From positions 1,178,001 to 1,242,000 of the forward strand of contig CP031970.1 of assembly GCA_022354845.1 (NCBI GenBank): 64,000 nucleotides of DNA, read 5' to 3'. How positions within the stretch are numbered: the stretch's first letter is position 1; each line of letters opens with the position of its first letter. Position numbers and translations under genes: made by a program. Origin of the DNA: Streptococcus suis (GTDB taxonomy: Bacteria; Bacillota; Bacilli; Lactobacillales; Streptococcaceae). Below are positions 1-64,000 of the stretch, one piece after another. The notes under the pieces were generated by a model, which had not been told where the DNA came from, did no database searches, and saw nothing but the letters and a program-made list of their open reading frames with translations.

Positions 1-1331
1 AAATTCAATTATTTTTGAATCAAGATTATTTTCTATTTCATCATTTAATATTTTGGAATATTTGCTAGACCAAGATTTTAATGCTTCAAATCTAAAATTA
101 TTCCTATCAATAAATTTATCTAAGGCTTTAATTGTTTGATTTTGAGATATTCCTTGACTATGAGTATACAACATAGTTGTTTCATAATTGGCATGCCCAA
201 CACGTTCCATAATTTCTTTTATAGCAACTTTCATCCCCTCACTTTGTAAATAGGTAATATGCATATGCCTAAAGGATTGAGGGGTTACATGCTTTGTCCA
301 TTTGAAACCGTATCTGTCTTCGCAGTTTTTAATAAGATCAGTTTCAACACGAGCCAGCACTTCTCTGAAAGAATACGAAGTTATTGGTGAACCGTATTCT
401 GTTCTAAAAACACTCTCAGAGAATATAAATGATTTGCAAGGATTTTCAATCGCATAGAGGTCAAACCCTTCACTCCGTTGTATAGCTCTTAATATAGCAT
501 CACAAGCCACTTAGGTAAAGCAACACCTCGATCAGCACTTATTGTTTTAGTTTCATCAAAGTAGAATTCTGAAACTTTCAAATCATAATATTGCAAAGCC
601 TTAGCAATATGTAGTATAACTCTCTCAGCATCAAAATCTTCCTTTGTAAAAGCAGCTTCCCCGAATCGCAGTCCTGAAAATAGTAAAACTATAACCAAGT
701 CATAGTAATTCGGGTTTCTTCTTTGACTTAGTGTTTCAAAGAAAGCTCTAATTTCATGAATTTCTAAAAACTTTTCTTCTCGTTTTTTCTTTGTTTCACG
801 CTTTTTCTCAAGGGACGTTTCTAGCTTTATTACAGACATTGGTGAGAACTAAATAACATTATAAAGAACACCATGGATAAAAATTTTGTTACAAGTGCTT
901 TTTATATGTATTATAGTAGATTGTGACGAATTATATTTCTCCATATAGGTAGTCAAACACTTTTTCAACATTAACGGTGTTAAACGTTAGAGTAAATAAT
1001 CAACACCAATAATTTCACCAAGACGTTCTATCACAAAAGCCTCTCTTTTTACTGTCTGAGGTTTTACTGATACTGACCAGGTTTCTAGCCAACTCATCTT
1101 TAACTCTCCGAATGTTCTTATCAACTGGGGATTAAATTGAGCTTCACTGCCATTAACTAATCTCTCAATTTTATCTTCGAGCTCGCGTTCTGCTTGTTTT
1201 CGAGCGCGACTCGTGTTTTTATGATAACTTACAACAGCTGTCTTCCCCTTGCCAGTTAGTGGATCCTTATATTTATCCACAACTTCGTATCGAGTAACTC
1301 CTTTTGAATTAGTTTTTGTTCTATAGAACAT
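1..1331 (-). pseudogene. Tyrosine site-specific integrase, degraded; may continue past the left edge
   Basis: Reading the minus strand from 1331, the product starts MFYRTKTNSKGVTRYEVVDKYK after a good RBS (AAGGAAACGAAAATG). It has the arm-type DNA-binding domain and core-binding segment found in Tn916- and phage-type integrases. It stops at an in-frame TAA (987-989). The same frame reopens, meets a TAG (849-851), then encodes the start of the catalytic domain (positions 839-489, with SGLRFGEA). A frameshift near 500-510 moves the rest into another frame. There the catalytic C-terminus is readable, with RHMHIT and GHANYETTMLYTHSQ, the latter holding the nucleophilic tyrosine. Two stops plus one frameshift make it non-functional. 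It marks the edge of a decayed integrated element. I chose the ATG at 1331 over the longer frame at 1364 because of the RBS. The family is certain; the parent element is unknown. Confidence 0.85.
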
Positions 1332-1623
1332 TTTCGTTTCCTTAAACTTGAAAAGAAAAATCAATCATAGAAATATAACCATTTTATATTATATCATGAT
1401 TCTCTTTATTTTACCGCCCTCTGCTTCCATCTTAAAATCTCCTCAAAGCCTTCCAGATTAATACTGCTTATTATCTCTCATTTCACCTAACCATCTATTC
1501 AGTGTATATTGATTCAGACCTTCCCATCTCCTCAATATAGCTTTTTTATCTGCTCACTCAGCTATACTATTCTCAACCGACACAAATTTAATTTTCATAA
1601 TAGTTTGACCTAGTCAAGCATTT
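1332..1623. other. Non-coding stretch between integrase relic and IS3 element
   Basis: About 290 bases of AT-rich sequence without a convincing open frame. On the minus strand around 1470-1560 one frame gives a short helix-turn-helix-like stretch (LRRWEGLNQYTLNRWLGEM) that ends in stops, possibly a relic of an excisionase or other small gene of the same element. No promoter or RNA was recognised. Confidence 0.35.
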
Positions 1624-1648
1624 TTGTAACACTAGTGTATAAAATTTC

Positions 1649-2443
1649 TTACGCTGCACGACATCGTGCAGCATAAGGTGTAAGTCCACCGTTTGCACGA
1701 TGTGGTCTTACGTGATTATATTTCCCATAAACGAATTCATAGAGCTTTTGGTCAAGAACGTCATTTGAATCAAACTTGTAGAGATAATAGAATTCGTGTT
1801 TGAGCGTATTGTAGAATCTTTCCATAACGGCATTGTCATATGGACAGCCTGCTTTGCTCATACTTTGTTGGACATAGTTTTTATCACAAAATTTATTGAA
1901 TTCTTTTGCGGTAAATTGACGCCCTTGATCAGAATGCAGGATAATTCCTTTTGCTGGTTTTCGACGTTCTAGTGCGATTTTCAAGGTTTCCTTTGCCAAT
2001 TCAGTATCGATATGACTGCTGTTTAATGATGCAACCACTTCACTACCGCAAAGGTCTATAATCGTGCAATTGTAACGCATTGTTCCATCTGGACGAGTTA
2101 AATATGTAAAATCAGTACACCATATTTTATTGGGTTCTTTTACATCAAATTCTCTATTCAGAAGGTTTGGAAAGATTTTATTGGCAGTTCCTTTTACATA
2201 GTTTGGTTTCTTTCGACGTGTGATGGAACGTAAGCCCAATTCATTCATAAAATGATGTATTGTCAGATCTGAACGAATGCTTCCGATACCCTTAAGATAA
2301 TCGTTCATCATTCGGTATCCAGGAACTCCATTTTCGCGGTGGTAGATTTCAACAATTTTACGTTGAATCTCTGCCTTTTCCTGACAATAAGCATGTTTTT
2401 TGTTTTTAAGATAATTATAGTAAGCATTTGGACAGATGTTCAT
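1649..2443 (-). CDS. IS3-family transposase OrfB (DDE catalytic part)
   Basis: Catalytic half of the IS3 transposase, 264 residues from its own ATG. The DDE residues are visible: D in WCTDFTYLTRPDG, D in HSDQGRQFTAKEF, and E in NAVMERFYNTLKHEF, the usual rve-type integrase core. The frame stays open upstream of the ATG through CEGNRLAQYQFIQKFQQ to the slippery run at 2538-2544. The active enzyme is therefore expected to be an OrfAB fusion made by -1 frameshifting rather than this shorter product. No internal stop or deletion is seen, so it is probably still active. Confidence 0.9.
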   Translation of the reverse strand: MNICPNAYYNYLKNKKHAYCQEKAEIQRKIVEIYHRENGVPGYRMMNDYLKGIGSIRSDLTIHHFMNELGLRSITRRKKPNYVKGTANKIFPNLLNREFDVKEPNKIWCTDFTYLTRPDGTMRYNCTIIDLCGSEVVASLNSSHIDTELAKETLKIALERRKPAKGIILHSDQGRQFTAKEFNKFCDKNYVQQSMSKAGCPYDNAVMERFYNTLKHEFYYLYKFDSNDVLDQKLYEFVYGKYNHVRPHRANGGLTPYAARCRAA

Positions 2444-2505
2444 TCTTCTAAGAAGCCATCTGACCCCAAATGTCTGTTGAAATTTCTGGATGAACTGGTA
2501 CTGAG

Positions 2506-2793
2506 CTAATCGATTTCCTTCGCAAAGAATGCTGCCGCTTTTTTTAAAAAATCATTTTCCTTTTTGAGTTCTTCAATTTCTTTGCGTAGCTTTTTTGCAA
2601 CTTCGTATGAATCAGATTCTTCCCGTTTTGTTGGGCTGTTATCGCATTCTTTGCGGTATTGCTGTAACCAGTATGTCAGCGTGCCTTGTCCAAGATTATA
2701 TTCTTCGGTCAGGCTTTTCTTGGTTCGTCCCTCTTCCAGATAGAGGCGAAGAACCTTTTGTTTGAGCTCAGGCTCGTAACGATTGTTTGTCAT
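2506..2793 (-). CDS. IS3-family transposase OrfA (HTH and leucine-zipper part)
   Basis: A 95-residue DNA-binding subunit of the IS3 transposase. An N-terminal helix-turn-helix (about residues 8-45, ending TYWLQQYRKE) recognises the element ends. A C-terminal heptad-rich helix (VAKKLRKEIEELKKENDFLKK) serves as the oligomerisation zipper. Ribosomes that do not slip at the A7G run terminate at KEID and make OrfA alone, which in this family usually represses transposition. The ATG follows a good SD (AAGGAGATGTTACAATG). The length is normal for the family. Confidence 0.9.
   Translation of the reverse strand: MTNNRYEPELKQKVLRLYLEEGRTKKSLTEEYNLGQGTLTYWLQQYRKECDNSPTKREESDSYEVAKKLRKEIEELKKENDFLKKAAAFFAKEID
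2538..2545 (-). promoter_or_regulatory. Programmed -1 frameshift site of the IS3 element
   Basis: On the minus strand the run AAAAAAAG occurs in the orfA frame as TTA AAA AAA GCG. Slipping back one base continues as AGC GGC AGC ATT CTT TGC GAA, which is open into orfB. This is the classic A6G-type slippery heptamer of IS3 elements. Confidence 0.8.
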
Positions 2794-2860
2794 TGTAACA
2801 TCTCCTTGGATTATGTATGTATTTTACCAAACTATACACAGGTGTTACAACTTAATTATA

Positions 2861-3517
2861 TCAGGTCAAATCAAGTAAGCCATCTCCGTTAAGAATAATT
2901 ATTCTTCTACCTGAACGTTTTATCAATCTATTATCCTCAAGAAATCTAAATTTTCTAGAAAGAGTTTCAGGGGTAGTTCCTATATATCGCGCGATATCAA
3001 TCATCTTCATAGGTAAACTGAACTGATAATCATTCGCTACTTTTGACAAATCCAAGAGGTAGCTCGACAAACGTTCCTCAACACGCTCCATAGATAAAAT
3101 CTGGGCCTGCTTCTCTACTTGAATCATCTTTTGCGCACTTAATTCAAATAATTTAAGAGCTATTTGTGGATTCCTAAGCATTACTTGATTAAAAGCTTGT
3201 TTGCTCAAGCTACAAATTTCAGTTGTTTCGAGAGCTTCACCAAAAAGTGTCTCGTTTTTTATACCAAACAACTGATTTTCACCCTCATAGCTACCCGGTT
3301 CAACGACCCGTAAAATCTGTTCATCACCATTTGTAGACAGTTGGAATACTTTCATACTTCCACGAGCTACAATATCTAGTTTTTCATCTCCTGGTTTGAA
3401 AACAACCTCATTTTTTTTAAATTGTTGGTGTCTCGCCAATTGATTGATTTCAATCTGCTCATCTTCTGACAGATAATTAAATAATGGTACAAGTGTTACG
3501 CAAAGATGTTGAACCAT
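2861..3517 (-). CDS. FLP/FNR-type Crp-family transcriptional regulator
   Basis: 218 residues: an N-terminal cyclic-nucleotide-binding-like beta-roll (about 10-120), a long dimer helix (about 121-150) and a C-terminal winged HTH. The recognition helix contains TPETLSRKF, that is ExxSR, the residues with which FNR reads TTGAT half-sites. The FNR [4Fe-4S] cysteine cluster is absent. Only two cysteines occur, C6 and C102, matching almost exactly the redox disulphide pair known for Lactobacillus casei FLP. It is the last gene of the HMA-RIC-regulator operon (27 bases after the RIC gene), whose promoter holds a perfect FNR box, so autoregulation is likely. Inference: a thiol-based redox switch controlling metal efflux. 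The ATG follows AAGAGG and is the start used for the cysteine numbering. Confidence 0.85.
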   Translation of the reverse strand: MVQHLCVTLVPLFNYLSEDEQIEINQLARHQQFKKNEVVFKPGDEKLDIVARGSMKVFQLSTNGDEQILRVVEPGSYEGENQLFGIKNETLFGEALETTEICSLSKQAFNQVMLRNPQIALKLFELSAQKMIQVEKQAQILSMERVEERLSSYLLDLSKVANDYQFSLPMKMIDIARYIGTTPETLSRKFRFLEDNRLIKRSGRRIIILNGDGLLDLT

Positions 3518-3544
3518 GGATAACCTCTTTCTAATTGACGAAAC

Positions 3545-3823
3545 CTACTCTTGAGATAATTCGACAAATTGTTTTAAGAGCTGATAGGTTTTAGTAAAAG
3601 TCTCACAAACATCATCTGGAATCGCAAAATCTTTTGTGACACCCCTTAGTTCCGAAAACTCATTTGATAGGTCCATATTATTACCCTGAATTTTATGCTG
3701 AATTGTTTCATAAAGTTTGCGAACTTCAAAAACTTCTGGATGATTTTTCCCATGAGCTTTTGTGATAGCATTAGTATATAAATCAAGCATCTCATCATTT
3801 GCTTCAAAAAATTGTTTTAACAT
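3545..3823 (-). CDS. Small RIC-like iron-sulfur repair protein (putative di-iron)
   Basis: A 92-residue helical protein. The segment ITKAHGKNHPEVFEVRKLYE resembles the HG..HPE signature of the C-terminal hemerythrin-like part of RIC/ScdA proteins, which repair Fe-S clusters after nitrosative or oxidative stress. Only a mini-version of the fold is present, and several expected metal ligands of full-length RIC cannot be placed with confidence. The gene lies between the HMA chaperone (15 bases) and the FLP regulator, in one operon behind an FNR box, which fits an oxygen, NO or metal stress role. The start at MLKQFFEAN follows a GGGGGAAG-type RBS. The family assignment is from memory of the motif, hence moderate confidence. 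Confidence 0.6.
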   Translation of the reverse strand: MLKQFFEANDEMLDLYTNAITKAHGKNHPEVFEVRKLYETIQHKIQGNNMDLSNEFSELRGVTKDFAIPDDVCETFTKTYQLLKQFVELSQE

Positions 3824-3838
3824 TACAACTTCCCCCTA

Positions 3839-4069
3839 TTATTTTTCTGATGCTTTTAGAACATCATAGCCAATTGCTCGTACTGCATTCGCAATTTCTT
3901 CAATATTTGTCAAACTTGTATCAAAATTTGCTTTTGCCTTGCTAGCGTTGAAGAGAACCTTAACACTGTTCTTATCAACACCTGCCACACTTTTAATGGC
4001 TCCCTCAATCTTTTGCATACATGTAGGACAAGCCAGTGTTTCAAGCTGTAGTATAGCTTTTTTCATCAT
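3839..4069 (-). CDS. Heavy-metal-associated (HMA) domain metallochaperone
   Basis: A 76-residue single ferredoxin-like HMA domain of CopZ type. The metal-binding loop reads LACPTCMQKIE with C14 and C17, and the C-terminal IGYDVLK strand is typical. It would bind a soft metal in the cytoplasm and pass it to the P1B ATPase encoded just upstream, which has no HMA domain of its own. It is the first gene of the operon with the RIC-like and FLP-like genes. Its promoter has a perfect FNR box at 4126-4139. The metal (Cu, Zn, Cd or Fe) cannot be told from this sequence. Confidence 0.85.
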   Translation of the reverse strand: MMKKAILQLETLACPTCMQKIEGAIKSVAGVDKNSVKVLFNASKAKANFDTSLTNIEEIANAVRAIGYDVLKASEK

Positions 4070-4097
4070 CTTTACTTCCTTTCCTTATTATATCTTT

Positions 4098-4139
4098 AGT
4101 ATAGTACAATATTTAGAATAAAAAATTGATTTATATCAA
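4098..4139 (-). promoter_or_regulatory. FNR/FLP-box promoter of the HMA-RIC-regulator operon
   Basis: TTGATTTATATCAA (4126-4139) is a perfect FNR-type palindrome, TTGAT-N4-ATCAA. On the minus strand a -10 box TATACT lies at 4103-4098, putting the start of transcription near 4091 and the box centre at about -41.5. That is the class II activator position. No -35 box is needed or seen. Confidence 0.8.
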
Positions 4140-4145
4140 GAATCT

Positions 4146-5996
4146 CTATTTTCTTTTATATTTTAAAAGCCTCATAGCATTCAAAATAACTAGGAGAATG
4201 CTACCTTCATGAACAAACATGCCAATAGCCATATTCATCCACGAACTTGAGAGAACGCTGATAAGAAGAACTACTACGACTAGCAATGAAATGAAGATAT
4301 TTTCAATCATATTACGTCGTGTAGCTTTAGCCAATCCGATCGCATGAGGGATTCTGTGAAAATCCGAATTCATCAAAACAACATTTGAAGTTTCAATAGC
4401 AACATCTGTACCGTTTCCCATGGCAATTCCAATATCTGCCAAGGCCAATGATGGGCTATCATTAATACCATCTCCGACAAATGCTACTATTTCTCCACTT
4501 GCCTGACGTTTTCTCACAAATTCTGCCTTGTCTTCTGGTAGTAGATGACCATAAGCCTCGGTTAAGCCTAACTGACTAGCAACTAAATCAACTGTGCCTT
4601 GATTATCTCCAGACAATAGAATGAGATTTTTTACTCCCATATTCTTAAGCGTCTCTAAATCCTCCTTGACTCCTTGTCTAATCTGGTCGCGAATCCCTAC
4701 AACAAGAGCTATTTGTCCATCAATAGCAGTTAGGACAATTGAATTCCCTTCTGCTTCCATCCCTGCTATGTCGCTCTTCATCTGGTTAGTGAAAGGAATA
4801 TTATATTGATTCATCAAATAAGAGTTCCCTACGAGAACTTGGTGATTTTGAATACGAGCAACAACTCCCCCACCTTGAACGACCTCTGTTGAGTCAATTA
4901 CCTCTACTACAGAACCTGAGTAATGGTTCACAATTGCTTTGGCGAGCGGATGATCTGATTCTGTCTCAACACTAGCCAGTAAGCTCTCAGCAAGACTCCT
5001 ATCACTGCTATAGTAGATTGTCTGTGCAACCTGAGGGTTACCATAAGTTAATGTTCCTGTTTTATCAAATAGCATTGTATCAACTTTACTAAAGTTTGTA
5101 ATGACATCACTACCCTTAAATAAAATACCATGTCGAGCGCCATTTCCAATCCCTGACACATTTGAAACTGGTACCCCAATAACCAATGCACCAGGACATC
5201 CAAGAACCAAAATAGTAACGGCTAACTCAATATTGCGACTAATAAGCCAAACGAGAATAGCAAGCACCAAAACTGCAGGTGTATAGTATTTTGAAAATTG
5301 ATCAATAAATCTTTCAGCTTTTGATTTGGAGTCTTGTGCTTCTTCGACTAATTCAATAATTTTCCCAAAAGTTGTGTCTTCCCCAATTTTATCAGTACGA
5401 AGTTGTATGGTCCCATTTTCGAGAATAGTACCAGCAAAAACTTTATCTCCTAGACCTTTAGAGACTGGAATAGGCTCACCTGTTATGCTAGATTCATTTG
5501 TGGTACCAGCGCCAAATATAACTTCACCATCAACTGGGATCTTACCACCTGTTTTTACTATAAGAATGTCACCTTCTTCAACTTCTTCAATCGACACCTC
5601 TTCAAAGTCACCATTGTGTGCTTTCCGAAATGCAGTCTCTGGCACCAACTCGACAAGATTCTTAATCGCAGAACGTGTCTTGGCTAATGTTCTTTGTTCT
5701 AAGTATGCACCAAACAAGAAGAGAAAAGCTACAATAGCTGATTCTTCAAACTCTTTAATAACAAATGCCCCTAAAATAGCAAGGGTCACCAAAAGATCGA
5801 TGCTAATGACCTTAACTCTAAGAGCTTGATAGGCTTGAACAAAAATTGGTAAACCGCCAACTAATGAAGCTACAAACAATAGATAAGCTGATCCCTGCTC
5901 ACTACTAAAAACCCATTTGGATGAAAAAGCAAGAATAATAAGAACACCAGTTATTGCTGTCAACCAATTTCGATAACCTGATAACCATTTTTGCAT
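4146..5996 (-). CDS. P1B-type heavy-metal-translocating ATPase with an unusual CPG motif
   Basis: 616 residues, a metal exporter of the inner membrane. It starts directly with transmembrane helices, with no N-terminal HMA domain. The actuator TGEP motif is at 172-175. The phosphorylated aspartate D311 is in DKTGTLTYG. The P1B-specific histidine-proline pair is in ESDHPLAKAI, and the hinge is GDGINDSPS. The membrane metal motif is C267-P268-G269 (LGCPGALVIG) rather than CPC or SPC, so metal choice is open. Its stop is only 6 bases from the FNR box of the next operon, and its own promoter has the same box. The chaperone next door probably feeds it. Family certain, substrate unknown. Confidence 0.9.
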   Translation of the reverse strand: MQKWLSGYRNWLTAITGVLIILAFSSKWVFSSEQGSAYLLFVASLVGGLPIFVQAYQALRVKVISIDLLVTLAILGAFVIKEFEESAIVAFLFLFGAYLEQRTLAKTRSAIKNLVELVPETAFRKAHNGDFEEVSIEEVEEGDILIVKTGGKIPVDGEVIFGAGTTNESSITGEPIPVSKGLGDKVFAGTILENGTIQLRTDKIGEDTTFGKIIELVEEAQDSKSKAERFIDQFSKYYTPAVLVLAILVWLISRNIELAVTILVLGCPGALVIGVPVSNVSGIGNGARHGILFKGSDVITNFSKVDTMLFDKTGTLTYGNPQVAQTIYYSSDRSLAESLLASVETESDHPLAKAIVNHYSGSVVEVIDSTEVVQGGGVVARIQNHQVLVGNSYLMNQYNIPFTNQMKSDIAGMEAEGNSIVLTAIDGQIALVVGIRDQIRQGVKEDLETLKNMGVKNLILLSGDNQGTVDLVASQLGLTEAYGHLLPEDKAEFVRKRQASGEIVAFVGDGINDSPSLALADIGIAMGNGTDVAIETSNVVLMNSDFHRIPHAIGLAKATRRNMIENIFISLLVVVVLLISVLSSSWMNMAIGMFVHEGSILLVILNAMRLLKYKRK

Positions 5997-6021
5997 GATT
6001 AATACCTCCCTTATTGTCTCT

Positions 6022-6063
6022 AGTATAAATGAGTATAAAAATATAAGAATTGATTTATATCAA
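6022..6063 (-). promoter_or_regulatory. FNR/FLP-box promoter of the P1B ATPase gene
   Basis: TTGATTTATATCAA (6050-6063), the same 14 bases as at 4126-4139, with a -10 box TATACT at 6027-6022 on the minus strand. The distance from box centre to -10 box is 34.5 bases in both promoters, placing each box at about -41.5. Confidence 0.8.
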
Positions 6064-6202
6064 GTTTTAAAAATACTAGAATGTCTAGATTGTTTCAAAT
6101 ACATCTAACTATGTTCAATTGATTTAATGATATTAATCATAGACTTATATCTTAATAATTCTATTCGGTTACGATAGTGTCAGTTCTAAAAATTTTGACT
6201 AT

Positions 6203-6226
6203 AAAAAAACCTACCATTTCTGGTAG
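6203..6226 (-). terminator. Rho-independent terminator of the UDG-family gene
   Basis: On the minus strand the hairpin CTACCA-GAAA-TGGTAG is followed by G and seven T. It lies about 40 bases after the stop at 6264. Confidence 0.8.
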
Positions 6227-6263
6227 ATTGTTTAAAAACGATCTTCTGTACATTTCCGAATCT

Positions 6264-6842
6264 TTATTTAAGAATTGCTTTAACACGTTCCTGCAAAGCA
6301 GGAATAACCTGATCTAGAAACCAAGGATTTTTAGACTGCCAAATATTATTACGTGGCGAAGGGTGCACAAGGGGGAAAAATTCAGGTAGATATCTATCGA
6401 AATTCTTTACAGTATTGGTTAATTTTTCCGTCGATCTCTGTTTTAAGTAATATCGTTGAGCATAGGCACCAATCAAAAGTATTAATTGTTTATTTGGCAT
6501 GAGATCTAATGTTTTCTTATGCCATTTTTCTGCAAATCCTTTTCTTGGAGGTAAGTCCCCCGTTTTACCTTTTCCAGGAAAATAATAATCCATTGGGACC
6601 ACTGCAAAATATCCAGAATCATAAAAACATTCTCTATCAATACCTAACCATTCACGAAGCTTATTGCCGCTTAAATCATTGAAAAATATACCTAACTCTT
6701 GAGCACGAATACCCGGTGCTTGTGCTATGATTATAATTTGAGCAGTCTCTGGAGCAGAAAAAAGTGGTTTTATCCCTTTTTCTGTATATGAAATATTATC
6801 TTCATCGTACATGATTTCTTTTAAAAGTTTTGAATAGCTCAT
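6264..6842 (-). CDS. Uracil-DNA glycosylase-family protein
   Basis: 192 residues with the fold motifs of the UDG superfamily. IIIAQAPGIRAQELG corresponds to the water-activating and uracil-binding GQAPG-like loop. LVHPSPRNN corresponds to the HPSP-type minor-groove loop near the C-terminus. Such proteins excise uracil or related lesions, though several members of this branch lack a tested activity. It is a single gene with its own terminator at 6203-6226, divergent from the ABC exporter operon. The ATG has a modest RBS (AAAGGACG) upstream. Confident on the superfamily, less so on substrate. Confidence 0.8.
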   Translation of the reverse strand: MSYSKLLKEIMYDEDNISYTEKGIKPLFSAPETAQIIIIAQAPGIRAQELGIFFNDLSGNKLREWLGIDRECFYDSGYFAVVPMDYYFPGKGKTGDLPPRKGFAEKWHKKTLDLMPNKQLILLIGAYAQRYYLKQRSTEKLTNTVKNFDRYLPEFFPLVHPSPRNNIWQSKNPWFLDQVIPALQERVKAILK

Positions 6843-6951
6843 TCAAATCGTCCTTTCTCTTTATTACTATATTGTAGCATCTTTGTATGAGGGAAAACTT
6901 GATGCTTCTCAATTTTGTTAGCAAATTTCAATTTAAATTTTAAAAAATAAT

Positions 6952-7004
6952 TTGACAAGTAAGTGATTATCCACTATAATAAAAAAAGTGAGTGATTACT
7001 CACT
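6952..7004 (+). promoter_or_regulatory. Promoter of the ABC-tetR operon with two TetR-type operators
   Basis: TTGACA (6952-6957), a 17-base spacer and TATAAT (6975-6980). A perfect palindrome AGTGAGT-GATT-ACTCACT lies at 6987-7004 over the expected transcription start. A second, imperfect copy AGTAAGT-GATT-ATCCACT fills the spacer at 6958-6975. The two are 29 bases apart. Binding at either would block RNA polymerase. Confidence 0.75.
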
Positions 7005-7023
7005 TACTTAGAAAGAGGCTCTT

Positions 7024-7746
7024 ATGGAAAAATTATTAGATTTACAAGCAATCTCTAAAAACTTTGGGCAGCAGCTTGTTCTTGACAAGATCAATTTTGA
7101 CTTGATAGCTGGTCAAATTATCGGTTTAATCGGCCCATCCGGTGCTGGAAAATCAACCATGATTAAAACCATGCTTGGGATGGAAAAGGCGGATCAGGGA
7201 GAGGCGCTTGTGCTAGGGCATCATATGCCCAACCGCTATGTCTTGGGAGAAATTGGTTATATGGCACAATCGGATGCCCTCTATGAGTCACTGACGGGTT
7301 TCGAGAATCTGCAATTTTTTGCCCGGATGAAGGGACTGTCTCGCGCTGAGATTCCTGAAGCCATTAAACATGTCTCACAAGTTGTCGAACTAACGGAGCA
7401 CCTCAATAAGTCCGTTTCAGGCTACTCTGGCGGTATGAAACGTCGATTGTCTTTAGCCATTGCACTTTTAGGGAATCCTAGACTCCTCATTCTTGATGAG
7501 CCAACTGTTGGTATTGACCCTGCTCTGCGCCGTCAGGTTTGGAAAGAACTACATCAATTGAAGTCTGAAGGGGTTGGCATATTGATTACCACCCATGTCA
7601 TGGATGAGGCGGAACTGACAGATAAGGTTGGACTGTTGCTTGATGGCAAATTGATCGCCTTTAACAGCCCCATTGCCCTTAAGTCATCATATGGTGTCAA
7701 TACAGTTGAGGAAGTTTTCTTGAAAGCAGAGGGAGAAATAGAATGA
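7024..7746 (+). CDS. ABC-2 exporter, ATP-binding protein
   Basis: 240-residue nucleotide-binding domain. Walker A is GPSGAGKST (about 36-44), the signature motif is SGGMKRR, Walker B is LLILDEPTVGID, and the switch histidine is in ITTHVMDEAE. The closest general class is the DrrA/CcmA-like drug and antibiotic exporters. It overlaps the permease gene by four bases (ATGA), so the two are translationally coupled. It powers the ABC-2 permease encoded next. It lies first in a three-gene operon controlled by the TetR protein at its end. The substrate is unknown. Confidence 0.92.
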   Translation: MEKLLDLQAISKNFGQQLVLDKINFDLIAGQIIGLIGPSGAGKSTMIKTMLGMEKADQGEALVLGHHMPNRYVLGEIGYMAQSDALYESLTGFENLQFFARMKGLSRAEIPEAIKHVSQVVELTEHLNKSVSGYSGGMKRRLSLAIALLGNPRLLILDEPTVGIDPALRRQVWKELHQLKSEGVGILITTHVMDEAELTDKVGLLLDGKLIAFNSPIALKSSYGVNTVEEVFLKAEGEIE

Positions 7747-8927
7747 AGATTTTGGCCATTTCAAAAAAAGTATTCCTGGAACTATTACGTGATAAACGAA
7801 CCCTAATCCTATTATTTATAGCGCCTGTTTTTATCATGTGGCTCATGAATGCTGCTTTTTCCGCTAATACTGAAACAAATGTCAGCATCGCTGCCGTCGA
7901 TGTTTCCGATAGTATTGTCAAATCCCTAGACGATGTGAAACAAATTAAGGCCAAGGATTATAAAACAGAAAGCAAGGCAAATCAGGCTTTAGAAAATCAG
8001 ACAGTCGATGCCGTCCTTATTTTCAAGGACGAAAACGACTACCAGGTAACATATGCCAATACCGATCCCGGCAAAACAAACTTGACCCGTCAGGTCATAA
8101 CGAGCACCCTCAAGCAAGCGCAAATTCAGGACCTAATCGAAAATTTCAAGAAGGCACAAGAAGCCAGTGCTCAAGCTGTTAAAAAGGCACAAAGCCAGTC
8201 TGGCAATTTACAAGCCGGCGATTCTAATGAAGTAAATATTGATCAAGCCGAAACAGAAGAAATTGATAGTTCTCAAGGTGATGATATTAACCTCTCTGAA
8301 CAATATATTTATGGAGATGAGGACACCACTTTCTTTACCAAAATGACTCCTATTCTGATGGGCTTCTTTGTCTTCTTCTTTGTTTTTCTCATCTCAGGGA
8401 TGGCTCTTTTGAAAGAACGTACCACGGGAACACTGGATCGTCTCCTAGCCACACCAGTCAAGCGATCTGATATCGTCTATGGCTACATGCTGGCTTATAG
8501 TTTTATTGCAGCACTTCAGACAGTTGTTATTGTCTTATCAACCATCTGGCTCTTGGATTTGGAAGTTCTTGGCAATATAGGAGATGTCATCATTGTCAAT
8601 ATTCTTTTTGCGCTAGTCGCTCTGGCATTTGGTCTCCTGCTGTCCACTTTGGCCAAATCCGAATTCCAAATGATGCAATTTATCCCGCTTATTATCACTC
8701 CGCAACTTTTCTTTTCAGGTATTATTCCTTTAGATTCTATGACAGGCTGGGTGCAATCTATTGGGAAAGTACTCCCACTTTATTATGCCGGGCACGCCTT
8801 ATCAAAAATTGTTCTGAACGGTACCAGCATTGTCTATCTTGGAAATGACCTACTTGTCCTTTCCTTGTTTCTAGTCATTTTAACAATTTTGAATATCGTT
8901 GGACTAAAACGCTACCGCAAGGTATAA
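7743..8927 (+). CDS. ABC-2 type permease (multidrug or lipid exporter subunit)
   Basis: 394 residues. One N-terminal membrane helix (about 20-40) is followed by a large extracytoplasmic loop (about 41-195) rich in Q, A, K and E. Then come five membrane helices from about residue 200 to the end, the ABC2_membrane_3 layout. FFFVFLISGMALLKERTTGTLDRLLATPV is the characteristic cytoplasmic coupling region. It pairs with the ATPase just upstream. The TetR context suggests an efflux pump induced by its own substrate. Confidence 0.9.
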   Translation: MKILAISKKVFLELLRDKRTLILLFIAPVFIMWLMNAAFSANTETNVSIAAVDVSDSIVKSLDDVKQIKAKDYKTESKANQALENQTVDAVLIFKDENDYQVTYANTDPGKTNLTRQVITSTLKQAQIQDLIENFKKAQEASAQAVKKAQSQSGNLQAGDSNEVNIDQAETEEIDSSQGDDINLSEQYIYGDEDTTFFTKMTPILMGFFVFFFVFLISGMALLKERTTGTLDRLLATPVKRSDIVYGYMLAYSFIAALQTVVIVLSTIWLLDLEVLGNIGDVIIVNILFALVALAFGLLLSTLAKSEFQMMQFIPLIITPQLFFSGIIPLDSMTGWVQSIGKVLPLYYAGHALSKIVLNGTSIVYLGNDLLVLSLFLVILTILNIVGLKRYRKV

Positions 8928-8949
8928 TAGAGAAGAAAAGAATGAGGTA

Positions 8950-9591
8950 ATGATGGATAACAACACGATTTTGCATAGCTATCAGAATTGGCTGGAAGCA
9001 CAAAAAATGCCTGCTGGAAAAAAGAAAACCCTTTCTGCTGCTATTGAACTGTTTTCGCGGCAAGGTTACAATGGAACTTCGACTGCCCAAATTGCAGAAA
9101 AAGCTGGTATTAGTCAGGCCACCATTTTTAAATATTTCAAAACCAAAGAGGAGCTTTTATCAGAAATTATTAAGCCCCTCATTCCTGAGTTGAAAAAAGA
9201 ATTTCTGCCCAAATTGAAGACCTATAGCAAAATTGAAGATGTTGTTCACTTTATTGTCCAGAATCGTTTTCGTTTCTTAGCTCAAAATGCAGACATAATA
9301 AAAATAATACTTCAGGAAATCTTAGTTAATTCAGAACTACGTCAGAGTCTAATGGTTGCTATTCAAGATACTATTATTGATGATTTGAAAATGCAGCTAA
9401 ACCGGTTACAAAATGATAACCCCAATATTGTTATTTATCAGGAAGATTGTGAGGTTATCCGCACAGGCTTAGGACTCCTATTTGCATACTTTTTTCAACG
9501 ATTTGTTCTTGAAATTTCAACTCAGTCAGAGGAGGAAGATTTGAAGTGCATTGAAGAACAGCTTACTAAACTGATAACAACAAAAGTTTAA
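8950..9591 (+). CDS. TetR-family regulator of the ABC exporter operon
   Basis: 213 residues, longer at the N-terminus than many TetR proteins. The HTH is at about 30-75 (AIELFSRQGYNGTSTAQIAEKAGISQATIFKYFKTKEELL reads through the standard TetR fold). The C-terminal helical ligand domain is divergent, as usual. It is last in the exporter operon, 22 bases after the permease. The two palindromes in the operon promoter are its likely operators, giving ligand-released autorepression. A second methionine follows immediately (ATGATG), so the exact start is uncertain by one residue. Confidence 0.9.
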   Translation: MMDNNTILHSYQNWLEAQKMPAGKKKTLSAAIELFSRQGYNGTSTAQIAEKAGISQATIFKYFKTKEELLSEIIKPLIPELKKEFLPKLKTYSKIEDVVHFIVQNRFRFLAQNADIIKIILQEILVNSELRQSLMVAIQDTIIDDLKMQLNRLQNDNPNIVIYQEDCEVIRTGLGLLFAYFFQRFVLEISTQSEEEDLKCIEEQLTKLITTKV

Positions 9592-9618
9592 TGAGATTAT
9601 ATCTACTATTTTTCAAAA

Positions 9619-10426
9619 GGTTCTGTTGCGAAGTTTGAAAATCAAACGCGCCCTCTCTGAACTCCAAATATCTTAGGCTGTTATTCCCATTAATACCTTG
9701 ATTTCAGTAGACACCGAAAAGCCGAAGAGCGTTCCATTTCTTCGGTTCTTTTTATATATTCCTCGAATGGTCTCCATGCCCTTAATCGTGGAAGAGGCTG
9801 TACGGAGACTTTGATAAAATTTATTTCGTCGTTTAATAGGTCGATGGTCTTGTTCTATTAAATTGTTAAGATACTTCACAGTTCGGTGCTCTGTCTTAGT
9901 ATATAAACCCACACTCTGTAACTTTCTAAAGGCGGAGCCAAGAGAAGGTGCTTTATCGGTCACAATTGCTTTCGGCTCACCAAACTGTTTATGGAGTCGT
10001 TTTAAGAAAGCATAGGCTGCTTGCGTATCCCGTTTCTTTCGTAACCAGATATCTAAGGTTAAGCCGTCCGCATCAATTGCACGATAAAGATAATGCCAAC
10101 GTCCCTTAATTTTGATATAGGTTTCGTCCATTTTCCATGAATAGAAGGATTGTCTATTTTTCTTCTTCCAAAGATAATAGAGGACTTTGCTGTACTCTTG
10201 CACCCAACGATAAATCGTAGTATGACAAATATTTATTACACGATCATATAACAATTCCTGAACTTCACGATAGCTTAGATTGTAACGCAGGTAGTAACCA
10301 ACAGCGACAATAATGACGTCTTTTTTGAATTGTTTCCCTTTAAAATGATTCATTACTCTGTCCTCTCTGTCTTTTTTCTCAATTTTACACTAAAATAGAT
10401 TTTTTGGAAAACTTTGCAACAGAACC
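9619..10426 (-). mobile_element. IS1216-type IS6-family element, copy 1
   Basis: 808 bp bounded by the inverted ends GGTTCTGTTGC(G/A)AAGTTT, with one transposase gene. The flanking octamers TTTCAAAA (left) and TTCTACTG (right) do not match, so there is no target duplication. The 54 bases between the left end and the transposase stop differ strongly from copy 2 although the genes are nearly identical. Confidence 0.95.
9673..10353 (-). CDS. IS6-family (IS1216-type) transposase, copy 1
   Basis: 226 residues, the full family length. It has an N-terminal HTH (YNLSYREVQELLYDR to TTIYRWVQEY) and the DDE core: D in KMDETYIKIKG, D in AIVTDKAPS, E in NLIEQDHRPIKRR. It differs from copy 2 by only a handful of residues: VINI for GINV, DADG for DAEG, and IYKKN for INKKN. 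It moves by replicative cointegrate formation, so two copies in the same orientation can mobilise what lies between them. Intact and probably active. Confidence 0.95.
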   Translation of the reverse strand: MNHFKGKQFKKDVIIVAVGYYLRYNLSYREVQELLYDRVINICHTTIYRWVQEYSKVLYYLWKKKNRQSFYSWKMDETYIKIKGRWHYLYRAIDADGLTLDIWLRKKRDTQAAYAFLKRLHKQFGEPKAIVTDKAPSLGSAFRKLQSVGLYTKTEHRTVKYLNNLIEQDHRPIKRRNKFYQSLRTASSTIKGMETIRGIYKKNRRNGTLFGFSVSTEIKVLMGITA

Positions 10427-10483
10427 TTCTACTGGACCCGATAGTGCTATAGACTTCTAAATATCTAAACAATCAATTAAAAT

Positions 10484-10522
10484 AAAAAGTGGTTATCACC
10501 TATTTGGACGATAACCACTTTT
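10484..10522 (-). terminator. Terminator of the toxin-antitoxin operon
   Basis: Hairpin AAAAGTGGTTATC / GATAACCACTTTT around a 12-base loop, followed on the minus strand by TATTTTAATT. The left arm starts just after the toxin stop at 10523. Confidence 0.75.
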
Positions 10523-10930
10523 CTATTTTTTGTATACTCGATTTTCTTTTTTCAAGAACTGGATAATGTTATCTTTTAATTCCTCGAAGTCACCTTGAAA
10601 AGTAGCAATGTCAATCGTTTTTTCCAGTCCATCGTTTAAGGAAAGATTGGATTGATATCCATTCATTGCTAGAAACATGTGTAAAGCAAGCACGGCAGTT
10701 CGCTTGTTGGCGTTCTTAAATGGATGTTTCTTGATTAGGTTTATCCAGGTGATAGCAGCCTTACTAAAAATGTCGGGATAGAGTATTTTTCCAAAAATTT
10801 CTTGTTTGGGCTGCTCAACTATCATCTGAAGGCTATTTGGATCAGCTATCCCAACTGGCTCCTTTGGGGAATATTTTCCAATAACCATGACATTGATTTT
10901 GATAATGTCTTCAGCGGATAGGTATTTCAT
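10523..10930 (-). CDS. Doc-type (Fic fold) toxin of a type II toxin-antitoxin pair
   Basis: 135 residues with the Doc active-site loop HPFKNANKRTA (about residues 68-78). This is the Fic motif form in which the family phosphorylates or adenylylates targets; P1 Doc phosphorylates EF-Tu. KYLSAEDIIKIN at the start is the usual death-on-curing opening. Its ATG overlaps the antitoxin stop by four bases (ATGA), the standard coupled TA arrangement. It lies inside the IS1216-bounded block, so it may stabilise that block. The family is certain; the target in this organism is unknown. Confidence 0.88.
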   Translation of the reverse strand: MKYLSAEDIIKINVMVIGKYSPKEPVGIADPNSLQMIVEQPKQEIFGKILYPDIFSKAAITWINLIKKHPFKNANKRTAVLALHMFLAMNGYQSNLSLNDGLEKTIDIATFQGDFEELKDNIIQFLKKENRVYKK

Positions 10931-11148
10931 TTATCTACCAACTCTTTCAATAATTCATCGTATTGGCTCATAGCTTTTTCTAACTCTTTGTCAAAGTCAA
11001 ATGTTGGTTCAGCTTTACGGATGATGACATTATTTCCTGAAGTGACGAATTCGATTTCTTCACCAATTTCTGCACCAAGTACTTCTTTAATAGCGTTTGG
11101 GATAGTGATAACAGTGCTGTTACCTGTTTTGCGTAATAAAACATTCAT
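10927..11148 (-). CDS. AbrB/MazE-type antitoxin
   Basis: 73 residues from the ATG at 11148, which follows AGGAGG at a normal distance. The longer frame to 11196 has no RBS. The N-terminal swapped-hairpin AbrB domain (LLRKTGNSTVITIPNAIKEVLGA) binds the operon promoter. The acidic C-terminal tail (FDFDKELEKAMSQYDELLKELVDK) is the expected intrinsically disordered part that blocks the Doc toxin. An AbrB-type antitoxin with a Doc toxin is a known mixed combination. Expression is likely autoregulated. Confidence 0.85.
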   Translation of the reverse strand: MNVLLRKTGNSTVITIPNAIKEVLGAEIGEEIEFVTSGNNVIIRKAEPTFDFDKELEKAMSQYDELLKELVDK

Positions 11149-11645
11149 CGGATATACCTCCTGCATTTGTAAATACATTATACATGATATATACAAAAAA
11201 TAAAAGTGAATACTACTAGTTGCTCCTATTTTCTTGAATCATGATAAGGTAAACTTTTGTATTTTCTGGTTCGATTTTGCTTAATTTGCTTGAAAATTTA
11301 CCTTATTTTGATGAAATTAGTTGAAATTGGATGAAATTATGGATTTTGAAAATTCATGAAAACGTTGATTTTAAAGGCTTTTGAAATTAGTTGAAATAAA
11401 CAATGCTCCAACCAGGTCTTAAGAAAGCACGTAAAGCATCACAATTCTCTATCATTTAAATTAATTGATTTCTTCAGAGAAAGACTGTAAAATTTTGATA
11501 TAATGTCAAGGATGGTCTGATAGATATTTAAAAGATAATGTTCAAAAGAATTACAGGTGAAAATTAAAAATATGTAAGATTGGACAGAAGTCTTTCTACG
11601 ATCATCCATGCGGAAACAAATTATATGAAATAAAAGGAATAACCA
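11149..11645. other. Intergenic region with stem-loop repeat copy 1 and a -10 box
   Basis: It holds the antitoxin promoter region, the stem-loop repeat (11244-11428, listed separately) and a TATAAT at 11499-11504 in a TTGATATAAT context that could be the -10 box of the DUF389 gene. No clear -35 box is seen. The rest shows no gene. Confidence 0.5.
11244..11428. repeat. Stem-loop repeat, copy 1 (5' of the DUF389 gene)
   Basis: A perfect 10-bp stem ATAAGGTAAA (11244-11253) / TTTACCTTAT (11297-11306) is extended by TTTT/AAAA after one bulged base. It is followed by a conserved tail from GATGAAATTAGTTG (11310) to CCAGGTCTTAAGAA (about 11428). The tail recurs at 13056-13172 in the same orientation, roughly four-fifths identical by eye. 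The stem sequence differs between copies but is fully paired in both. Confidence 0.7.
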
Positions 11646-12695
11646 ATGACCGGAAACTATTCAACACGTGAATACCGAGAGAAATTATATGATGACCTTC
11701 ATGTTCGGTTAAGTGATACAGTGATTTTGATGTGTGCGATTTTTATTGCCTCTATAGGTCTAAATATGAATTCAACAGCTGTCATTGTTGGAGCCATGCT
11801 GATTTCCCCTCTTATGACACCGATTGTTGGACTGGGATTCGGTTTAGCAATTTTTGATACACGTTTAATCAAACAATCTCTAGAGGTTTTATTCACTGAA
11901 GTATTGGTCAGTTTGCTTGTATCGACTCTGTATTTCTGGATTTCTCCCTTATCTTACGCAAGTAGCGAGTTGATTGCACGAACCTCTCCAACCATTTGGG
12001 ATGTTGTCATTGCTATTGCTGGTGGGATAGCAGGTGTCATTGGTTCAAGGAAAAAAGAAGCAAACAATATCGTGCCAGGAGTAGCCATCGCAACAGCTCT
12101 AATGCCACCTATCTGTACTGCGGGGTATGGTTTAGCTAATGGAAATGTACGATATTTATTTGGGGCTCTCTATCTTTTCTTGATCAACTGTGTCTTTATC
12201 ATGCTAACCAATATTATTGGAACAAGAATTTTGATGAGAAAATCTCCCTTAAGTTCATTTAAAGAGCTAAACATTAAAATGAGAATTGGGTTGATATTCT
12301 TGATTGTATTATTGGTCCTTCCAGCAAGCTATTCAGCAGTCACTCTGACGATGGATCAAGCGCGAAAAGAAGGGATCAAACAGTTTGTAGGAAAAGAGTT
12401 CGCCAATCATACGGTCATTAATCAACTCTACAAGTCAAGGAATAATGAATTGGTCTTGACGGTTGTTGGAGATCCAATTTCAAAAGAAGAATTAGAAACA
12501 ATTCGCCAAAAACAAGCCTCTTACGGTATTCAATCTGTTCAATTGAAAGTCAATCAAGTCCATAATTCGACAAAATTAGATAGTGAGACGACCAAGGAAT
12601 TTTACGAAAACATTGACAAGTATATCGATCAAAAACTCTCTGAAAAAAATTCACAAAACGATCTCGTAAAAGAAATTGAAGCAGACAAGGATTGA
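11646..12695 (+). CDS. DUF389 (TIGR00341-type) membrane protein
   Basis: 349 residues. About six membrane helices lie between residues 25 and 235. They include GLNMNSTAVIVGAMLISPLMTPIVGLG, the hallmark of DUF389, and a second conserved stretch GVAIATALMPPICTAGYG. A soluble C-terminal domain (about 240-349) ends in a charged tail. The function of the family is not established. The RBS is AAAGGAAT. It stands alone between two copies of a stem-loop repeat inside the IS1216-bounded block, which suggests it travelled as a unit with them. A long hairpin at 12844-12895 may terminate it. Confidence 0.88.
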   Translation: MTGNYSTREYREKLYDDLHVRLSDTVILMCAIFIASIGLNMNSTAVIVGAMLISPLMTPIVGLGFGLAIFDTRLIKQSLEVLFTEVLVSLLVSTLYFWISPLSYASSELIARTSPTIWDVVIAIAGGIAGVIGSRKKEANNIVPGVAIATALMPPICTAGYGLANGNVRYLFGALYLFLINCVFIMLTNIIGTRILMRKSPLSSFKELNIKMRIGLIFLIVLLVLPASYSAVTLTMDQARKEGIKQFVGKEFANHTVINQLYKSRNNELVLTVVGDPISKEELETIRQKQASYGIQSVQLKVNQVHNSTKLDSETTKEFYENIDKYIDQKLSEKNSQNDLVKEIEADKD

Positions 12696-12843
12696 GGACG
12701 ATGAACTGAATAGGTTTTTATGTCGTGTTTTTCTTGTTTGTTCTTCTTTCTTACCTATAACAAAATAAAATTGATGAATACGAGATTTTTCTTTAGATGA
12801 AAGAAAGTACATTAAAGTATTTTACTGTAAATTCAATTTATAA

Positions 12844-12895
12844 AAAAACAACAAGAAAGAAAATATAAATTTTGCGTTTTTCTTTCTGGTTGTTT
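12844..12895 (+). terminator. Possible terminator of the DUF389 gene
   Basis: Arms around 12845-12862 and 12878-12894 pair with one mismatch, with a T-rich right arm. It is about 150 bases downstream of the stop, so read-through or a different role is possible. Confidence 0.45.
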
Positions 12896-12987
12896 TCTGA
12901 TAACGGAGGTTTGCTCAAATGCTATAAGAAATAAATTAGGAGGTCTATCACCTAAAAAAAATGTATGTAACAAAAAATAATTTAACT

Positions 12988-13172
12988 AATGGTGTGAACT
13001 TTTAGTATTTATCAGCTCAATTCGTGTATTTTTAGGATAAAGTTCACACCATTCAGATGAAATTAGTTGGAATTGGATGAATTGTGAGTTTTGAAAACTT
13101 GTGGAAACATTGATATTACAAGCTTTTGAAATTTATTCAAAGAAATATCTTTCCAACCAGGTCTTAAGAAAT
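12988..13172. repeat. Stem-loop repeat, copy 2 (3' of the DUF389 gene)
   Basis: A perfect 15-bp stem AATGGTGTGAACTTT (12988-13002) / AAAGTTCACACCATT (13039-13053) with a 36-base loop. The same tail as copy 1 follows, from GATGAAATTAGTTGG (13056) to CCAGGTCTTAAGAA (about 13171). The pairing is preserved although nearly every stem base differs from copy 1. Confidence 0.7.
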
Positions 13173-13295
13173 GAAGTATCCATAACTAGGATTCTTGCCC
13201 CGAATTGGCCCCCAATTTTGAGGAAACATGAAGAATTTTAGTGATACTAAGTTATATTACTAATAATTAAGAATCCTTTAATAATGGGTATTAAG

Positions 13296-13433
13296 ATGCT
13301 AAAGGAAGAACCGAGAATATTTAAATTATATTCAGCAGATAAGTTTTATCTTATAGAGGTTAAAAACGTTTTAGCTATTCACTTAGTGGAAGGAGGAATA
13401 GAAGATGAACAGGAAAGAGCTTTACAAAGATAA
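13296..13433 (+). CDS. Hypothetical 45-residue protein, coupled to the next gene
   Basis: A short frame starting MLKEEPRIFKLYSADKFYLI and ending RALQR. It overlaps the start of the following gene by 29 bases, so translation of the second could depend on the first. The RBS is weak (AATGGGTATTAAGATG), and I recognise no family. The unbroken frame right up to the strong RBS of the next gene is the only support. It could instead be part of an untranslated leader. Confidence 0.35.
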   Translation: MLKEEPRIFKLYSADKFYLIEVKNVLAIHLVEGGIEDEQERALQR

Positions 13434-13704
13434 GTTACAGATGGATTATTTCTCAGAAAGCTATATCAAGTTTGAAGAAGATTTTTACCGTTACTCAGCT
13501 GATGGAACACCCTTGACTTTTATCATTGATGATATCCTGCTTTCCATGGCACTCTCTCATAAAAATTACTTCAAACTCAACAAAGAAAAGTCGGTTGATG
13601 GACGAGACCATTATTTCCAATTTCAAGTTACCTTGAAAGCTGATAATAAGAATGTCAGGACGTTTCAATATGTCGGTCAACGTACAACTCAAAAAGTTGG
13701 TTAA
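13405..13704 (+). CDS. Hypothetical 99-residue protein (possibly DUF5960-like)
   Basis: A cytoplasmic, charged protein with no signal or membrane helix, starting after a strong RBS (GGAAGGAGGAATAGAAGATG). Features visible: YFSESYIKFEEDFYRYS, then a hydrophobic helix LTFIIDDILLSMALS, then DHYFQFQV. I associate this pattern, without certainty, with small streptococcal proteins filed as DUF5960. The C-terminus may be shortened. A good terminator follows at 13774-13807. The function is unknown. Confidence 0.6.
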   Translation: MNRKELYKDKLQMDYFSESYIKFEEDFYRYSADGTPLTFIIDDILLSMALSHKNYFKLNKEKSVDGRDHYFQFQVTLKADNKNVRTFQYVGQRTTQKVG

Positions 13705-13773
13705 GATGAATTTAAGGTCCCATTTATATACTATAAACAATCCAAAATTTTTTCTTTTTCATAATCTCCTTGA

Positions 13774-13807
13774 GGCAGCTAATGTTTAACATGGCTGCTT
13801 CTTTTTG
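13774..13807 (+). terminator. Terminator after the 99-residue gene
   Basis: GCAGCTAATGTT pairs with AACATGGCTGC (one mismatch) and is followed by TTCTTTTTG. Confidence 0.75.
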
Positions 13808-13924
13808 TTGAACAGATAGTTTCCGTAAAAATGGACTATTTCAAAAAAGTCTCTTTCAATGGACTTTGATATTTCTTTCCAGAAAATATAAATTTTTCGG
13901 AAATATAACTCTTTTTCTATGTAG

Positions 13925-13950
13925 GGTTTTGTTGCGAAGTTTGAAAATCA
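13925..13950. mobile_element. Solitary relic of an IS1216-type left end
   Basis: GGTTTTGTTGCGAAGTTTGA and the six bases after it match the left end of IS1216 copy 1 (from 9619) over 26 bases with one difference. No transposase or right end accompanies it. Confidence 0.6.
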
Positions 13951-14102
13951 GATTTAGATAGTTTATCTCTACCTTGATCAGCAAGTTGACCATTTATTTC
14001 ATTTAAAAAATCATTAAAGAAATCACCTTTTAAAGACAATATAGCATTGGAACTCTGATTAATAAGATGACTAAATCCATTACCTGAGGATCCAGGCTTT
14101 AA
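13951..14102 (-). pseudogene. Fragment of an unidentified gene next to the IS relic
   Basis: On the minus strand a frame runs open without a start codon: KPGSSGNGFSHLINQSSN, then LKGDFFNDFLNEINGQLADQGRDKLSKSDFQT, continuing into the IS end relic. It is preceded by a stop. About 50 codons of glycine- and asparagine-rich sequence look like the remnant of a larger secreted or polymorphic-toxin-like protein cut off by an IS6 event, but I cannot name a family. Confidence 0.3.
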
Positions 14103-14197
14103 TCAAAAAATAAAAGTTGCCTAATCAGTTCAGCCCTAGATAAAAAATAGTCCGAATTATTGACTTATGAGCAACTAAATACTCGGATTTACTTTAA

Positions 14198-14908
14198 CTA
14201 GTTATTGTTAACTAAGTTGTTATAAAAGTTAACTTTTGCCATTTGATAATAAGGTCCTACCCAGATTACTAATAACCCTGCTGTTAGAACAACTAAAATC
14301 CACCAACCAATAAAACTAATCAATAATTTAAAATACTGCCATTTATGACCATCCATCAATTCACGGCTTCTAGAAATCGCTTCAATATAACCAATTGATT
14401 CACCGCTATCCAAAGCATCACGATATATCAATATTGCTTGTGAATATGCTAATGATTTAACAATACCAGGAACAATCAAAAGTACTGTCCATAATACAGT
14501 CCAGATAGTTTGTAAAATCAAGATCACTATCGCCCCAATGAAATAAGAACCATTGGAAAAAATCGTTCCCCATTTTTTAATAGGTTGTGTGTAATCTTCA
14601 CGATCTCTAATCGCATCAAGTACAACAAATAATAGACCACTTGTAATAATACTAAATACAAGCGTCGTAGTCATTGATAATGACGAACTACTGAAATTGT
14701 TGTTCGTAATCAATAAGGACTCGGCTTGCGAAGATGCGTTATTCGTTAACAATAACCCTTTATAAATTACCTCTAAATCCAGTGCTAAAAAATCCAAAAC
14801 ATATTGTAAATAGAAATAGATAAAATACGGTATAAATAATATTAGAAAAAAACTTAAATGCTGCTTCAGTAGTTTTTTTGCATTTAATTTTAATTGACTA
14901 TTATTCAT
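14198..14908 (-). CDS. DUF975 family membrane protein
   Basis: 236 residues from MNNSQLKLNAKKLL, whose ATG follows GGGGGAAATGTATC. The track's longer start lacks an RBS. Four to six membrane helices are arranged as in DUF975: a helix at about 20-45, a loop with many S, N and T, then helices at about 85-110, 125-160 and 200-225. The conserved segment SRELMDGHKWQYFKLLISFIGW identifies the family. It is the third gene of a DUF2975-Xre-DUF975 operon. The function is unknown; membrane stress or a small-molecule response is only a guess. Confidence 0.8.
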   Translation of the reverse strand: MNNSQLKLNAKKLLKQHLSFFLILFIPYFIYFYLQYVLDFLALDLEVIYKGLLLTNNASSQAESLLITNNNFSSSSLSMTTTLVFSIITSGLLFVVLDAIRDREDYTQPIKKWGTIFSNGSYFIGAIVILILQTIWTVLWTVLLIVPGIVKSLAYSQAILIYRDALDSGESIGYIEAISRSRELMDGHKWQYFKLLISFIGWWILVVLTAGLLVIWVGPYYQMAKVNFYNNLVNNN

Positions 14909-14940
14909 GATACATTTCCCCCATTTAGGCAATACGCAGA

Positions 14941-15147
14941 TTATTCATCTTCTTCATAATCAAATAAATCGCCTGGCTGACAATCCAACACTTGGCATAA
15001 CTTATTTAAAGTAGAAAAACGAATACCTTTTGCCTTTCCTGTCTTTAAAATTGATAAATTAGCGGGCGTAATGCCAATCTGTTCAGCTAATTCTTTTCCT
15101 GATATATGTCGCTTTAACATCATAAAATCTAACTTTGTTAAGATCAT
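14941..15147 (-). CDS. Small Xre-family (YozG-like) transcriptional regulator
   Basis: 68 residues, essentially one HTH: MILTKLDFMMLKRHISGKELAEQIGITPANLSILKTGKAKGIRF, then LCQVLDCQPGDLFDY. The upstream extension in the same frame begins with TTG and lacks an RBS. GGAGAAGG sits before the chosen ATG. It begins 12 bases after the DUF2975 stop. Such YozG-type regulators accompany DUF2975 membrane proteins across Firmicutes (B. subtilis yoaS-yozG), which suggests that the membrane partner controls the regulator. Confidence 0.88.
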   Translation of the reverse strand: MILTKLDFMMLKRHISGKELAEQIGITPANLSILKTGKAKGIRFSTLNKLCQVLDCQPGDLFDYEEDE

Positions 15148-15159
15148 ATCCTTCTCCAA

Positions 15160-15723
15160 CTAAACAAATTCATCATTTTCAACCTTCAGTTGCATACCTG
15201 AATGAAATACCTGATAAACAACATACAAAATAGCAACAAATAATAATTCTGTTAGCCACAATCCGACACTATCATTTCGTCGAATGGCTGATACATGGAG
15301 GTCGTTAGATGCAATACAAGGATAAAGTAATACTAATTGCATGAATTGTGTTACAACGGCTGTTATTGCTGCTAAAAACAACTTTTTTATATAACGTAAG
15401 TTAACGGTTGTAAAATAGTTTCCCTGTTGAATACTAGTAATTAATTTTCTAATCATTATCATAATGATAAAAATCATGATAATGATTATTAGATGAATAA
15501 TGATCGTTATACCACTTAAAAACTGTTGTCCTAATGTATTAGGTGTAATGATTTTGAAATAATACACAAAAAATTTACTATACATACTATTGCTAGCTGA
15601 GTTAATTGATCGAATTAGCCAATAAACATTTTGTAAGGCTGCAATCATTAATATTAACTGCACTAACCATGTTAAGACCTTAAAAATTGTTAACGACATA
15701 TTTTTAATCGTAGATTTTGCCAT
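15160..15723 (-). CDS. DUF2975 family membrane protein (YoaS-like)
   Basis: 187 residues from MAKSTIKNMSL, where CAGGAGAAAAA precedes the ATG. The extension to 15741 starts with TTG. Four membrane helices lie at about 15-40, 70-95, 115-140 and 160-180 with short loops, the DUF2975 pattern (helix 3 follows SIQQGNYFT). First gene of the operon with the Xre regulator and the DUF975 protein. The function is not established. It lies just inside IS1216 copy 2. Confidence 0.82.
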   Translation of the reverse strand: MAKSTIKNMSLTIFKVLTWLVQLILMIAALQNVYWLIRSINSASNSMYSKFFVYYFKIITPNTLGQQFLSGITIIIHLIIIIMIFIIMIMIRKLITSIQQGNYFTTVNLRYIKKLFLAAITAVVTQFMQLVLLYPCIASNDLHVSAIRRNDSVGLWLTELLFVAILYVVYQVFHSGMQLKVENDEFV

Positions 15724-15820
15724 TTTTTCTCCTGTATTCAAAATTACTCTTTTTCGAATATAAATTATTATAAAACAATAATTAGCACTTGTAAAGAAAT
15801 ATATATCAGTACAGATATAC

Positions 15821-16628
15821 GGTTCTGTTGCAAAGTTTTAAATAAAGAATAAAATCCCTTACGGTATCTATGATTTAAGCTGTTATTCCCATTAATACCT
15901 TGATTTCAGTAGACACCGAAAAGCCGAAGAGCGTTCCATTTCTTCGGTTCTTTTTATTTATTCCTCGAATGGTCTCCATGCCCTTAATCGTGGAAGAGGC
16001 TGTACGGAGACTTTGATAAAATTTATTTCGTCGTTTAATAGGTCGATGGTCTTGTTCTATTAAATTATTAAGATACTTCACAGTTCGGTGCTCTGTCTTA
16101 GTATATAAACCCACACTCTGTAACTTTCTAAAGGCGGAGCCAAGAGAAGGTGCTTTATCGGTCACAATTGCTTTCGGCTCACCAAACTGTTTATGGAGTC
16201 GTTTTAAGAAAGCATAGGCTGCTTGCGTATCCCGTTTCTTTCGTAACCAGATATCTAAGGTTAAGCCTTCGGCATCAATTGCACGATAAAGATAATGCCA
16301 ACGTCCCTTAATTTTGATATAGGTTTCGTCCATTTTCCATGAATAGAAGGATTGTCTATTTTTCTTCTTCCAAAGATAATAGAGGACTTTGCTGTACTCT
16401 TGCACCCAACGATAAATCGTAGTATGACAAACATTTATTCCACGATCATATAACAATTCCTGAACTTCACGATAACTTAGATTGTAACGCAGGTAGTAAC
16501 CAACAGCGACAATAATGACGTCTTTTTTGAATTGTTTCCCTTTAAAATGATTCATTACCCTGTCCTCTCTGTCTTTTTTCTCAATTTTACACTAAAATAG
16601 ATTTTTTGGAAAACTTTGCAACAGAACC
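15821..16628 (-). mobile_element. IS1216-type IS6-family element, copy 2
   Basis: 808 bp with the same inverted ends and orientation as copy 1. The flanking octamers AGATATAC and ACTGAGAA do not match each other, nor do they match those of copy 1 in the cross-combination expected of a recent composite insertion. Confidence 0.95.
15875..16555 (-). CDS. IS6-family (IS1216-type) transposase, copy 2
   Basis: 226 residues, nearly identical to copy 1 and closer to the standard sequence (DRGINVCHTTIYRW, IDAEG). All DDE residues and the HTH are present. With copy 1 it brackets 5.4 kb of accessory genes in direct orientation, which allows the block to be excised as a circular translocatable unit by the known IS6 mechanism. 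Confidence 0.95.
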   Translation of the reverse strand: MNHFKGKQFKKDVIIVAVGYYLRYNLSYREVQELLYDRGINVCHTTIYRWVQEYSKVLYYLWKKKNRQSFYSWKMDETYIKIKGRWHYLYRAIDAEGLTLDIWLRKKRDTQAAYAFLKRLHKQFGEPKAIVTDKAPSLGSAFRKLQSVGLYTKTEHRTVKYLNNLIEQDHRPIKRRNKFYQSLRTASSTIKGMETIRGINKKNRRNGTLFGFSVSTEIKVLMGITA

Positions 16629-16768
16629 ACTGAGAAGAAGAGGGAGGATCAAAAAAGCCATCCACAAAGGTAGATAGCTGATAATTGTTTATTTAGTAAT
16701 AGTTGAATCCATAATAATGCTTTTTAGCTTGGAGACATAGACAATTTGTCTCGTAATATACTAGGAAA

Positions 16769-17806
16769 TTACCTCACCTGTCCTCGTTTGTAGGAGTTGT
16801 TATAGACCTGAAAATCATGATCGTGCAACGACTCTGCTGCATCAGCCAACCAATTGACATTTCGTATTAGACCGCGTCCCACTTGAATGAGATCAGCTTG
16901 TCCTGTTTGCAATAGATACTCACCTAACTCCGGATTATGTAACAAACCAACTGCTGTTACTGGAATGGAGACTGCTTGTTTGATTTGTGCTGAAAATGTA
17001 GCTTGATAGCCTCCATAAATAGGAATATTGGGCTTCACATCCATCAAACCACCCGTAGAAATATCTAAACAAGCCACCCCAAGTTCCTCTAGCCATTTGG
17101 CAATTTGTTGGTAATCTTGAAGAGTATTTTGTGTTCCTGTTTCATCATAAGCTGTTGCTGATAAACGCACCCAAATTGGTCCACAAAATACCGTTTTAAC
17201 TCCTTCAATTATCTCCTTCAAAAACCGGAAACGTTTTTCTAAAGTTCCGCCATATTCATCAGAACGTAGGTTAGTTAACGGCTCCAAAAACTCATTTACC
17301 AGGTAACCATGTGCACCATGTATTTCAATCATATCGTAACCAGCATCTTGAGCTCTTCGAGCAGCAGATACAAAAGCTGACTGAACACGTTGAATATCGT
17401 CTAAGGTCATTTCTTTTGGTACTTGATATTCTTTACTGTACCCTACAGCACTTGGGCCGATTGGCTGTAAAGCATCAGCAGCTTTTCGCCCACCATGGCT
17501 AAGCTGAATTCCAACTTTACTTCCAAATGCTTTCAACTCCATTACTAAGTCCGCTAAGGCCCTACCTTGACGATCAGACCATATTCCCAAATCACGATTG
17601 GACAAGCGCCCATCTGGTTCTACCGCAGTAGCCTCTTGGATAATGAGTCCAACCCCACCAATCGCACGCGCCCCATAATGAACATGATGAAAAGCCGTGG
17701 GTAAGCCATCCTCATTTTTAACCTCGTACATGCACATAGGTGGCATAACCACACGATTCTTTAATGACAAACCTGCCATTTCAACTGGTGATAAAAGTAA
17801 AGACAT
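16769..17806 (-). CDS. namA: NADPH dehydrogenase, old yellow enzyme family (YqjM/NamA)
   Basis: 345 residues, a full TIM barrel binding FMN. It has the YqjM-class signatures: C25 and Y27 in MPPMCMYEV (C26/Y28 in YqjM), the substrate-binding pair in IHGAHGYLVNEFLEP, and the FMN phosphate region IQVGRGLIRN. The family reduces activated C=C bonds and nitro compounds and is often induced by electrophiles. A single gene with a MITE-like repeat (17829-17934) just upstream. The RBS is AAAGGAGG. Confidence 0.92.
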   Translation of the reverse strand: MSLLLSPVEMAGLSLKNRVVMPPMCMYEVKNEDGLPTAFHHVHYGARAIGGVGLIIQEATAVEPDGRLSNRDLGIWSDRQGRALADLVMELKAFGSKVGIQLSHGGRKAADALQPIGPSAVGYSKEYQVPKEMTLDDIQRVQSAFVSAARRAQDAGYDMIEIHGAHGYLVNEFLEPLTNLRSDEYGGTLEKRFRFLKEIIEGVKTVFCGPIWVRLSATAYDETGTQNTLQDYQQIAKWLEELGVACLDISTGGLMDVKPNIPIYGGYQATFSAQIKQAVSIPVTAVGLLHNPELGEYLLQTGQADLIQVGRGLIRNVNWLADAAESLHDHDFQVYNNSYKRGQVR

Positions 17807-17828
17807 GAGAACCTCCTTTAAATGCTAA

Positions 17829-17934
17829 TATAGTCATTTGAATTAGCGTAGATGCATCGTCACTTTCGGCTTGCCGTACTCTAGTACTGTCTGCACCGTA
17901 GTTCCTTGTCTGAAAGCTAATTCATTCGACTATA
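17829..17934. repeat. Small inverted-repeat element (MITE-like), upstream of namA
   Basis: The ends TATAGTCATTTGAATTAGC (left) and GCTAATTCATTCGACTATA (right) are inverted copies with small differences. The interior (about 68 bases) includes CGTCAC...CGGCTTGCCGTA, a weak hairpin. The left half recurs at 61349-61402. Confidence 0.65.
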
Positions 17935-18007
17935 CTCAATTAAAATCACTAACTTTAATTAAATAATAGTATACCACGATTCTCGAAAACGTTGGAAAAT
18001 GAAATAG

Positions 18008-18034
18008 AAAAACTCCTTGAAATACACAAGGAGC
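18008..18034 (-). terminator. Terminator of the zinc-ribbon gene
   Basis: On the minus strand GCTCCTTG-TGTATTT-CAAGGAGT is followed by TTTTC, just after the stop at 18041. Confidence 0.75.
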
Positions 18035-18040
18035 GAAAAA

Positions 18041-18310
18041 TTAAGCTTTCCAACGTTGCGTTTTTTTCAACATCATAGGATAACTTGCCTTCATAAAGAA
18101 TTTAACAAGGGCATTACCTTGCCCGTTGGCAATCGCTGTTTTCCCCTTATTTACCATTTGTTCAAATGTAATATCAGGTTCAACAAATGCACCATTTACA
18201 TAGCAATAGGAGCAATAAATCTGTGATTGACTCCCATCTTTTTCACTTCCACGGACATCTTGACCATGCAATTCAAGCGGCATAGAACAAGATTGACAAA
18301 ATTTTTCCAT
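18041..18310 (-). CDS. Small zinc-ribbon protein
   Basis: 89 residues from MEKFCQSCSMPL; two further codons upstream begin with TTG and are not used. Two CxxC knuckles, FCQSC near the start and YCSYC at about 32-36, make a putative zinc ribbon. The conserved remainder (DITFEQMVNKGKTAIA...) is found in many Firmicute proteins annotated only as zinc ribbon domain. No catalytic motif is seen. The gene is single, with its own terminator. Confidence 0.8.
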   Translation of the reverse strand: MEKFCQSCSMPLELHGQDVRGSEKDGSQSQIYCSYCYVNGAFVEPDITFEQMVNKGKTAIANGQGNALVKFFMKASYPMMLKKTQRWKA

Positions 18311-18345
18311 AATCAATACTTCCCTTCTTTTAAGGATTCTATTTT

Positions 18346-19658
18346 TTAATAAAAAATAGGAGCTAATAGCAAGATAACCAACAAAGCTAAAATATGACCT
18401 ACTGTCACCAGAATAAACGAATACTTAAGCCCACGTTTCATACTTAGTCTTGATAGATTATGGAAGGTAATCATCACACCAGACTGAGGCACTACTGTCA
18501 AGATAGCTGACGCAACAACTACCACACGATGAAGCAATTCTGGATTGATACCCATTTTCCATATAAGTAGGCAAAAAATGACTGGAGGCGATACCAACAG
18601 CCCCTGATGAATAGCCAATAATACCACTAACCAATGCTGTCGAGAAAGACAAACTAATCAATGGGGAGCCAGGAATTTGTTGAAACCATTCTTGAATAAC
18701 AGCAAATCCAGCAGACAGGGTTAACACTGTCCCAAAAGCTACAGTGCTAGAAGTCTGAAATGCTGGTACAACAGATGCTATGGTTGCAGTATTTAAAATC
18801 TCTTTTTGGTTTGGTAAGTATGGATAGAAAATCAAGGCTGATAGGATGATAGAGATAAGTAATCCAATTGCTAAGACATTGGGAGTTTGGTTCATAAGGA
18901 AAATCGTTCCAATCAAACTCCATAAAGGCAAAACTTATAGAAACAGATTGGGTGCCTAATCAGCTAATGCTACTGAAGTATCATCCTCTTCCTCTGTATA
19001 AGTTTCTCCATCTGCTAGACTTTTCTTTAAACAGTAGGCCATATAGAGCATTCCGAATACTAATAGTGTTAAACTAGCTGCCAAACTGATAACTGGTGTC
19101 GCTGTCAAACTGGTTCCTAATACCTTTGTTGGAATAACATTTTGAATAGAGGGGGCACCTGGTAAAGTAGCCATTGTGTAGGTCCCTGCTCCCAAAAAGA
19201 CCGGTAGCGGGAAAAGCGCCCAGTTAATATTTAATTCCTTAAAAAGGGGGCGAGACAAAGGGAGTAAAGTAAAAATCACTACAAAGATACTCACGCCACC
19301 ATAGGTTAAAATAGAAGCAATCAATGTAATAGCCAACAAACCTTTATAAGGACTATCTTTGCCCATCACTTTTAAAATACTATTAGCAATCGTCTGCGTA
19401 GCTCCACTTGCTTCCATATACTGGGCTAAAATAGACCCCAACATAAAAATGGCAAAATTATTGATTAAAAAACCAGCTAACCCAGCCATATAAGACTGCT
19501 CTTTCCCCAACATGACTTCCAAAACATTCATTTGGTTTGTCAAGATAATGATTAAACTAGCAAGCGGGGGCAGCAATAATCACATGTAAGTTCTTTGATG
19601 TCCAATAAATAATGGCAATAATAGCCAATAACACTCCTAAAGTCGCTAAGATTGTCAT
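18346..19658 (-). pseudogene. GntP-family permease, multiply broken
   Basis: Remains of a membrane permease of about 430 residues. The gene starts at ATG 19658 (TILATLGVLLAIIAIIYW), whose first bases overlap the folK stop (ATGA). A frameshift falls at a run of five C (19570-19566). The central part, 19565-18956, includes MATLPGAPSIQNVIPT, a typical GntP segment. It ends at TAG (18958-18956), and a second in-frame stop, TAA, follows near 18940. A further frameshift near 18560 moves the C-terminal part (MGINPELLHRVVVVASA) into another frame. Four lesions make it non-functional unless the sequence has errors. Substrate unknown, perhaps a sugar acid. Confidence 0.85.
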
Positions 19659-20155
19659 AAATCTCCTAAAACGTATCTCCTTATCTCATTTTGTTCCCCT
19701 AAATCTCTTAACATTTCTCCAACTGTCTTGTTTAAACCAGGGTGGCAATAATCTATCGCTATATCAGAAAGTGGCTTAAGTACAAAGCCACGCTCATGGG
19801 CATAGGGATGAGGAACGATTAAATTCTCCTCCTGAATCATTTCCTTATTCCAGAACACGATATCCAAATCAATGGTTCGTTGACCCCATTTTTCAATTCT
19901 TACTCTGTCTAGGGCCAGTTCGATTTCCTGACAAACAATGAGAAAATCTTCTGCTGGTAAATTGGTATATACCAAACAAGCCAAATTTAAGAAATCTGCT
20001 TGATCTGTCTTTCCCCAAGCTGGAGTTTTATAAATGGGGGAAACCAAACCAAGTTGGCAGTCTGGATGGTTGTCTAATTGCTCCAAAGCGGCTTGCAAAT
20101 AAGCCAGTCTGTCCCCCATATTACTCCCAATGCTCAGATAGGCATGATTTTTCAT
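19655..20155 (-). CDS. folK: 2-amino-4-hydroxy-6-hydroxymethyldihydropteridine diphosphokinase
   Basis: 166 residues of the HPPK fold. It transfers diphosphate from ATP to the pterin alcohol in folate synthesis. Family segments: YLSIGSNMGDR at the N-terminus, YKTPAWGKTDQADFLNLA (pterin loop), and EKWGQRTIDLDIVFW with the Mg-binding DxD. Its start overlaps the folB stop by four bases. Last intact gene of the folE-folP-folB-folK operon. The following permease is coupled to it but broken. Confidence 0.96.
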   Translation of the reverse strand: MKNHAYLSIGSNMGDRLAYLQAALEQLDNHPDCQLGLVSPIYKTPAWGKTDQADFLNLACLVYTNLPAEDFLIVCQEIELALDRVRIEKWGQRTIDLDIVFWNKEMIQEENLIVPHPYAHERGFVLKPLSDIAIDYCHPGLNKTVGEMLRDLGEQNEIRRYVLGDL

Positions 20156-20514
20156 GGTCGCTCACGCTCCAATTCAATCCCAACAGCATCGTAATGGCCA
20201 GCAATTGGTGGATTTTCCTTGTAAATGGCCAAACGAATCTTTTCCACTTTTGGAAACTGACTAAAAATTTCTTGGCAAATGACACCTGCTACCTTTTCAA
20301 TAAGAAGATATGGCTTTCCCTCCACGACTGCCTTAATCGTTTCAAAAACCATACCATAGTGAACTGTATCTTCTAAATTGTCAGTTTTTGAGGCCGCAGT
20401 TAGGTCAACAAACAAATCACAGTCTACAGTGAAAATTTGACCAAGGACCTGTTCTTCCTTAAAGGCTCCATGATAGCCATAAAATCGACATTTTTCCAGC
20501 GAAATCTTATCCAT
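20152..20514 (-). CDS. folB: Dihydroneopterin aldolase
   Basis: 120 residues, the usual length. It converts dihydroneopterin to 6-hydroxymethyl-dihydropterin plus glycolaldehyde. FYGYHGAFKEEQVLGQIFTVD carries the conserved Y and E of the tetrameric tunnel fold. The catalytic lysine is in AIYKENPPIAGHYDAVGIE. It overlaps folP by eight bases and folK by four, so the operon is tightly coupled. Confidence 0.96.
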   Translation of the reverse strand: MDKISLEKCRFYGYHGAFKEEQVLGQIFTVDCDLFVDLTAASKTDNLEDTVHYGMVFETIKAVVEGKPYLLIEKVAGVICQEIFSQFPKVEKIRLAIYKENPPIAGHYDAVGIELERERP

Positions 20515-21319
20515 TCTGCCCTCCTGCAGTTAACTGAGCCCAAACTTTTACAATATCTCTGTTGGCTGCCACATTATGAACACGGACCATTTTGCATCCC
20601 TTTTGCACTGCCCATGCAGACAGGGCTGCTGTTGCTTGATCACGGTCAACAGGTAAACTATTTCCACCTATTAGGTAATCAACCACCCTTTTGCGAGAAA
20701 TACCAAACAATACTGGGTAACCAAGACTGGTAATTTGGTTCAATCCGTGTAGGAGGTCCAGATTATGTTGGACATTTTTTGAAAAACCAAATCCAGGATC
20801 CAACCAAATGTTATCTGCTGCAACTCCAGCCTCTAAGGCTGCTTGCGCACGCTCCACCAGAAAGTTTTTTACTTCTCCTACAATATCGTCATAGACTTCT
20901 TCTTTTTGATTGTGCATGAGAATGATTGGTACTTTATACTCTGCGGCTAAAGCCAACATATCTCCATCATAAAGGCCAGCCCAAACATCATTCAAGATAT
21001 CCGCACCCGCTTCTAGGGCTGCACGGGCCGTGCTCGTTTTATAGGTGTCAATGCTGACCGAACAATCGTAATTTTCTTTTATTGCACGGATAATCGGAAC
21101 CACTCGTGCGATCTCATCTTCTTCAGACACAAATGTTGCACCAGGTCGCGTGGACTCCCCTCCAACATCGATGACAGTCGCTCCTTCCAACAACAACTTT
21201 TCAACTTGGGCTAGAGCAGACTCGATTTCATTATAGTTACCACCATCTGAAAAAGAATCCGGTGTCACATTGAGTATTCCCATAATTGATATTTGATGGG
21301 CTAATTGTTCAATAGACAT
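20507..21319 (-). CDS. folP: Dihydropteroate synthase (sulfonamide target)
   Basis: 270-residue TIM barrel joining pterin diphosphate and p-aminobenzoate. Signatures: MGILNVTPDSFSDGGNY (loop 1), VIDVGGESTRPGATFVSEEDE (loop 2 with the STRPG motif), and LDPGFGFSKN. The sulfonamide-binding loop 1 and 2 residues look wild type; I see no two-residue insertion of the kind known from resistant pneumococci, but only an alignment would settle this. Second gene of the fol operon. Confidence 0.96.
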   Translation of the reverse strand: MSIEQLAHQISIMGILNVTPDSFSDGGNYNEIESALAQVEKLLLEGATVIDVGGESTRPGATFVSEEDEIARVVPIIRAIKENYDCSVSIDTYKTSTARAALEAGADILNDVWAGLYDGDMLALAAEYKVPIILMHNQKEEVYDDIVGEVKNFLVERAQAALEAGVAADNIWLDPGFGFSKNVQHNLDLLHGLNQITSLGYPVLFGISRKRVVDYLIGGNSLPVDRDQATAALSAWAVQKGCKMVRVHNVAANRDIVKVWAQLTAGGQNG

Positions 21320-21327
21320 AGAACCCC

Positions 21328-21891
21328 CTATTTATTGTGAATCATGGACAAGAGTTCTCGGCGCAAAACAGCATCTTCTTTATATTTTCCAAGAGCAACT
21401 GTGGTCACTGTCTTACTACCAGGTTTGCGTATTCCACGCATACTCATGCACATATGTTCCGCTTCAACCATGACAAATACACCTTCTGGCTCAAGGGCAT
21501 CTTGAAGAGCATGAGCCACTTGATGAGTTAAGCGTTCCTGCAATTGAGGTCGCCGGCTTGCCACCTCCACTGCACGCGCTAGCTTACTCAGACCAGTTAC
21601 ACGGCCTTTGCTTGGAATATAGGCTACATGAGCAATCCCATAAAATGGCACCAAGTGGTGCTCACACATGGAGTGGAAAGGAATATCCTTCACCAAAACA
21701 ACCTCTTCATGACCTTCTGAAAAAACGGCTGTAAACTGGTCTTTGGGATCCTCTTTTAGCCCATTAAACATTTCCAAGTACATCTTAGTCACCCGTTTCG
21801 GTGTATCAAGTAGACCTTCACGGTTTGGATCTTCACCCAATAATTCCAATAATTGGTAAATAGTTTGTTCGATTTGTTCTTGTTTTGACAT
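21328..21891 (-). CDS. folE: GTP cyclohydrolase I
   Basis: 187 residues, type IA enzyme opening the GTP ring to make dihydroneopterin triphosphate. The zinc ligands are visible in [13 protein letters not shown] and [17 protein letters not shown], together with the QERLTHQVA helix. First gene of the fol operon; the folylpolyglutamate synthase gene that often precedes it is not here. A TATAAT at 21924-21919 (minus strand) 28 bases before the ATG is the likely -10 box. The RBS (GGATG) is weak. Confidence 0.96.
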
Positions 21892-22059
21892 AATACATCC
21901 TAAATCATTTGATTCTTTATTATACCCTAAATTAGATTTTCAGAAAAGACCTTTCATCTTCTCAATTTCAAGACTGTACCCAATCAGAAAACCTCCCAAA
22001 GATTTCTCTCCATTCTCCTTTGTGGTATAATGGAATCATTCATTTACAAGGAGCCCTCT

Positions 22060-22542
22060 ATGACTAAGAAACCAGTCCAATTAGCGACAATTTGTTACAT
22101 TGATAATGGCAAGGAATTTCTCCTCCTTCATCGAAATAAGAAAGAAAATGACGTCCATGAAGGGAAGTGGATTGGGGTGGGTGGCAAACTTGAACCAGGT
22201 GAAACCCCTCAAGCCTGCGCCATTCGTGAAGTCTTTGAGGAGACAGGTCTAACTGTTACAAAGCATGCCTTAAAAGGAATTATCACCTTTCCAGATTTCA
22301 CCCCTAATTGTGATTGGTACACCTATGTCTTTAAAATAACAGGCTTTGAAGGAATAATTATTGAGTGTAATGAAGGTGATTTGGAATGGGTTCCCTACGA
22401 TCAGGTTTTATCAAAGCCGACTTGGGAAGGCGACCGTCATTTTCAACAGTGGCTTCTGGAAAATCGCCCCTTTTTCTCTGCTAGTTTTCAATATGATGGA
22501 GACACACTCGTCGATTATAGTGTCGATTTTTATGGTGAGTAG
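22060..22542 (+). CDS. Nudix hydrolase (MutT/8-oxo-dGTP-type)
   Basis: 160 residues from the ATG at 22060, which follows AAGGAG. The ATG at 22030 overlaps the TATAAT (22025-22030) of the probable promoter and is not used. The Nudix box is GGKLEPGETPQACAIREVFEETG (about 42-64), complete for Mg binding. Streptococcal homologues are annotated as 8-oxo-dGTP diphosphatase, which would make it a guard against oxidised nucleotides; the true substrate is not certain. Confidence 0.9.
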   Translation: MTKKPVQLATICYIDNGKEFLLLHRNKKENDVHEGKWIGVGGKLEPGETPQACAIREVFEETGLTVTKHALKGIITFPDFTPNCDWYTYVFKITGFEGIIIECNEGDLEWVPYDQVLSKPTWEGDRHFQQWLLENRPFFSASFQYDGDTLVDYSVDFYGE

Positions 22543-22570
22543 GCTATCCCATCAGTCTATTTCAAAATAG

Positions 22571-22605
22571 AAAAAAAGCCTTGGTAGACACACAAACCAA
22601 GGTTT
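22571..22605. terminator. Bidirectional terminator between the Nudix and DUF4956 genes
   Basis: CCTTGGT (22579-22585) pairs with ACCAAGG (22596-22602). TTTTCTG follows on the plus strand, and CTTTTTTT follows on the minus strand. Confidence 0.85.
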
Positions 22606-22611
22606 TCTGTA

Positions 22612-23289
22612 TTATAAGAATTTCTTCTTAGGCATTTGTTTATTTAACACAACATCCAGCGGACCCGCTGATAAGACTGTATCTACCAAACGCTTATCTG
22701 TAATTTTCTTATCAAGAAGGACTTGATATTCTAAAACAAGCGCTTCTTTTTTCTTTTTGTATTTAAGGGATAATAAATCAGACTGCTTACAAGACTTACC
22801 AAATTGATTTTCAAAAAACTGATCATAATTGAAATTCATAGGGACTGTCACTAAGAGATGGCGACGATTTTGATTGACTTGAACAAAACTGATGTTTTCA
22901 AAAATCAAGATACAAGCTGATAAGATGACTGTTGTAAATATGGCTAAACCAAGGAAGCCCATTCCTGTTGCAAGACCAATAGCCATCGCCAGCAAGACTG
23001 CAAGCATTTCTTTTGATGAACCTGCTGCCGAGCGGAATTTAATTAGACTAAAGGTCCCCGCTACCGCAACACCTGCACCTAAGTTCCCGTTTACCAAAGA
23101 AATGATAACAGCAATCAAGGCCGGCATGAGACTTAGAGTGATAACGAATTCCTTTGTATAATTCGATTTATATTTGTAAACAGCCGCTAAGAGTACCCCC
23201 ATGGATAGACTGACTCCGAAAACCAGGACCATCTGGACTAGGTTGATACTACTATTGGCTGTTGAAAAGATACTATTATACAGCTGCAT
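22612..23289 (-). CDS. DUF4956 membrane protein, partner of the VTC-type polymerase
   Basis: 225 residues with about four N-terminal membrane helices (residues 18-130). They include the conserved stretch LSLMPALIAVIISLVNGNLGAGVAVAGTFSLIKFRSAAGS. A cytoplasmic C-terminal domain (about 135-225) follows. DUF4956 genes are regularly found beside VTC-domain polyphosphate polymerases, as here, where the two overlap by 14 bases. A role in membrane anchoring or polymer translocation is inference. Bidirectional terminator just downstream. Confidence 0.88.
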   Translation of the reverse strand: MQLYNSIFSTANSSINLVQMVLVFGVSLSMGVLLAAVYKYKSNYTKEFVITLSLMPALIAVIISLVNGNLGAGVAVAGTFSLIKFRSAAGSSKEMLAVLLAMAIGLATGMGFLGLAIFTTVILSACILIFENISFVQVNQNRRHLLVTVPMNFNYDQFFENQFGKSCKQSDLLSLKYKKKKEALVLEYQVLLDKKITDKRLVDTVLSAGPLDVVLNKQMPKKKFL

Positions 23290-24019
23290 GATGAATGACT
23301 TCCTCTTCTACGATGTCGTGGGCTAGCTTATAAGCATTGCCATATTTTGAAAACGATTGTTTTTCGATATTGTATTTTTCCAACAAGGCAACCAACCAAT
23401 CTGGACGTTCCTCTGGAACTTTGATTTCCATGATGACCTTTTTAGGATCTAGCAAGGCTTTACCAAATCTCCCTACCATTACATTGACATTATAGTCACG
23501 ATATACGAGGTTTTTATCAATGGTTAAGCGAACTTTTTTGTCCTTAATACCCTTATATGATACGCGATCATAATAAATATACATTTTAGGTTTGATGACA
23601 CCATAACGTTTTCTCAACTGTTCCAGTTCTGATATTACTTTTTCATCTTTGATAGTAGCATCAATAACACCATTTTTAATGTAATTTGTAACAGATACTG
23701 GATTAGATGTTAGACGATATTTATAGCCAATTTTATTTTCCTTTTTCTTGATTTCCAAAAAGGCTTGACTTGTTTCTGATGGAATTTCATCATACACACG
23801 CATACGAATTTTTTCACGTCCATTTTTCTTAGCAAGAGAATCTTGAATCATATCAAAATCTTCATTGTCAAAGTAAATATTCGTAATCGTTGATGTAGCA
23901 AATTCATCTTCGGTCATATGTTGACGAAGTTCTTTCTCAAATTCTACAAATACATCCATATCAACAATATATTTGGTTTCTTTACGTTTAAATTGCTTTT
24001 GTACGATTCTTGTTTTCAT
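23276..24019 (-). CDS. VTC-domain polyphosphate polymerase-like protein
   Basis: 247 residues of a triphosphate-tunnel (CYTH-like) fold related to yeast Vtc4. The N-terminal FKRKETKYIVD supplies tunnel basic residues, followed by the charged strands REKIRMRVYDE, AFLEIKKKE and VRLTIDKNL and the glutamate-rich IMEIKVPEE. The bacterial members are annotated as polyphosphate polymerases by homology, but other polyanions or spore-coat-type phosphorylation remain possible. First gene of the pair with the DUF4956 protein. The start has a fair RBS (GAGGTAAAGCAATG). Confidence 0.88.
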   Translation of the reverse strand: MKTRIVQKQFKRKETKYIVDMDVFVEFEKELRQHMTEDEFATSTITNIYFDNEDFDMIQDSLAKKNGREKIRMRVYDEIPSETSQAFLEIKKKENKIGYKYRLTSNPVSVTNYIKNGVIDATIKDEKVISELEQLRKRYGVIKPKMYIYYDRVSYKGIKDKKVRLTIDKNLVYRDYNVNVMVGRFGKALLDPKKVIMEIKVPEERPDWLVALLEKYNIEKQSFSKYGNAYKLAHDIVEEEVIHHAAV

Positions 24020-24217
24020 TGCTTTACCTCTTCTATCCTAAATCTTGAATTTTGACAGGTTCCTGTCTTGTTTACAAAATATAGTTTACCGACCAAGCTT
24101 TAAATGAAACTGAAAATAGCATTAAACAAAACTTAAACTGAAGGAAGGTGAAATTCTTTTGTCACATTCTAATCTATGCTACAATAGTCCTATCAATAGT
24201 AAGGCAAGGAGAATCCC

Positions 24218-24520
24218 ATGTACGAATTTGTCCTAGAATACGGCTCTTTCCCCGTAAAACTCAGCGATGGTTTTGTCAACAATCGCTCAGAAATCCCTGA
24301 TTTTCTCAAAGAAGATGAAGAAATGATTGCCCGATTGAATGAGATTAACGAACTCTTCCACCAACTTTTCTTAACCATCGAATGCAAGTTTGACTACATC
24401 GGCAAGCAATTCCCTGACAAGATTGAACAACTACGAGCACTCTATCATCCCCTGGCAGACGATTTACTAGCCAAGTATGGCAACCAGATAGAGTTGAAGA
24501 TTGAACCCTTTATTTTGTAA
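24218..24520 (+). CDS. Hypothetical 100-residue acidic protein
   Basis: Soluble, acidic and mostly helical, with no signal peptide, membrane helix or known catalytic motif: MYEFVLEYGSFPVKLSDGF, then a helix LKEDEEMIARLNEINELFHQLFL. I do not recognise a family. It is divergent from the VTC gene, with a good RBS (AAGGAGAATCCC). It ends convergent with the DUF2087 gene at a shared terminator. Intact coding character and a good RBS support it as real. Confidence 0.7.
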   Translation: MYEFVLEYGSFPVKLSDGFVNNRSEIPDFLKEDEEMIARLNEINELFHQLFLTIECKFDYIGKQFPDKIEQLRALYHPLADDLLAKYGNQIELKIEPFIL

Positions 24521-24523
24521 GAC

Positions 24524-24551
24524 AAAAGAGATGACCGCAATCATCTCTTTT
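24524..24551. terminator. Bidirectional terminator between convergent small genes
   Basis: AAAAGAGATGA (24524-24534) / TCATCTCTTTT (24541-24551) with a six-base loop. The stop codon of the DUF2087 gene lies inside the right arm. Confidence 0.8.
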
Positions 24552-24807
24552 CTTCTATTCTGTATTCCAAACCATACTGATCACGCGATAGATAGCCATA
24601 ATCCACCAAGTAGCGTCTCAATATAGCAAAGTCATCATAAATCTCAGCTAGAAAGGCATTAACTTCTTTTTCTGTGAAGGTCGAGCCTTTTTTAGCTAAT
24701 TCTTCTTGTAAATAGGCAAACAAGTCCTGCCTACTTTTTAATTTTTTAGGAAAAGCGATAAGCTTGCCTTCTCGGAAAAATTTTTCTTGAATCTCTTGAA
24801 CATTCAT
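24541..24807 (-). CDS. DUF2087 domain protein
   Basis: 88 residues, nearly all one DUF2087 domain: KLIAFPKKLKSRQDLFAYLQ, then FTEKEVNAFL, then ILRRYLVDYGYLSRDQYGLEYRI, the family's C-terminal signature. Such domains occur alone or fused to ArsR-type DNA-binding domains; a nucleic-acid-binding role is plausible but unproven. RBS GGGAGGGTGGT. Its upstream side carries the pheT terminator hairpin (24821-24846). Confidence 0.85.
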   Translation of the reverse strand: MNVQEIQEKFFREGKLIAFPKKLKSRQDLFAYLQEELAKKGSTFTEKEVNAFLAEIYDDFAILRRYLVDYGYLSRDQYGLEYRIEEKR

Positions 24808-24818
24808 ACCACCCTCCC

Positions 24819-24846
24819 AAAAATCCTAGCCCTCAGACTAGGATTT
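24819..24846 (-). terminator. Terminator after pheT and the BOX-like element
   Basis: AAATCCTAG (24821-24829) / CTAGGATTT (24838-24846). On the minus strand the second arm runs into TTTTT and then the DUF2087 RBS. Confidence 0.65.
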
Positions 24847-24853
24847 AGTAGTA

Positions 24854-25122
24854 TAGTCTTTCAATTTGCTTTTGTACACCTCCAAAGGTTTAGGAAACCT
24901 TTGGAGGTGGGAAATAGATCGAATAAAGTTCGCATCAAAAGCTGCAGATAGCTTGCACAGACCAACCGTCTGTGCAAGTCTGAAAATATTACTTACGATA
25001 GCAAGTCACAGCTGTCGAGTACGTCAAAGCGAGTTCAAATAATCTGAAATTATTTTAAGTTGGAGATAAGGAAACAGAGTTTCCTCATACGTCGAAGTAA
25101 TAAAAGATAAAATGAAAGACTA
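24854..25122. repeat. BOX-like palindromic element with two internal hairpins
   Basis: The inverted ends are TAGTCTTTCA (24854-24863) and TGAAAGACTA (25113-25122). Inside are two perfect hairpins: a 13-bp stem at 24879-24891/24895-24907 (CCTCCAAAGGTTT) and an 11-bp stem at 24952-24962/24968-24978 (CTTGCACAGAC). A third block with GTACGTCAAAGCGAG and TACGTCGAAG follows. The modular layout recalls pneumococcal BOX elements, though the sequence is not one I can equate with boxA, boxB or boxC. Confidence 0.6.
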
Positions 25123-25126
25123 AAGT

Positions 25127-27526
25127 TTAACGAATTTCAGCACCAAGCTCAACCAAAGCCTTACTAATTTTCTCCATGTACTTAGCCACTTCCTTATCCG
25201 TCAAGCTATCTTCAGGATTCTGGAAGGTCAGGTTATAAGCCATAGACTTTTTACCAGCCTCGATATTGCCGCCAGCATAGACGTCAAAGAGGGTCACCTT
25301 GGTCAAGCGTTTCACGCCCGCAGCCGCAATGGCATTCAGGACATCCTGATGCTTGACATCACTGCTCAAAAGTAGGGCAATGTCACGGCTGACCGCTGGG
25401 AATTTAGAGATTTCGGTAAATGGCTGAGCAGGCTGGAGAGCTTCTTCAATCCCATCCAAATTGATTTCAGCCACATAAGTTTCAGGAATACCGTAGTCCT
25501 TAGCCGTTTGAGGGTGAACTTGTCCGACAAAGCCGATTACCGCCCCATTCAAATGGATTTCAGCAGTACGACCTGGGTGCAGGGCAGCAATCTCACTGGT
25601 TGCCATAAAGTCAACTGCCAACTTGTAGTGACCAAAGATAGCTTCCAAGATACCTTTAGCATGGAAGAAATCAACGGGTACAGCAGGTGTCTGGAAGTCT
25701 TTCTCAGCTACCAAGCCAGTCAAGACAAGGGCAAATTTATTGATTTCTTGTGGAAGGTCTTCTTTTGGATTGCCAGACTGTTCAAAGATTTTACCGATTT
25801 CGTAAAGAGCCAAGTTCTTGTTCTTACGAGCCACGTTGTAGGCAACTGTGTCTAACATACCAGACACCATGTTCTGACGAAGGGCAGAGCGGTCAACGGT
25901 CATTGGCCACATGAGTTCGGTGACTGTGGTTGGGCGTGCCACAAACTCCACAGCCTTTTCAGGCGTTGTCAAGGCATAGGAAATAATTTCTGTCAGTCCT
26001 GCACCTTCTGCCAGGCTACGTACTTGGCGACGGATGTTCTGGGTCAGGGTCAACTCACCTGCTGTTCCGTCCTCTTTCGGAAGAGTAGTTGGCAGATTAT
26101 TGTAGCCATAAATACGAGCGATTTCTTCAACTAAGTCTGCAGGAATGCGAATGTCCCAACGACGACGCGGTACTGCGACTGTAAACTGACTTGCATCGCC
26201 AGTTGTTTCCATACCTAAACGACGGAAAATATCTGCGATTTGGGCATAGTCCAGATTAGTCCCGAGCGAGCGGTTGACGTAATCAATGGTCGCTGTGACT
26301 GGGACATCCGAAGTGTCCACGCTGCCCGCAGAAACGATGCCAGACAAGACCTGACCGCCAGACAATTCCGCAATCATAGCAGCTGCTGTGTCCATAGCCT
26401 CCGTCAAAGTCGCCACGTTGATTCCTTTTTCAAAGCGAGAAGAGGATTCAGAACGAAGATTGAGGCGACCTGAGGTCTTGCGAATTGACTTGCCGTCAAA
26501 GAGGGCTGCTTCCAGCACAACCGTCTTAGAGTTGTTGTCAATCTCTGTGTTGGCACCACCCATGACACCACCAAGGGCAACCGCCTTGTCCCCAACGGAA
26601 ATGACGATGTCATCAGCAATCAAGTCACGCTCTTCGCCGTCAAGAGTTACCAAGTTCTCACCCTCTTTTGCCTGACGAGCCACGATTTTCTTGCCATCAA
26701 ACTTGTCAAAGTCAAAGGCGTGCATTGGCTGACCGAAGTAAAGTAAGATATAGTTGGTGATGTCCACCACGTTGTTGAGCGGGCGGATACCTGCGTTCAT
26801 GAGCAGGTTTTGCAACCACTGTGGACTCGGTGCGATAATCACATTTTCAATGACACGCGCCGTGTAGGCAGCTACCTTTTCTGACTCAATGGCCACTTCA
26901 ATCACATCGCTGGCCTTCTTATCACTTTCCTCCAAGGCTACAGGCTTGAAGTTGACCTTGCTATCATAGATAGCAGCCACTTCGTGAGCCACACCACGCA
27001 TAGAGAGAGCGTCGGCACGGTTTGGTGTGATGGACAGCTCGATAATCTCGTCGTCGAGGTCCAGATATGAAAAGACTGGCTCACCCACGACTGCATCTTC
27101 AGGCAGGTGGTAGATTCCGTCCGCATATACTTTTGGTACCACAGAGTCGGACACGCCGATTTCGCTCAATGAGCAGAGCATACCCAAGGATTCAACTCCA
27201 CGGATTTTGCTTTTCTTAATCTTGTAGTTTCCAGCGATACGCGCACCTGGCAGAGCGACGATCACCTTGATGCCTGGCTTGACATTTGGAGCACCGCAAA
27301 CGATTTGCGTAACTTCTTCACCGACATTGACCTGGCAGATGTTGAGGTGGGTATCTGGAATTGGCTCAGAAGACACAACCTGACCAACAACCAACTTAGA
27401 CAGCCCAGCACTCTTTTGCTCAACCCCTTCTACCTCAATCCCTGTTGTTGACATTTTTTCAGACAAGTCTTGGCTTGTCGCATCAAAGTCAACGAGTTCT
27501 TTTAACCATTTGTAACTTACTAACAT
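25127..27526 (-). CDS. pheT: Phenylalanine-tRNA ligase, beta subunit
   Basis: 799 residues, full length. It has an N-terminal tRNA-binding OB domain (about 40-150, [20 protein letters not shown]), a B3/B4 editing domain (about 210-390), a B5 domain, the catalytic-like core, and a C-terminal anticodon-binding FDX-ACB domain (about 705-799, [13 protein letters not shown]). It pairs with PheS as an alpha2-beta2 enzyme. The GNAT gene lies between pheS and pheT, with a hairpin array in between, so transcription presumably runs through all of them from the T-box promoter. RBS AGAAAGGATAAT. Confidence 0.97.
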
Positions 27527-27527
27527 A

Positions 27528-28049
27528 TTATCCTTTCTGGTGCAAAGGCCGTTTTAGTAGCCAATCCACATCTATCTTATCACCGACCGCAAATTCATGC
27601 TGGCCAAATTTTTCAAATCCGTATTTGGAATAGAATTTCTGAGCCTTGTAATTATGTTCCCAAACTCCCAGCCAGACCCAATCACAGCTTGACTGCTCTG
27701 CTTTTTTCAAAGCAAACTCAAAAAGTTTCTTACCCAACCCTTGACCTTGATAGGCCTTTAAGAGATAGATACGCTGGATTTCAAAGGCATTTTCCAGCTC
27801 ATGTTCTGTCTGAGCAGGACCCTGGTTAAGCTTAAGATAACCAGCTATCTGATGATCTACTCTTAGAAAATAGTGCTGGCAGTTGGAATCCGATAACTCA
27901 CTAGTCAAGACTTCGAGTGAATACGCTTCCTCAAAGAAAGCCTTCAGTTTTTTAGGGTCATTATCGTGAGCGAAGGTCTCGGCAAAAGTCTGTGTAGCCA
28001 GCTCCTGCAAAGCGGAAACCTCTTCTAAACGTATAGGATCAATCTGCAT
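27528..28049 (-). CDS. GNAT acetyltransferase (PaiA-like)
   Basis: 173 residues from [12 protein letters not shown]. The frame continues upstream to 28109, but that part is hairpin-repeat DNA (28050 onward), which argues for the later ATG behind GAGAGGCAATGAG. The acetyl-CoA loop is [18 protein letters not shown] (about 103-120). The N-terminal [14 protein letters not shown] resembles the PaiA polyamine acetyltransferase branch. It ends one base before pheT starts, so it is co-transcribed. The substrate is unproven. Confidence 0.87.
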
Positions 28050-28690
28050 CTCATTGCCTCTCATTTCTAAATGAGCTAGGAAAATCGCAGAATAGCGACT
28101 TTCCTTCACTTTACTCGTGCGGAATTACGACGTTATAAGATTGAAAACGACATTTTTTCATCCAGAAATCTAGTGAGGGAGTAGGTATACCGCTAGAGCC
28201 GCTACCGTTTCTCTCAAACAACAATCTACTAACTTTATCGGATTACGACAGATTTCAAGCAAAACGATATTTTTTGCTTGAAATCCTAGTAAGGTAGCTA
28301 GGAAAGTCGCTTAATCGCGATTTCCGTTCACCTACTCCAGCGGAGTTACGACGTTCTAATGTTGAAAACGATATTTTTTCAACTCTAAACCTAGTGAGGT
28401 GAGTAGAAAGACCGCTATAGCGGCTTCTGCTTCTCTCAAACAACGATCTAATAACTTTTTATAGGATTACGAAGGTATTTCAAGCAAAACGATATTTTTT
28501 GCTTGAAATCCTAGTAAGGTAGCTAGGAAAGTCGCTTAATCGCGATTTCCGTTCACCTACTCCAGCGGAGTTACGACGTTCTAATGTTGAAAACGATATT
28601 TTTTCAACATTAGAGCTAGTGTGACGATTAGACAGTTCGCCATAGCGATTGTCGTCTCATAAATAGGTGCTTCAGCACCATTTATGAGTA
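28050..28690. repeat. Tandem array of two alternating hairpin modules
   Basis: The modules run in the order Y-like (about 28060-28132, degenerate), X (28133-28251), Y (28252-28360), X (28361-28476), Y (28477-28585), X-like (28586-28690). The segments 28252-28383 and 28477-28608 are identical over 132 bases, 225 bases apart. Y carries the hairpin ATTTCAAGCAAAA / TTTTGCTTGAAAT, and X carries GTTGAAAA / TTTTCAAC. Both close the same loop CGATATT. The region has no credible gene and separates the GNAT gene from pheS. Confidence 0.75.
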
Positions 28691-28695
28691 TCGGA

Positions 28696-29739
28696 TTAAA
28701 ACTGCTCAGAGAATCGTACATCTCCTTGATAGAATCCACGAATATCGTTGATACCGTAACGGAGCATGGCAATTCGTTCCTGACCAAGACCAAAGGCAAA
28801 GCCAGAGTACTTGGTTGAGTCAATGCCACTCATTTCCAATACTTGCGGATGGACCATGCCGGCACCGAGGATTTCAATCCAGCCTGTTTTCTTACATACG
28901 TTACAGCCGTCACCACCACACTTGAAGCAGGAAACATCCACTTCAACAGAAGGCTCTGTGAACGGGAAGTAAGATGGACGCAGGCGAATCTGACGCTCTT
29001 CACCAAACATTTTCTTGATGATCAATTCAAGTGTACCTTTGAGATCACCCATGGATACATTTTCACCGACAACCAAGCCTTCAATCTGGTGGAACTGGTG
29101 GCTGTGGGTCGCATCGTCCGTATCACGACGGAAAACACGGCCTGGCGAAATCATCTTCAAAGCACCTTTTGAGAAATCATGTTGGTCCATTGTACGTGCC
29201 TGAACTGGTGATGTATGGGTCCGCATAAGGATTTCTTCTGTGATATAGAAGGTATCCTGCATATCACGTGCTGGGTGGTCTTTTGGCAAATTCATGCGCT
29301 CAAAGTTATAATAGTCTTTCTCCACTTCAAATCCATCAACGATTTGGAAGCCCATGCCCAAGAAAATATCTTCGATTTCTTCAGAAGTCTGGGTCAAGAC
29401 ATGACGTTTTCCGACCTTAACCTGACGACTTGGCAAGGTTACATCAATAGTTTCTGAAGCTAGTTGCTGTTGGATTTTTGCTGCTGCAACCTTCTGAGCG
29501 GTTTCTTCAAAAGCAGCCGTCAGCACATCACGCACCTCATTGACCTGCTTACCAACGATTGGTTTCATATCGTTAGACAGGTCTTTCAAGCCTTTCAACA
29601 AGTCAGTCAAGGACCCTTTTTTACCCAAAACCGCGACACGCAGGTCTTGTAGTTCTTTCTCTCCTTGGTGCTGGATTTCTTTTAACTTTTCAAGTGTAGT
29701 TTGACTTAATTCAGCCAACTGTTGTTCAATGTTTGACAT
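28696..29739 (-). CDS. pheS: Phenylalanine-tRNA ligase, alpha subunit
   Basis: 347 residues from [11 protein letters not shown], preceded by GGAGGAATT; the frame to 29763 extends into the T-box terminator. An N-terminal coiled coil (about 1-85) is followed by the class II catalytic core. Motif 2 is in [19 protein letters not shown] and motif 3 in [17 protein letters not shown]. The phenylalanine pocket region is around [19 protein letters not shown], which also holds a cysteine-rich insertion. It activates phenylalanine together with PheT. Controlled by the T-box leader directly upstream. Confidence 0.97.
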
Positions 29740-29744
29740 AATTC

Positions 29745-29998
29745 CTCCAATAAAAAAACGCATGACACCACTCGTATCGGAGCGTTGTCACGCGGTACCA
29801 TCCGTTTTCATCTGCTAGGCAGACCTTGTTTCTAAGAACCGGTCTTCACAAGTAAAGTGCTTATATATGTGAATAAAGGTTCTAAGTCCTTGTGTGAGTG
29901 AATTCGACCAACTTTCACTGATTGAGCTTGCAGTCACGGCTCAACTCCCTGGGCAGTTTCCATAGGTGTACTAGTCTCACAGACTTCTATTCAATTAA
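29745..29998 (-). promoter_or_regulatory. T-box leader of pheS (phenylalanine)
   Basis: Minus-strand leader with the T-box core GGATGGTACCGCG (complement of about 29795-29808). It is followed by the terminator stem CGCGTGACAACGCTCCG...GAGTGGTGTCATGCG and TTTTTTT (about 29752-29795), just before the pheS RBS. In the specifier loop the codon TTC (minus strand 29902-29900, context GAATTCAC) fits phenylalanine. Uncharged tRNA-Phe would stabilise the antiterminator and raise pheS transcription. Confidence 0.92.
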
Positions 29999-30040
29999 GA
30001 ATATTCTATCAAAAATAAGAGTTTTTGGCAATTGATTTCT

Positions 30041-30880
30041 TTACTCATTCACTGCAATTTCCCCACTATGATAGTTGATACTGAGACCGCTCTGCACATT
30101 TGGAACGAACACATTGAACTCTAGACTACCATCTGCTGCTTTTGCCTCTAGATGGCTTCCGACAGGAACAAGGTCTTCACTCTCAGCATACACCAAGGTC
30201 ACACGATAGCGGACACGCTTATTTTTATCCAAGGCCCGCCGAATTTGACTTTCAAAATAATTCTGCCCAGTTGAAGTTTGGTCGTTAGCTTGGTTAGACC
30301 AGGCAGTTTGAACCGCTATGTTTTTGGGATTACTTGTTGAGGCATCAAATCCAGCAAGACCACCAATCAAGGCATAGCCTAAAAGATGTCCACGATCAAC
30401 TGCATGATCATATTCCCCTGGCAAATCATGAATTTGGTGCCAGCCAGCAGGAGTCCATGACGTACGTCCATTACCAGTTGCTTCACGATCCTTATACTGA
30501 CGTGTAGATTTGGCTAAAAGCGCATTGGCTACCGTTGGAACCGTTTCTCCCTGAACTGTCTTTGTCTTATTATCACCATAAGGAACACTGGCAACCGATG
30601 CATCTAAAACCGTTTGATTCCCGTTAATAATAAATGCTCCAGCGCCATTCCATTCAATCGAATTCCCCAGTTGCTTTTTTACATCTTCTGTCAATACCGA
30701 ATTAGCCAGTTCCTGACTAGGTGTGCCTTCACTTGCCTTAGACCGATTGACATAATAGGAATAATCAGCAACGTTACTGCTCTTGTTATCGCTTAAAAGA
30801 TAGCCACCCGCTACTGCAACAATCGTAGCCAATAAGCTGAGCAAACTCATTGCTTGTTTTTTTACATTTTTCTTCGCCAT
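30041..30880 (-). CDS. endA: DNA/RNA non-specific endonuclease, membrane-anchored (EndA-like)
   Basis: 279 residues. A single N-terminal signal anchor (about 10-30) places the enzyme outside the membrane. The beta-beta-alpha metal nuclease motif is [13 protein letters not shown] with catalytic H165 and, downstream, the metal asparagine region [18 protein letters not shown]. Homologous to pneumococcal EndA, which degrades one DNA strand during transformation and cuts extracellular traps. The epuA-endA order is as in pneumococcus. The gene name is by homology. Confidence 0.92.
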
Positions 30881-30909
30881 AAAATCTCCATTAAAAAAGT
30901 AGGACTAGC

Positions 30910-31101
30910 CTACTTTCCAGTAAATTTAGAAATGAATTCTTGCCATTTTTCTACCGATAGTATTGAAAACATATTGTCACCATCACCTATGACTCCGTAT
31001 CCAACCATCAGCCCAAAGGCAAAGATTAAAATTGCAAACAGTAAAATTATCACTACAAAGAGTAAATTTTTACCCATATTACCTAGATATTCCTTATCCA
31101 T
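30910..31101 (-). CDS. epuA: EpuA-like small membrane protein
   Basis: 63 residues from [12 protein letters not shown]. One central membrane helix (about 12-36, [27 protein letters not shown]) is followed by a short C-terminal tail. Streptococcal homologues upstream of endA are called EpuA and are often annotated as an RNA polymerase beta-subunit-like protein. The ATG overlaps the end of murA, and GGAG sits in murA at the right distance, so translation is coupled. Function unknown; the operon position links it to endA. Confidence 0.85.
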
Positions 31102-32377
31102 TTTCAACTTCTCCACTCACACGTTCAATCGACGCACCTAAGGCAGCTAATTTTTCATGAAAACGATAATAACCACGATCCAAGTGGGTCAATTTCCCAA
31201 CAATGGTTTGTCCTTCAGCAACCAATCCAGCTAAAATCAAGGCTGCACTAGCCCGTAAATCTGTCGACATTACCTGAGCTCCTTGCAAGGGTTGTCCCCC
31301 AGAAATGATAGCCGTATCACGTAAAATTTCCGAATGCAAATTCATCCGACGTAATTCTTCAAGGTGTTGGAATCGATTTTCAAACACCGTTTCAATCATG
31401 GTTGACTCACCTTTTGCAACTGCCATTAATGCGGTAAATTGGGCCTGCATGTCGGTCGGAAAGCCAGGGTGTGGTAAGGTTTTTACTGTTACAGGTTTGA
31501 GTTTGTCCACTTGTGAACGCACTCGAATCCCTTCTGCTTCTTCCGTTACTTCAACTCCCATTTCTATCATTTTAGAAATAAGCGGACGATTGTGCTCCCA
31601 GACAGCATCCTTAATTAAAACATCTCCACCGGTCATAGCAGCAGCCACCATAAATGTACCTGCTTCGATACGGTCTTGAACAACTTGATGCTCTACTCCT
31701 ACCAATTCTTCTACACCCGTAATGGTAATTGTCTCAGTACCTGCTCCCTTAACATTCGCACCCATCTTATTTAGAAAAATAGCCAAATCAACGATTTCAG
31801 GTTCGCGCGCAGCATTTTCAAGTATAGTCATACCATGAGCAAGCGTTGCTGCCATCATTAAATTTTGTGTCGCACCGACACTTGGAAAATCAAGATAAAT
31901 ATGAGCACCTTGCAAGGCCTCCGCACTGGCTTCAATGTAACCAGCCCGTTGCTTAATTCTTGCTCCCATCGCTAGTAGACCTTTCAAATGAAGATCAATT
32001 GGACGACTACCGATTGTACAACCACCTGGCATAGATACTTTCGCATAGCCATTACGAGCTAAAATTGGACCAAGAATGACGATGGATGCACGCATTTGAC
32101 TAACATATTTATAGGGAGTTTCACTACCTAATTTTCCAGTCGCATCAACATCAATTGTCTTCGTTTCCTCGTCAAATTTTACACGAACACCCAAACCACG
32201 AACAACATTGTTCATTGTGAACACATCAGATAAAATCGGTACTTGTGTCAGCTGAGTCTGACCCTTACTTGCCAAAACTGTCGCTGCTAACAAGGGTAGA
32301 ACTGCATTTTTTGCACCCTCAATCTCAACTTGACCTTTTAATCCAGCTTGACTTCCTTTAACAATGATTGTTTCCAT
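31094..32377 (-). CDS. murA: UDP-N-acetylglucosamine 1-carboxyvinyltransferase
   Basis: 427 residues, the first committed step of peptidoglycan synthesis. It has the two-domain inside-out barrel with [10 protein letters not shown] (K and N of the active site) near residue 22. The fosfomycin-target cysteine is in [15 protein letters not shown], so it is of the sensitive type. Streptococci have two murA copies. Its place beside DUF1146 and the atp operon fits the one usually called murA1. RBS GAAGAGGG. Confidence 0.96.
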
Positions 32378-32399
32378 TCACTTCCCTCTTCTTAACCTA

Positions 32400-32627
32400 T
32401 TAAGACATAGTTGCAAAAGAACGTCCAATTAGTAACAACTCTAAAAAGAAAGTTGAGACTAAATAACCTAATGCAATAGCAATAAATAATATCAGCATGT
32501 TGATTTTTGGCTGATTATCTCCCGTTACTTTTAACCATCGTGCCCAATCTACTGTCGTTATCAATAGATGATAACTTATATAGATAAAGAGTAGATGACT
32601 TATAAATTGCAAAATTGATTGTATCAT
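32400..32627 (-). CDS. DUF1146 (YwzB-like) small membrane protein
   Basis: 75 residues, two membrane helices (about 5-25 and 45-70), starting MIQSILQFISHLLFIYISYHLL. It matches the DUF1146 family, which in streptococci sits between atpC and murA. Here it is separated from the atpC gene by the island of 32738-40381, but the orphan atpC 3' end at 32687-32737 still precedes it. Function unknown. A GGAG RBS lies five bases before the ATG. Confidence 0.85.
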   Translation of the reverse strand: MIQSILQFISHLLFIYISYHLLITTVDWARWLKVTGDNQPKINMLILFIAIALGYLVSTFFLELLLIGRSFATMS

Positions 32628-32651
32628 ATCTCCATTATATCATGAAATTAA

Positions 32652-32682
32652 AAAAAGGAACTGAACCAAGTTCAATCCCAAT
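32652..32682 (-). terminator. Original atp-operon terminator, now behind the island
   Basis: On the minus strand GGGATTGAAC-TTG-GTTCAGTTCC is followed by TTTTTTT. It follows the orphan atpC 3' end, the layout expected at the native end of the atp operon. Confidence 0.7.
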
Positions 32683-32686
32683 TTTA

Positions 32687-32737
32687 TCAACGTTTCCCAA
32701 CACGAATACGATTGATTGCTTGTTGGAGGTTTTAGCA
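32687..32737 (-). pseudogene. atpC: Orphan 3' end of atpC (duplication at island boundary)
   Basis: On the minus strand this encodes [14 protein letters not shown] and a TGA stop, preceded by an in-frame TAA. The intact atpC (40382-40798) ends [29 protein letters not shown](A/G)ATACGATTGATTGC (32690-32720) differs from the intact copy by one base over 31. Homology continues downstream of the stop into the terminator. This looks like the second attachment or recombination site of the island. Confidence 0.85.
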
Positions 32738-32810
32738 AGCAATTATATCTATTTATTCCAGGTCCCTTACAATCATAGTTCAGGTCAGTAAAGAGATCAT
32801 TTAGCCATAT

Positions 32811-33917
32811 TCAATTTACAATCGCTATCCCCGTTTCCTTATCAAATAGATGGAGATGGTTTTCCAGTATTCTTACACTCACTTGTTCTCCAATAGAAAA
32901 TGGCTCCAAGGAGTCCGTTTTTACAACAATCTGAGTATCTATAGCTGCAAGATGAATATGCAAGAAGGCATCATCTCCAAACATTTCATAAACTTCCACC
33001 CTGCCTTCTACTGCCTTAGAAATTGTTAAATCTCTGGATATAACAATATTATTCGGACGAATTCCTACGATTACTTGATTTCCTGCCATTCCGCTATTGA
33101 CTACCACTGTTTCCTTATCGCTAGGTAACAAGAGCAGCATTTGACCAACCTCAACTGCCAATCCTTGATCTGTTTCTAACAAGCTCCCTTCAATGAAATT
33201 CATCGGAGGGGTACCAATGAACCCTGCGACAAACAAATTTGCTGGATTGTGATAGAGATTCTGAGGAGTGTCAACCTGTTGAATCACACCGTCCTTCATC
33301 ACTACAATCCTAGTTCCTAATGTCATAGCTTCCGTCTGGTCATGTGTTACATAAATAAATGTAGAGTCTAGTTGCTGATAAAGGTTGGCAATCTCCACTC
33401 TCATCTGGCCTCGTAGCTTTGCATCCAAATTTGATAATGGCTCATCCATTAGAAATAGTTTAGGCTGTCGAACCATTGCTCTGCCCATGGCCACCCGCTG
33501 CTTTTGTCCACCCGATAATTGAGATGGTTTTCTATTTAGGTACGGTGTTAAACTTAATACATCTGCAATTTCTGCTACCTTTTCCTTGATTTTTTGCTTC
33601 TTAAGTCCCTTGATTTTGAGACTATAGCCAATATTTTGGGCGACTGTCATATGCGGATATAAGGCATAATTTTGAAAAACCATCGCTATATCTCGGTCAC
33701 TTGGACTGATATGGTTGATGGTTTCCCCATCCACCAGCAGTTCTCCCGAGGTAATATCTTCTAAACCAGCAATCATCCGTAAAGACGTTGATTTCCCGCA
33801 ACCAGAAGGACCCACAATAATGATAAATTCTTTATCAGCTATCTCCAAGTTAAAATTATGGACAGCTATATGGTTGTCATAGGCCTTGACGATATTTCTT
33901 AATTCTATTTTTGCCAC
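32811..33917 (-). CDS. UgpC/MalK-type ABC importer ATPase
   Basis: 368 residues. The nucleotide-binding domain (1-235) has Walker A GPSGCGKST, signature LSGGQKQRVAMGRA, Walker B LFLMDEPLSNLDAKLR, and H in YVTHDQTEA. A C-terminal regulatory TOBE/MalK-type domain (about 245-368) follows. It drives the two permeases of the same operon and lies last in it, directly after the HAD gene. Multi-sugar ATPases of this class can serve several importers. One base separates it from the HAD stop. Confidence 0.93.
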   Translation of the reverse strand: MAKIELRNIVKAYDNHIAVHNFNLEIADKEFIIIVGPSGCGKSTSLRMIAGLEDITSGELLVDGETINHISPSDRDIAMVFQNYALYPHMTVAQNIGYSLKIKGLKKQKIKEKVAEIADVLSLTPYLNRKPSQLSGGQKQRVAMGRAMVRQPKLFLMDEPLSNLDAKLRGQMRVEIANLYQQLDSTFIYVTHDQTEAMTLGTRIVVMKDGVIQQVDTPQNLYHNPANLFVAGFIGTPPMNFIEGSLLETDQGLAVEVGQMLLLLPSDKETVVVNSGMAGNQVIVGIRPNNIVISRDLTISKAVEGRVEVYEMFGDDAFLHIHLAAIDTQIVVKTDSLEPFSIGEQVSVRILENHLHLFDKETGIAIVN

Positions 33918-34655
33918 CTATATTTCCTCATTTCTTCTATCAATAAACTCTAACAACTCAGCTAAAGATGGAATAATCGTATCTGTATAGTGACTGAGCG
34001 ACTTATACGTTCCTACCCCGCTTAACACTCCAATCGGTACTCCACCACCATTCAATGCAAAACGCATATCATTTGGCGTATCACCTACCACTGCAACTTC
34101 TTCACAAGTTAGTTGCCACTCCCTCAGTACATCTCGAAACAGACGCTCACTCGGTTTGATAGGGTGACCACTATCTGCTGTTGCACAATAACTGACATAC
34201 TTCTCAATCGCAAGGCTTGATAAACAATCCTGTGTAGCATCCGAGTTATCTGTCGTAACTATACCGATTTTGATTTTCCTTTTTCTTAATTCTTCAAACA
34301 ATACAGACATATCGGTAAACACAGGGTAGTCTGTGATGGTCTGGAAATGTTCTGAAAAAGACCGTTCTAGCAACATCTGCAATACCCCAATCTCCAGATT
34401 AGGTCGCTCTTTTTCAAGTATAACTGCTAAATCGGCAGCAATCTGTTCATAAGGTTTCCAAGCCAAGGCCCCTTCCGGATCAAGTACATCATTTTTGATA
34501 CCAATAGCCTCCTCCAAAGGAAGTATGTTATCCATTGTAGGTGGAAGATCAAGGAAGGATAATAGATTTATCAGAACAGGCCTAACTGCTGGTTGCCAGA
34601 CCTTGAAAAAATCAATTATAGTGCCATCTTTATCAAATAATATCCCTTTAATCAT
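33918..34655 (-). CDS. HAD-superfamily phosphatase
   Basis: 245 residues. Motif I is ILFDKDGTIIDF (nucleophile D and general acid D), motif II is in VTTDNS, and motif IV is GDTPNDMRFA. The helical cap between residues 20 and 120 is the C1 type of phosphoglycolate- and beta-phosphoglucomutase-like enzymes. It starts inside the end of the PHP gene (four-base ATGA overlap), so it is part of the import operon. It would dephosphorylate a product released by the PHP enzyme; inference only. Confidence 0.88.
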   Translation of the reverse strand: MIKGILFDKDGTIIDFFKVWQPAVRPVLINLLSFLDLPPTMDNILPLEEAIGIKNDVLDPEGALAWKPYEQIAADLAVILEKERPNLEIGVLQMLLERSFSEHFQTITDYPVFTDMSVLFEELRKRKIKIGIVTTDNSDATQDCLSSLAIEKYVSYCATADSGHPIKPSERLFRDVLREWQLTCEEVAVVGDTPNDMRFALNGGGVPIGVLSGVGTYKSLSHYTDTIIPSLAELLEFIDRRNEEI

Positions 34656-36175
34656 CCAGAAATTCCTAGCTTTTCTTTTGCCTGACGGAAGGTTCTTATA
34701 TCAGGCACCCGATGGCCTTTCGTCAGGGCATTTCCATAGAACCTAAAATCACCATCTTGATTCGTAGCCCCAAACCGAATCCACTGGTAGGAGACTTCAT
34801 TCAGCGTAATCCGTCCAGAAGCAGTATAGACTCCTTCAGTACTGACCTCGGTGGTGAGTTCGACTTTTTGGCCATCTATATAGCAAAATAGCAACGCCTC
34901 ATCAAAATCCATTTTTAAGGAAAGCCTATAATCCAGAAATGCACATTCTGCATGAAGTTGATCACCGAAAGACAGCGTGCCAAGATTCACCTCTTCCTCA
35001 CTTCGTTGAATAAATTCAAAGTCCAGACTACTGAAACGAGTGACATAAGCATGGCACTGTCTCAGTGCAGAGTAGAGATTATTCGGAGTAAGATTTTCCA
35101 TATACACCCACGTTGCTGGATCCCCAGGTATGGATGGAATTTTCGAACTTGGATAGCGTTCCCCTTTCACCATATGAGAATCACTTCCACCTATTGCACA
35201 AATACGGTAACCTTGCGACCAGAATAAATCTGCCAACTCTACAGCTTGCTGATTGGCTAATCTTCCATTTGCATCTTCCTCTAGCTCATACGTTGGATCA
35301 TTGATAATCTCAACACAATCCAACAAGTCTAAACTTAATGTATCATGAAGCCATTTCCAAAGATATAAGAAGGGATGGTTAATTGAAAACAACCAACCAT
35401 TATCCTTGGCCTCAGCAATTAGCTCATCCAAGGCCTGCAACACATCTTCTTTTTGGTGAGCCAAAATCAGTGCATCCAACGATTCTGGCCGTTTTGTCAG
35501 TCCAAATAAATTAGCGTGACCCTGTCCTGTCGTAATTTCCATACCTGGTAAAACCATTAGGAATGTTTCAGGCCAACCAGTATGCAAAAGATTATGCTCG
35601 GTCGCAAGGTAAAAATCTAAGTTCTGCTCTGCAATGACCTTTTCTACAACCGACCGTGGCAAATCCCTCCCATCAGATAATTGGGTATGGGTATGAAAAT
35701 CCCCCTTGTACCATTTCGTCCCCCTCTGGTAGATCTTACTCGGTTCCAAAAAACTGTAGTTAAAATCCTCATCAACCCAGATTGGACCATCAATCATCTC
35801 CGTCTCATTTCTACCCTCAGAAAACTGAATTTCAATACAGGAATGAATATGGCTTCCGTCGAAATATTTTCCATATTCCTGATTGAAAATAAATTCCAAT
35901 GTCCATTGCCCAGAATTTATTTTTCCTGGAATGCCTCCAATGGTTGTATATTCTGCGGTCCCTCCTAAATAGACTGTCTTGCTACTGTGACCGAGTTGCT
36001 TTTGAAACCTTAACCGCCCATGATTGTCCCGAATCATTAAAATAACCAGCATGCTATAAGGAGTATCAATAGTATGTGTGAAACTAATTCCTGAACAATT
36101 CTGAGGAACAAAGAAGGCCCCTACTTGCTTGATTGGTACATTATCATGCAATTCAAACATTAATGTATGGCTCAT
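34652..36175 (-). CDS. PHP-domain phosphoesterase (CehA/McbA-like) with N-terminal beta domain
   Basis: 507 residues. An N-terminal beta-sandwich-like part (1-150) is followed by the PHP metal site: GDFHTHTQLSDGRDLP (HxH), ATEHNLL, INHPFLY, and GGSDSHM near 330. A C-terminal beta domain covers about 380-507. No signal peptide, so the enzyme is cytoplasmic. The family hydrolyses phosphodiesters, phosphonates or carbamate-type esters. Its place in a UgpABCE-like operon suggests hydrolysis of an imported phosphodiester. The metal residues are complete. Exact substrate unknown. Confidence 0.85.
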   Translation of the reverse strand: MSHTLMFELHDNVPIKQVGAFFVPQNCSGISFTHTIDTPYSMLVILMIRDNHGRLRFQKQLGHSSKTVYLGGTAEYTTIGGIPGKINSGQWTLEFIFNQEYGKYFDGSHIHSCIEIQFSEGRNETEMIDGPIWVDEDFNYSFLEPSKIYQRGTKWYKGDFHTHTQLSDGRDLPRSVVEKVIAEQNLDFYLATEHNLLHTGWPETFLMVLPGMEITTGQGHANLFGLTKRPESLDALILAHQKEDVLQALDELIAEAKDNGWLFSINHPFLYLWKWLHDTLSLDLLDCVEIINDPTYELEEDANGRLANQQAVELADLFWSQGYRICAIGGSDSHMVKGERYPSSKIPSIPGDPATWVYMENLTPNNLYSALRQCHAYVTRFSSLDFEFIQRSEEEVNLGTLSFGDQLHAECAFLDYRLSLKMDFDEALLFCYIDGQKVELTTEVSTEGVYTASGRITLNEVSYQWIRFGATNQDGDFRFYGNALTKGHRVPDIRTFRQAKEKLGISG

Positions 36176-36188
36176 ATATCACCCTTTC

Positions 36189-37511
36189 TTATTCATTCAA
36201 TGCCTTAACCAACACCTGTTGAGCTATTTTTTGAGCTTTGTCCAAGGCTTTTTGTGCTGGGATATTTTCTAATTCGACTTGATCTGCAGCAACAGTCAAG
36301 GCATCATAAATTGCTCCACCAGTCGGATCGATTGGAAGCACAGAACCGTGACTCGCCTGTGTAAATGGAACCAGTGCTTGAGGATGTTCCTTAACATACG
36401 AAAGATACTTTTCATTTGTAGCAATGCCCTTGTTTACTGCTACATAACCCACTTCCTTAGTCCATTGGATTTGATTTTCAATATTTGTGAAAAATTGAAT
36501 AAATTCAAATGCTCCTGCTTTTTCCTGTTCGGAGGATCTTTCTACTACACTAAATAACAAGGCATCTGCAGCTGGTGCGGATGTCGAATCCTCATCCCAT
36601 GCTGGTTGCTCCATCGCCTGGACAATATTAAAATCCAAATCAGCCTGATCACCAGATGAACCCGTATAACCACCAGCAGTATTATCCAATACATCATCAA
36701 TGGTATTGTACCAGTACTCCCAACCTTGACCACCTGAATTGACAGCCATAATTTCATCATCATGAATCCAAGTTCTAAACGATTCCCAGACGCTAACCCA
36801 TTCTTCAGAGTTAATCGTTACTGTTTTACCGTCTTCACTGAACATCTTCGCTCCATTACTTAGGGAAGCATCAATCAAGTTGTACGGTCCCCACATCGGC
36901 TCCCAGCCATATGTAAATTCTCCCGTGGCCTTAATGGCCTTAGCTGCTGTTGCCAAATCTTGCCATGTAGCAATCGAGTTTGGATCAATATTTGCCTTTT
37001 CAAATGCTGAAATATTATAATATAAAACCTGAGTTGTTCCATAAGCAGGCAGACCGAAGCGAGCACCCGACTCCGACACTCCCTGTTCTGCAAAGACTTC
37101 CAGATAATCCTCTTCCTTAACAGTCACATCTTCTGTCAGATAGGCATTCAAATCAGCCAGAAGCCCACTTTCATTCAATGTCCGTCCAGCACTTGGAGAG
37201 ATTAACACCATATCTGGTGCAGCATTACCAGCAATTCCAGCCTGCAATTTTTCGTAAGTTTCCCCATAATCTGCCTGGGTTACAGCTTTTACATAATAGG
37301 TATCTTGTGACGCATTGTACTCATCAATAATCTCTTGAACAACAGTAACAGCTGTTTTACCACCAGCATACCAGAACTCAACCTCAACCTTATTCCCCGC
37401 TTCTGAACCAGCAGAAGACTGCGAGTTGGTAGAGGAATTTGTCCCACATGCGGACAAAACAGATGAAGCAACAGTTGTCATTAATAATATGGACGCAATT
37501 TTCTTTTTCAT
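36189..37511 (-). CDS. Extracellular solute-binding lipoprotein (UgpB-like)
   Basis: 440 residues. A lipoprotein signal peptide with lipobox VLSACG (cysteine at about 22) anchors it on the cell surface, followed by an STNSQSSAGSE linker. The mature part is a family 1 solute-binding protein (VEFWYAGGKTAVTVVQEIIDEYN at the start of the first lobe). UgpB-type members bind glycerol-3-phosphate or glycerophosphodiesters, and other members of the family bind sugars. The operon's phosphoesterase and phosphatase favour the first. It lies 13 bases upstream of the PHP gene. Confidence 0.9.
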   Translation of the reverse strand: MKKKIASILLMTTVASSVLSACGTNSSTNSQSSAGSEAGNKVEVEFWYAGGKTAVTVVQEIIDEYNASQDTYYVKAVTQADYGETYEKLQAGIAGNAAPDMVLISPSAGRTLNESGLLADLNAYLTEDVTVKEEDYLEVFAEQGVSESGARFGLPAYGTTQVLYYNISAFEKANIDPNSIATWQDLATAAKAIKATGEFTYGWEPMWGPYNLIDASLSNGAKMFSEDGKTVTINSEEWVSVWESFRTWIHDDEIMAVNSGGQGWEYWYNTIDDVLDNTAGGYTGSSGDQADLDFNIVQAMEQPAWDEDSTSAPAADALLFSVVERSSEQEKAGAFEFIQFFTNIENQIQWTKEVGYVAVNKGIATNEKYLSYVKEHPQALVPFTQASHGSVLPIDPTGGAIYDALTVAADQVELENIPAQKALDKAQKIAQQVLVKALNE

Positions 37512-37545
37512 AATAATTCCTTTGTTCTATTTCTTAATAAGGCTA

Positions 37546-38397
37546 TTAGCCCTTAACGCCAGTTTCTCCGCCAATCCCGTTGATGAACCATTTTTGCGTA
37601 GAAGCAAAAATTATCAAAATTGGTATAACAATAACGCTAGAAGCAGCCATCACTTTTGCCCACTCAGTTCCATAGGCACCGCCCTCTATAAAGAAGCGTC
37701 TCAACCCTTGTGAAACCAAGTATTTACTCGGATCATTTGTAATCAATGATGGCCACATATAGCTATTGTAAGCAGAGATAAAACTCATTAAAGCAAATGT
37801 TATAAAAGATGACTTTGTAACAGGACAGACAATCTCCCATAAGATTCTGAAATGTTTTGCCCCATCCATTCTAGCAGCCTCAACCAAAGCTTTTGGTACC
37901 TGCATGAAGGCTTGACGGAGTAAAAATATCCCAAAAATGCTTATCGTACTTGAGATAATTAGACCTGTAAATGTATTCAACATTCCCCCTTTTGATAAAA
38001 TAATATAACTAGGAATATAAGTTGCTGCCACAGGTAGCATATAAGTTCCCATCACGACAACAAATATAAATTTCTGTCCTCGGAAGGATAAAAATACTAA
38101 GGCGTAGGCCAACATGGCGCCAGTTAATACTTGAAGAAATACAATTAACAGAGAGGTCCATAGGCTGTTGAGTATGTAGGTCAGAATGGGCGAATTAAAT
38201 AAAATTTCCAGATAATTTGTTATTTGCGGTACTGCTGGAAAAAATTGACTACCATCTAGCACCTCTGACTTGGTTTTTAAGGAGCTAACCACCATCCATA
38301 GAAACGGAAATACGGTATATAGCGAAATGGCGGTCAAAAGTAGGAAACTAATTCCTTGCTTCAGATAGTTTATATATGACTGATACCTTGTCTGCAT
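37546..38397 (-). CDS. ABC importer permease (UgpE/MalG-like)
   Basis: 283 residues, six membrane helices. The EAA loop is VPKALVEAARMDGAKHFRILWEIVCPVTKS (about 175-205), where the ATPase docks. The N-terminus has a short cytoplasmic stretch and then SLYTVFPFLWMVVSSLK, typical of MalG-type permeases. It forms the channel with the UgpA-like permease encoded just upstream. RBS and spacing (nine bases after the partner) support one operon. Confidence 0.92.
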   Translation of the reverse strand: MQTRYQSYINYLKQGISFLLLTAISLYTVFPFLWMVVSSLKTKSEVLDGSQFFPAVPQITNYLEILFNSPILTYILNSLWTSLLIVFLQVLTGAMLAYALVFLSFRGQKFIFVVVMGTYMLPVAATYIPSYIILSKGGMLNTFTGLIISSTISIFGIFLLRQAFMQVPKALVEAARMDGAKHFRILWEIVCPVTKSSFITFALMSFISAYNSYMWPSLITNDPSKYLVSQGLRRFFIEGGAYGTEWAKVMAASSVIVIPILIIFASTQKWFINGIGGETGVKG

Positions 38398-38406
38398 TTC
38401 GTCCCC

Positions 38407-39294
38407 CTAGTAATGAACCCATTTTTTGGAAGTGAAAAACTGAATATACGATAATACTACAGTTATAACTACCATAACAAGTGCGACTGCTGTCGCCTGA
38501 CCCATCTTAAATTCTTCGAAACCTAATTGATAATACAAATATAATAAGGTTCTTGTACTCCCCGATGGACCACCTTGAGTTAAAATTTGAATCTGATCAT
38601 AAGCTTGCAAAGAGTTTACCGTTGTAATAATCATCAAAAAGAAGGTTGTGGGCGAAATACAGGGTAGGGTCATATCAATAAAACGCCTCCAGGACTTGGC
38701 CCCATCTAAGCTACTAGCTTCATAGATTTCCTGCGGTACTTTTTCTAACGCAGATAAGTAAAAAATCATTGCGTAGCCCAAGCTTTTCCAAACTGTTACA
38801 ATAATCACTGACAACATAGCAGTATCAGAACTCGCTATCCAATCCAATCCTGGCGAACCAAAAAATCCTAAAATCAGATTAGCAAATCCATCTTTCGGCT
38901 GGAATATCCATGTCCATACAATAGAAATAGCAACCGTTGGGGTAACCCATGGTGAGAATAATACAAACTTGAAAAATGAATTTCCTTTAAATGGCTTCTG
39001 AAGTAATAAGGCCAGTAAGAGTCCGCCCATTAGAGTCGGTAATACTGTTCCAACCGTGAAAAGAAGCGTATGTTTTAAGGCCTCATAAAATCGACTGTCA
39101 CTGAATAAATCTCGGTAGTTCTCCCAATAAATAACATTATAATCAGGAGTCATAAAATTCCAGTTGGTAAAACTTAACCACAGTGATCGAACAATCGGGT
39201 AAATCCAAAAAACAAACAATGGAATCATTGCTGGCAAAGTGAACAATAGAACGATGCCAAGAGATTTAAATTTATCAACAGCTATTTGCTTCAT
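38407..39294 (-). CDS. ABC importer permease (UgpA/MalF-like)
   Basis: 295 residues, six membrane helices. The EAA loop is VPQEIYEASSLDGAKSWRRFIDMTLPCISPT (about 195-225). PIVRSLWLSFTNWNF near the N-terminus is typical of UgpA-like permeases. It is the first permease of the operon and starts only six bases after the SMR gene. Together with the UgpE-like partner, the ATPase and the lipoprotein, a complete importer is present. Confidence 0.92.
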   Translation of the reverse strand: MKQIAVDKFKSLGIVLLFTLPAMIPLFVFWIYPIVRSLWLSFTNWNFMTPDYNVIYWENYRDLFSDSRFYEALKHTLLFTVGTVLPTLMGGLLLALLLQKPFKGNSFFKFVLFSPWVTPTVAISIVWTWIFQPKDGFANLILGFFGSPGLDWIASSDTAMLSVIIVTVWKSLGYAMIFYLSALEKVPQEIYEASSLDGAKSWRRFIDMTLPCISPTTFFLMIITTVNSLQAYDQIQILTQGGPSGSTRTLLYLYYQLGFEEFKMGQATAVALVMVVITVVLSYIQFFTSKKWVHY

Positions 39295-39300
39295 AGATTA

Positions 39301-39618
39301 TCAATACCCTCCTAAGTTAACCAAGATGGTTCCAAGTAAAATCAAAGCAACGCCACTTAAGCTAGGCCAAGATACATGTTCCCTATAGATACTGTAAGAG
39401 ACTATGGTCGTTACAAGTATACCTATGCCACACCACAAGGCGTATGCCACTCCTAGATTAAGTGAAAGAATCGACTTGGAAAAAGTATAATGACACACAA
39501 CATAAGCAATTCCACAAATAAGTGATGGTACTAAATTTGTAAATCCCTTAGTCTCCCGTAAATAAGATGTAGCAAACAGTTCTGCTATAATAGATATGAC
39601 CAGATAAACAAAATTCAT
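39301..39618 (-). CDS. Small multidrug resistance (SMR) family exporter, EmrE/QacC-like
   Basis: 105 residues from MNFVYLVISI; GAAAGGAGC precedes this ATG, five codons inside the longer frame. Four membrane helices. The proton- and drug-binding glutamate is in ISIIAELFATSYLRETKGF (E13 or so), and AYALWCGIG and the C-terminal GVALILLGTILVNL fit EmrE-type rather than the guanidinium exporter type. First gene of the island operon. EmrE-type proteins expel quaternary amines, including choline and betaine, which may explain its company here. Confidence 0.9.
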   Translation of the reverse strand: MNFVYLVISIIAELFATSYLRETKGFTNLVPSLICGIAYVVCHYTFSKSILSLNLGVAYALWCGIGILVTTIVSYSIYREHVSWPSLSGVALILLGTILVNLGGY

Positions 39619-39633
39619 ATATGCTCCTTTCAA

Positions 39634-40381
39634 TAAACATACTCACATTCTACCGAACATTTGTGAATCAACTATGGGAATCAGGTAAATTTCTTGTAAA
39701 TCACAAAAATTTTAAAGTAATCTGATAAAAAATTTACATTCCCTGAAATTTTTATCTCTAAGTGTCACTATTCAGTAAAACAATATAAGAGTCTGTATTC
39801 ACAGTTGGCACTTCCATCTAAGGTTAATTTTAAGCTACTCACCGTTCGTTTTTTTAAAAAATACAGTCACTATTCCCTCAAAAAACAGCCTTGAGGAGCG
39901 AAAAACTATTCCTTACATCAAGTACTTTACTTGAAAATATAGGTTCCAATACTCACACGAAATCAAAACAAACTCTCTGCTACTGACCTGGATTATTAGC
40001 AAAAAAGTCCTCTCATTCTGCATTTTTGATGTATCGGAGTAGAATATTCCTGCATAGTAAAAAGCCTCAAAATCATAGATTTTGAAGCTTTTTTGCAACT
40101 ATTTTAGCTTTAGGGCAAGCAGCGTGTGAAGTATTATCACACTCGTCTGTCTTATCTGTTATTCTCCATATATTCGGCCTATAAGTTCTAAAAAAGATAG
40201 GAGACTAACACACCACTACTCTTAAACTTTTACAGCCGCAACTGATTTTCTACAGATAATACATCATAAAAAGAGCGATGTGAGACTAAACTTATGCCCA
40301 ATCCCATTCACTCTTCGACTTATAAAATACTATTTTTCCTAAGTTCGCTCACGGATGGAACAAGGTCCAATCCCATAGGTC
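39634..40381. other. 750-base non-coding region at the atpC side of the island
   Basis: It holds the promoter region of the SMR operon near 39640-39740, a partial inverted repeat (GGGAATCAGGTAAATTT at about 39675 against AAATTTACATTCCCTGA at about 39730) that could be an operator, a terminator at 40063-40090, and the atpC-downstream homology at 40350-40380. A 61-codon frame at 39913-40098 overlaps the terminator and is not credible. Nothing else was found. Confidence 0.45.
40061..40092. terminator. Strong bidirectional hairpin in the island flank
   Basis: AAGCCTCAAAATC-ATA-GATTTTGAAGCTT with TTTTT on both sides. On the minus strand it could stop atp-operon read-through into the island. Confidence 0.7.
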
Positions 40382-40798
40382 TTAACGTTTCCCAACACGG
40401 ATACGATTGATTGCGCGTTGAAGTGCAACTGCAGCCCGTTTTTCCATATCAATATTCCGAGCGTTCTGAGCTTCTTCTAATTTACGCTCCGCTCTCAATT
40501 TGGCCCGTTCTGCTCGACTAATATCAATGTCTCGTTCCCTCTCAGCAGAATCAGAGACAATTGTTATCAAATCTTTGTTGATTTCGATGATACCACCATT
40601 GACTGCAATCCAATCCACGTGGTTTTCATCATCAACACGTCGTACTTTCATCTCATCAATTTCTAAAACAGCAATCAATTCTAAGTGACCTGGATAAATC
40701 CCCAATTCTCCCTCTTTGGTTTTAACCAAAACAAAGGCTGCATGGTGATCATATTTTATTCCATCTGGTGTCACTACTTGAACAGTCATATGTGCCAT
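40382..40798 (-). CDS. atpC: F1Fo ATP synthase epsilon subunit
   Basis: 138 residues. An N-terminal beta sandwich (about 1-85, [35 protein letters not shown]) is followed by a C-terminal two-helix hairpin that can inhibit the rotor. Last gene of the atp operon. Its last codons ([11 protein letters not shown]) are duplicated at 32687-32737, so this 3' end may have been supplied by the island. The reading frame is nonetheless intact. Ten bases separate it from atpD. Confidence 0.96.
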
Positions 40799-40807
40799 AT
40801 GCCACCT

Positions 40808-42235
<1,428 letters not shown>

Positions 42236-43114
42236 CTACTCAAGAGCTGATGCGCCGGCAACAATCTCAGTGATTTCCTGAGTAATAGCAGCCTGACGTG
42301 CCCTATTGTATTGAATTGTTAAATCCGAAATAACATTCTTCGCATTATCTGTCGCAGTCTGCATCGCAGTCATACCAGCAGCATTTTCAGCAGTCTTAGC
42401 ATCCAAAAGTGCCCCGTAAATGGTTGATTCTGCGTATTGAGTCAACAATTGGTCCAATATCATTTCACGATTTGGTTCCAATTCAAATGTCGCCGTATAG
42501 CCATCTACTTCATTGTGGTCTAAATCTTCAACAGGAAGCATTTGCTGTACACGTACCTGGCTAGTCAAACTATTTACATGATGATTGTAACAAACATAAA
42601 GTTCATCAAACAGCTCATTTTTATACATTTCTACAGATTTAGAAATGATTTTTTGGACTTCTTCAAAGCTAGGGTTATCAGCAATTCCACGCAATTCAAA
42701 CACAGGGTTGATACCACGTGCACGGAAAAAATCAGCACCCATCCCCCCAATAGCAATAATCTCAAACTCTCCATTTGACTGATGGTCCTGATCAATCATT
42801 TCCATAACAGCTTTTAAAATACTAGAATTATAAGAACCTTTTAAGCCGCTATCTGAGGTGATGACAATATAACCCACTTTTTGAATAGGACGTCGAATGA
42901 GCATCGGATTACTAGTATCTGATGTCATTAGTTCACCACGTAACAAATCCGTCGTAATTGCCCGAACTTTACTAGCATAAATCTGAAATGATTTCGCCAA
43001 CTGCTCTGATTTCGCCAACTTTGATGCAGAAACCATCTGCATGGCACCTGTGATTTGACTGGTTTTCTTGGTTGATGCTATTCTTGATTTAATTTCATTA
43101 AGAGAACCTGCCAT
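42236..43114 (-). CDS. atpG: F1Fo ATP synthase gamma subunit
   Basis: 292 residues. The rotor shaft is built from the N-terminal helix ([29 protein letters not shown]) and the C-terminal helix ([29 protein letters not shown]), both strongly conserved, around a Rossmann-like domain ([18 protein letters not shown]). It sits between atpA and atpD with short gaps of 11 and 21 bases. Confidence 0.97.
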
Positions 43115-43125
43115 CCTATACTCCT

Positions 43126-44628
43126 TTATTTAAAGATTGATTGGTCTTTGAATGTTTGGATAGCAGTATTCAACTCATCCGTATCTGGAAGATCTTTCGT
43201 TGTACGAATGACATCCAAAAGATTATCATAGTGCAAATCAAAGTATGCATACAACTCTTCTTCAAATGCTAAAATATCATTAATCGGAACTGAATCCAAA
43301 TATCCATTTGTCAAAGCATACAAAATCAAAACCTGTTTTTCAACTGGAAGTGGTTTGTGCAATGGTTGTTTCAAAACTTCCACTGTACGTCTACCACGAT
43401 TGAGTTTTGCTTGTGTTGCTGCATCCAAATCAGAACCAAATTGCGTAAATGCTTCCAATTCACGATAAGAAGCCAAATCGATACGAAGGGTACCAGCAAC
43501 CTTTTTCATGGCCTTAATTTGGGCGGAACCACCAACACGTGATACAGAAGATCCGGCATCAATCGCTGGACGAATACCAGAGTAAAACAAATCGTCTTTT
43601 AAGAAAATTTGTCCATCTGTAATGGAAATCACGTTGGTTGCAATATAAGCAGAGATATCACCAGCTTGTGTTTCAATAAATGGCAAGGCTGTAATGGAAC
43701 CTCCGCCCAATTCATCAGAAACTTTTGCGGAACGTTCCAATAAACGACTGTGCAAGTAGAATACATCCCCTGGATATGCTTCACGACCTGGAGGACGGCG
43801 AAGCAAGAGAGACAATTCTCGATATGCTACCGCTTGTTTTGATAAATCATCGTAGACAATCAAAACATGTTTGCCTTCATACATAAATTCTTCCGCCATT
43901 GCTACCCCAGCATAAGGTGCTAAGAAAAGTAATGGGGATGGTTGTGAAGCAGATGCTGTCACAACAATAGTATAATCTAACGCGCCATATTGTCGAAGTA
44001 TTTCTACTTGAGTACGAACTGTAGATTCTTTTTGACCGATTGCTACATAGATACAAATCATATCTTGACCTTTTTGGTTCAAGATTGCATCAATAGCTAC
44101 AGAAGTTTTACCTGTTTGACGGTCACCGATAATCAATTCACGTTGTCCACGACCAATTGGTACCAAGGCATCAATCGCTTTCAGACCAGTTTGAAGGGGT
44201 TCATTTACTGATTTACGTTGCATAACACCTGGTGCAGGGTATTCAATCGGACGAGTTTTGCTTGTACGAATTTCGCCCAATCCATCGACTGGTTGTCCCA
44301 AAGGATTAATGACACGACCAATCAACCCAGACCCAACTGGTACTTCCATGATTTTTCCTGTACGACGAACAACAGAACCCTCACGAATATCTGAAAATCC
44401 GCCAAGAATGATGATACCGATGTCATTTGTCTCCAGGTTCTGAGCCATACCAATGGTGCCATTTTCAAAGATTAACAGCTCTCCACTCATGGCATTATCA
44501 AGACCTTGCGCACGTGCAATACCATCACCAATGTAGGTAACTACACCAGTCTCTGTATAATCAAAGTCAGGTTGAAACTCTTCGATTTGTTGTTTTAGTA
44601 AAGCGCTAATTTCTTGTGCATTTATCAA
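43126..44628 (-). CDS. atpA: F1Fo ATP synthase alpha subunit
   Basis: 500 residues, the non-catalytic nucleotide-binding subunit. Walker A is GDRQTGKT (168-175), and the signature [17 protein letters not shown] includes the arginine that completes the catalytic site of the beta subunit. The N-terminal beta barrel starts after about residue 25. Normal length. It lies 14 bases after atpH. Confidence 0.98.
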
Positions 44629-44642
44629 AAGAACACCACTTT

Positions 44643-45176
44643 CTATAGTTTTTTTCTAACATCCTTTAATTGTGTACGAACACTTGCATCAATTACTTTA
44701 TGGTTAATGGTCAAAACAAAACCACCTAATAATGAAGCATCCTGTTCTTCAACAATATTACGGACACGCAAACCAAACCGTTCCTCGACTAATTGACGTA
44801 AACGAGATTTTTGTTGTTCCGTTAATGGATAAACTGATGCAATATGTGCATCAAACTCATTTTTTAATTTACTGATTTGAAGTTGAGCGCGTTCAAGAGT
44901 TTCCAGAAGTAAATCTGCATGTCCATCTCGAATCACATCTTCTATTAAATCATTGATTTGCCAATAACTAGATTGACGAACAGTGCGTACAAAAGCTGCT
45001 TTTTCTTCTCTTGAAACTGTAGCCGACAATAAGATACGGTTCAATTTACTATCATGAATGATAGTTATCAACTCAGAAATCTGATCATACATGTTCCAAA
45101 TTTCTGAACTTTCACTGATATTTTCAACAAATGATAGAGCATGTTTTTGCACGATGGCATTTTCTCTAGCGTTCAT
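44643..45176 (-). CDS. atpH: F1Fo ATP synthase delta subunit
   Basis: 177 residues. A six-helix N-terminal domain binds the alpha subunits, and the C-terminal part ([23 protein letters not shown], then [25 protein letters not shown]) is the conserved delta signature that contacts the b subunits. It begins immediately after the atpF stop, so translation is coupled. Confidence 0.96.
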
Positions 45177-45683
45177 CTACTTGTCTCCTAATTTGTCCAA
45201 ATACCGATCAATCAAATTGCTGTGTGCCTGTTGATCCAAATCTTCAAAAATAATTTTTCCTGCAATATCTACTGCCAAATTAGCAACTTGAACGCGAAGT
45301 GTTTCTTGAACCTCACGTTTTTCAGATTCAATTTCCATTTGTGCTTTTGTTTTCAAGCCTTGCACTTCAACTTCAGCCTGTTCAAGAATTCGTTTTTTCT
45401 CCAATTTAGCACGTTCTACTGCGTCTTGAATGATTTTTTGTCCTTCAATACGACCTTGCACTAATTCATCTTCTCGTTGTTTCACAAGGTCAGCTGCAAC
45501 TGCTAATTTTTCTTCAGCCGCATCAATATCACCTGCAATCTTATTTTCACGTTCTTCAAAAATTCCAGTAATTTTATTCCAAGCGAATACACGAATTAAA
45601 ATAATTAAAACTGCAAAAGATGCTGTAACGAGGATAAAATTTCCTAGTACAGTACTTGCCTGCATTGTAATTTGTGTCGTCAT
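45177..45683 (-). CDS. atpF: F1Fo ATP synthase subunit b
   Basis: 168 residues. One N-terminal membrane helix (about 11-30, GNFILVTASFAVLIILIRVFAW) is followed by a long charged coiled coil (about 35-140), which forms the stator stalk, and a short delta-binding end. ERENKIAGDIDAAEEKLAVAADLVKQRE is typical. 15 bases after atpB. Confidence 0.96.
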   Translation of the reverse strand: MTTQITMQASTVLGNFILVTASFAVLIILIRVFAWNKITGIFEERENKIAGDIDAAEEKLAVAADLVKQREDELVQGRIEGQKIIQDAVERAKLEKKRILEQAEVEVQGLKTKAQMEIESEKREVQETLRVQVANLAVDIAGKIIFEDLDQQAHSNLIDRYLDKLGDK

Positions 45684-45697
45684 TATTTATCCCTCTC

Positions 45698-46414
45698 TTA
45701 CTCACTCTCTCCATTGATTTTCTTGTTCAGATACATAGATACCAACATAACAAATACATAACTCTGTAAACATGAAATAAATACAGAGAAGCCTGTCCAA
45801 ACAATGTTTAGAACAAAGGCTATTGGGTATGCAAATGCATTTTGTTGAGATAATTGTAGAAGAAGAGAAACAAGCACTTCACCGGCATAAATATTACCAT
45901 ATAAACGAAGAGCAAGCGACACAAGATTGGTCACTTCTTCCAAAATATTCATTGGAGCCATCGCCCAAGGTGTAACAAAAGATTTAAAGTATTCTTTAAA
46001 GCCACGACGGCGAATCCCTTCAAAATGACAAAAAAGTATTGCTATACCAGCAAGACCAAAGTCGTATGCCATATTAGCCGTTGGAGAAGTCCACAAATTT
46101 TGTCCCTCTGGTGTTTCCAACTTCGTCATTAGTCCCAAATTATTGGCAAGCAAAAGAAAAGTGAAAACTGTAAAGAAAAACAAAGAATAGCGCTTTGCTT
46201 CCTCATCACCAAGGTTTCCTTTTGTAAATTTGACCGTTAGTTCGTAAACATATTCCAAAACATTTTGTTTTCCTTTTGGCTTAAGTTCCATCCGACGACT
46301 AGCCCAAAACACAAGTAAGAAAATAACCGAAATGATAATGACTGAAACCAATACCATGGTCAGGTCAAAGGTTACGGGACCAAGGGTAAGGGTTGGACTT
46401 AAAGTTTCTTCCAA
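45698..46414 (-). CDS. atpB: F1Fo ATP synthase subunit a
   Basis: 238 residues, five to six membrane helices. The essential arginine of the proton half-channels is in [16 protein letters not shown] (about 175-190), and the conserved final helices read [16 protein letters not shown]. It forms the stator channel against the c-ring. Normal streptococcal length, shorter than E. coli. 37 bases after atpE. Confidence 0.97.
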
Positions 46415-46450
46415 TTGAGGTTCCCCCCTTTTCTATTTCTCTATTTTCTA

Positions 46451-46651
46451 CTATTTCAAGACAAATGTCATAGCCAAAGTGACGAAGAAAGTTCCCTCGA
46501 TAAAGGCAACACCCAAGAAAACACCAGACATCAATTTACTTTGCATTTCTGGTTGACGTGCAGACGAACTAATATAAGAAGATACCAAAAGTCCCTCACC
46601 GATACTTACACCAAGACAGGCCAAACCAAGGGCCAATGCGCCTAAATTCAT
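46451..46651 (-). CDS. atpE: F1Fo ATP synthase subunit c
   Basis: 66 residues, a helical hairpin of the c-ring. The loop is RQPE (32-35), and the proton-carrying carboxylate is E52 in AFIEGTFFV. First gene of the operon, the streptococcal order atpE-atpB-atpF-atpH-atpA-atpG-atpD-atpC (Bacillus starts with atpI and atpB). The SD is AAAAGGAGAATTCGTT. Confidence 0.97.
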
Positions 46652-46685
46652 AACGAATTCTCCTTTTAAAATTTAATACCATGTA

Positions 46686-46714
46686 AGGATACTCCTAAAA
46701 AACCTATTTGTCAA
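46686..46714 (-). promoter_or_regulatory. Promoter of the atp operon
   Basis: On the minus strand TTGACA (46714-46709), a 17-base spacer and TATCCT (46691-46686), about 35 bases before atpE. A perfect -35 box with a poor -10 box is compatible with the acid-regulated expression known for streptococcal atp operons. Confidence 0.65.
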
Positions 46715-46756
46715 GAAAATATCGCTATTGGAAGCGTTTAATTCGAATTTCTAAAA

Positions 46757-46785
46757 GAAAAAGAAAAGACTTTTCATCTTTTCTT
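46757..46785 (-). terminator. Terminator of the lipid kinase gene
   Basis: AAGAAAAGA (46761-46769) / TCTTTTCTT (46777-46785), followed on the minus strand by TTTCTTTTAG. It separates ligA-kinase transcription from the atp promoter. Confidence 0.75.
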
Positions 46786-46786
46786 C

Positions 46787-47830
46787 CTATCTAATAGTTT
46801 CATCCATATGATCGGATTCTTCAATAAATCGTTTAGCCATTTTTTCTCGATTGATTTGATCCATATCGAGTGTGATGGCATCATCTGATACAAGGTCTGT
46901 GTCTGCAAAGAATTCAATATGATTTGCTAAATTCTCTAGTTCAACAGGTGCATCTCCTCCAAACTCACCATCCAAATTAATCATCAGTCTGTTTGTAGAT
47001 TGAAGGTTTTCTATTGACAAACTCTTAGTCTTTATGTACTCAATTAAGTTACTGTCGATATGTTTCCCACCATCTAAAACCTGACGAATTAAATGCAAAA
47101 TTTCAAATAAGTTGCCTGTTTTAACCATCAATAGTGTAAAATTGCCATCATCTAATTTTGCATCTGGAACAATTTGTTCAAAACCTCCAATTGAGTTGGT
47201 AAGGGCTACAAAAATTAAGGATACAGATCCTTCAAACACCCCTTGATCATGCTTCACTCTTACTGGTGTAAATTGGACTCTTGGTAACAGCTCGGCCCCT
47301 TTTACCACATATGCCAAATAGCCAAACATCGTCTTAAGCTGACTTGGAACGCTATAAGTAAGCTCAGTCAAGGTTCCAGCAGCTGCAATATTTATAAAAT
47401 AATGCTCTTGTTGAATACCATTTTTTTTATTTTTTGCCAAGCCAATGTCCATTAAAATGGTCTGCTTCTTGCCAATTATCTTTGCTGCCTCAACTGGATT
47501 TCCTCTTGGAATTTTCAATGCACGCGCGTAGTCATTTGTTGTTCCTGTAGGAATAATAGCCATTTTAGGCCTTTTTTCAAGTGGAGCAATGCCATTGACC
47601 ACTTCATTGATCGTACCATCACCACCTGCAGCAATGATTAAATCAAATCCATCAAGTGCGGCTCTTTTTGCTTCATTTTTTGCAGAATCTGGCTCAGGAG
47701 TAGTTTGAAAAGCAGACGTTTCATATCCATATCCTTCAAAAATATGCAATACTTCTGCTACATTCTTTTTCATAATTTCCTGACCCGAAGTCGGATTATA
47801 AATCAATCGTGCACGTTTTCTTTTTTTCAT
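46787..47830 (-). CDS. Diacylglycerol kinase-like lipid kinase (YegS/BmrU family)
   Basis: 347 residues. The catalytic N-terminal domain (ARLIYNPTSGQ, then IIAAGGDGTINEVVNGI) has the GGDGT nucleotide loop, and the family helix PTGTTNDYARAL follows. A C-terminal beta-sandwich domain includes NLDGEFGGDAPVE. It probably phosphorylates diacylglycerol to recycle it into phospholipid synthesis, as DgkB does in B. subtilis, on the inner membrane face. It lies 12 bases after ligA, in the usual Firmicute pairing. Confidence 0.92.
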   Translation of the reverse strand: MKKRKRARLIYNPTSGQEIMKKNVAEVLHIFEGYGYETSAFQTTPEPDSAKNEAKRAALDGFDLIIAAGGDGTINEVVNGIAPLEKRPKMAIIPTGTTNDYARALKIPRGNPVEAAKIIGKKQTILMDIGLAKNKKNGIQQEHYFINIAAAGTLTELTYSVPSQLKTMFGYLAYVVKGAELLPRVQFTPVRVKHDQGVFEGSVSLIFVALTNSIGGFEQIVPDAKLDDGNFTLLMVKTGNLFEILHLIRQVLDGGKHIDSNLIEYIKTKSLSIENLQSTNRLMINLDGEFGGDAPVELENLANHIEFFADTDLVSDDAITLDMDQINREKMAKRFIEESDHMDETIR

Positions 47831-47842
47831 TGTTCATTCCTT

Positions 47843-49852
<2,010 letters not shown>

Positions 49853-49924
49853 TCAATCAAATTCTTTTAGATATTTTTGGGTAAAAAAGGTATAATGAGC
49901 ATATATAATTTTTGGAGGTGCCCC

Positions 49925-50071
49925 ATGGCTGTAACATATAAACGACAAGATGATTTAGAAAAAATGCTCGAAGAATTTGCTTCATTTGAAAATCTAGAAG
50001 AAATTGAGTATCAAGATCCAAAATCAAAAACAAATTCCGGAAAAAACAACTTGAAGCAGGATGATAAATAG
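49925..50071 (+). CDS. Tiny conserved streptococcal protein (SPJ_0845-like)
   Basis: 48 residues, MAVTYKRQDDLEKMLEEFAS, then a charged C-terminal tail rich in K, N and S. The ATG follows GGAGGTGCCCC; the longer frame upstream has no RBS. Highly charged and without a membrane helix. I recall similar short proteins in streptococci under the name SPJ_0845 family; the function is unknown. It overlaps or abuts the YraQ-type permease gene, so the two are probably co-transcribed. Confidence 0.75.
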   Translation: MAVTYKRQDDLEKMLEEFASFENLEEIEYQDPKSKTNSGKNNLKQDDK

Positions 50072-50072
50072 T

Positions 50073-50978
50073 ATGTTTGATTTCAATCAACTTCCTACCT
50101 CCGTTCTGCAGGCGGGGGCTATTTTCCTGTCTATTATCATTGAAGCCTTACCCTTTGTATTGATTGGAGCATTGATTTCTGGTTTTATCGATGTGTTTAT
50201 CACCCCTGAGAAAGTACATAAACTCCTTCCCCAAAACAGGGTTCTCGCCATTCTTTTTGGCACCTTTATTGGTTTTATTTTTCCTTCCTGCGAATGTGGG
50301 ATTGTTCCAATTGTCAATCGATTATTGGAGAAAAAAGTTCCCCAATATACAGCTATCCCATTCCTAGTTACTGCTCCTGTAATCAATCCCATTGTACTAT
50401 TTGCAACGTATACTGCATTTGGTAATTCTATGCTTTTTGCCACGTATCGTGCCTTAGGAGCAATCCTTGTTTCAGTCGTACTGGGGATCATTCTAGGTTT
50501 CTTTGTAAAAAATCCGATACTGAAAGAAAATAATTTAAGCCATCACCAACATGATTATTCCAATAAGACAAGCTTGCAAAAAGTCGGTTTTGCACTTATT
50601 CATGCTATTGATGAATTTTTTGATACGGGTCGCTATCTGGTTTTCGGTTGCCTTTTTGCTAGTTTGGTTCAGGTTTATATTCCAACTGCTGTCCTGACGA
50701 CTATTGGTCACAATCCATTATCTGCCATTCTGCTGATGATGTTATTGGCGTTTCTTCTTTCACTTTGCTCAGAGGCAGATGCCTTCATCGCTGCATCTCT
50801 TTTATCAAGTTTTGGCTTTGCTCCGGTGATGGCCTTCTTGGTCATCGGACCAATGATTGATGTCAAAAATTTACTCATGATGAAACATTACTTTACAGGT
50901 AGATTTATTATTGGATTTATCTCGGTTATAACTCTAGTCATTCTAGGGTATAGTCTCCTACTTGGAGGTGTGTCATGA
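50073..50978 (+). CDS. YraQ/DUF318-type membrane permease
   Basis: 301 residues from MFDFNQLPTS. An alternative ATG at 50061 is directly behind the only SD-like bases (AGCAGG) and is less likely. About eight membrane helices. The signature FPSCECGIVPIVNRLLEKKVP, a PxCxCG-type motif seen in this family, sits in the first half, and SLCSEADAFIAASLLSSFG in the second. The family includes putative metal or organic-arsenic permeases. It overlaps the TIGR03943 gene by four bases. In B. subtilis the homologous pair ycgR-ycgQ is zinc-responsive. Confidence 0.85.
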   Translation: MFDFNQLPTSVLQAGAIFLSIIIEALPFVLIGALISGFIDVFITPEKVHKLLPQNRVLAILFGTFIGFIFPSCECGIVPIVNRLLEKKVPQYTAIPFLVTAPVINPIVLFATYTAFGNSMLFATYRALGAILVSVVLGIILGFFVKNPILKENNLSHHQHDYSNKTSLQKVGFALIHAIDEFFDTGRYLVFGCLFASLVQVYIPTAVLTTIGHNPLSAILLMMLLAFLLSLCSEADAFIAASLLSSFGFAPVMAFLVIGPMIDVKNLLMMKHYFTGRFIIGFISVITLVILGYSLLLGGVS

Positions 50979-51790
50979 TTCGATTTTTAATTCTTGCAGG
51001 CTATTTTGAGATGACCATGTATCTTTATGTCTCTGGAAAATTAGACCAATATATCAACTTACACTATAGTTACTTAGCATTTCTATCCATGGTCTTGTCC
51101 TTTATATTAGCTATTGTACAATTGTATATTTGGGTCAAAGAGATAGAGACACACAGCCATTTGTCAAAGAAATCAGCCAAGTTTGCCAGTGTAGCCCTCT
51201 TATTAATACCACTTTTAGTTGCCTGGCTCTTCCCGACCGTCAGCTTGGATTCAACCACTGTCGCAGCAAAAGGCTACCATTTCCCGTTAGGTGCGGAAAA
51301 TGATGCGACGACTCAGACGCAAGAAGGAACGACGGTTCAGTATCTCAAACCAGACAGTTCTATTTATTTTACAAAATCTGCCTATCAGAGTCAGATGCGT
51401 GAAATTGCCAATCACTACCTCGCTGAAGATCAGATTATTGTCACTAGTGAAAATTACATGGAGGTGATGGAGGCAATCTATGACTATCCTACGGAATTTT
51501 CAGGAAAAACTGTTGAGATGGTAGGTTTTGTCTATAATGATCCTGACAATGCTCATCAACAATTCATCTTCCGCTTCGGAATTATACACTGCATTGCAGA
51601 CTCAGGGGTATATGGCCTGCTCTCTACTGGGTCCGATACTCCATTTTCAAATAACACCTGGGTTAAAGCCAAAGGCATAATCAGGGTTTCTTACCATACC
51701 TCATTGAAACAAAATCTTCCAACATTAGAATTGCAATCTATTGTCCAGATTGAACAACCGGACTCTCCATATGTTTACCGTGTTTTCTAA
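50975..51790 (+). CDS. TIGR03943 family membrane protein (YcgQ-like)
   Basis: 271 residues. Two or three N-terminal membrane helices (about 1-90) are followed by an extracytoplasmic domain (about 95-271) containing PTEFSGKTVEMVGFVYNDPDN and FRFGIIHCIADSGVYGLLS, both typical of this family. It always accompanies YraQ/DUF318 permeases, as here with a four-base overlap. A role in metal uptake under zinc limitation is suggested by the B. subtilis pair; no Zur or AdcR box was recognised upstream, so this stays inference. Confidence 0.85.
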   Translation: MIRFLILAGYFEMTMYLYVSGKLDQYINLHYSYLAFLSMVLSFILAIVQLYIWVKEIETHSHLSKKSAKFASVALLLIPLLVAWLFPTVSLDSTTVAAKGYHFPLGAENDATTQTQEGTTVQYLKPDSSIYFTKSAYQSQMREIANHYLAEDQIIVTSENYMEVMEAIYDYPTEFSGKTVEMVGFVYNDPDNAHQQFIFRFGIIHCIADSGVYGLLSTGSDTPFSNNTWVKAKGIIRVSYHTSLKQNLPTLELQSIVQIEQPDSPYVYRVF

Positions 51791-51867
51791 TAATTTCGCC
51801 TTAAAAGTGAATTTTCTGACAATTTATGCTATAATAGTTTTTATACTCAACAGATAGGAATGAAATT

Positions 51868-53352
51868 ATGTCATCACATGTATTGTTTACTATTTTTGGT
51901 GCTAGTGGCGACCTTGCCAAACGCAAACTCTATCCTTCATTATTCCGTCTCTACAAGGCTGGACATATCAGGGAAAACTTTGCCGTTATTGGTACAGCTC
52001 GAAGACCTTGGACCAAAGAATTTTTTGAACAAACTGTTATTGAATCACTTGGAGACTTACCAGATACTCCACGCCAAGCCCATGAATTTGCCAGCCATTT
52101 CTACTATCAAAGCCATGATGTTAATGATACAGGGCATTATGTAGCATTACGTAAATTGCAGGACGACTTGTGTGAAAAATACGATACACAGCACAACAAG
52201 GTCTTCTTCCTTTCTATGGCGCCTGAATTTTTCGGTACAATTGCCAAACATCTCAAATCTGAGCAGATTGTTGACGGACAAGGTTTTGAACGTTTGATTA
52301 TTGAAAAACCATTTGGAACAAGTCTTGCAACTGCTGAGAAGCTCAATGATGAGTTGGCTGCTGCATTTAATGAAGACCAAATCTATCGTATCGACCATTA
52401 CTTAGGTAAAGAAATGGTGCAAAATATCTTTGCAGTTCGGTTTGCCAATATTATTTTTGAACATGTCTGGAACCGTGATTATATCGATAATGTCCAAATT
52501 ACTTTTGCTGAATCAATTGGGGTTGAGGACCGTGGTGGCTACTATGATCATTCTGGTGCACTAAAAGATATGGTACAAAATCACGCACTTCAAGTTCTGT
52601 CACTTTTGGCAATGGATAAACCAGCTAGTTTCAAAGAAAAAGATGTTCGAGCTGAGAAAATTAAGGTTTTCCAACACCTTCGCCATCAAACTGATGAAGA
52701 ATTGAAACAAAACTTTATTCGTGGCCAATATGCTGCTGGTTCAATTGATGGGAAAGATTATGTCAGCTACCTAGATGAACCTAATATTGCCGGTGGTTCA
52801 CAGACTGAAACATTTGCTAGCGGTGTCTTCTTTGTCGATACAGACCGTTTCCGCGATGTCCCATTCTTCTTCCGTACAGGTAAACGACTAACCGAGAAAG
52901 GGACTCGTGTTACAATTACCTTTAAACATGCTGAAAATATTTTTGGTCAGCCTTCTGAAGCAAATGTATTGACAATCTATATTCAGCCTACTGAAGGCTT
53001 TATGTTATCCATAAATGGAAAAGAAGTTGGTTCGCACTTTGCTCTTACTCCTGCCAAACTCAACTTCCGTCACAATGCCACTGCTCTTGGCAATTCACCT
53101 GAAGCCTATGAAAAACTCTTTTTCGATGTCTTAAATGGCGATTCCACTAATTTTAGCCATTGGGAAGAAGTAAAAGCAAGTTGGAGTTTGATTGACCGGG
53201 TCATCGATATTTGGTCAAGTAATCAGGTTCCATTGCATACCTATTCTGCTGGGACAATGGGGCCACAGGCCGCATTCGATTTACTAGATCATTACGGATG
53301 CAAGTGGGTATGGACGCCGGATGTTTGGTATCGTGAGCGTGGCCTCCTATAA
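51868..53352 (+). CDS. zwf: Glucose-6-phosphate 1-dehydrogenase
   Basis: 494 residues. The NADP-binding loop is IFGASGDLAKRKLYPSLF (9-27). The active site is IYRIDHYLGKEMVQN (about 172-186), with the catalytic histidine further on. It opens the oxidative pentose phosphate pathway. Single gene with its own terminator at 53366-53386. The TATAAT at 51829-51834 is a probable -10 box. RBS GATAGGAATGAAATT. Confidence 0.97.
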   Translation: MSSHVLFTIFGASGDLAKRKLYPSLFRLYKAGHIRENFAVIGTARRPWTKEFFEQTVIESLGDLPDTPRQAHEFASHFYYQSHDVNDTGHYVALRKLQDDLCEKYDTQHNKVFFLSMAPEFFGTIAKHLKSEQIVDGQGFERLIIEKPFGTSLATAEKLNDELAAAFNEDQIYRIDHYLGKEMVQNIFAVRFANIIFEHVWNRDYIDNVQITFAESIGVEDRGGYYDHSGALKDMVQNHALQVLSLLAMDKPASFKEKDVRAEKIKVFQHLRHQTDEELKQNFIRGQYAAGSIDGKDYVSYLDEPNIAGGSQTETFASGVFFVDTDRFRDVPFFFRTGKRLTEKGTRVTITFKHAENIFGQPSEANVLTIYIQPTEGFMLSINGKEVGSHFALTPAKLNFRHNATALGNSPEAYEKLFFDVLNGDSTNFSHWEEVKASWSLIDRVIDIWSSNQVPLHTYSAGTMGPQAAFDLLDHYGCKWVWTPDVWYRERGLL

Positions 53353-53362
53353 TAAATCATGT

Positions 53363-53388
53363 ACAAAACTGGATTACTCCAGTTTTTT
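53363..53388 (+). terminator. Terminator of zwf
   Basis: AACTGGA-TTAC-TCCAGTT followed by TTTTTT, then directly CGGAG, the RBS of the next gene. Confidence 0.8.
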
Positions 53389-53404
53389 TCGGAGAAATAT
53401 TTTA

Positions 53405-54079
53405 ATGACTGAAATAAAGACAATTCTGAGCCAACTCGAGGAAGCCAGCCATGCTGGGACTCTCAAACGTTATGATAAAATTGGTGAGACAAAGCCATAT
53501 TATGGTGTACCAATGGGAGCCCTCTCAAAAATCGCAAAGACTTACATAAATCAATCCGATCTCTTTGTACCGCTTTGGCAAACCGGCATTCTTGAAGCTC
53601 AATACCTAGCCATTCAAATTGTCAAAAACAAGCCAGACCAACTTGTAGCTTCTGACCTAAAAAGTAGTATTAGTAAACAAGTCTCCCACAATGTTCTTGA
53701 TAAACTTGCCTCCCTTATTCTTAGTAAACGAAGGGATAGCAAAGACTGGGAAGAATACTTACTCACCCAAGACCAAGCTATTTTTCAACGACTTGGCTGG
53801 TTCCTTCGGGCCAAATATTTTGCTAGAAAAACAACTACAGACCAAGAAATTGAACAAACACTTACTTATATCAATGAGCATTTAAAAACTACGGATCCAC
53901 TTATCCAGTGGACCATGAACCAGTGCTTGGTAGAAATCGCAGTTACATATCCTGACTATCTAGAAAAAGGGCGGGCAATCGGACAGAAATTAGGAGTATA
54001 TTCTGAAATGAAAGTTGCCAAAGGTTGTACTTCAGCCTATGCACCTGACTGGATTGAGGCTTTACTGCCGAAAAAATGA
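53405..54079 (+). CDS. AlkD-like DNA alkylation repair protein
   Basis: 224 residues from MTEIKTILSQ; the frame upstream to 53321 lies in the zwf 3' end and terminator. A helical HEAT-repeat fold with the family segments KYYGVPMGALSKIAKTY, YLAIQIVKN, and IQWTMNQCLVEIAV. AlkD proteins remove bulky or positively charged alkylated bases without flipping them. The SD CGGAG sits immediately after the zwf terminator, so read-through could still translate it. Conserved catalytic residues were not checked one by one. Confidence 0.88.
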   Translation: MTEIKTILSQLEEASHAGTLKRYDKIGETKPYYGVPMGALSKIAKTYINQSDLFVPLWQTGILEAQYLAIQIVKNKPDQLVASDLKSSISKQVSHNVLDKLASLILSKRRDSKDWEEYLLTQDQAIFQRLGWFLRAKYFARKTTTDQEIEQTLTYINEHLKTTDPLIQWTMNQCLVEIAVTYPDYLEKGRAIGQKLGVYSEMKVAKGCTSAYAPDWIEALLPKK

Positions 54080-54087
54080 AAACACAA

Positions 54088-54118
54088 AAGTAGCTAACTT
54101 TCTCAGTTAACTACTTTT
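54088..54118. terminator. Bidirectional terminator between the AlkD-like gene and ftsY
   Basis: AAAAGTAGCTAACT / AGTTAACTACTTTTTT with one bulge and a five-base loop, between convergent genes. Confidence 0.8.
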
Positions 54119-54124
54119 TTCATT

Positions 54125-55390
54125 CTATATCAATCCTTCCAAAAGTCCACGCATGAACTCTTCAGATTTGAACTCACCGATATCATCGATTTTCTCACCG
54201 AAACCAATCAGTTTAACAGGAATATCCAACTCCTGACGGATAGCAAGGACGACACCACCTTTGGCTGTTCCGTCTAGCTTGGTCAGGACGAGACCTGTTA
54301 ACGGGGTTATCTTTGCAAATTCCTTTGCCTGACTGAGAGCGTTTTGACCAGTGGAAGCATCCATGGCTAAGAGGGTTTCATGCGGTGCATCAGGAAGAGT
54401 CCGTTTGATGATGCGACCAATTTTTTCCAGCTCTGCCATGAGGTTATCTTTATTCTGCAGGCGACCAGCTGTATCAATCATGAGAATATCTACGCCTTCT
54501 GCTATGGCACGTTGGACACCGTCAAAGACCACACTAGCTGGATCTGATTTTTCAGGTCCTGTGACTACAGGCACATCGACACGGCGCCCCCACTCGACCA
54601 GCTGGGCTACCGCCCCCGCACGGAAGGTGTCCGCCGCAACCAGCATGACTTTCTTGCCAGCCTTCTTGTATTTGTAGGCCAACTTACCAATTGAAGTCGT
54701 CTTCCCAACGCCGTTGACACCCACAAAGAGCATCACTGTCAAATCATCTTGGAAATTGATCTGCTCACTAAACTGACCATCCTTCTCATAAATATCCACC
54801 AATTTTTCAATGATGACACGACGGAGTTCCTCTGTCTTCTTGGCATTTTGTAACTTGGCTTCATAGCGGAGCTCCTCAGTCAGAGTCGAAGCTACTTGCA
54901 CACCAACGTCTGACAAAATCAACAATTCTTCTAACTCCTCGAAAAATTGCTCATCCACTGAACGGAAATTAGCAAAGAATTCATTGAGCCTTGCACCAAA
55001 TCCAGTTCTTGTTTTCTTCAAAGTCCGCTGGTACTTGTCTTGCTCACTTTCTTGTACTTCTTGTACAATTTCTTGAACAGGCTCTTCTTTTGGTTTTGTC
55101 TGAATAGCAGGATCAAAACCTTTTTCTTGCGCCTCTTTCACGCGGGCAGCCGCTGCTTCTTTGGCCGCATAATACTGAGCCATCATATCAAGTGTCCGTT
55201 GTTTTTGCGCTTCTTGTTCAGCAGTCAAGGGTACAGCTTCTCCATCTTCTGCTGAACTATCATCAGAATTGGTCGCAACCACAGCCACTTGTTCATTTTC
55301 AGCTGTCTGGTGCGTTTCAACTTCTTCACCAACTTCAACTTGTTTTTCTTCCTGCGATTCTTGTCCAAATAATCGATCAAATAATCCCAT
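54125..55390 (-). CDS. ftsY: Signal recognition particle receptor
   Basis: 421 residues. An acidic, glutamate-rich N-terminal A domain (about 10-125) is followed by the NG GTPase domain with G1 GVNGVGKTTSIGKLA, DTFRAGAVAQL, G3 DTAGRLQ, G4 TKLDGTAKGG, and the C-terminal GEKIDDIGEF signature. It docks SRP-ribosome complexes at the membrane. Last gene of the rnc-smc-HAD-HAD-ftsY cluster, two bases after the HAD gene. Confidence 0.97.
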   Translation of the reverse strand: MGLFDRLFGQESQEEKQVEVGEEVETHQTAENEQVAVVATNSDDSSAEDGEAVPLTAEQEAQKQRTLDMMAQYYAAKEAAAARVKEAQEKGFDPAIQTKPKEEPVQEIVQEVQESEQDKYQRTLKKTRTGFGARLNEFFANFRSVDEQFFEELEELLILSDVGVQVASTLTEELRYEAKLQNAKKTEELRRVIIEKLVDIYEKDGQFSEQINFQDDLTVMLFVGVNGVGKTTSIGKLAYKYKKAGKKVMLVAADTFRAGAVAQLVEWGRRVDVPVVTGPEKSDPASVVFDGVQRAIAEGVDILMIDTAGRLQNKDNLMAELEKIGRIIKRTLPDAPHETLLAMDASTGQNALSQAKEFAKITPLTGLVLTKLDGTAKGGVVLAIRQELDIPVKLIGFGEKIDDIGEFKSEEFMRGLLEGLI

Positions 55391-55392
55391 AC

Positions 55393-56205
55393 TTAGTCCT
55401 CATTTAATACATACTGTTGGATAGCCCAGGCAATGCCATCTTCATCGTTTGTTTTTGGTAAAACAAGGTTTGCAGCAGACTTAATTTCGTCTGTTGCATT
55501 AGCCATTGCAACGCCTAAACCAGCCCATTCGATCATCGAAAGATCGTTACCTTCATCACCACAGGCCATCACTTCCGATTGATCAATTCCCAAATGTCCA
55601 ATCAATTTTGCTAATCCATTTGCCTTATGGACTCCTTTTGGACTCCATTCTAGCAGCATGTCACGCGATTTGAAAATTTCAAAACGATCGTACAACTCTC
55701 TAGGAATTTTTGGAATTTGTCCATCCAGAAAATCAGCTGCTACAGCTGTAACCGCCTTATTATAGACAAAATCTTCTGGCATCTCCTCATCTGTCACATC
55801 AATTTTATTCAGCAATGGATTGGCTGTTAGATACAGAGATCCATTGACCGCTGGTAATGAGTAAACATCTCCTCCATACAAGACATCCAGAGGTAGGTCC
55901 AATTGATTGGTTACTTGTCGAATTGCACGAACATCATCAATGCTGAAGCCAGTTTTATCTAAAATGCGCCCTGTATTTTCTTGTACCAATCCACCATTAA
56001 AGGTGATGGAATATTGATTTTCACCTAAGAGGTCTAATTCTTCCAAAAAAGTACCAATAGCTTGTAAAGGCCGTCCTGTTGTTAAGACAACATAAGCACC
56101 TTGTTGCCGAGCTGCTAACAAGGCCTGATTATTGGCTTCTGAAATTCGTTTATCCGACGTCAGAAGAGTTCCATCCAAATCTAGTGCAATCATTTTAATT
56201 GCCAT
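55393..56205 (-). CDS. Cof-type HAD phosphatase
   Basis: 270 residues. Motif I is ALDLDGTLLTSDKRISE, motif II TTGRPL, K in the cap, and motif IV ACGDEGNDLSMI. The large C2 cap (about 85-185) is of the Cof/YidA type, which dephosphorylates sugar phosphates or FMN-like molecules. It overlaps the next upstream HAD gene by 11 bases. Conserved between smc and ftsY in streptococci. Substrate unknown. Confidence 0.93.
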   Translation of the reverse strand: MAIKMIALDLDGTLLTSDKRISEANNQALLAARQQGAYVVLTTGRPLQAIGTFLEELDLLGENQYSITFNGGLVQENTGRILDKTGFSIDDVRAIRQVTNQLDLPLDVLYGGDVYSLPAVNGSLYLTANPLLNKIDVTDEEMPEDFVYNKAVTAVAADFLDGQIPKIPRELYDRFEIFKSRDMLLEWSPKGVHKANGLAKLIGHLGIDQSEVMACGDEGNDLSMIEWAGLGVAMANATDEIKSAANLVLPKTNDEDGIAWAIQQYVLNED

Positions 56206-57004
56206 ATACTTCCTCCTCTAAATAAGCCAGTACAGCTCCATCATTGCAATGACCAATAATCTGATGAGCTAGAGCCTTCACTTCTTCTCTTGCATTTTCT
56301 GATGCAATGGCAAGACCGGCAAAGTCCAACATATCCAAATCATTTTGATTATCCCCAAAGGCAACTACATCTCGTCCTGTAATTCCAAAATGACTGCACA
56401 AATGATTCAATCCAACTGATTTATTTGAACCATTAGGAATAATATCAATATTGTCAAAACCTGTTGTCATGGCTGTCACACCTTCAAAGGTCTGATTGAG
56501 CCACAATCTTGCTTGGTCCATCTCATCTGGGGTGAATTTGGCATTAATCTTTATTATTTTTTCCTGGACATCTTCAAACGAGTCCACCAATTGAAAATGA
56601 GCATAATAATTTGTCATTGCTCCTAAAAACTGAGGCTCAGCATTTTTTAACAAATAAAAGTTTTCGAGTCCAGACAATACCATGGAACGACTACTTCCAT
56701 AAGGACCGGCATCAATTCCAGCAATAATAGGCAAGTAAACTTCTGGACGAATCGGTTCATCCAGAAAAATCATCTGACCTTGATACTCAACAATAGAACC
56801 ATTTTCAGCAACAAACCCAATTTCATCTGCAAATTCTTCAAAAACTAACTTTAGACTCTGCAAAGATCTCCCGCTTGCCGCCACAAATAAATAGTCTTTT
56901 TCCTTAAACTGATCCAGAATCCGTCGGAAACTTTTTTTATCAAAGCTATGATCCTCACGTAAAAACGTACCATCCATATCACTGGCATAAATTTTTTTTA
57001 TCAT
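56195..57004 (-). CDS. Cof-type HAD phosphatase
   Basis: 269 residues. Motif I is YASDMDGTFLREDHSFDKK, motif II AASGRSL, and motif IV AFGDNQNDLDMLDFAG. The same Cof branch as its neighbour but clearly diverged, so not a recent duplication. The start overlaps the smc stop by four bases (ATGA). Substrate unknown. Confidence 0.93.
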   Translation of the reverse strand: MIKKIYASDMDGTFLREDHSFDKKSFRRILDQFKEKDYLFVAASGRSLQSLKLVFEEFADEIGFVAENGSIVEYQGQMIFLDEPIRPEVYLPIIAGIDAGPYGSSRSMVLSGLENFYLLKNAEPQFLGAMTNYYAHFQLVDSFEDVQEKIIKINAKFTPDEMDQARLWLNQTFEGVTAMTTGFDNIDIIPNGSNKSVGLNHLCSHFGITGRDVVAFGDNQNDLDMLDFAGLAIASENAREEVKALAHQIIGHCNDGAVLAYLEEEVYGN

Positions 57005-60000
57005 AATTTCTCCATATCCTTCAATTTGACAGATACAATCTTTGATACACCAGATTCCTGCATGGTTACCCCATAAATGGCATCCGCTGCAGCCATTGTG
57101 CCCTTTCGGTGTGTCACGACAATAAACTGACTTTCCTTATCAAAGCGATTGAGATAGTCTCCGAAGCGTTTGACATTGGCCTCATCCAAGGCTGCCTCCA
57201 CCTCGTCAAGTATCACAAACGGGATGGTTTTCACTCGGATAATGGAAAATAGCAGAGCGAGGGCCGAAAGTGCCTTTTCGCCACCGGACATGAGGTTGAG
57301 AGACTGGATTTTCTTACCCGGAGGCTGAACAGATATTTCAACACCTGCAGTCAAAATATCAGTCTCTGTCAAAATCAAATCAGCTGAACCACCGCCAAAC
57401 ATTTGTTTGAAAGTTTGCTTGAAACTTTCACGAATAGCTTCAAATGTGACTTTAAAGCGTTCTTTCACCTCATCATCCATCTCATGAATGGTATCAAGAA
57501 GAAGATCACGCGCTGACAAAATATCAGTCCGTTGCTCATTGAGGAAGGTTAGACGATTATTGACTTCGTCATACTGCTCAATCGCATCCAAATTGACTGG
57601 GCCCAAAGCTCGAATAGCTCTTTCCAAGTTCTTAAGATTTTGTTCGGCACTAGCAAGGTTTTCAACTGCCTTGGCCTGAGACTGGGCAGCTTCAAAACTT
57701 AATTTAAAATGATCGGTCAAATTACCAAGTAAAGTCCGTAATGTATCGCCCGCTTGCTCACAATCCGCCTCTAACTTAGCCTGCTTACGAATCAAATCAT
57801 CATTCTTAGTCCGAGCTTGTTGCAATCTTTCTTCCAGGTCTTCAAACTGCCCATCAATATCTTCCAATTCAAATTTTAAGCGAATTAGGATCTGATTGGT
57901 CTGGCTTTGCTTATCAGATGCTGCCTGCAACTGCTCTTCTAGAAGCTCTATAGTCGTATCTTCTAGAGCCACTACTTTCTGATTGATCAAATCTTCAAGG
58001 ATAGCAATATCCTTTTCGGTAGTTGCTTTTTCTTCTTGCAAGCGTCTCAGATCTATCTGTTCAAAACGAAGTTGACTGGTCGCTTCAGCCTGTACCAAAG
58101 TTAGTTGCCCCTTCTGAGTCTGTAGTTTCTGCAAGCTTTCTTGAATACTATCACGATTATCACGGACTTGATTGATTTGTTGTTCCAAGGCAATTTTTTT
58201 CTCATTCAAAGCTTGAACGTTTGCTGCTTCCTTAGTAGCTTCTTCATCTAGCTCAGTCAAAATGGTCGGACTAACCTGACTCATTTGCAGGTCATACTGG
58301 ACTGAAAGCTGAGCCAGTCTATTTTCTGCCTGTTCCTGATGAATCCTTGCGCTCTGCTGGTTCAATCTAGCTTCTTCCCCATCAGCCTTAATCGTTTCCA
58401 AGGCTTCTCTGGTCTGGTCTAAGCTAGTTTTCTTAGCTGCAACCAAGCTTTCTTGCTCCTGCAACTGGCCAGACAGCTCTGCTATTTCTCCTAAAAGAGC
58501 ATCCAGTTCGGGTTTGATAAAGGTCGTGCTGTTATTTCGATTGCTACCACCAGCAAAGGCTCCACCAGGACGGATTTCCGCTCCATCCATGGTCACCATA
58601 CGTACTTGAAATTTGGTTGCCCGCGCTGCCTTATTGGCATGGTCAATGGTATCAAAAATCGCGATAGTGCCTAGCAGATTTTGGAAAATCACATCTAAAT
58701 TTGGCTGATAAGTCACCAAATCACTCGCTAAACCCAAAAATCCATCGGAAGATTCTAGTAAAGAGATTTGTTGTCCAGAAAGCTGACGTGGCTTGATAGT
58801 AGTCAGAGGTAAGAAGGTTGCCCGTCCCTGCCGTTTTTCTTTCAAAAATGCGATAGCTCGTTTAGCAGTCGCTTCATCTTCAACAATGACGTTTTGACTA
58901 GCACCACCAAGAGCAATTTCCAAAGCCGTTTGGTAGCGAGTGTCAAAGGTCAATTGTTCACTGACTGCTCCAATAATTCCTCCTAAGCTTGGTGCCTCCT
59001 GTAAGACAGCCTTAACCCCCGCGTAAAAATTGGAGTGATTTTTCAAAATAGCTTCCAAACTAGACTGGCGAGCCTGTTTGCCTTTCAACTGATCCAACAA
59101 ATCAAACAAACGACCTTGTTCAGACTGATAAGTAGCCTGAACTTGATCCAATTCTGATTTTTTGGTCTGATAGCGCTCAAGTAACTGGCGTAACTCGTGA
59201 TCAGCTTCTTCTAAACTTTTCCGACTCTTATCAAGTTCTTCTTGAGCTGTTTGTTTTTCTGTCTGCAAGCGTGCCAAGTCTTCAGATTTACTCTCAGAAA
59301 GACTGATTTGATTGGCTATATCCTGCTGAATCTTGGTCAGACGGTTTGAAGCTTCTGCCTCTTCTTGCATCAGAGCCACGTACTGTTCCCGCAGATAATC
59401 TAAAACCTGATCAGGATCTTCTGAAAAGTAGGAAATTTCTCTGTCTACCGCAGCAATATCTTCTTTCAAACTAGACAATGAATTCTCTAATTGCTCAAGA
59501 ACACCCTGCTTTTGTTCAATTTGTTCTTCCAACTGCTCTCGTCTAGTCAACAAGTTTTCCAAACGCGCCTGCGCTTCTTGACGACTAGATTCGTTTTGAC
59601 TAGATTCCAGTTTATGGACCTCAATTTTTCGCTCTAAATCACTGATTAACTTGGTCACATCCAGTAAAACTGCCTGTTCGCGGTCTAATTGTACTGATAA
59701 GCGGTGGCGCTTCTCTTTTAAAGACTGGTTTTCTTGCTCTAGCTCAGAACGCTGTTTGTAGTAACTAGTCAATTCAGTTTTGACAGATTCTAGTTCGGCT
59801 TCTTTTTCCGACAACTTTTCCTTACCAAGCGACAACTGAGCCACCAAAACATCTAAGTATAATTCCTTGCGCTGTCCATCTAATTCTAAAAACTTCTTAG
59901 CAGTTTGTGCCTGTTTCTCCAATGGCTTGACCTGATTATCTAATTCGTAGATAATATCGTCCAAGCGATCCAAATTGCCTTGAGCCTGAGCCAGCTTACT

Positions 60001-60534
60001 TTCTGTTTCCTTTTTACGAGTTTTATATTTTAAAACACCTGCAGCCTCTTCAAAAATTGCACGACGTTCCTCAGGTTTGGAATTGAAAATTGCTTCAACC
60101 CGCCCTTGTGAAATGATAGAAAATGAATCCCTCCCTAAGCCAGTATCCATGAAAAGATCATGAATATCTCGCAGACGAACCTTTTGCCCATCAATCAAGT
60201 ATTCACTATCACCAGATCTATAAATATGGCGCTCGACTTTAATTTCTTTGTTTTTATTTACAATAAAGCCTGAGCTATTATCTAGGGTTACCACCACAGA
60301 AGCAAAATTGAGTGGATTACGATTTTCCGTTCCTGCAAAGATAACATCAGGCATCTTGCCTCCACGTAGGCTTTTAGCAGACGACTCTCCCAAGGCCCAA
60401 CGTAGACTTTCAGTGATATTGGACTTTCCAGAACCATTTGGTCCTACAACAGCCGTCACTCCACGGTCAAAGACGACTTTGGTCTTATCCGCAAAGGACT
60501 TAAAGCCCTGCATTTCAATCGATTTAAGATACAT
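57001..60534 (-). CDS. smc: Chromosome segregation SMC protein
   Basis: 1177 residues. The N-terminal ATPase half has Walker A GPNGSGKS (31-38). Two long coiled coils (about 165-500 and 680-1000) surround a hinge (about 515-640, including GGIIGAVSEQLTF). The C-terminal half has signature LMSGGEKALSALALLF and Walker B PFVILDEVEAALDEANV. It forms a ring with ScpA and ScpB and compacts and separates the nucleoid. Two bases after rnc, so co-transcribed. Confidence 0.97.
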   Translation of the reverse strand: MYLKSIEMQGFKSFADKTKVVFDRGVTAVVGPNGSGKSNITESLRWALGESSAKSLRGGKMPDVIFAGTENRNPLNFASVVVTLDNSSGFIVNKNKEIKVERHIYRSGDSEYLIDGQKVRLRDIHDLFMDTGLGRDSFSIISQGRVEAIFNSKPEERRAIFEEAAGVLKYKTRKKETESKLAQAQGNLDRLDDIIYELDNQVKPLEKQAQTAKKFLELDGQRKELYLDVLVAQLSLGKEKLSEKEAELESVKTELTSYYKQRSELEQENQSLKEKRHRLSVQLDREQAVLLDVTKLISDLERKIEVHKLESSQNESSRQEAQARLENLLTRREQLEEQIEQKQGVLEQLENSLSSLKEDIAAVDREISYFSEDPDQVLDYLREQYVALMQEEAEASNRLTKIQQDIANQISLSESKSEDLARLQTEKQTAQEELDKSRKSLEEADHELRQLLERYQTKKSELDQVQATYQSEQGRLFDLLDQLKGKQARQSSLEAILKNHSNFYAGVKAVLQEAPSLGGIIGAVSEQLTFDTRYQTALEIALGGASQNVIVEDEATAKRAIAFLKEKRQGRATFLPLTTIKPRQLSGQQISLLESSDGFLGLASDLVTYQPNLDVIFQNLLGTIAIFDTIDHANKAARATKFQVRMVTMDGAEIRPGGAFAGGSNRNNSTTFIKPELDALLGEIAELSGQLQEQESLVAAKKTSLDQTREALETIKADGEEARLNQQSARIHQEQAENRLAQLSVQYDLQMSQVSPTILTELDEEATKEAANVQALNEKKIALEQQINQVRDNRDSIQESLQKLQTQKGQLTLVQAEATSQLRFEQIDLRRLQEEKATTEKDIAILEDLINQKVVALEDTTIELLEEQLQAASDKQSQTNQILIRLKFELEDIDGQFEDLEERLQQARTKNDDLIRKQAKLEADCEQAGDTLRTLLGNLTDHFKLSFEAAQSQAKAVENLASAEQNLKNLERAIRALGPVNLDAIEQYDEVNNRLTFLNEQRTDILSARDLLLDTIHEMDDEVKERFKVTFEAIRESFKQTFKQMFGGGSADLILTETDILTAGVEISVQPPGKKIQSLNLMSGGEKALSALALLFSIIRVKTIPFVILDEVEAALDEANVKRFGDYLNRFDKESQFIVVTHRKGTMAAADAIYGVTMQESGVSKIVSVKLKDMEKL

Positions 60535-60536
60535 AC

Positions 60537-61223
60537 TTATGCTCTAGCCTCCACAGCATTTTTTGCGGCGGCTTGTTCAGCTAATTTCTTAGAGCGACCT
60601 CGACCACGGCCAATCACACGCTGATCCGCAGACACTTCCACTTCAAAAGTCTTATCGTGTGCTGGACCAGTTTCCGCTACAACTTGGTAAGAAATGACAA
60701 TTTCCCCATTAACCTGTAAGATTTCCTGTAATGCTGTTTTATAGTCCGTTACCCGTTCAAAGTTCCCCTCTTCCAGACGAGGAATCATGACTTGATGGAT
60801 GAACTCCTCTACGGTCTTTTCTCCCTTGTCCAACAGCAGAGCTCCTAAAAAAGCCTCGAAAGCATCTCCTAAAATGGTATCACGATTCCGTCCTCCAGAC
60901 TTTTCTTCCCCTTTCCCAAGGCGAAGAAACCGATCAAAGTCACAGGCACGAGAAAAACCAGCCAATGACTCCTCACGAACAAAGGTAGAACGTAATTTAG
61001 ACATTTCTCCTTCAGGCTTGTTGGGATACTTCTGGTAGAGGTATTTGGAAATCATCAACTGGAGTACAGCGTCTCCTAAAAATTCCAAGCGCTCATTATG
61101 TGAAATTTTTAGAAGGCGATGCTCGTTAGCGTAGGAAGTATGGGTAAAAGCCGTTTCTAATAAATTCAAATCTGAAAAATTAATCCCAAAATCAGTCAAT
61201 AATTTTGCATGTAAATCTTTCAT
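60537..61223 (-). CDS. rnc: Ribonuclease III
   Basis: 228 residues. The catalytic domain holds the signature [21 protein letters not shown] (about 40-60) and the second acidic cluster [16 protein letters not shown]. The C-terminal double-stranded-RNA-binding domain (about 155-228) ends [21 protein letters not shown]. It matures rRNA and cuts sRNA-mRNA duplexes. First gene of the cluster. The ATG follows AGAAAGGAACAAATAG. Confidence 0.97.
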
Positions 61224-61348
61224 CTATTTGTTCCTTTCTATACAAACTCAAAGCAATTGATAAACAGGAGATTTTTTTCACACTCCGTCCCAATATTATA
61301 ACATATTTTCGACCACTCTTCCTATCTCAGCCTCATTTCCTACTAAGC

Positions 61349-61402
61349 TATAGACATTTGAATTAGCTTTGATACAACGTCACGCTTCATGCGTACGGCG
61401 TG
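61349..61402. repeat. Partial copy of the MITE-like repeat
   Basis: TATAGACATTTGAATTAGC, then GATACAACGTCACGC, resembling 17829-17885 (TATAGTCATTTGAATTAGC, GATGCATCGTCAC). The right inverted end is missing. Confidence 0.55.
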
Positions 61403-61420
61403 TTTTACTCAGACTTTTTC

Positions 61421-61514
61421 TTGACAAGCAAAGAACAGTTTGTTATAGTATTGTTCGGGCACCTCTTTTGAGAGGTCGGAGAAAAGGCTCCCTAGTTTTA
61501 GGGAGCTATTTTTT
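61421..61514 (+). ncRNA. Candidate small RNA or attenuator leader upstream of the DUF1846 gene
   Basis: TTGACA (61421-61426), a 17-base spacer and TATAGT (61444-61449) predict a start near 61456. About 58 bases follow with two hairpins: ACCTCT-TTTG-AGAGGT (61461-61476), and the terminator GCTCCCTA (61487-61494) / TAGGGAGC (61499-61506) ending in TATTTTTTG. It could be a free sRNA or a terminating leader of the DUF1846 gene 41 bases further on. I recognise no riboswitch class. Confidence 0.55.
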
Positions 61515-61555
61515 GTTTTTCCCAGAGATTAATACACAATTGGAGGACTTATTGG

Positions 61556-63043
61556 ATGAAGAAAATCGCATTTGATTCAAATAAGTATTTGAATTTACAA
61601 CGTGATCATATTTTAGAGCGCATTGCTCAGTTTGAAGGCAAATTGTATATGGAATTTGGTGGGAAAATGTTGGAAGATTTTCATGCAGCTCGTGTACTTC
61701 CTGGCTATGAACCTGATAATAAAATCAAACTTCTCCAAGAGTTAAAAGATCAAGTAGAAATCGTCATCGCTATCAATGCTAGCAACATCGAACACTCTAA
61801 GGCACGTGGTGACTTGGGTATTTCTTATGACCAAGAAGTCTTCCGCTTGATTGATACATTTAATGATATTGATATTTATGTTGGTTCTGTCGTCATTACC
61901 CAATACCGCAACCAACCAGCTGCGGATGCCTTCCGCAAGCAGTTAGAAAAACATGGTATCAAGTCCTATCTCCATTACCCAATCAAGGGCTATCCTTCTG
62001 ATATTGACCGCATCATCTCACCAGAAGGTATGGGCAAAAATGACTACATCGAAACTAGTCGCAATCTCGTCGTTGTCACCGCACCTGGACCTGGTTCAGG
62101 TAAATTGGCGACTTGTATCTCCCAACTTTACCACGACCAACTGCATGGCGTAACATCAGGCTATGCTAAGTTTGAAACCTTCCCAGTGTGGAACTTACCA
62201 CTTCATCATCCCGTAAACTTAGCCTATGAAGCAGCAACTGCCGACCTGGACGACCTCAACATGATTGATCCTTTCCACCTTCAAACTTATGGCAAAACTG
62301 CGGTCAACTACAACCGTGACATCGAAGTCTTCCCTGTCCTCAACCGTACCTTTGAACGTATTTTGAGTAAATCACCATACGCATCTCCGACAGATATGGG
62401 TGTCAACATGGTAGGTTATTCCATCATCAATGAAGAAGCTGCTATCGAAGCGTCCAAACAGGAAATCATCCGTCGCTACTACCAGACCTTGGTGGATTTC
62501 AAGGCAGAGCGGATTAGCGAACAGGCTGTGAAGAAAATCGAACTCCTCATGAATGAAGTCGGTGTGACACCAGCAGATCGTAAGGTTGTTATCGCTGCGC
62601 GCGAAAAAGCAGAGCTGACAACTAGCCCTGCCCTTGCTATTCAGTTGCCAACTGGAGATATTGTAACAGGTAAAACATCCGACCTACTTAAACCAACTGC
62701 ATCTGTCCTCTTAAACGCCATCAAACAAATTGCGGCAATCGAAGATGAAACCCTCTTAATCGAACCAACCTACATACGCCCAATCCAGCAATTGAAATCA
62801 GATTACCTCGATAAAACCAATACAAGACTGGATGCCAGCGAAATACTCAACGCATTGGCGATTACCGCACAAGATAGCCCAATTGCGGCGAGTGCCATGA
62901 AAGAATTGGGCCAATTAAATGGTAGTGAGGCCCACTCAACCGTTATCCTGTCAGATGAAGACAAGAGTGTCCTACGTAAGCTTGGAATCAATTTAACATT
63001 TGATCCAATTTACCAACACAATAAATTTTACCAAGCAAAATAA
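61556..63043 (+). CDS. DUF1846 family protein
   Basis: 495 residues, the normal length of this family. [53 protein letters not shown] opens it as in all members. [19 protein letters not shown] looks like a nucleotide-binding P-loop-like stretch, though ATPase activity is not established. Cytoplasmic; solved structures exist for homologues but the role remains unclear. Likely controlled by the promoter-terminator leader upstream. RBS GGAGGACTTATTGG. Confidence 0.93.
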
Positions 63044-63047
63044 CCGA

Positions 63048-63086
63048 GAAAAGGAAGTATCCATTAATTGGAAACTTCCTTTTTCT
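63048..63086. terminator. Bidirectional terminator between the DUF1846 gene and gapN
   Basis: AAAGGAAGT (63050-63058) / ACTTCCTTT (63074-63082), followed by TTCTT on the plus strand and by CTTTTC on the minus strand. Confidence 0.8.
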
Positions 63087-64000
63087 TATTGTATATCAAA
63101 GACAACAGATTTTACCTTAGTCATGGCCTCAATACTATATTTAATCCCCTGAACTCCAGCACCAGAGCCTTTGATCCCTAAGAATGGGAAATTATCAGGA
63201 CCACGTTGCGTTTTAGCATTAATATGCACAGTACCGACCTCCAATTTTGAAGCAAATTCAAAGGCTAATGGGTAATTTTTCGTAAATATAGATGACTGCA
63301 AACCATATTCTGATTGATTACATAACTCAAGTGCTTCTTCAATAGATGATACGCGAATAATTGGAAGCACTGGACCGAACGGCTCTTCCCAAGCAATGTC
63401 CATCTCAGGAGTGACCTGGTCCAACAAGGTTGGCCAAATTAGATTTTTCTCACGTTTGTACGGAGTTAACTCCACTGCCCCTTTTGATTGTGCATCCTGT
63501 ACCAAACCTTCGATAAAGACAGCAGACTGTTCATCAATGACAGGCGTAATATCCTTATTTTCAAAAGGATCCCCTACCGTTAATTTTTCAACTTCAGTCT
63601 GAAGTTTCTCAGCCAATTGGTCTGCAACTTCATTTACAACTAATACTCGCTTAATAGCAGTACAACGTTGACCAGAATAACTAAAGGCCCCACTAACGAT
63701 TTCCTTCGCTGCATGTTCCAAATCCGCATCGCTTAAAACAACAGCTGCATCCTTTCCACCCAACTCAAGCATAATTGGACGAATACCAGCTAATCTCCCA
63801 ACTTTTTGACCAATCGGTGTCGAACCTGTGAAATTGATAAAATTCACTTCAGAATGTTCAATAATATAGTCACCAATTTCTGATCCACGACCAGTTATTG
63901 TATTGAAAACACCAGCTGGAATGCCTGCATCAGCAAAAGCTTGAGCCAAAAGCAACCCCGAAATCGATCCTTGTGTTGGTGGTTTAAACATCACTACGTT
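63086..64000 (-). CDS. gapN: NADP-dependent glyceraldehyde-3-phosphate dehydrogenase, C-terminal part
   Basis: 304 codons are visible; the N-terminal third lies beyond the right edge, and the frame is open to base 64000. Aldehyde dehydrogenase features: the catalytic glutamate in IMLELGGKDAAVVL, the catalytic cysteine in FSYSGQRCTAIKRV, EEPFGPVLP, and the C-terminal GIKGSGAGVQGIKYSIEAMTKVKSVVFDI, which is specific for streptococcal non-phosphorylating GAPN. It makes 3-phosphoglycerate and NADPH directly and is the main NADPH source in streptococci. Confidence 0.94.
   Translation of the reverse strand, partial: NVVMFKPPTQGSISGLLLAQAFADAGIPAGVFNTITGRGSEIGDYIIEHSEVNFINFTGSTPIGQKVGRLAGIRPIMLELGGKDAAVVLSDADLEHAAKEIVSGAFSYSGQRCTAIKRVLVVNEVADQLAEKLQTEVEKLTVGDPFENKDITPVIDEQSAVFIEGLVQDAQSKGAVELTPYKREKNLIWPTLLDQVTPEMDIAWEEPFGPVLPIIRVSSIEEALELCNQSEYGLQSSIFTKNYPLAFEFASKLEVGTVHINAKTQRGPDNFPFLGIKGSGAGVQGIKYSIEAMTKVKSVVFDIQ

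Follow-up and report, generated by a model that had tools for sequence, protein, structure and literature searches.

The window, a stretch of 64,000 nucleotides of the Streptococcus suis genome (contig CP031970.1), hosts a compact group of minus-strand genes that encode a P1B-type metal ATPase, a small metal-binding protein with an HMA domain, a short RIC-like protein and a regulator of the Crp/Fnr type (FLP1). The following features are relevant to the analysis:

2861..3517, minus strand: FLP1, Crp/Fnr-type regulator of 218 aa (PF00027 and PF13545)
3545..3823, minus strand: short RIC-like protein of 92 aa (weak match to TIGR03652, 37.6 bits versus a cut-off of 204.7)
3839..4069, minus strand: HMA-domain small metal-binding protein (CPTC) of 76 aa (PF00403, 41 bits versus a cut-off of 24.8)
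4098..4103, minus strand: predicted -10 hexamer (TATACT) for the HMA-RIC-FLP unit, separated from box 1 by 22 bp
4126..4139: FNR-type box 1, TTGATATAAATCAA on the minus strand (centre 4132.5, predicted -41.5)
4146..5996, minus strand: P1B-type metal ATPase of 616 aa (TIGR01525, 553.8 bits, over the cut-off)
6022..6027, minus strand: predicted -10 hexamer (TATACT) for the P1B gene, separated from box 2 by 22 bp
6050..6063: FNR-type box 2 (centre 6056.5, predicted -41.5)
6208..6229, minus strand: hairpin resembling a terminator, located after the UDG gene and ahead of the P1B promoter (consensus match only)
6264..6842, minus strand: uracil-DNA-glycosylase (UDG)-superfamily gene (PF03167)
6899..6912, minus strand: near-box TTGAGAAGCATCAA before the UDG gene (TACAAT at 6871-6876, with the same +22 spacing as in the module)

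In the window sequence, positions 4126-4139 and 6050-6063 both read TTGATTTATATCAA, and the order on the minus strand is the same at the two promoters: box, 22 bp, TATACT. Because the last T of TATACT is placed at -7, both box centres fall at -41.5, and transcription is predicted to start at around 4091 for the HMA unit and around 6015 for the P1B gene. The first-pass annotation had described two identical boxes before the HMA-RIC-regulator operon and the P1B gene, each at -41.5 from the predicted start, and our analysis reproduces both observations. The box motif alone is not rare: the window contains 3 perfect sites and 13 sites with at most one mismatch, compared to a mean of 7.3 after shuffling, and 6 out of 100 window shuffles reach 13. 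We therefore discarded motif rarity alone as evidence, since what is rare is the place and the spacing. The near-box before the UDG gene is tentatively considered a further site; its copies are few and closely related. The UDG gene accompanies the module in loci L021-L024 and is possibly an accessory member of it.

The genome, which is 2.03 Mb long, contains 19 perfect boxes, compared to 2 for the reversed pattern. When read against the ORFs, 15 of them are inside ORFs (one just 16 nt past a predicted start) and 4 are intergenic. All 4 intergenic boxes belong to two paralogous modules of P1B ATPase, HMA, RIC-like and FLP genes. The second module has the gene order FLP2, RIC, P1B and HMA, with boxes preceding RIC and HMA, and probably shares its regulation with the first module through sites of this type. 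Even with one mismatch allowed, no box was detected before the FLP2 gene, so that by sequence only the module of the window forms a closed loop. The closed circuit that had been proposed for this DNA is thus likely for FLP1, which lies downstream of a box, and by sequence does not extend to FLP2.

Only two Crp/Fnr (PF00027) proteins were found in the genome, and they are the FLP1 and FLP2 of the modules. A third such protein of the FlpS type was considered as box binder and rejected, as the genome searches returned none. A search with the HTH domain only gave 30 matches at E-values up to 1, three of which were over the cut-off: both FLPs and one partial match (27.4 bits versus 27) that falls outside the sensor-domain matches.

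To follow the promoter layout across relatives, we relied on 61 module promoters, 4 from this genome and 57 from relatives, all selected for a box with at most one mismatch. The relatives with boxed promoters belong to Bacilli, Bifidobacterium, Coriobacteriia and Tissierellia. Overall, TANNNT occurs at +22 in 59 of these 61 boxed promoters, and the class II position claimed for the window is therefore kept in very distant relatives. After removal of redundancy (< 70% mutual identity), the same spacing is found in 20 out of 21 promoters, while the maximum in 2,000 shuffles is 6. A -35 hexamer was not seen among these 21 promoters: the best match to it averages 2.33 out of 6 positions, compared to 2.57 after shuffling, and no promoter reaches 4. 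Among 152 P1B and HMA promoters, the TTGAT half-site is present in 116, while 19 other arrangements of its letters occur in at most 5. In locus L029, the sequence flanking the P1B promoter has diverged, but box and -10 element are kept. The sameness of the two boxes in the window is incidental and not conserved. We rejected it as the key point because the HMA box reads TTGATAGAAATCAA, one base off the P1B box, in 9 out of 11 close relatives.

Not all module genes carry a box. The 71 loci contain 70 P1B and 82 HMA genes, of which 19 and 17, respectively, are without a box between -20 and -130, and the +22 spacing is absent in 6 of 65 boxed HMA genes. Nine of the 19 unboxed P1B genes lie behind a RIC gene that is itself boxed, which fits a box that goes with whichever gene leads the unit; the other 10 are unexplained. 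There are exceptions to this arrangement: with RIC ahead of P1B, the P1B gene is itself boxed in L067 and L074, and neither gene is boxed in L044 and L066.

We also counted correctly spaced boxes in 295 genomes of the order. Genomes with the ATPase have 2.69 boxes on average (n = 115) and those without have 0.79 (n = 180), while the reversed control gives 0.23 and 0.24, respectively. The excess of 0.79 over 0.24 in genomes devoid of the ATPase indicates that other factors use such sites. Among the 125 boxes listed for ATPase genomes, 56 are within 5 kb of the ATPase and 60 are more than 12 kb away. Some genes boxed in other genomes, glyA and glyQ as judged by eye, look unrelated to stress.

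DNA identity is 91-97% among several relatives of the module. No near-identical plasmid copy of the window's module was found, but protein searches returned more distant ones. Bacteria from food and the gut carry related cassettes on plasmids, many of these plasmids being typed as mobilizable or conjugative. The module is best read as a horizontally spread, transferable unit. In several plasmid copies, the slot of RIC is taken by a gene for Dps or a ferritin-like protein, or such a gene has a box of its own, and VIT1 and FetB are close to one copy. Elsewhere, boxes precede genes for HTHP (a heme protein), NorB and DUF6448. The second module, the mobility of the unit and the iron/oxidant context (Dps, VIT1, FetB, heme protein, NO reductase) go beyond the first-pass annotation.

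We propose that both boxes serve as operators in a stress module that is self-contained and has spread horizontally. FLP1 would bind TTGATNNNNATCAA at -41.5 and act as a class II activator that recruits RNA polymerase at promoters without a -35 element, switching on the P1B pump in one unit and HMA, RIC-like and FLP expression in the other. Since FLP is among the targets, the module would amplify its own expression, and the position of FLP downstream of a box makes a positive loop likely for the window's module. The Cys6/Cys102 pair likely senses oxidant or nitrosative stress as the trigger. In response, the module likely exports or otherwise handles ferrous iron, or else a divalent metal related to it, with RIC (in the window) or Dps (in plasmid copies) likely adding iron repair or sequestration. 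Boxes, spacing, absence of -35, exclusivity within the genome, conservation and gene content, as read from the sequence, are what this proposal builds on. As a whole, an FLP-activated, self-amplifying module for metal (perhaps iron) and oxidant defence has good support. FLP very probably binds the boxes and, nearly as probably, activates rather than represses, the cysteine pair has an even chance of being the switch, and iron as the main cargo is plausible but somewhat less likely than that.

The metal-site helix of the ATPase contains GCPGALV and its last helix contains HEGS; in the aligned set, CPG is present in 33 out of 33 proteins and HE[GA]S in 32 out of 33. Zinc, cadmium or copper could be the cargo instead of iron, with FLP sensing the metal or the resulting loss of thiols, and we regard this as a serious contender that falls a little below an even chance. 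The ATPase broadly matches the heavy-metal models TIGR01525, TIGR01512 and TIGR01511, all over the cut-off, and among PDB entries copper pumps are nearest to it in sequence. The HMA protein, whose CPxC is kept in all 35 aligned sequences, finds its top family matches in CopZ models, below their cut-offs. An ArsR/CadD cadmium pair adjoins the module on one E. faecium plasmid, and the L. lactis FLPs are reportedly linked to zinc. The Dps, RIC, VIT1 and FetB partners suggest iron instead, as does the resemblance of the last-helix HEGS to the P1B-4 signature HEGST given in the accessible part of PMC7012047, and the genome has separate CPC, CPH and SPC/HEGST pumps, the last one being 35% identical to the ATPase. 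We rejected P1B-4 membership, as the ATPase has CPG and not SPC in 33 out of 33 sequences. The last metal-site helix of the window's ATPase reads HEGSI, with the T of HEGST missing. Being unlike both P1B-4 and the other pumps of the genome, the combination of CPG and HE[GA]S makes the cargo directly testable.

A second alternative retains the circuit and changes the signal: instead of switching through an oxidised dithiol, FLP would activate anaerobically in its reduced state, as FNR does, or would sense nitric oxide. The solved structures nearest to FLP by sequence are those of FNR. FLP1 carries the recognition helix ETLSR, and E184, S187 and R188 are kept in 121 out of 121 aligned sequences, in agreement with the ExxSR recognition residues assigned to it previously. 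Its only cysteines are C6 and C102. They are conserved in 118 and 120 of the 121 sequences, respectively, and each in 32 out of 32 module FLPs. Exactly two cysteines are found in FLP1 and in 110 out of 121 sequences, too few for a four-cysteine cluster, and we thus rejected FLP1 as a four-cysteine [4Fe-4S] FNR. Two conserved cysteines, an N-terminal one and a core one, define the FLP class, in which a disulfide is described as switching DNA binding. RIC proteins are linked to NO damage, and a correctly spaced box precedes the quinol NO reductase gene norB, although in one genome only. For S. suis FlpS, higher activity under low oxygen was reported, but it is a separate regulator that acts on arcABC (both from the accessible part of PMC5039431). 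Overall, this alternative is possible but less likely than not.

FLP could also repress, with the promoters being silenced from the boxes, because binding beside a promoter can have this effect. This is improbable, since the rigid 22-bp distance between box and -10 element and the lack of a -35 form a class II activation layout, and the FF-41.5 promoter serves as a class II FNR-dependent reporter in the accessible portion of PMC4505428. That the boxes are due to chance or are functionless hitchhikers on recently transferred DNA is very improbable: one-mismatch sites are common and boxes in relatives with 91-97% identical DNA are not independent, but the 21 promoters with < 70% identity keep the box, 20 of them with its spacing, and permuted half-sites are rare compared to TTGAT.

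The reading of an FLP-activated, self-amplifying module may be extended, more tentatively, to an iron/oxidant cassette made of a dithiol Crp/Fnr activator, a near-invariant box at -41.5, a CPG/HE[GA]S pump with its own CPxC chaperone and an interchangeable RIC or Dps. Plasmids and islands would have carried it through Bacillota and Actinomycetota, and here it could constitute the whole regulon of both Crp/Fnr proteins. As part of this same extension, CPG with HE[GA]S might define a previously unrecognised P1B subgroup. If true, the module would be a self-amplifying redox-to-metal switch moved ready-wired between hosts. With related cassettes on plasmids, many of them mobilizable or conjugative by type, the module is also an example of a stress defence that travels together with its regulation. 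The question is narrowed to one genome with two FLPs and four intergenic perfect sites next to metal pump, metal-binding and RIC-like genes, and Streptococcus shares the promoter layout with taxa as far off as Bifidobacterium and Coriobacteriia. This allows the control targets of the little-understood FLP family to be tested.

Several known systems resemble parts of the module. The box TTGATNNNNATCAA, its position and the E..SR residues are like those of E. coli FNR at class II FF -41.5 promoters (accessible part of PMC4505428); unlike FNR, FLP1 is devoid of the four-cysteine cluster site, and intergenic perfect boxes occur at 4 promoters only, perhaps with the near-box as a fifth. The P1B-4 iron exporters PmtA, PfeT and FrvA share HEGS in the last helix and a setting of oxidant and iron defence, according to the accessible text of PMC7012047, whereas the module has CPG rather than SPC and FLP boxes rather than PerR/Fur control. 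Short segments of the RIC-like protein around H24-H28 and C73 match parts of the ScdA and RIC models. C73 is conserved in 33 out of 33 sequences, H24 and H28 in at least 95%, and a plasmid relative is annotated as 'iron-sulfur cluster repair di-iron protein, ric'. The window protein, however, has no Pfam match and is far under the curated cut-offs of RIC/YtfE/ScdA, that of TIGR03652 included. S. suis FlpS/ArcR-type proteins are also FNR-like, but FlpS sits by arcABC and activates it (accessible part of PMC5039431), and the module FLPs differ from it. We found no report, in the literature searched, that links such a regulator to a separately boxed P1B pump, with RIC replacing the ferritin-like protein. 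Likewise, none of the literature matches listed describes the module architecture, with most subscription papers lying outside the search. The L. casei and L. lactis regulators FLP, FlpA and FlpB are likewise Crp/Fnr proteins, and their genes come last in small operons. As general background, the published operons have the form orfX-orfY-flp with flp as the distal gene, and L. casei FLP uses a disulfide. In operon shape, the window's module is like that of the lactococcal plasmid pGdh442, which carries P1B, HMA, a weakly ferritin-like protein (under the Pfam cut-off) and FLP in this order, together with two perfect boxes at +22 and an FLP that is 49% identical.

The first-pass annotation had placed two identical FNR-type boxes (TTGAT-N4-ATCAA) at class II spacing in the window, and we recovered both at the claimed positions, 4126-4139 (box 1, ahead of the HMA-RIC-FLP unit) and 6050-6063 (box 2, ahead of the P1B ATPase gene), with the claimed spacing to a -10 element:

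4098-4103, minus strand, -10 element TATACT, 22 bp after box 1
6022-6027, minus strand, -10 element TATACT, 22 bp after box 2

At both promoters the start-proximal T of TATACT lies 34.5 bp from the box centre, which places the box at -41.5, taking that T as -7. Starts are predicted at approximately 4091 and 6015, and the leader would be about 20 nt long in each case. Taken alone, the motif is not rare: allowing up to one mismatch, the window contains 13 box sites against 7.3 expected, and at least 13 occurred in 6 of 100 shuffles. The weight rests on place and spacing.

To follow both features in relatives, we scanned a collection of species genomes and obtained 35 loci from Streptococcus, Lactococcus, Ligilactobacillus, Enterococcus, Lactobacillus, Bifidobacterium, Coriobacteriia, Staphylococcus, Macrococcoides, Tissierellia and others. 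Three of them (L052, L053 and L055), which are alphaproteobacterial ATPases with 38% identity and without the module, were later excluded; 26 of the remaining 32 have the order P1B-HMA-RIC-FLP. We then collected promoters from the window, the second module of the same genome and the relatives' loci, provided that a box with no more than one mismatch lay 45-80 nt upstream of a module gene; four whose gene starts were uncertain were included manually. A TANNNT element occurs exactly 22 bp after the box in 59 of these 61 promoters, and at 23 in the other two (L041 and L048). When any promoter with 70% or more identity to a retained one was dropped, the spacing was present in 20 of 21 (maximum of 6 among 2000 shuffles). 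In L029, box and -10 element are shared with the window while the remaining DNA around the P1B promoter differs. At 16-18 bp spacing, the best match to a -35 element averages 2.33 of 6 positions, compared to 2.57 in shuffled sequences, and none of the 21 non-redundant promoters reaches 4. The promoters thus show a box, no -35 element and a rigid predicted class II layout.

A broader count over 71 module loci (L021-L051, L054, L059-L087 and L171-L180; at most one mismatch in the box, which had to lie 20-130 nt before the gene) showed which genes carry the box. It precedes 51 of 70 P1B genes, all 51 with the spaced TANNNT, and 65 of 82 HMA genes, 59 with the spacing. Dps or ferritin-like genes are boxed in 6 of 10 cases (spacing in 3), RIC genes in 10 of 59 and FLP genes in 4 of 55, the last two being mostly operon-internal. 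Nine of the 19 unboxed P1B genes lie behind a boxed RIC gene, which leaves 10 unexplained. RIC precedes P1B in L067 and L074 too, yet P1B is itself boxed there; in L044 and L066 neither RIC nor P1B has a box. In the same upstream windows, the half-site letters TTGAT occur in 116 of 152 promoters, and each of the other 19 arrangements in at most 5.

We also ran the genome-wide scan suggested in the first-pass annotation. The single contig of 2,026,249 bases contains 19 perfect boxes, compared to 2 matches to the pattern read backwards. By our own ORF reading, 15 lie within ORFs (one of them, at window 50077-50090, is 16 nt past a predicted start) and 4 between genes; these four are the two boxes of the window and two in the second module, so that intergenic perfect boxes are exclusive to FLP modules in this genome. 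When the -10 spacing is also required, six strand-wise perfect matches remain, namely the four module promoters, one ORF-internal site and box 2 in the opposite reading. Relaxing the box to one mismatch raises the number of spaced sites to 21, against 8 in the control. One of the 21 is the near-box TTGAGAAGCATCAA ahead of the uracil-DNA-glycosylase-superfamily (UDG) gene (6264-6842), which is kept in four related loci, with changes in one. Both a sensor-domain search and a search with the window's regulator, FLP1, returned only FLP1 and its counterpart FLP2 in the second module:

831-836 kb of the genome, second module, in the order FLP2, box, RIC, P1B, box, HMA

The two P1B ATPases are 65% identical. 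The stretch examined upstream of FLP2 contains no box at up to one mismatch. At the sequence level, the circuit proposed in the first-pass annotation is therefore closed for the window's module only; the proposal is strong on this closure, and redox sensing by the circuit is a possibility. FLP2 also has a His-rich N-terminal extension with extra Cys (HDVTHTHHQGHESASHASC; L020 2766-3530), absent from FLP1, which is a possible metal site.

We next compared 295 genomes of the order, 115 of which encode the ATPase (E up to 1e-170). The sample also included 45 other members of the window's genus, and the ATPase was found in none of them at this threshold. Genomes with the ATPase have on average 2.69 spaced boxes (box, 22 bp, TANNNT) and those lacking it 0.79, against 0.23 and 0.24, respectively, in the reversed control. 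Since genomes without the ATPase still exceed the control, other regulators use such sites. Among the matches listed (150 places), 125 come from genomes with the ATPase. Its start is at most 5 kb away for 56 of them, where under 1% would be expected (rough estimate), at most 12 kb away for 65, and further off for 60.

Spaced boxes also precede other genes of the order, as seen in 35 stretches that we chose manually, in most cases because of a good -10 element or distance from the ATPase. These genes encode a tyrosine-coordinated heme protein (HTHP) in two genomes (L130, L194), a quinol-type nitric oxide reductase (NorB) in one (L136 2118-2300), a DUF6448-type protein in three (L144, L146, L186), as well as FMN-binding proteins and stand-alone HMA, RIC and FLP. 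Given the hand-picking and the presence of apparent glyA and glyQ, this list is suggestive only. In L132 (1831-3868), L140, L143 and L189-L191, a second class of FLP-like regulator, with a cysteine-rich start in L132, L140 and L143, is encoded divergently to an acyl-CoA dehydrogenase gene, with Etf-like genes behind the latter (by eye). The dehydrogenase promoter carries a TTGATTTAAATCAA box, again with +22 spacing; this looks like a separate regulon.

The module has moved as a unit. In all 12 loci compared, from several genera, the DNA is 91-97% identical to the window's unit. Four of them (L021-L024) share window 2868-9618, including the UDG, ABC-2 type transporter and TetR genes, and L025 shares less; in the other seven, similarity stops at box 2 or up to about 60 bp past it. 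The 6.75-kb block is 93-97% identical in genomes of Streptococcus henryi and Lactococcus laudensis, raffinolactis and chungangensis, which indicates recent transfer between genera. The neighbouring DNA comprises:

489-1364, two ORFs resembling tyrosine integrase pieces, adjoining the module (by eye)
1649-2793, IS3-type element, immediately past the FLP1 stop codon
6952-7005, perfect TTGACA-17-TATAAT promoter followed by palindrome AAGTGAGTAATCACTCACTT, possibly a TetR operator, ahead of the ABC transporter/TetR genes
9673-10353 and 15875-16555, transposase-like ORFs of 226 aa, two near-identical copies about 6 kb apart (by eye)

Similarity to relatives ends at 2868, and the C-terminus of FLP1 reads GLLDLT, compared to GLIDL in L022 and L025, so whatever inserted here altered only the last FLP1 residues.

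Among 72,556 plasmid records, 446 match the ATPase (191 mobilizable, 152 conjugative) and 455 the FLP. We examined gene order in ten plasmid stretches. The operon of L. lactis pGdh442 and pVF50 encodes P1B, HMA, a protein with weak similarity to ferritins (22.1 bits, below the cut-off of 24.5) and FLP, and that of Enterococcus faecalis, Weissella and Leuconostoc carnosum plasmids encodes P1B, HMA, Dps and FLP. On E. faecium and L. salivarius plasmids, a box with a spaced -10 element goes with each of Dps, FLP, HMA and P1B; it is perfect for FLP and has one mismatch for the others. The module copy of L. carnosum pKLC2 has two neighbours at no more than 5 kb, fetB and a VIT1-family gene. A Tetragenococcus plasmid (L175 78-4803) carries repeated HMA-RIC pairs, with Dps and DUF6448, upstream of P1B.

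Among the encoded proteins, FLP1 has cNMP-binding and Crp HTH domains. In an alignment of the best 120 of 322 homologues plus the window's protein, Cys6 is conserved in 118 of 121, Cys102 in 120 and ETLSR in all, and 110 have exactly two cysteines. For the module sets we left out FLPs on the opposite strand or shorter than 190 aa (including the split FLP of L042) and ATPases below 600 aa or 45% identity. CPxC is found in 35/35 HMA proteins; in the RIC-like proteins, which score far below the RIC cut-off, C73 is invariant (33/33) and H24 and H28 reach at least 95%. The ATPases have GCPGALV in 33/33 and HE[GA]S in 32/33. The conserved cysteine pair and the gene content of the module are visible in the sequence itself.

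In L. casei FLP, the oxidised form is the active form, and for this reason we propose the same direction here. FLP would bind the boxes and activate transcription, increasing its own level, with an oxidant or NO as a possible trigger via the cysteines. The pump cargo may be iron or a related divalent metal; the pump would remove it, and RIC or Dps would handle iron within the cell.

Our literature searches found no description of the P1B-HMA-RIC/Dps-FLP architecture, parts of which older FLP papers may contain. S. suis FlpS is, in the excerpt of its report, a different, arc-linked regulator (PMC5039431), and a binding motif once proposed for FlpA of L. lactis MG1363 is given as absent upstream of flpB in the excerpt concerned (PMC3547956). 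FNR structures are the best solved relatives of the FLP family profile; in the alignment, FLP Cys102 coincides with one of the FNR cysteines. As excerpted, FNR reads its box through E209, S212 and R213 and holds its cluster with four cysteines (PMC4505428); with ETLSR kept and two cysteines, FLP is FNR-like in its DNA-reading part and not in its sensing part. Other pumps in the same genome are of the CPC, CPH and SPC/HEGST P1B-4 type (the last 35% identical), and the CPH-type ATPase (1802773-1804401; L184) carries an extended N-terminus with repeats rich in His, Met and Asp. SPC and HEGST are the hallmarks of P1B-4 iron pumps in the portion of the source consulted (PMC7012047); the FLP-linked pumps have most of the last-helix motif in common with them, but without SPC.
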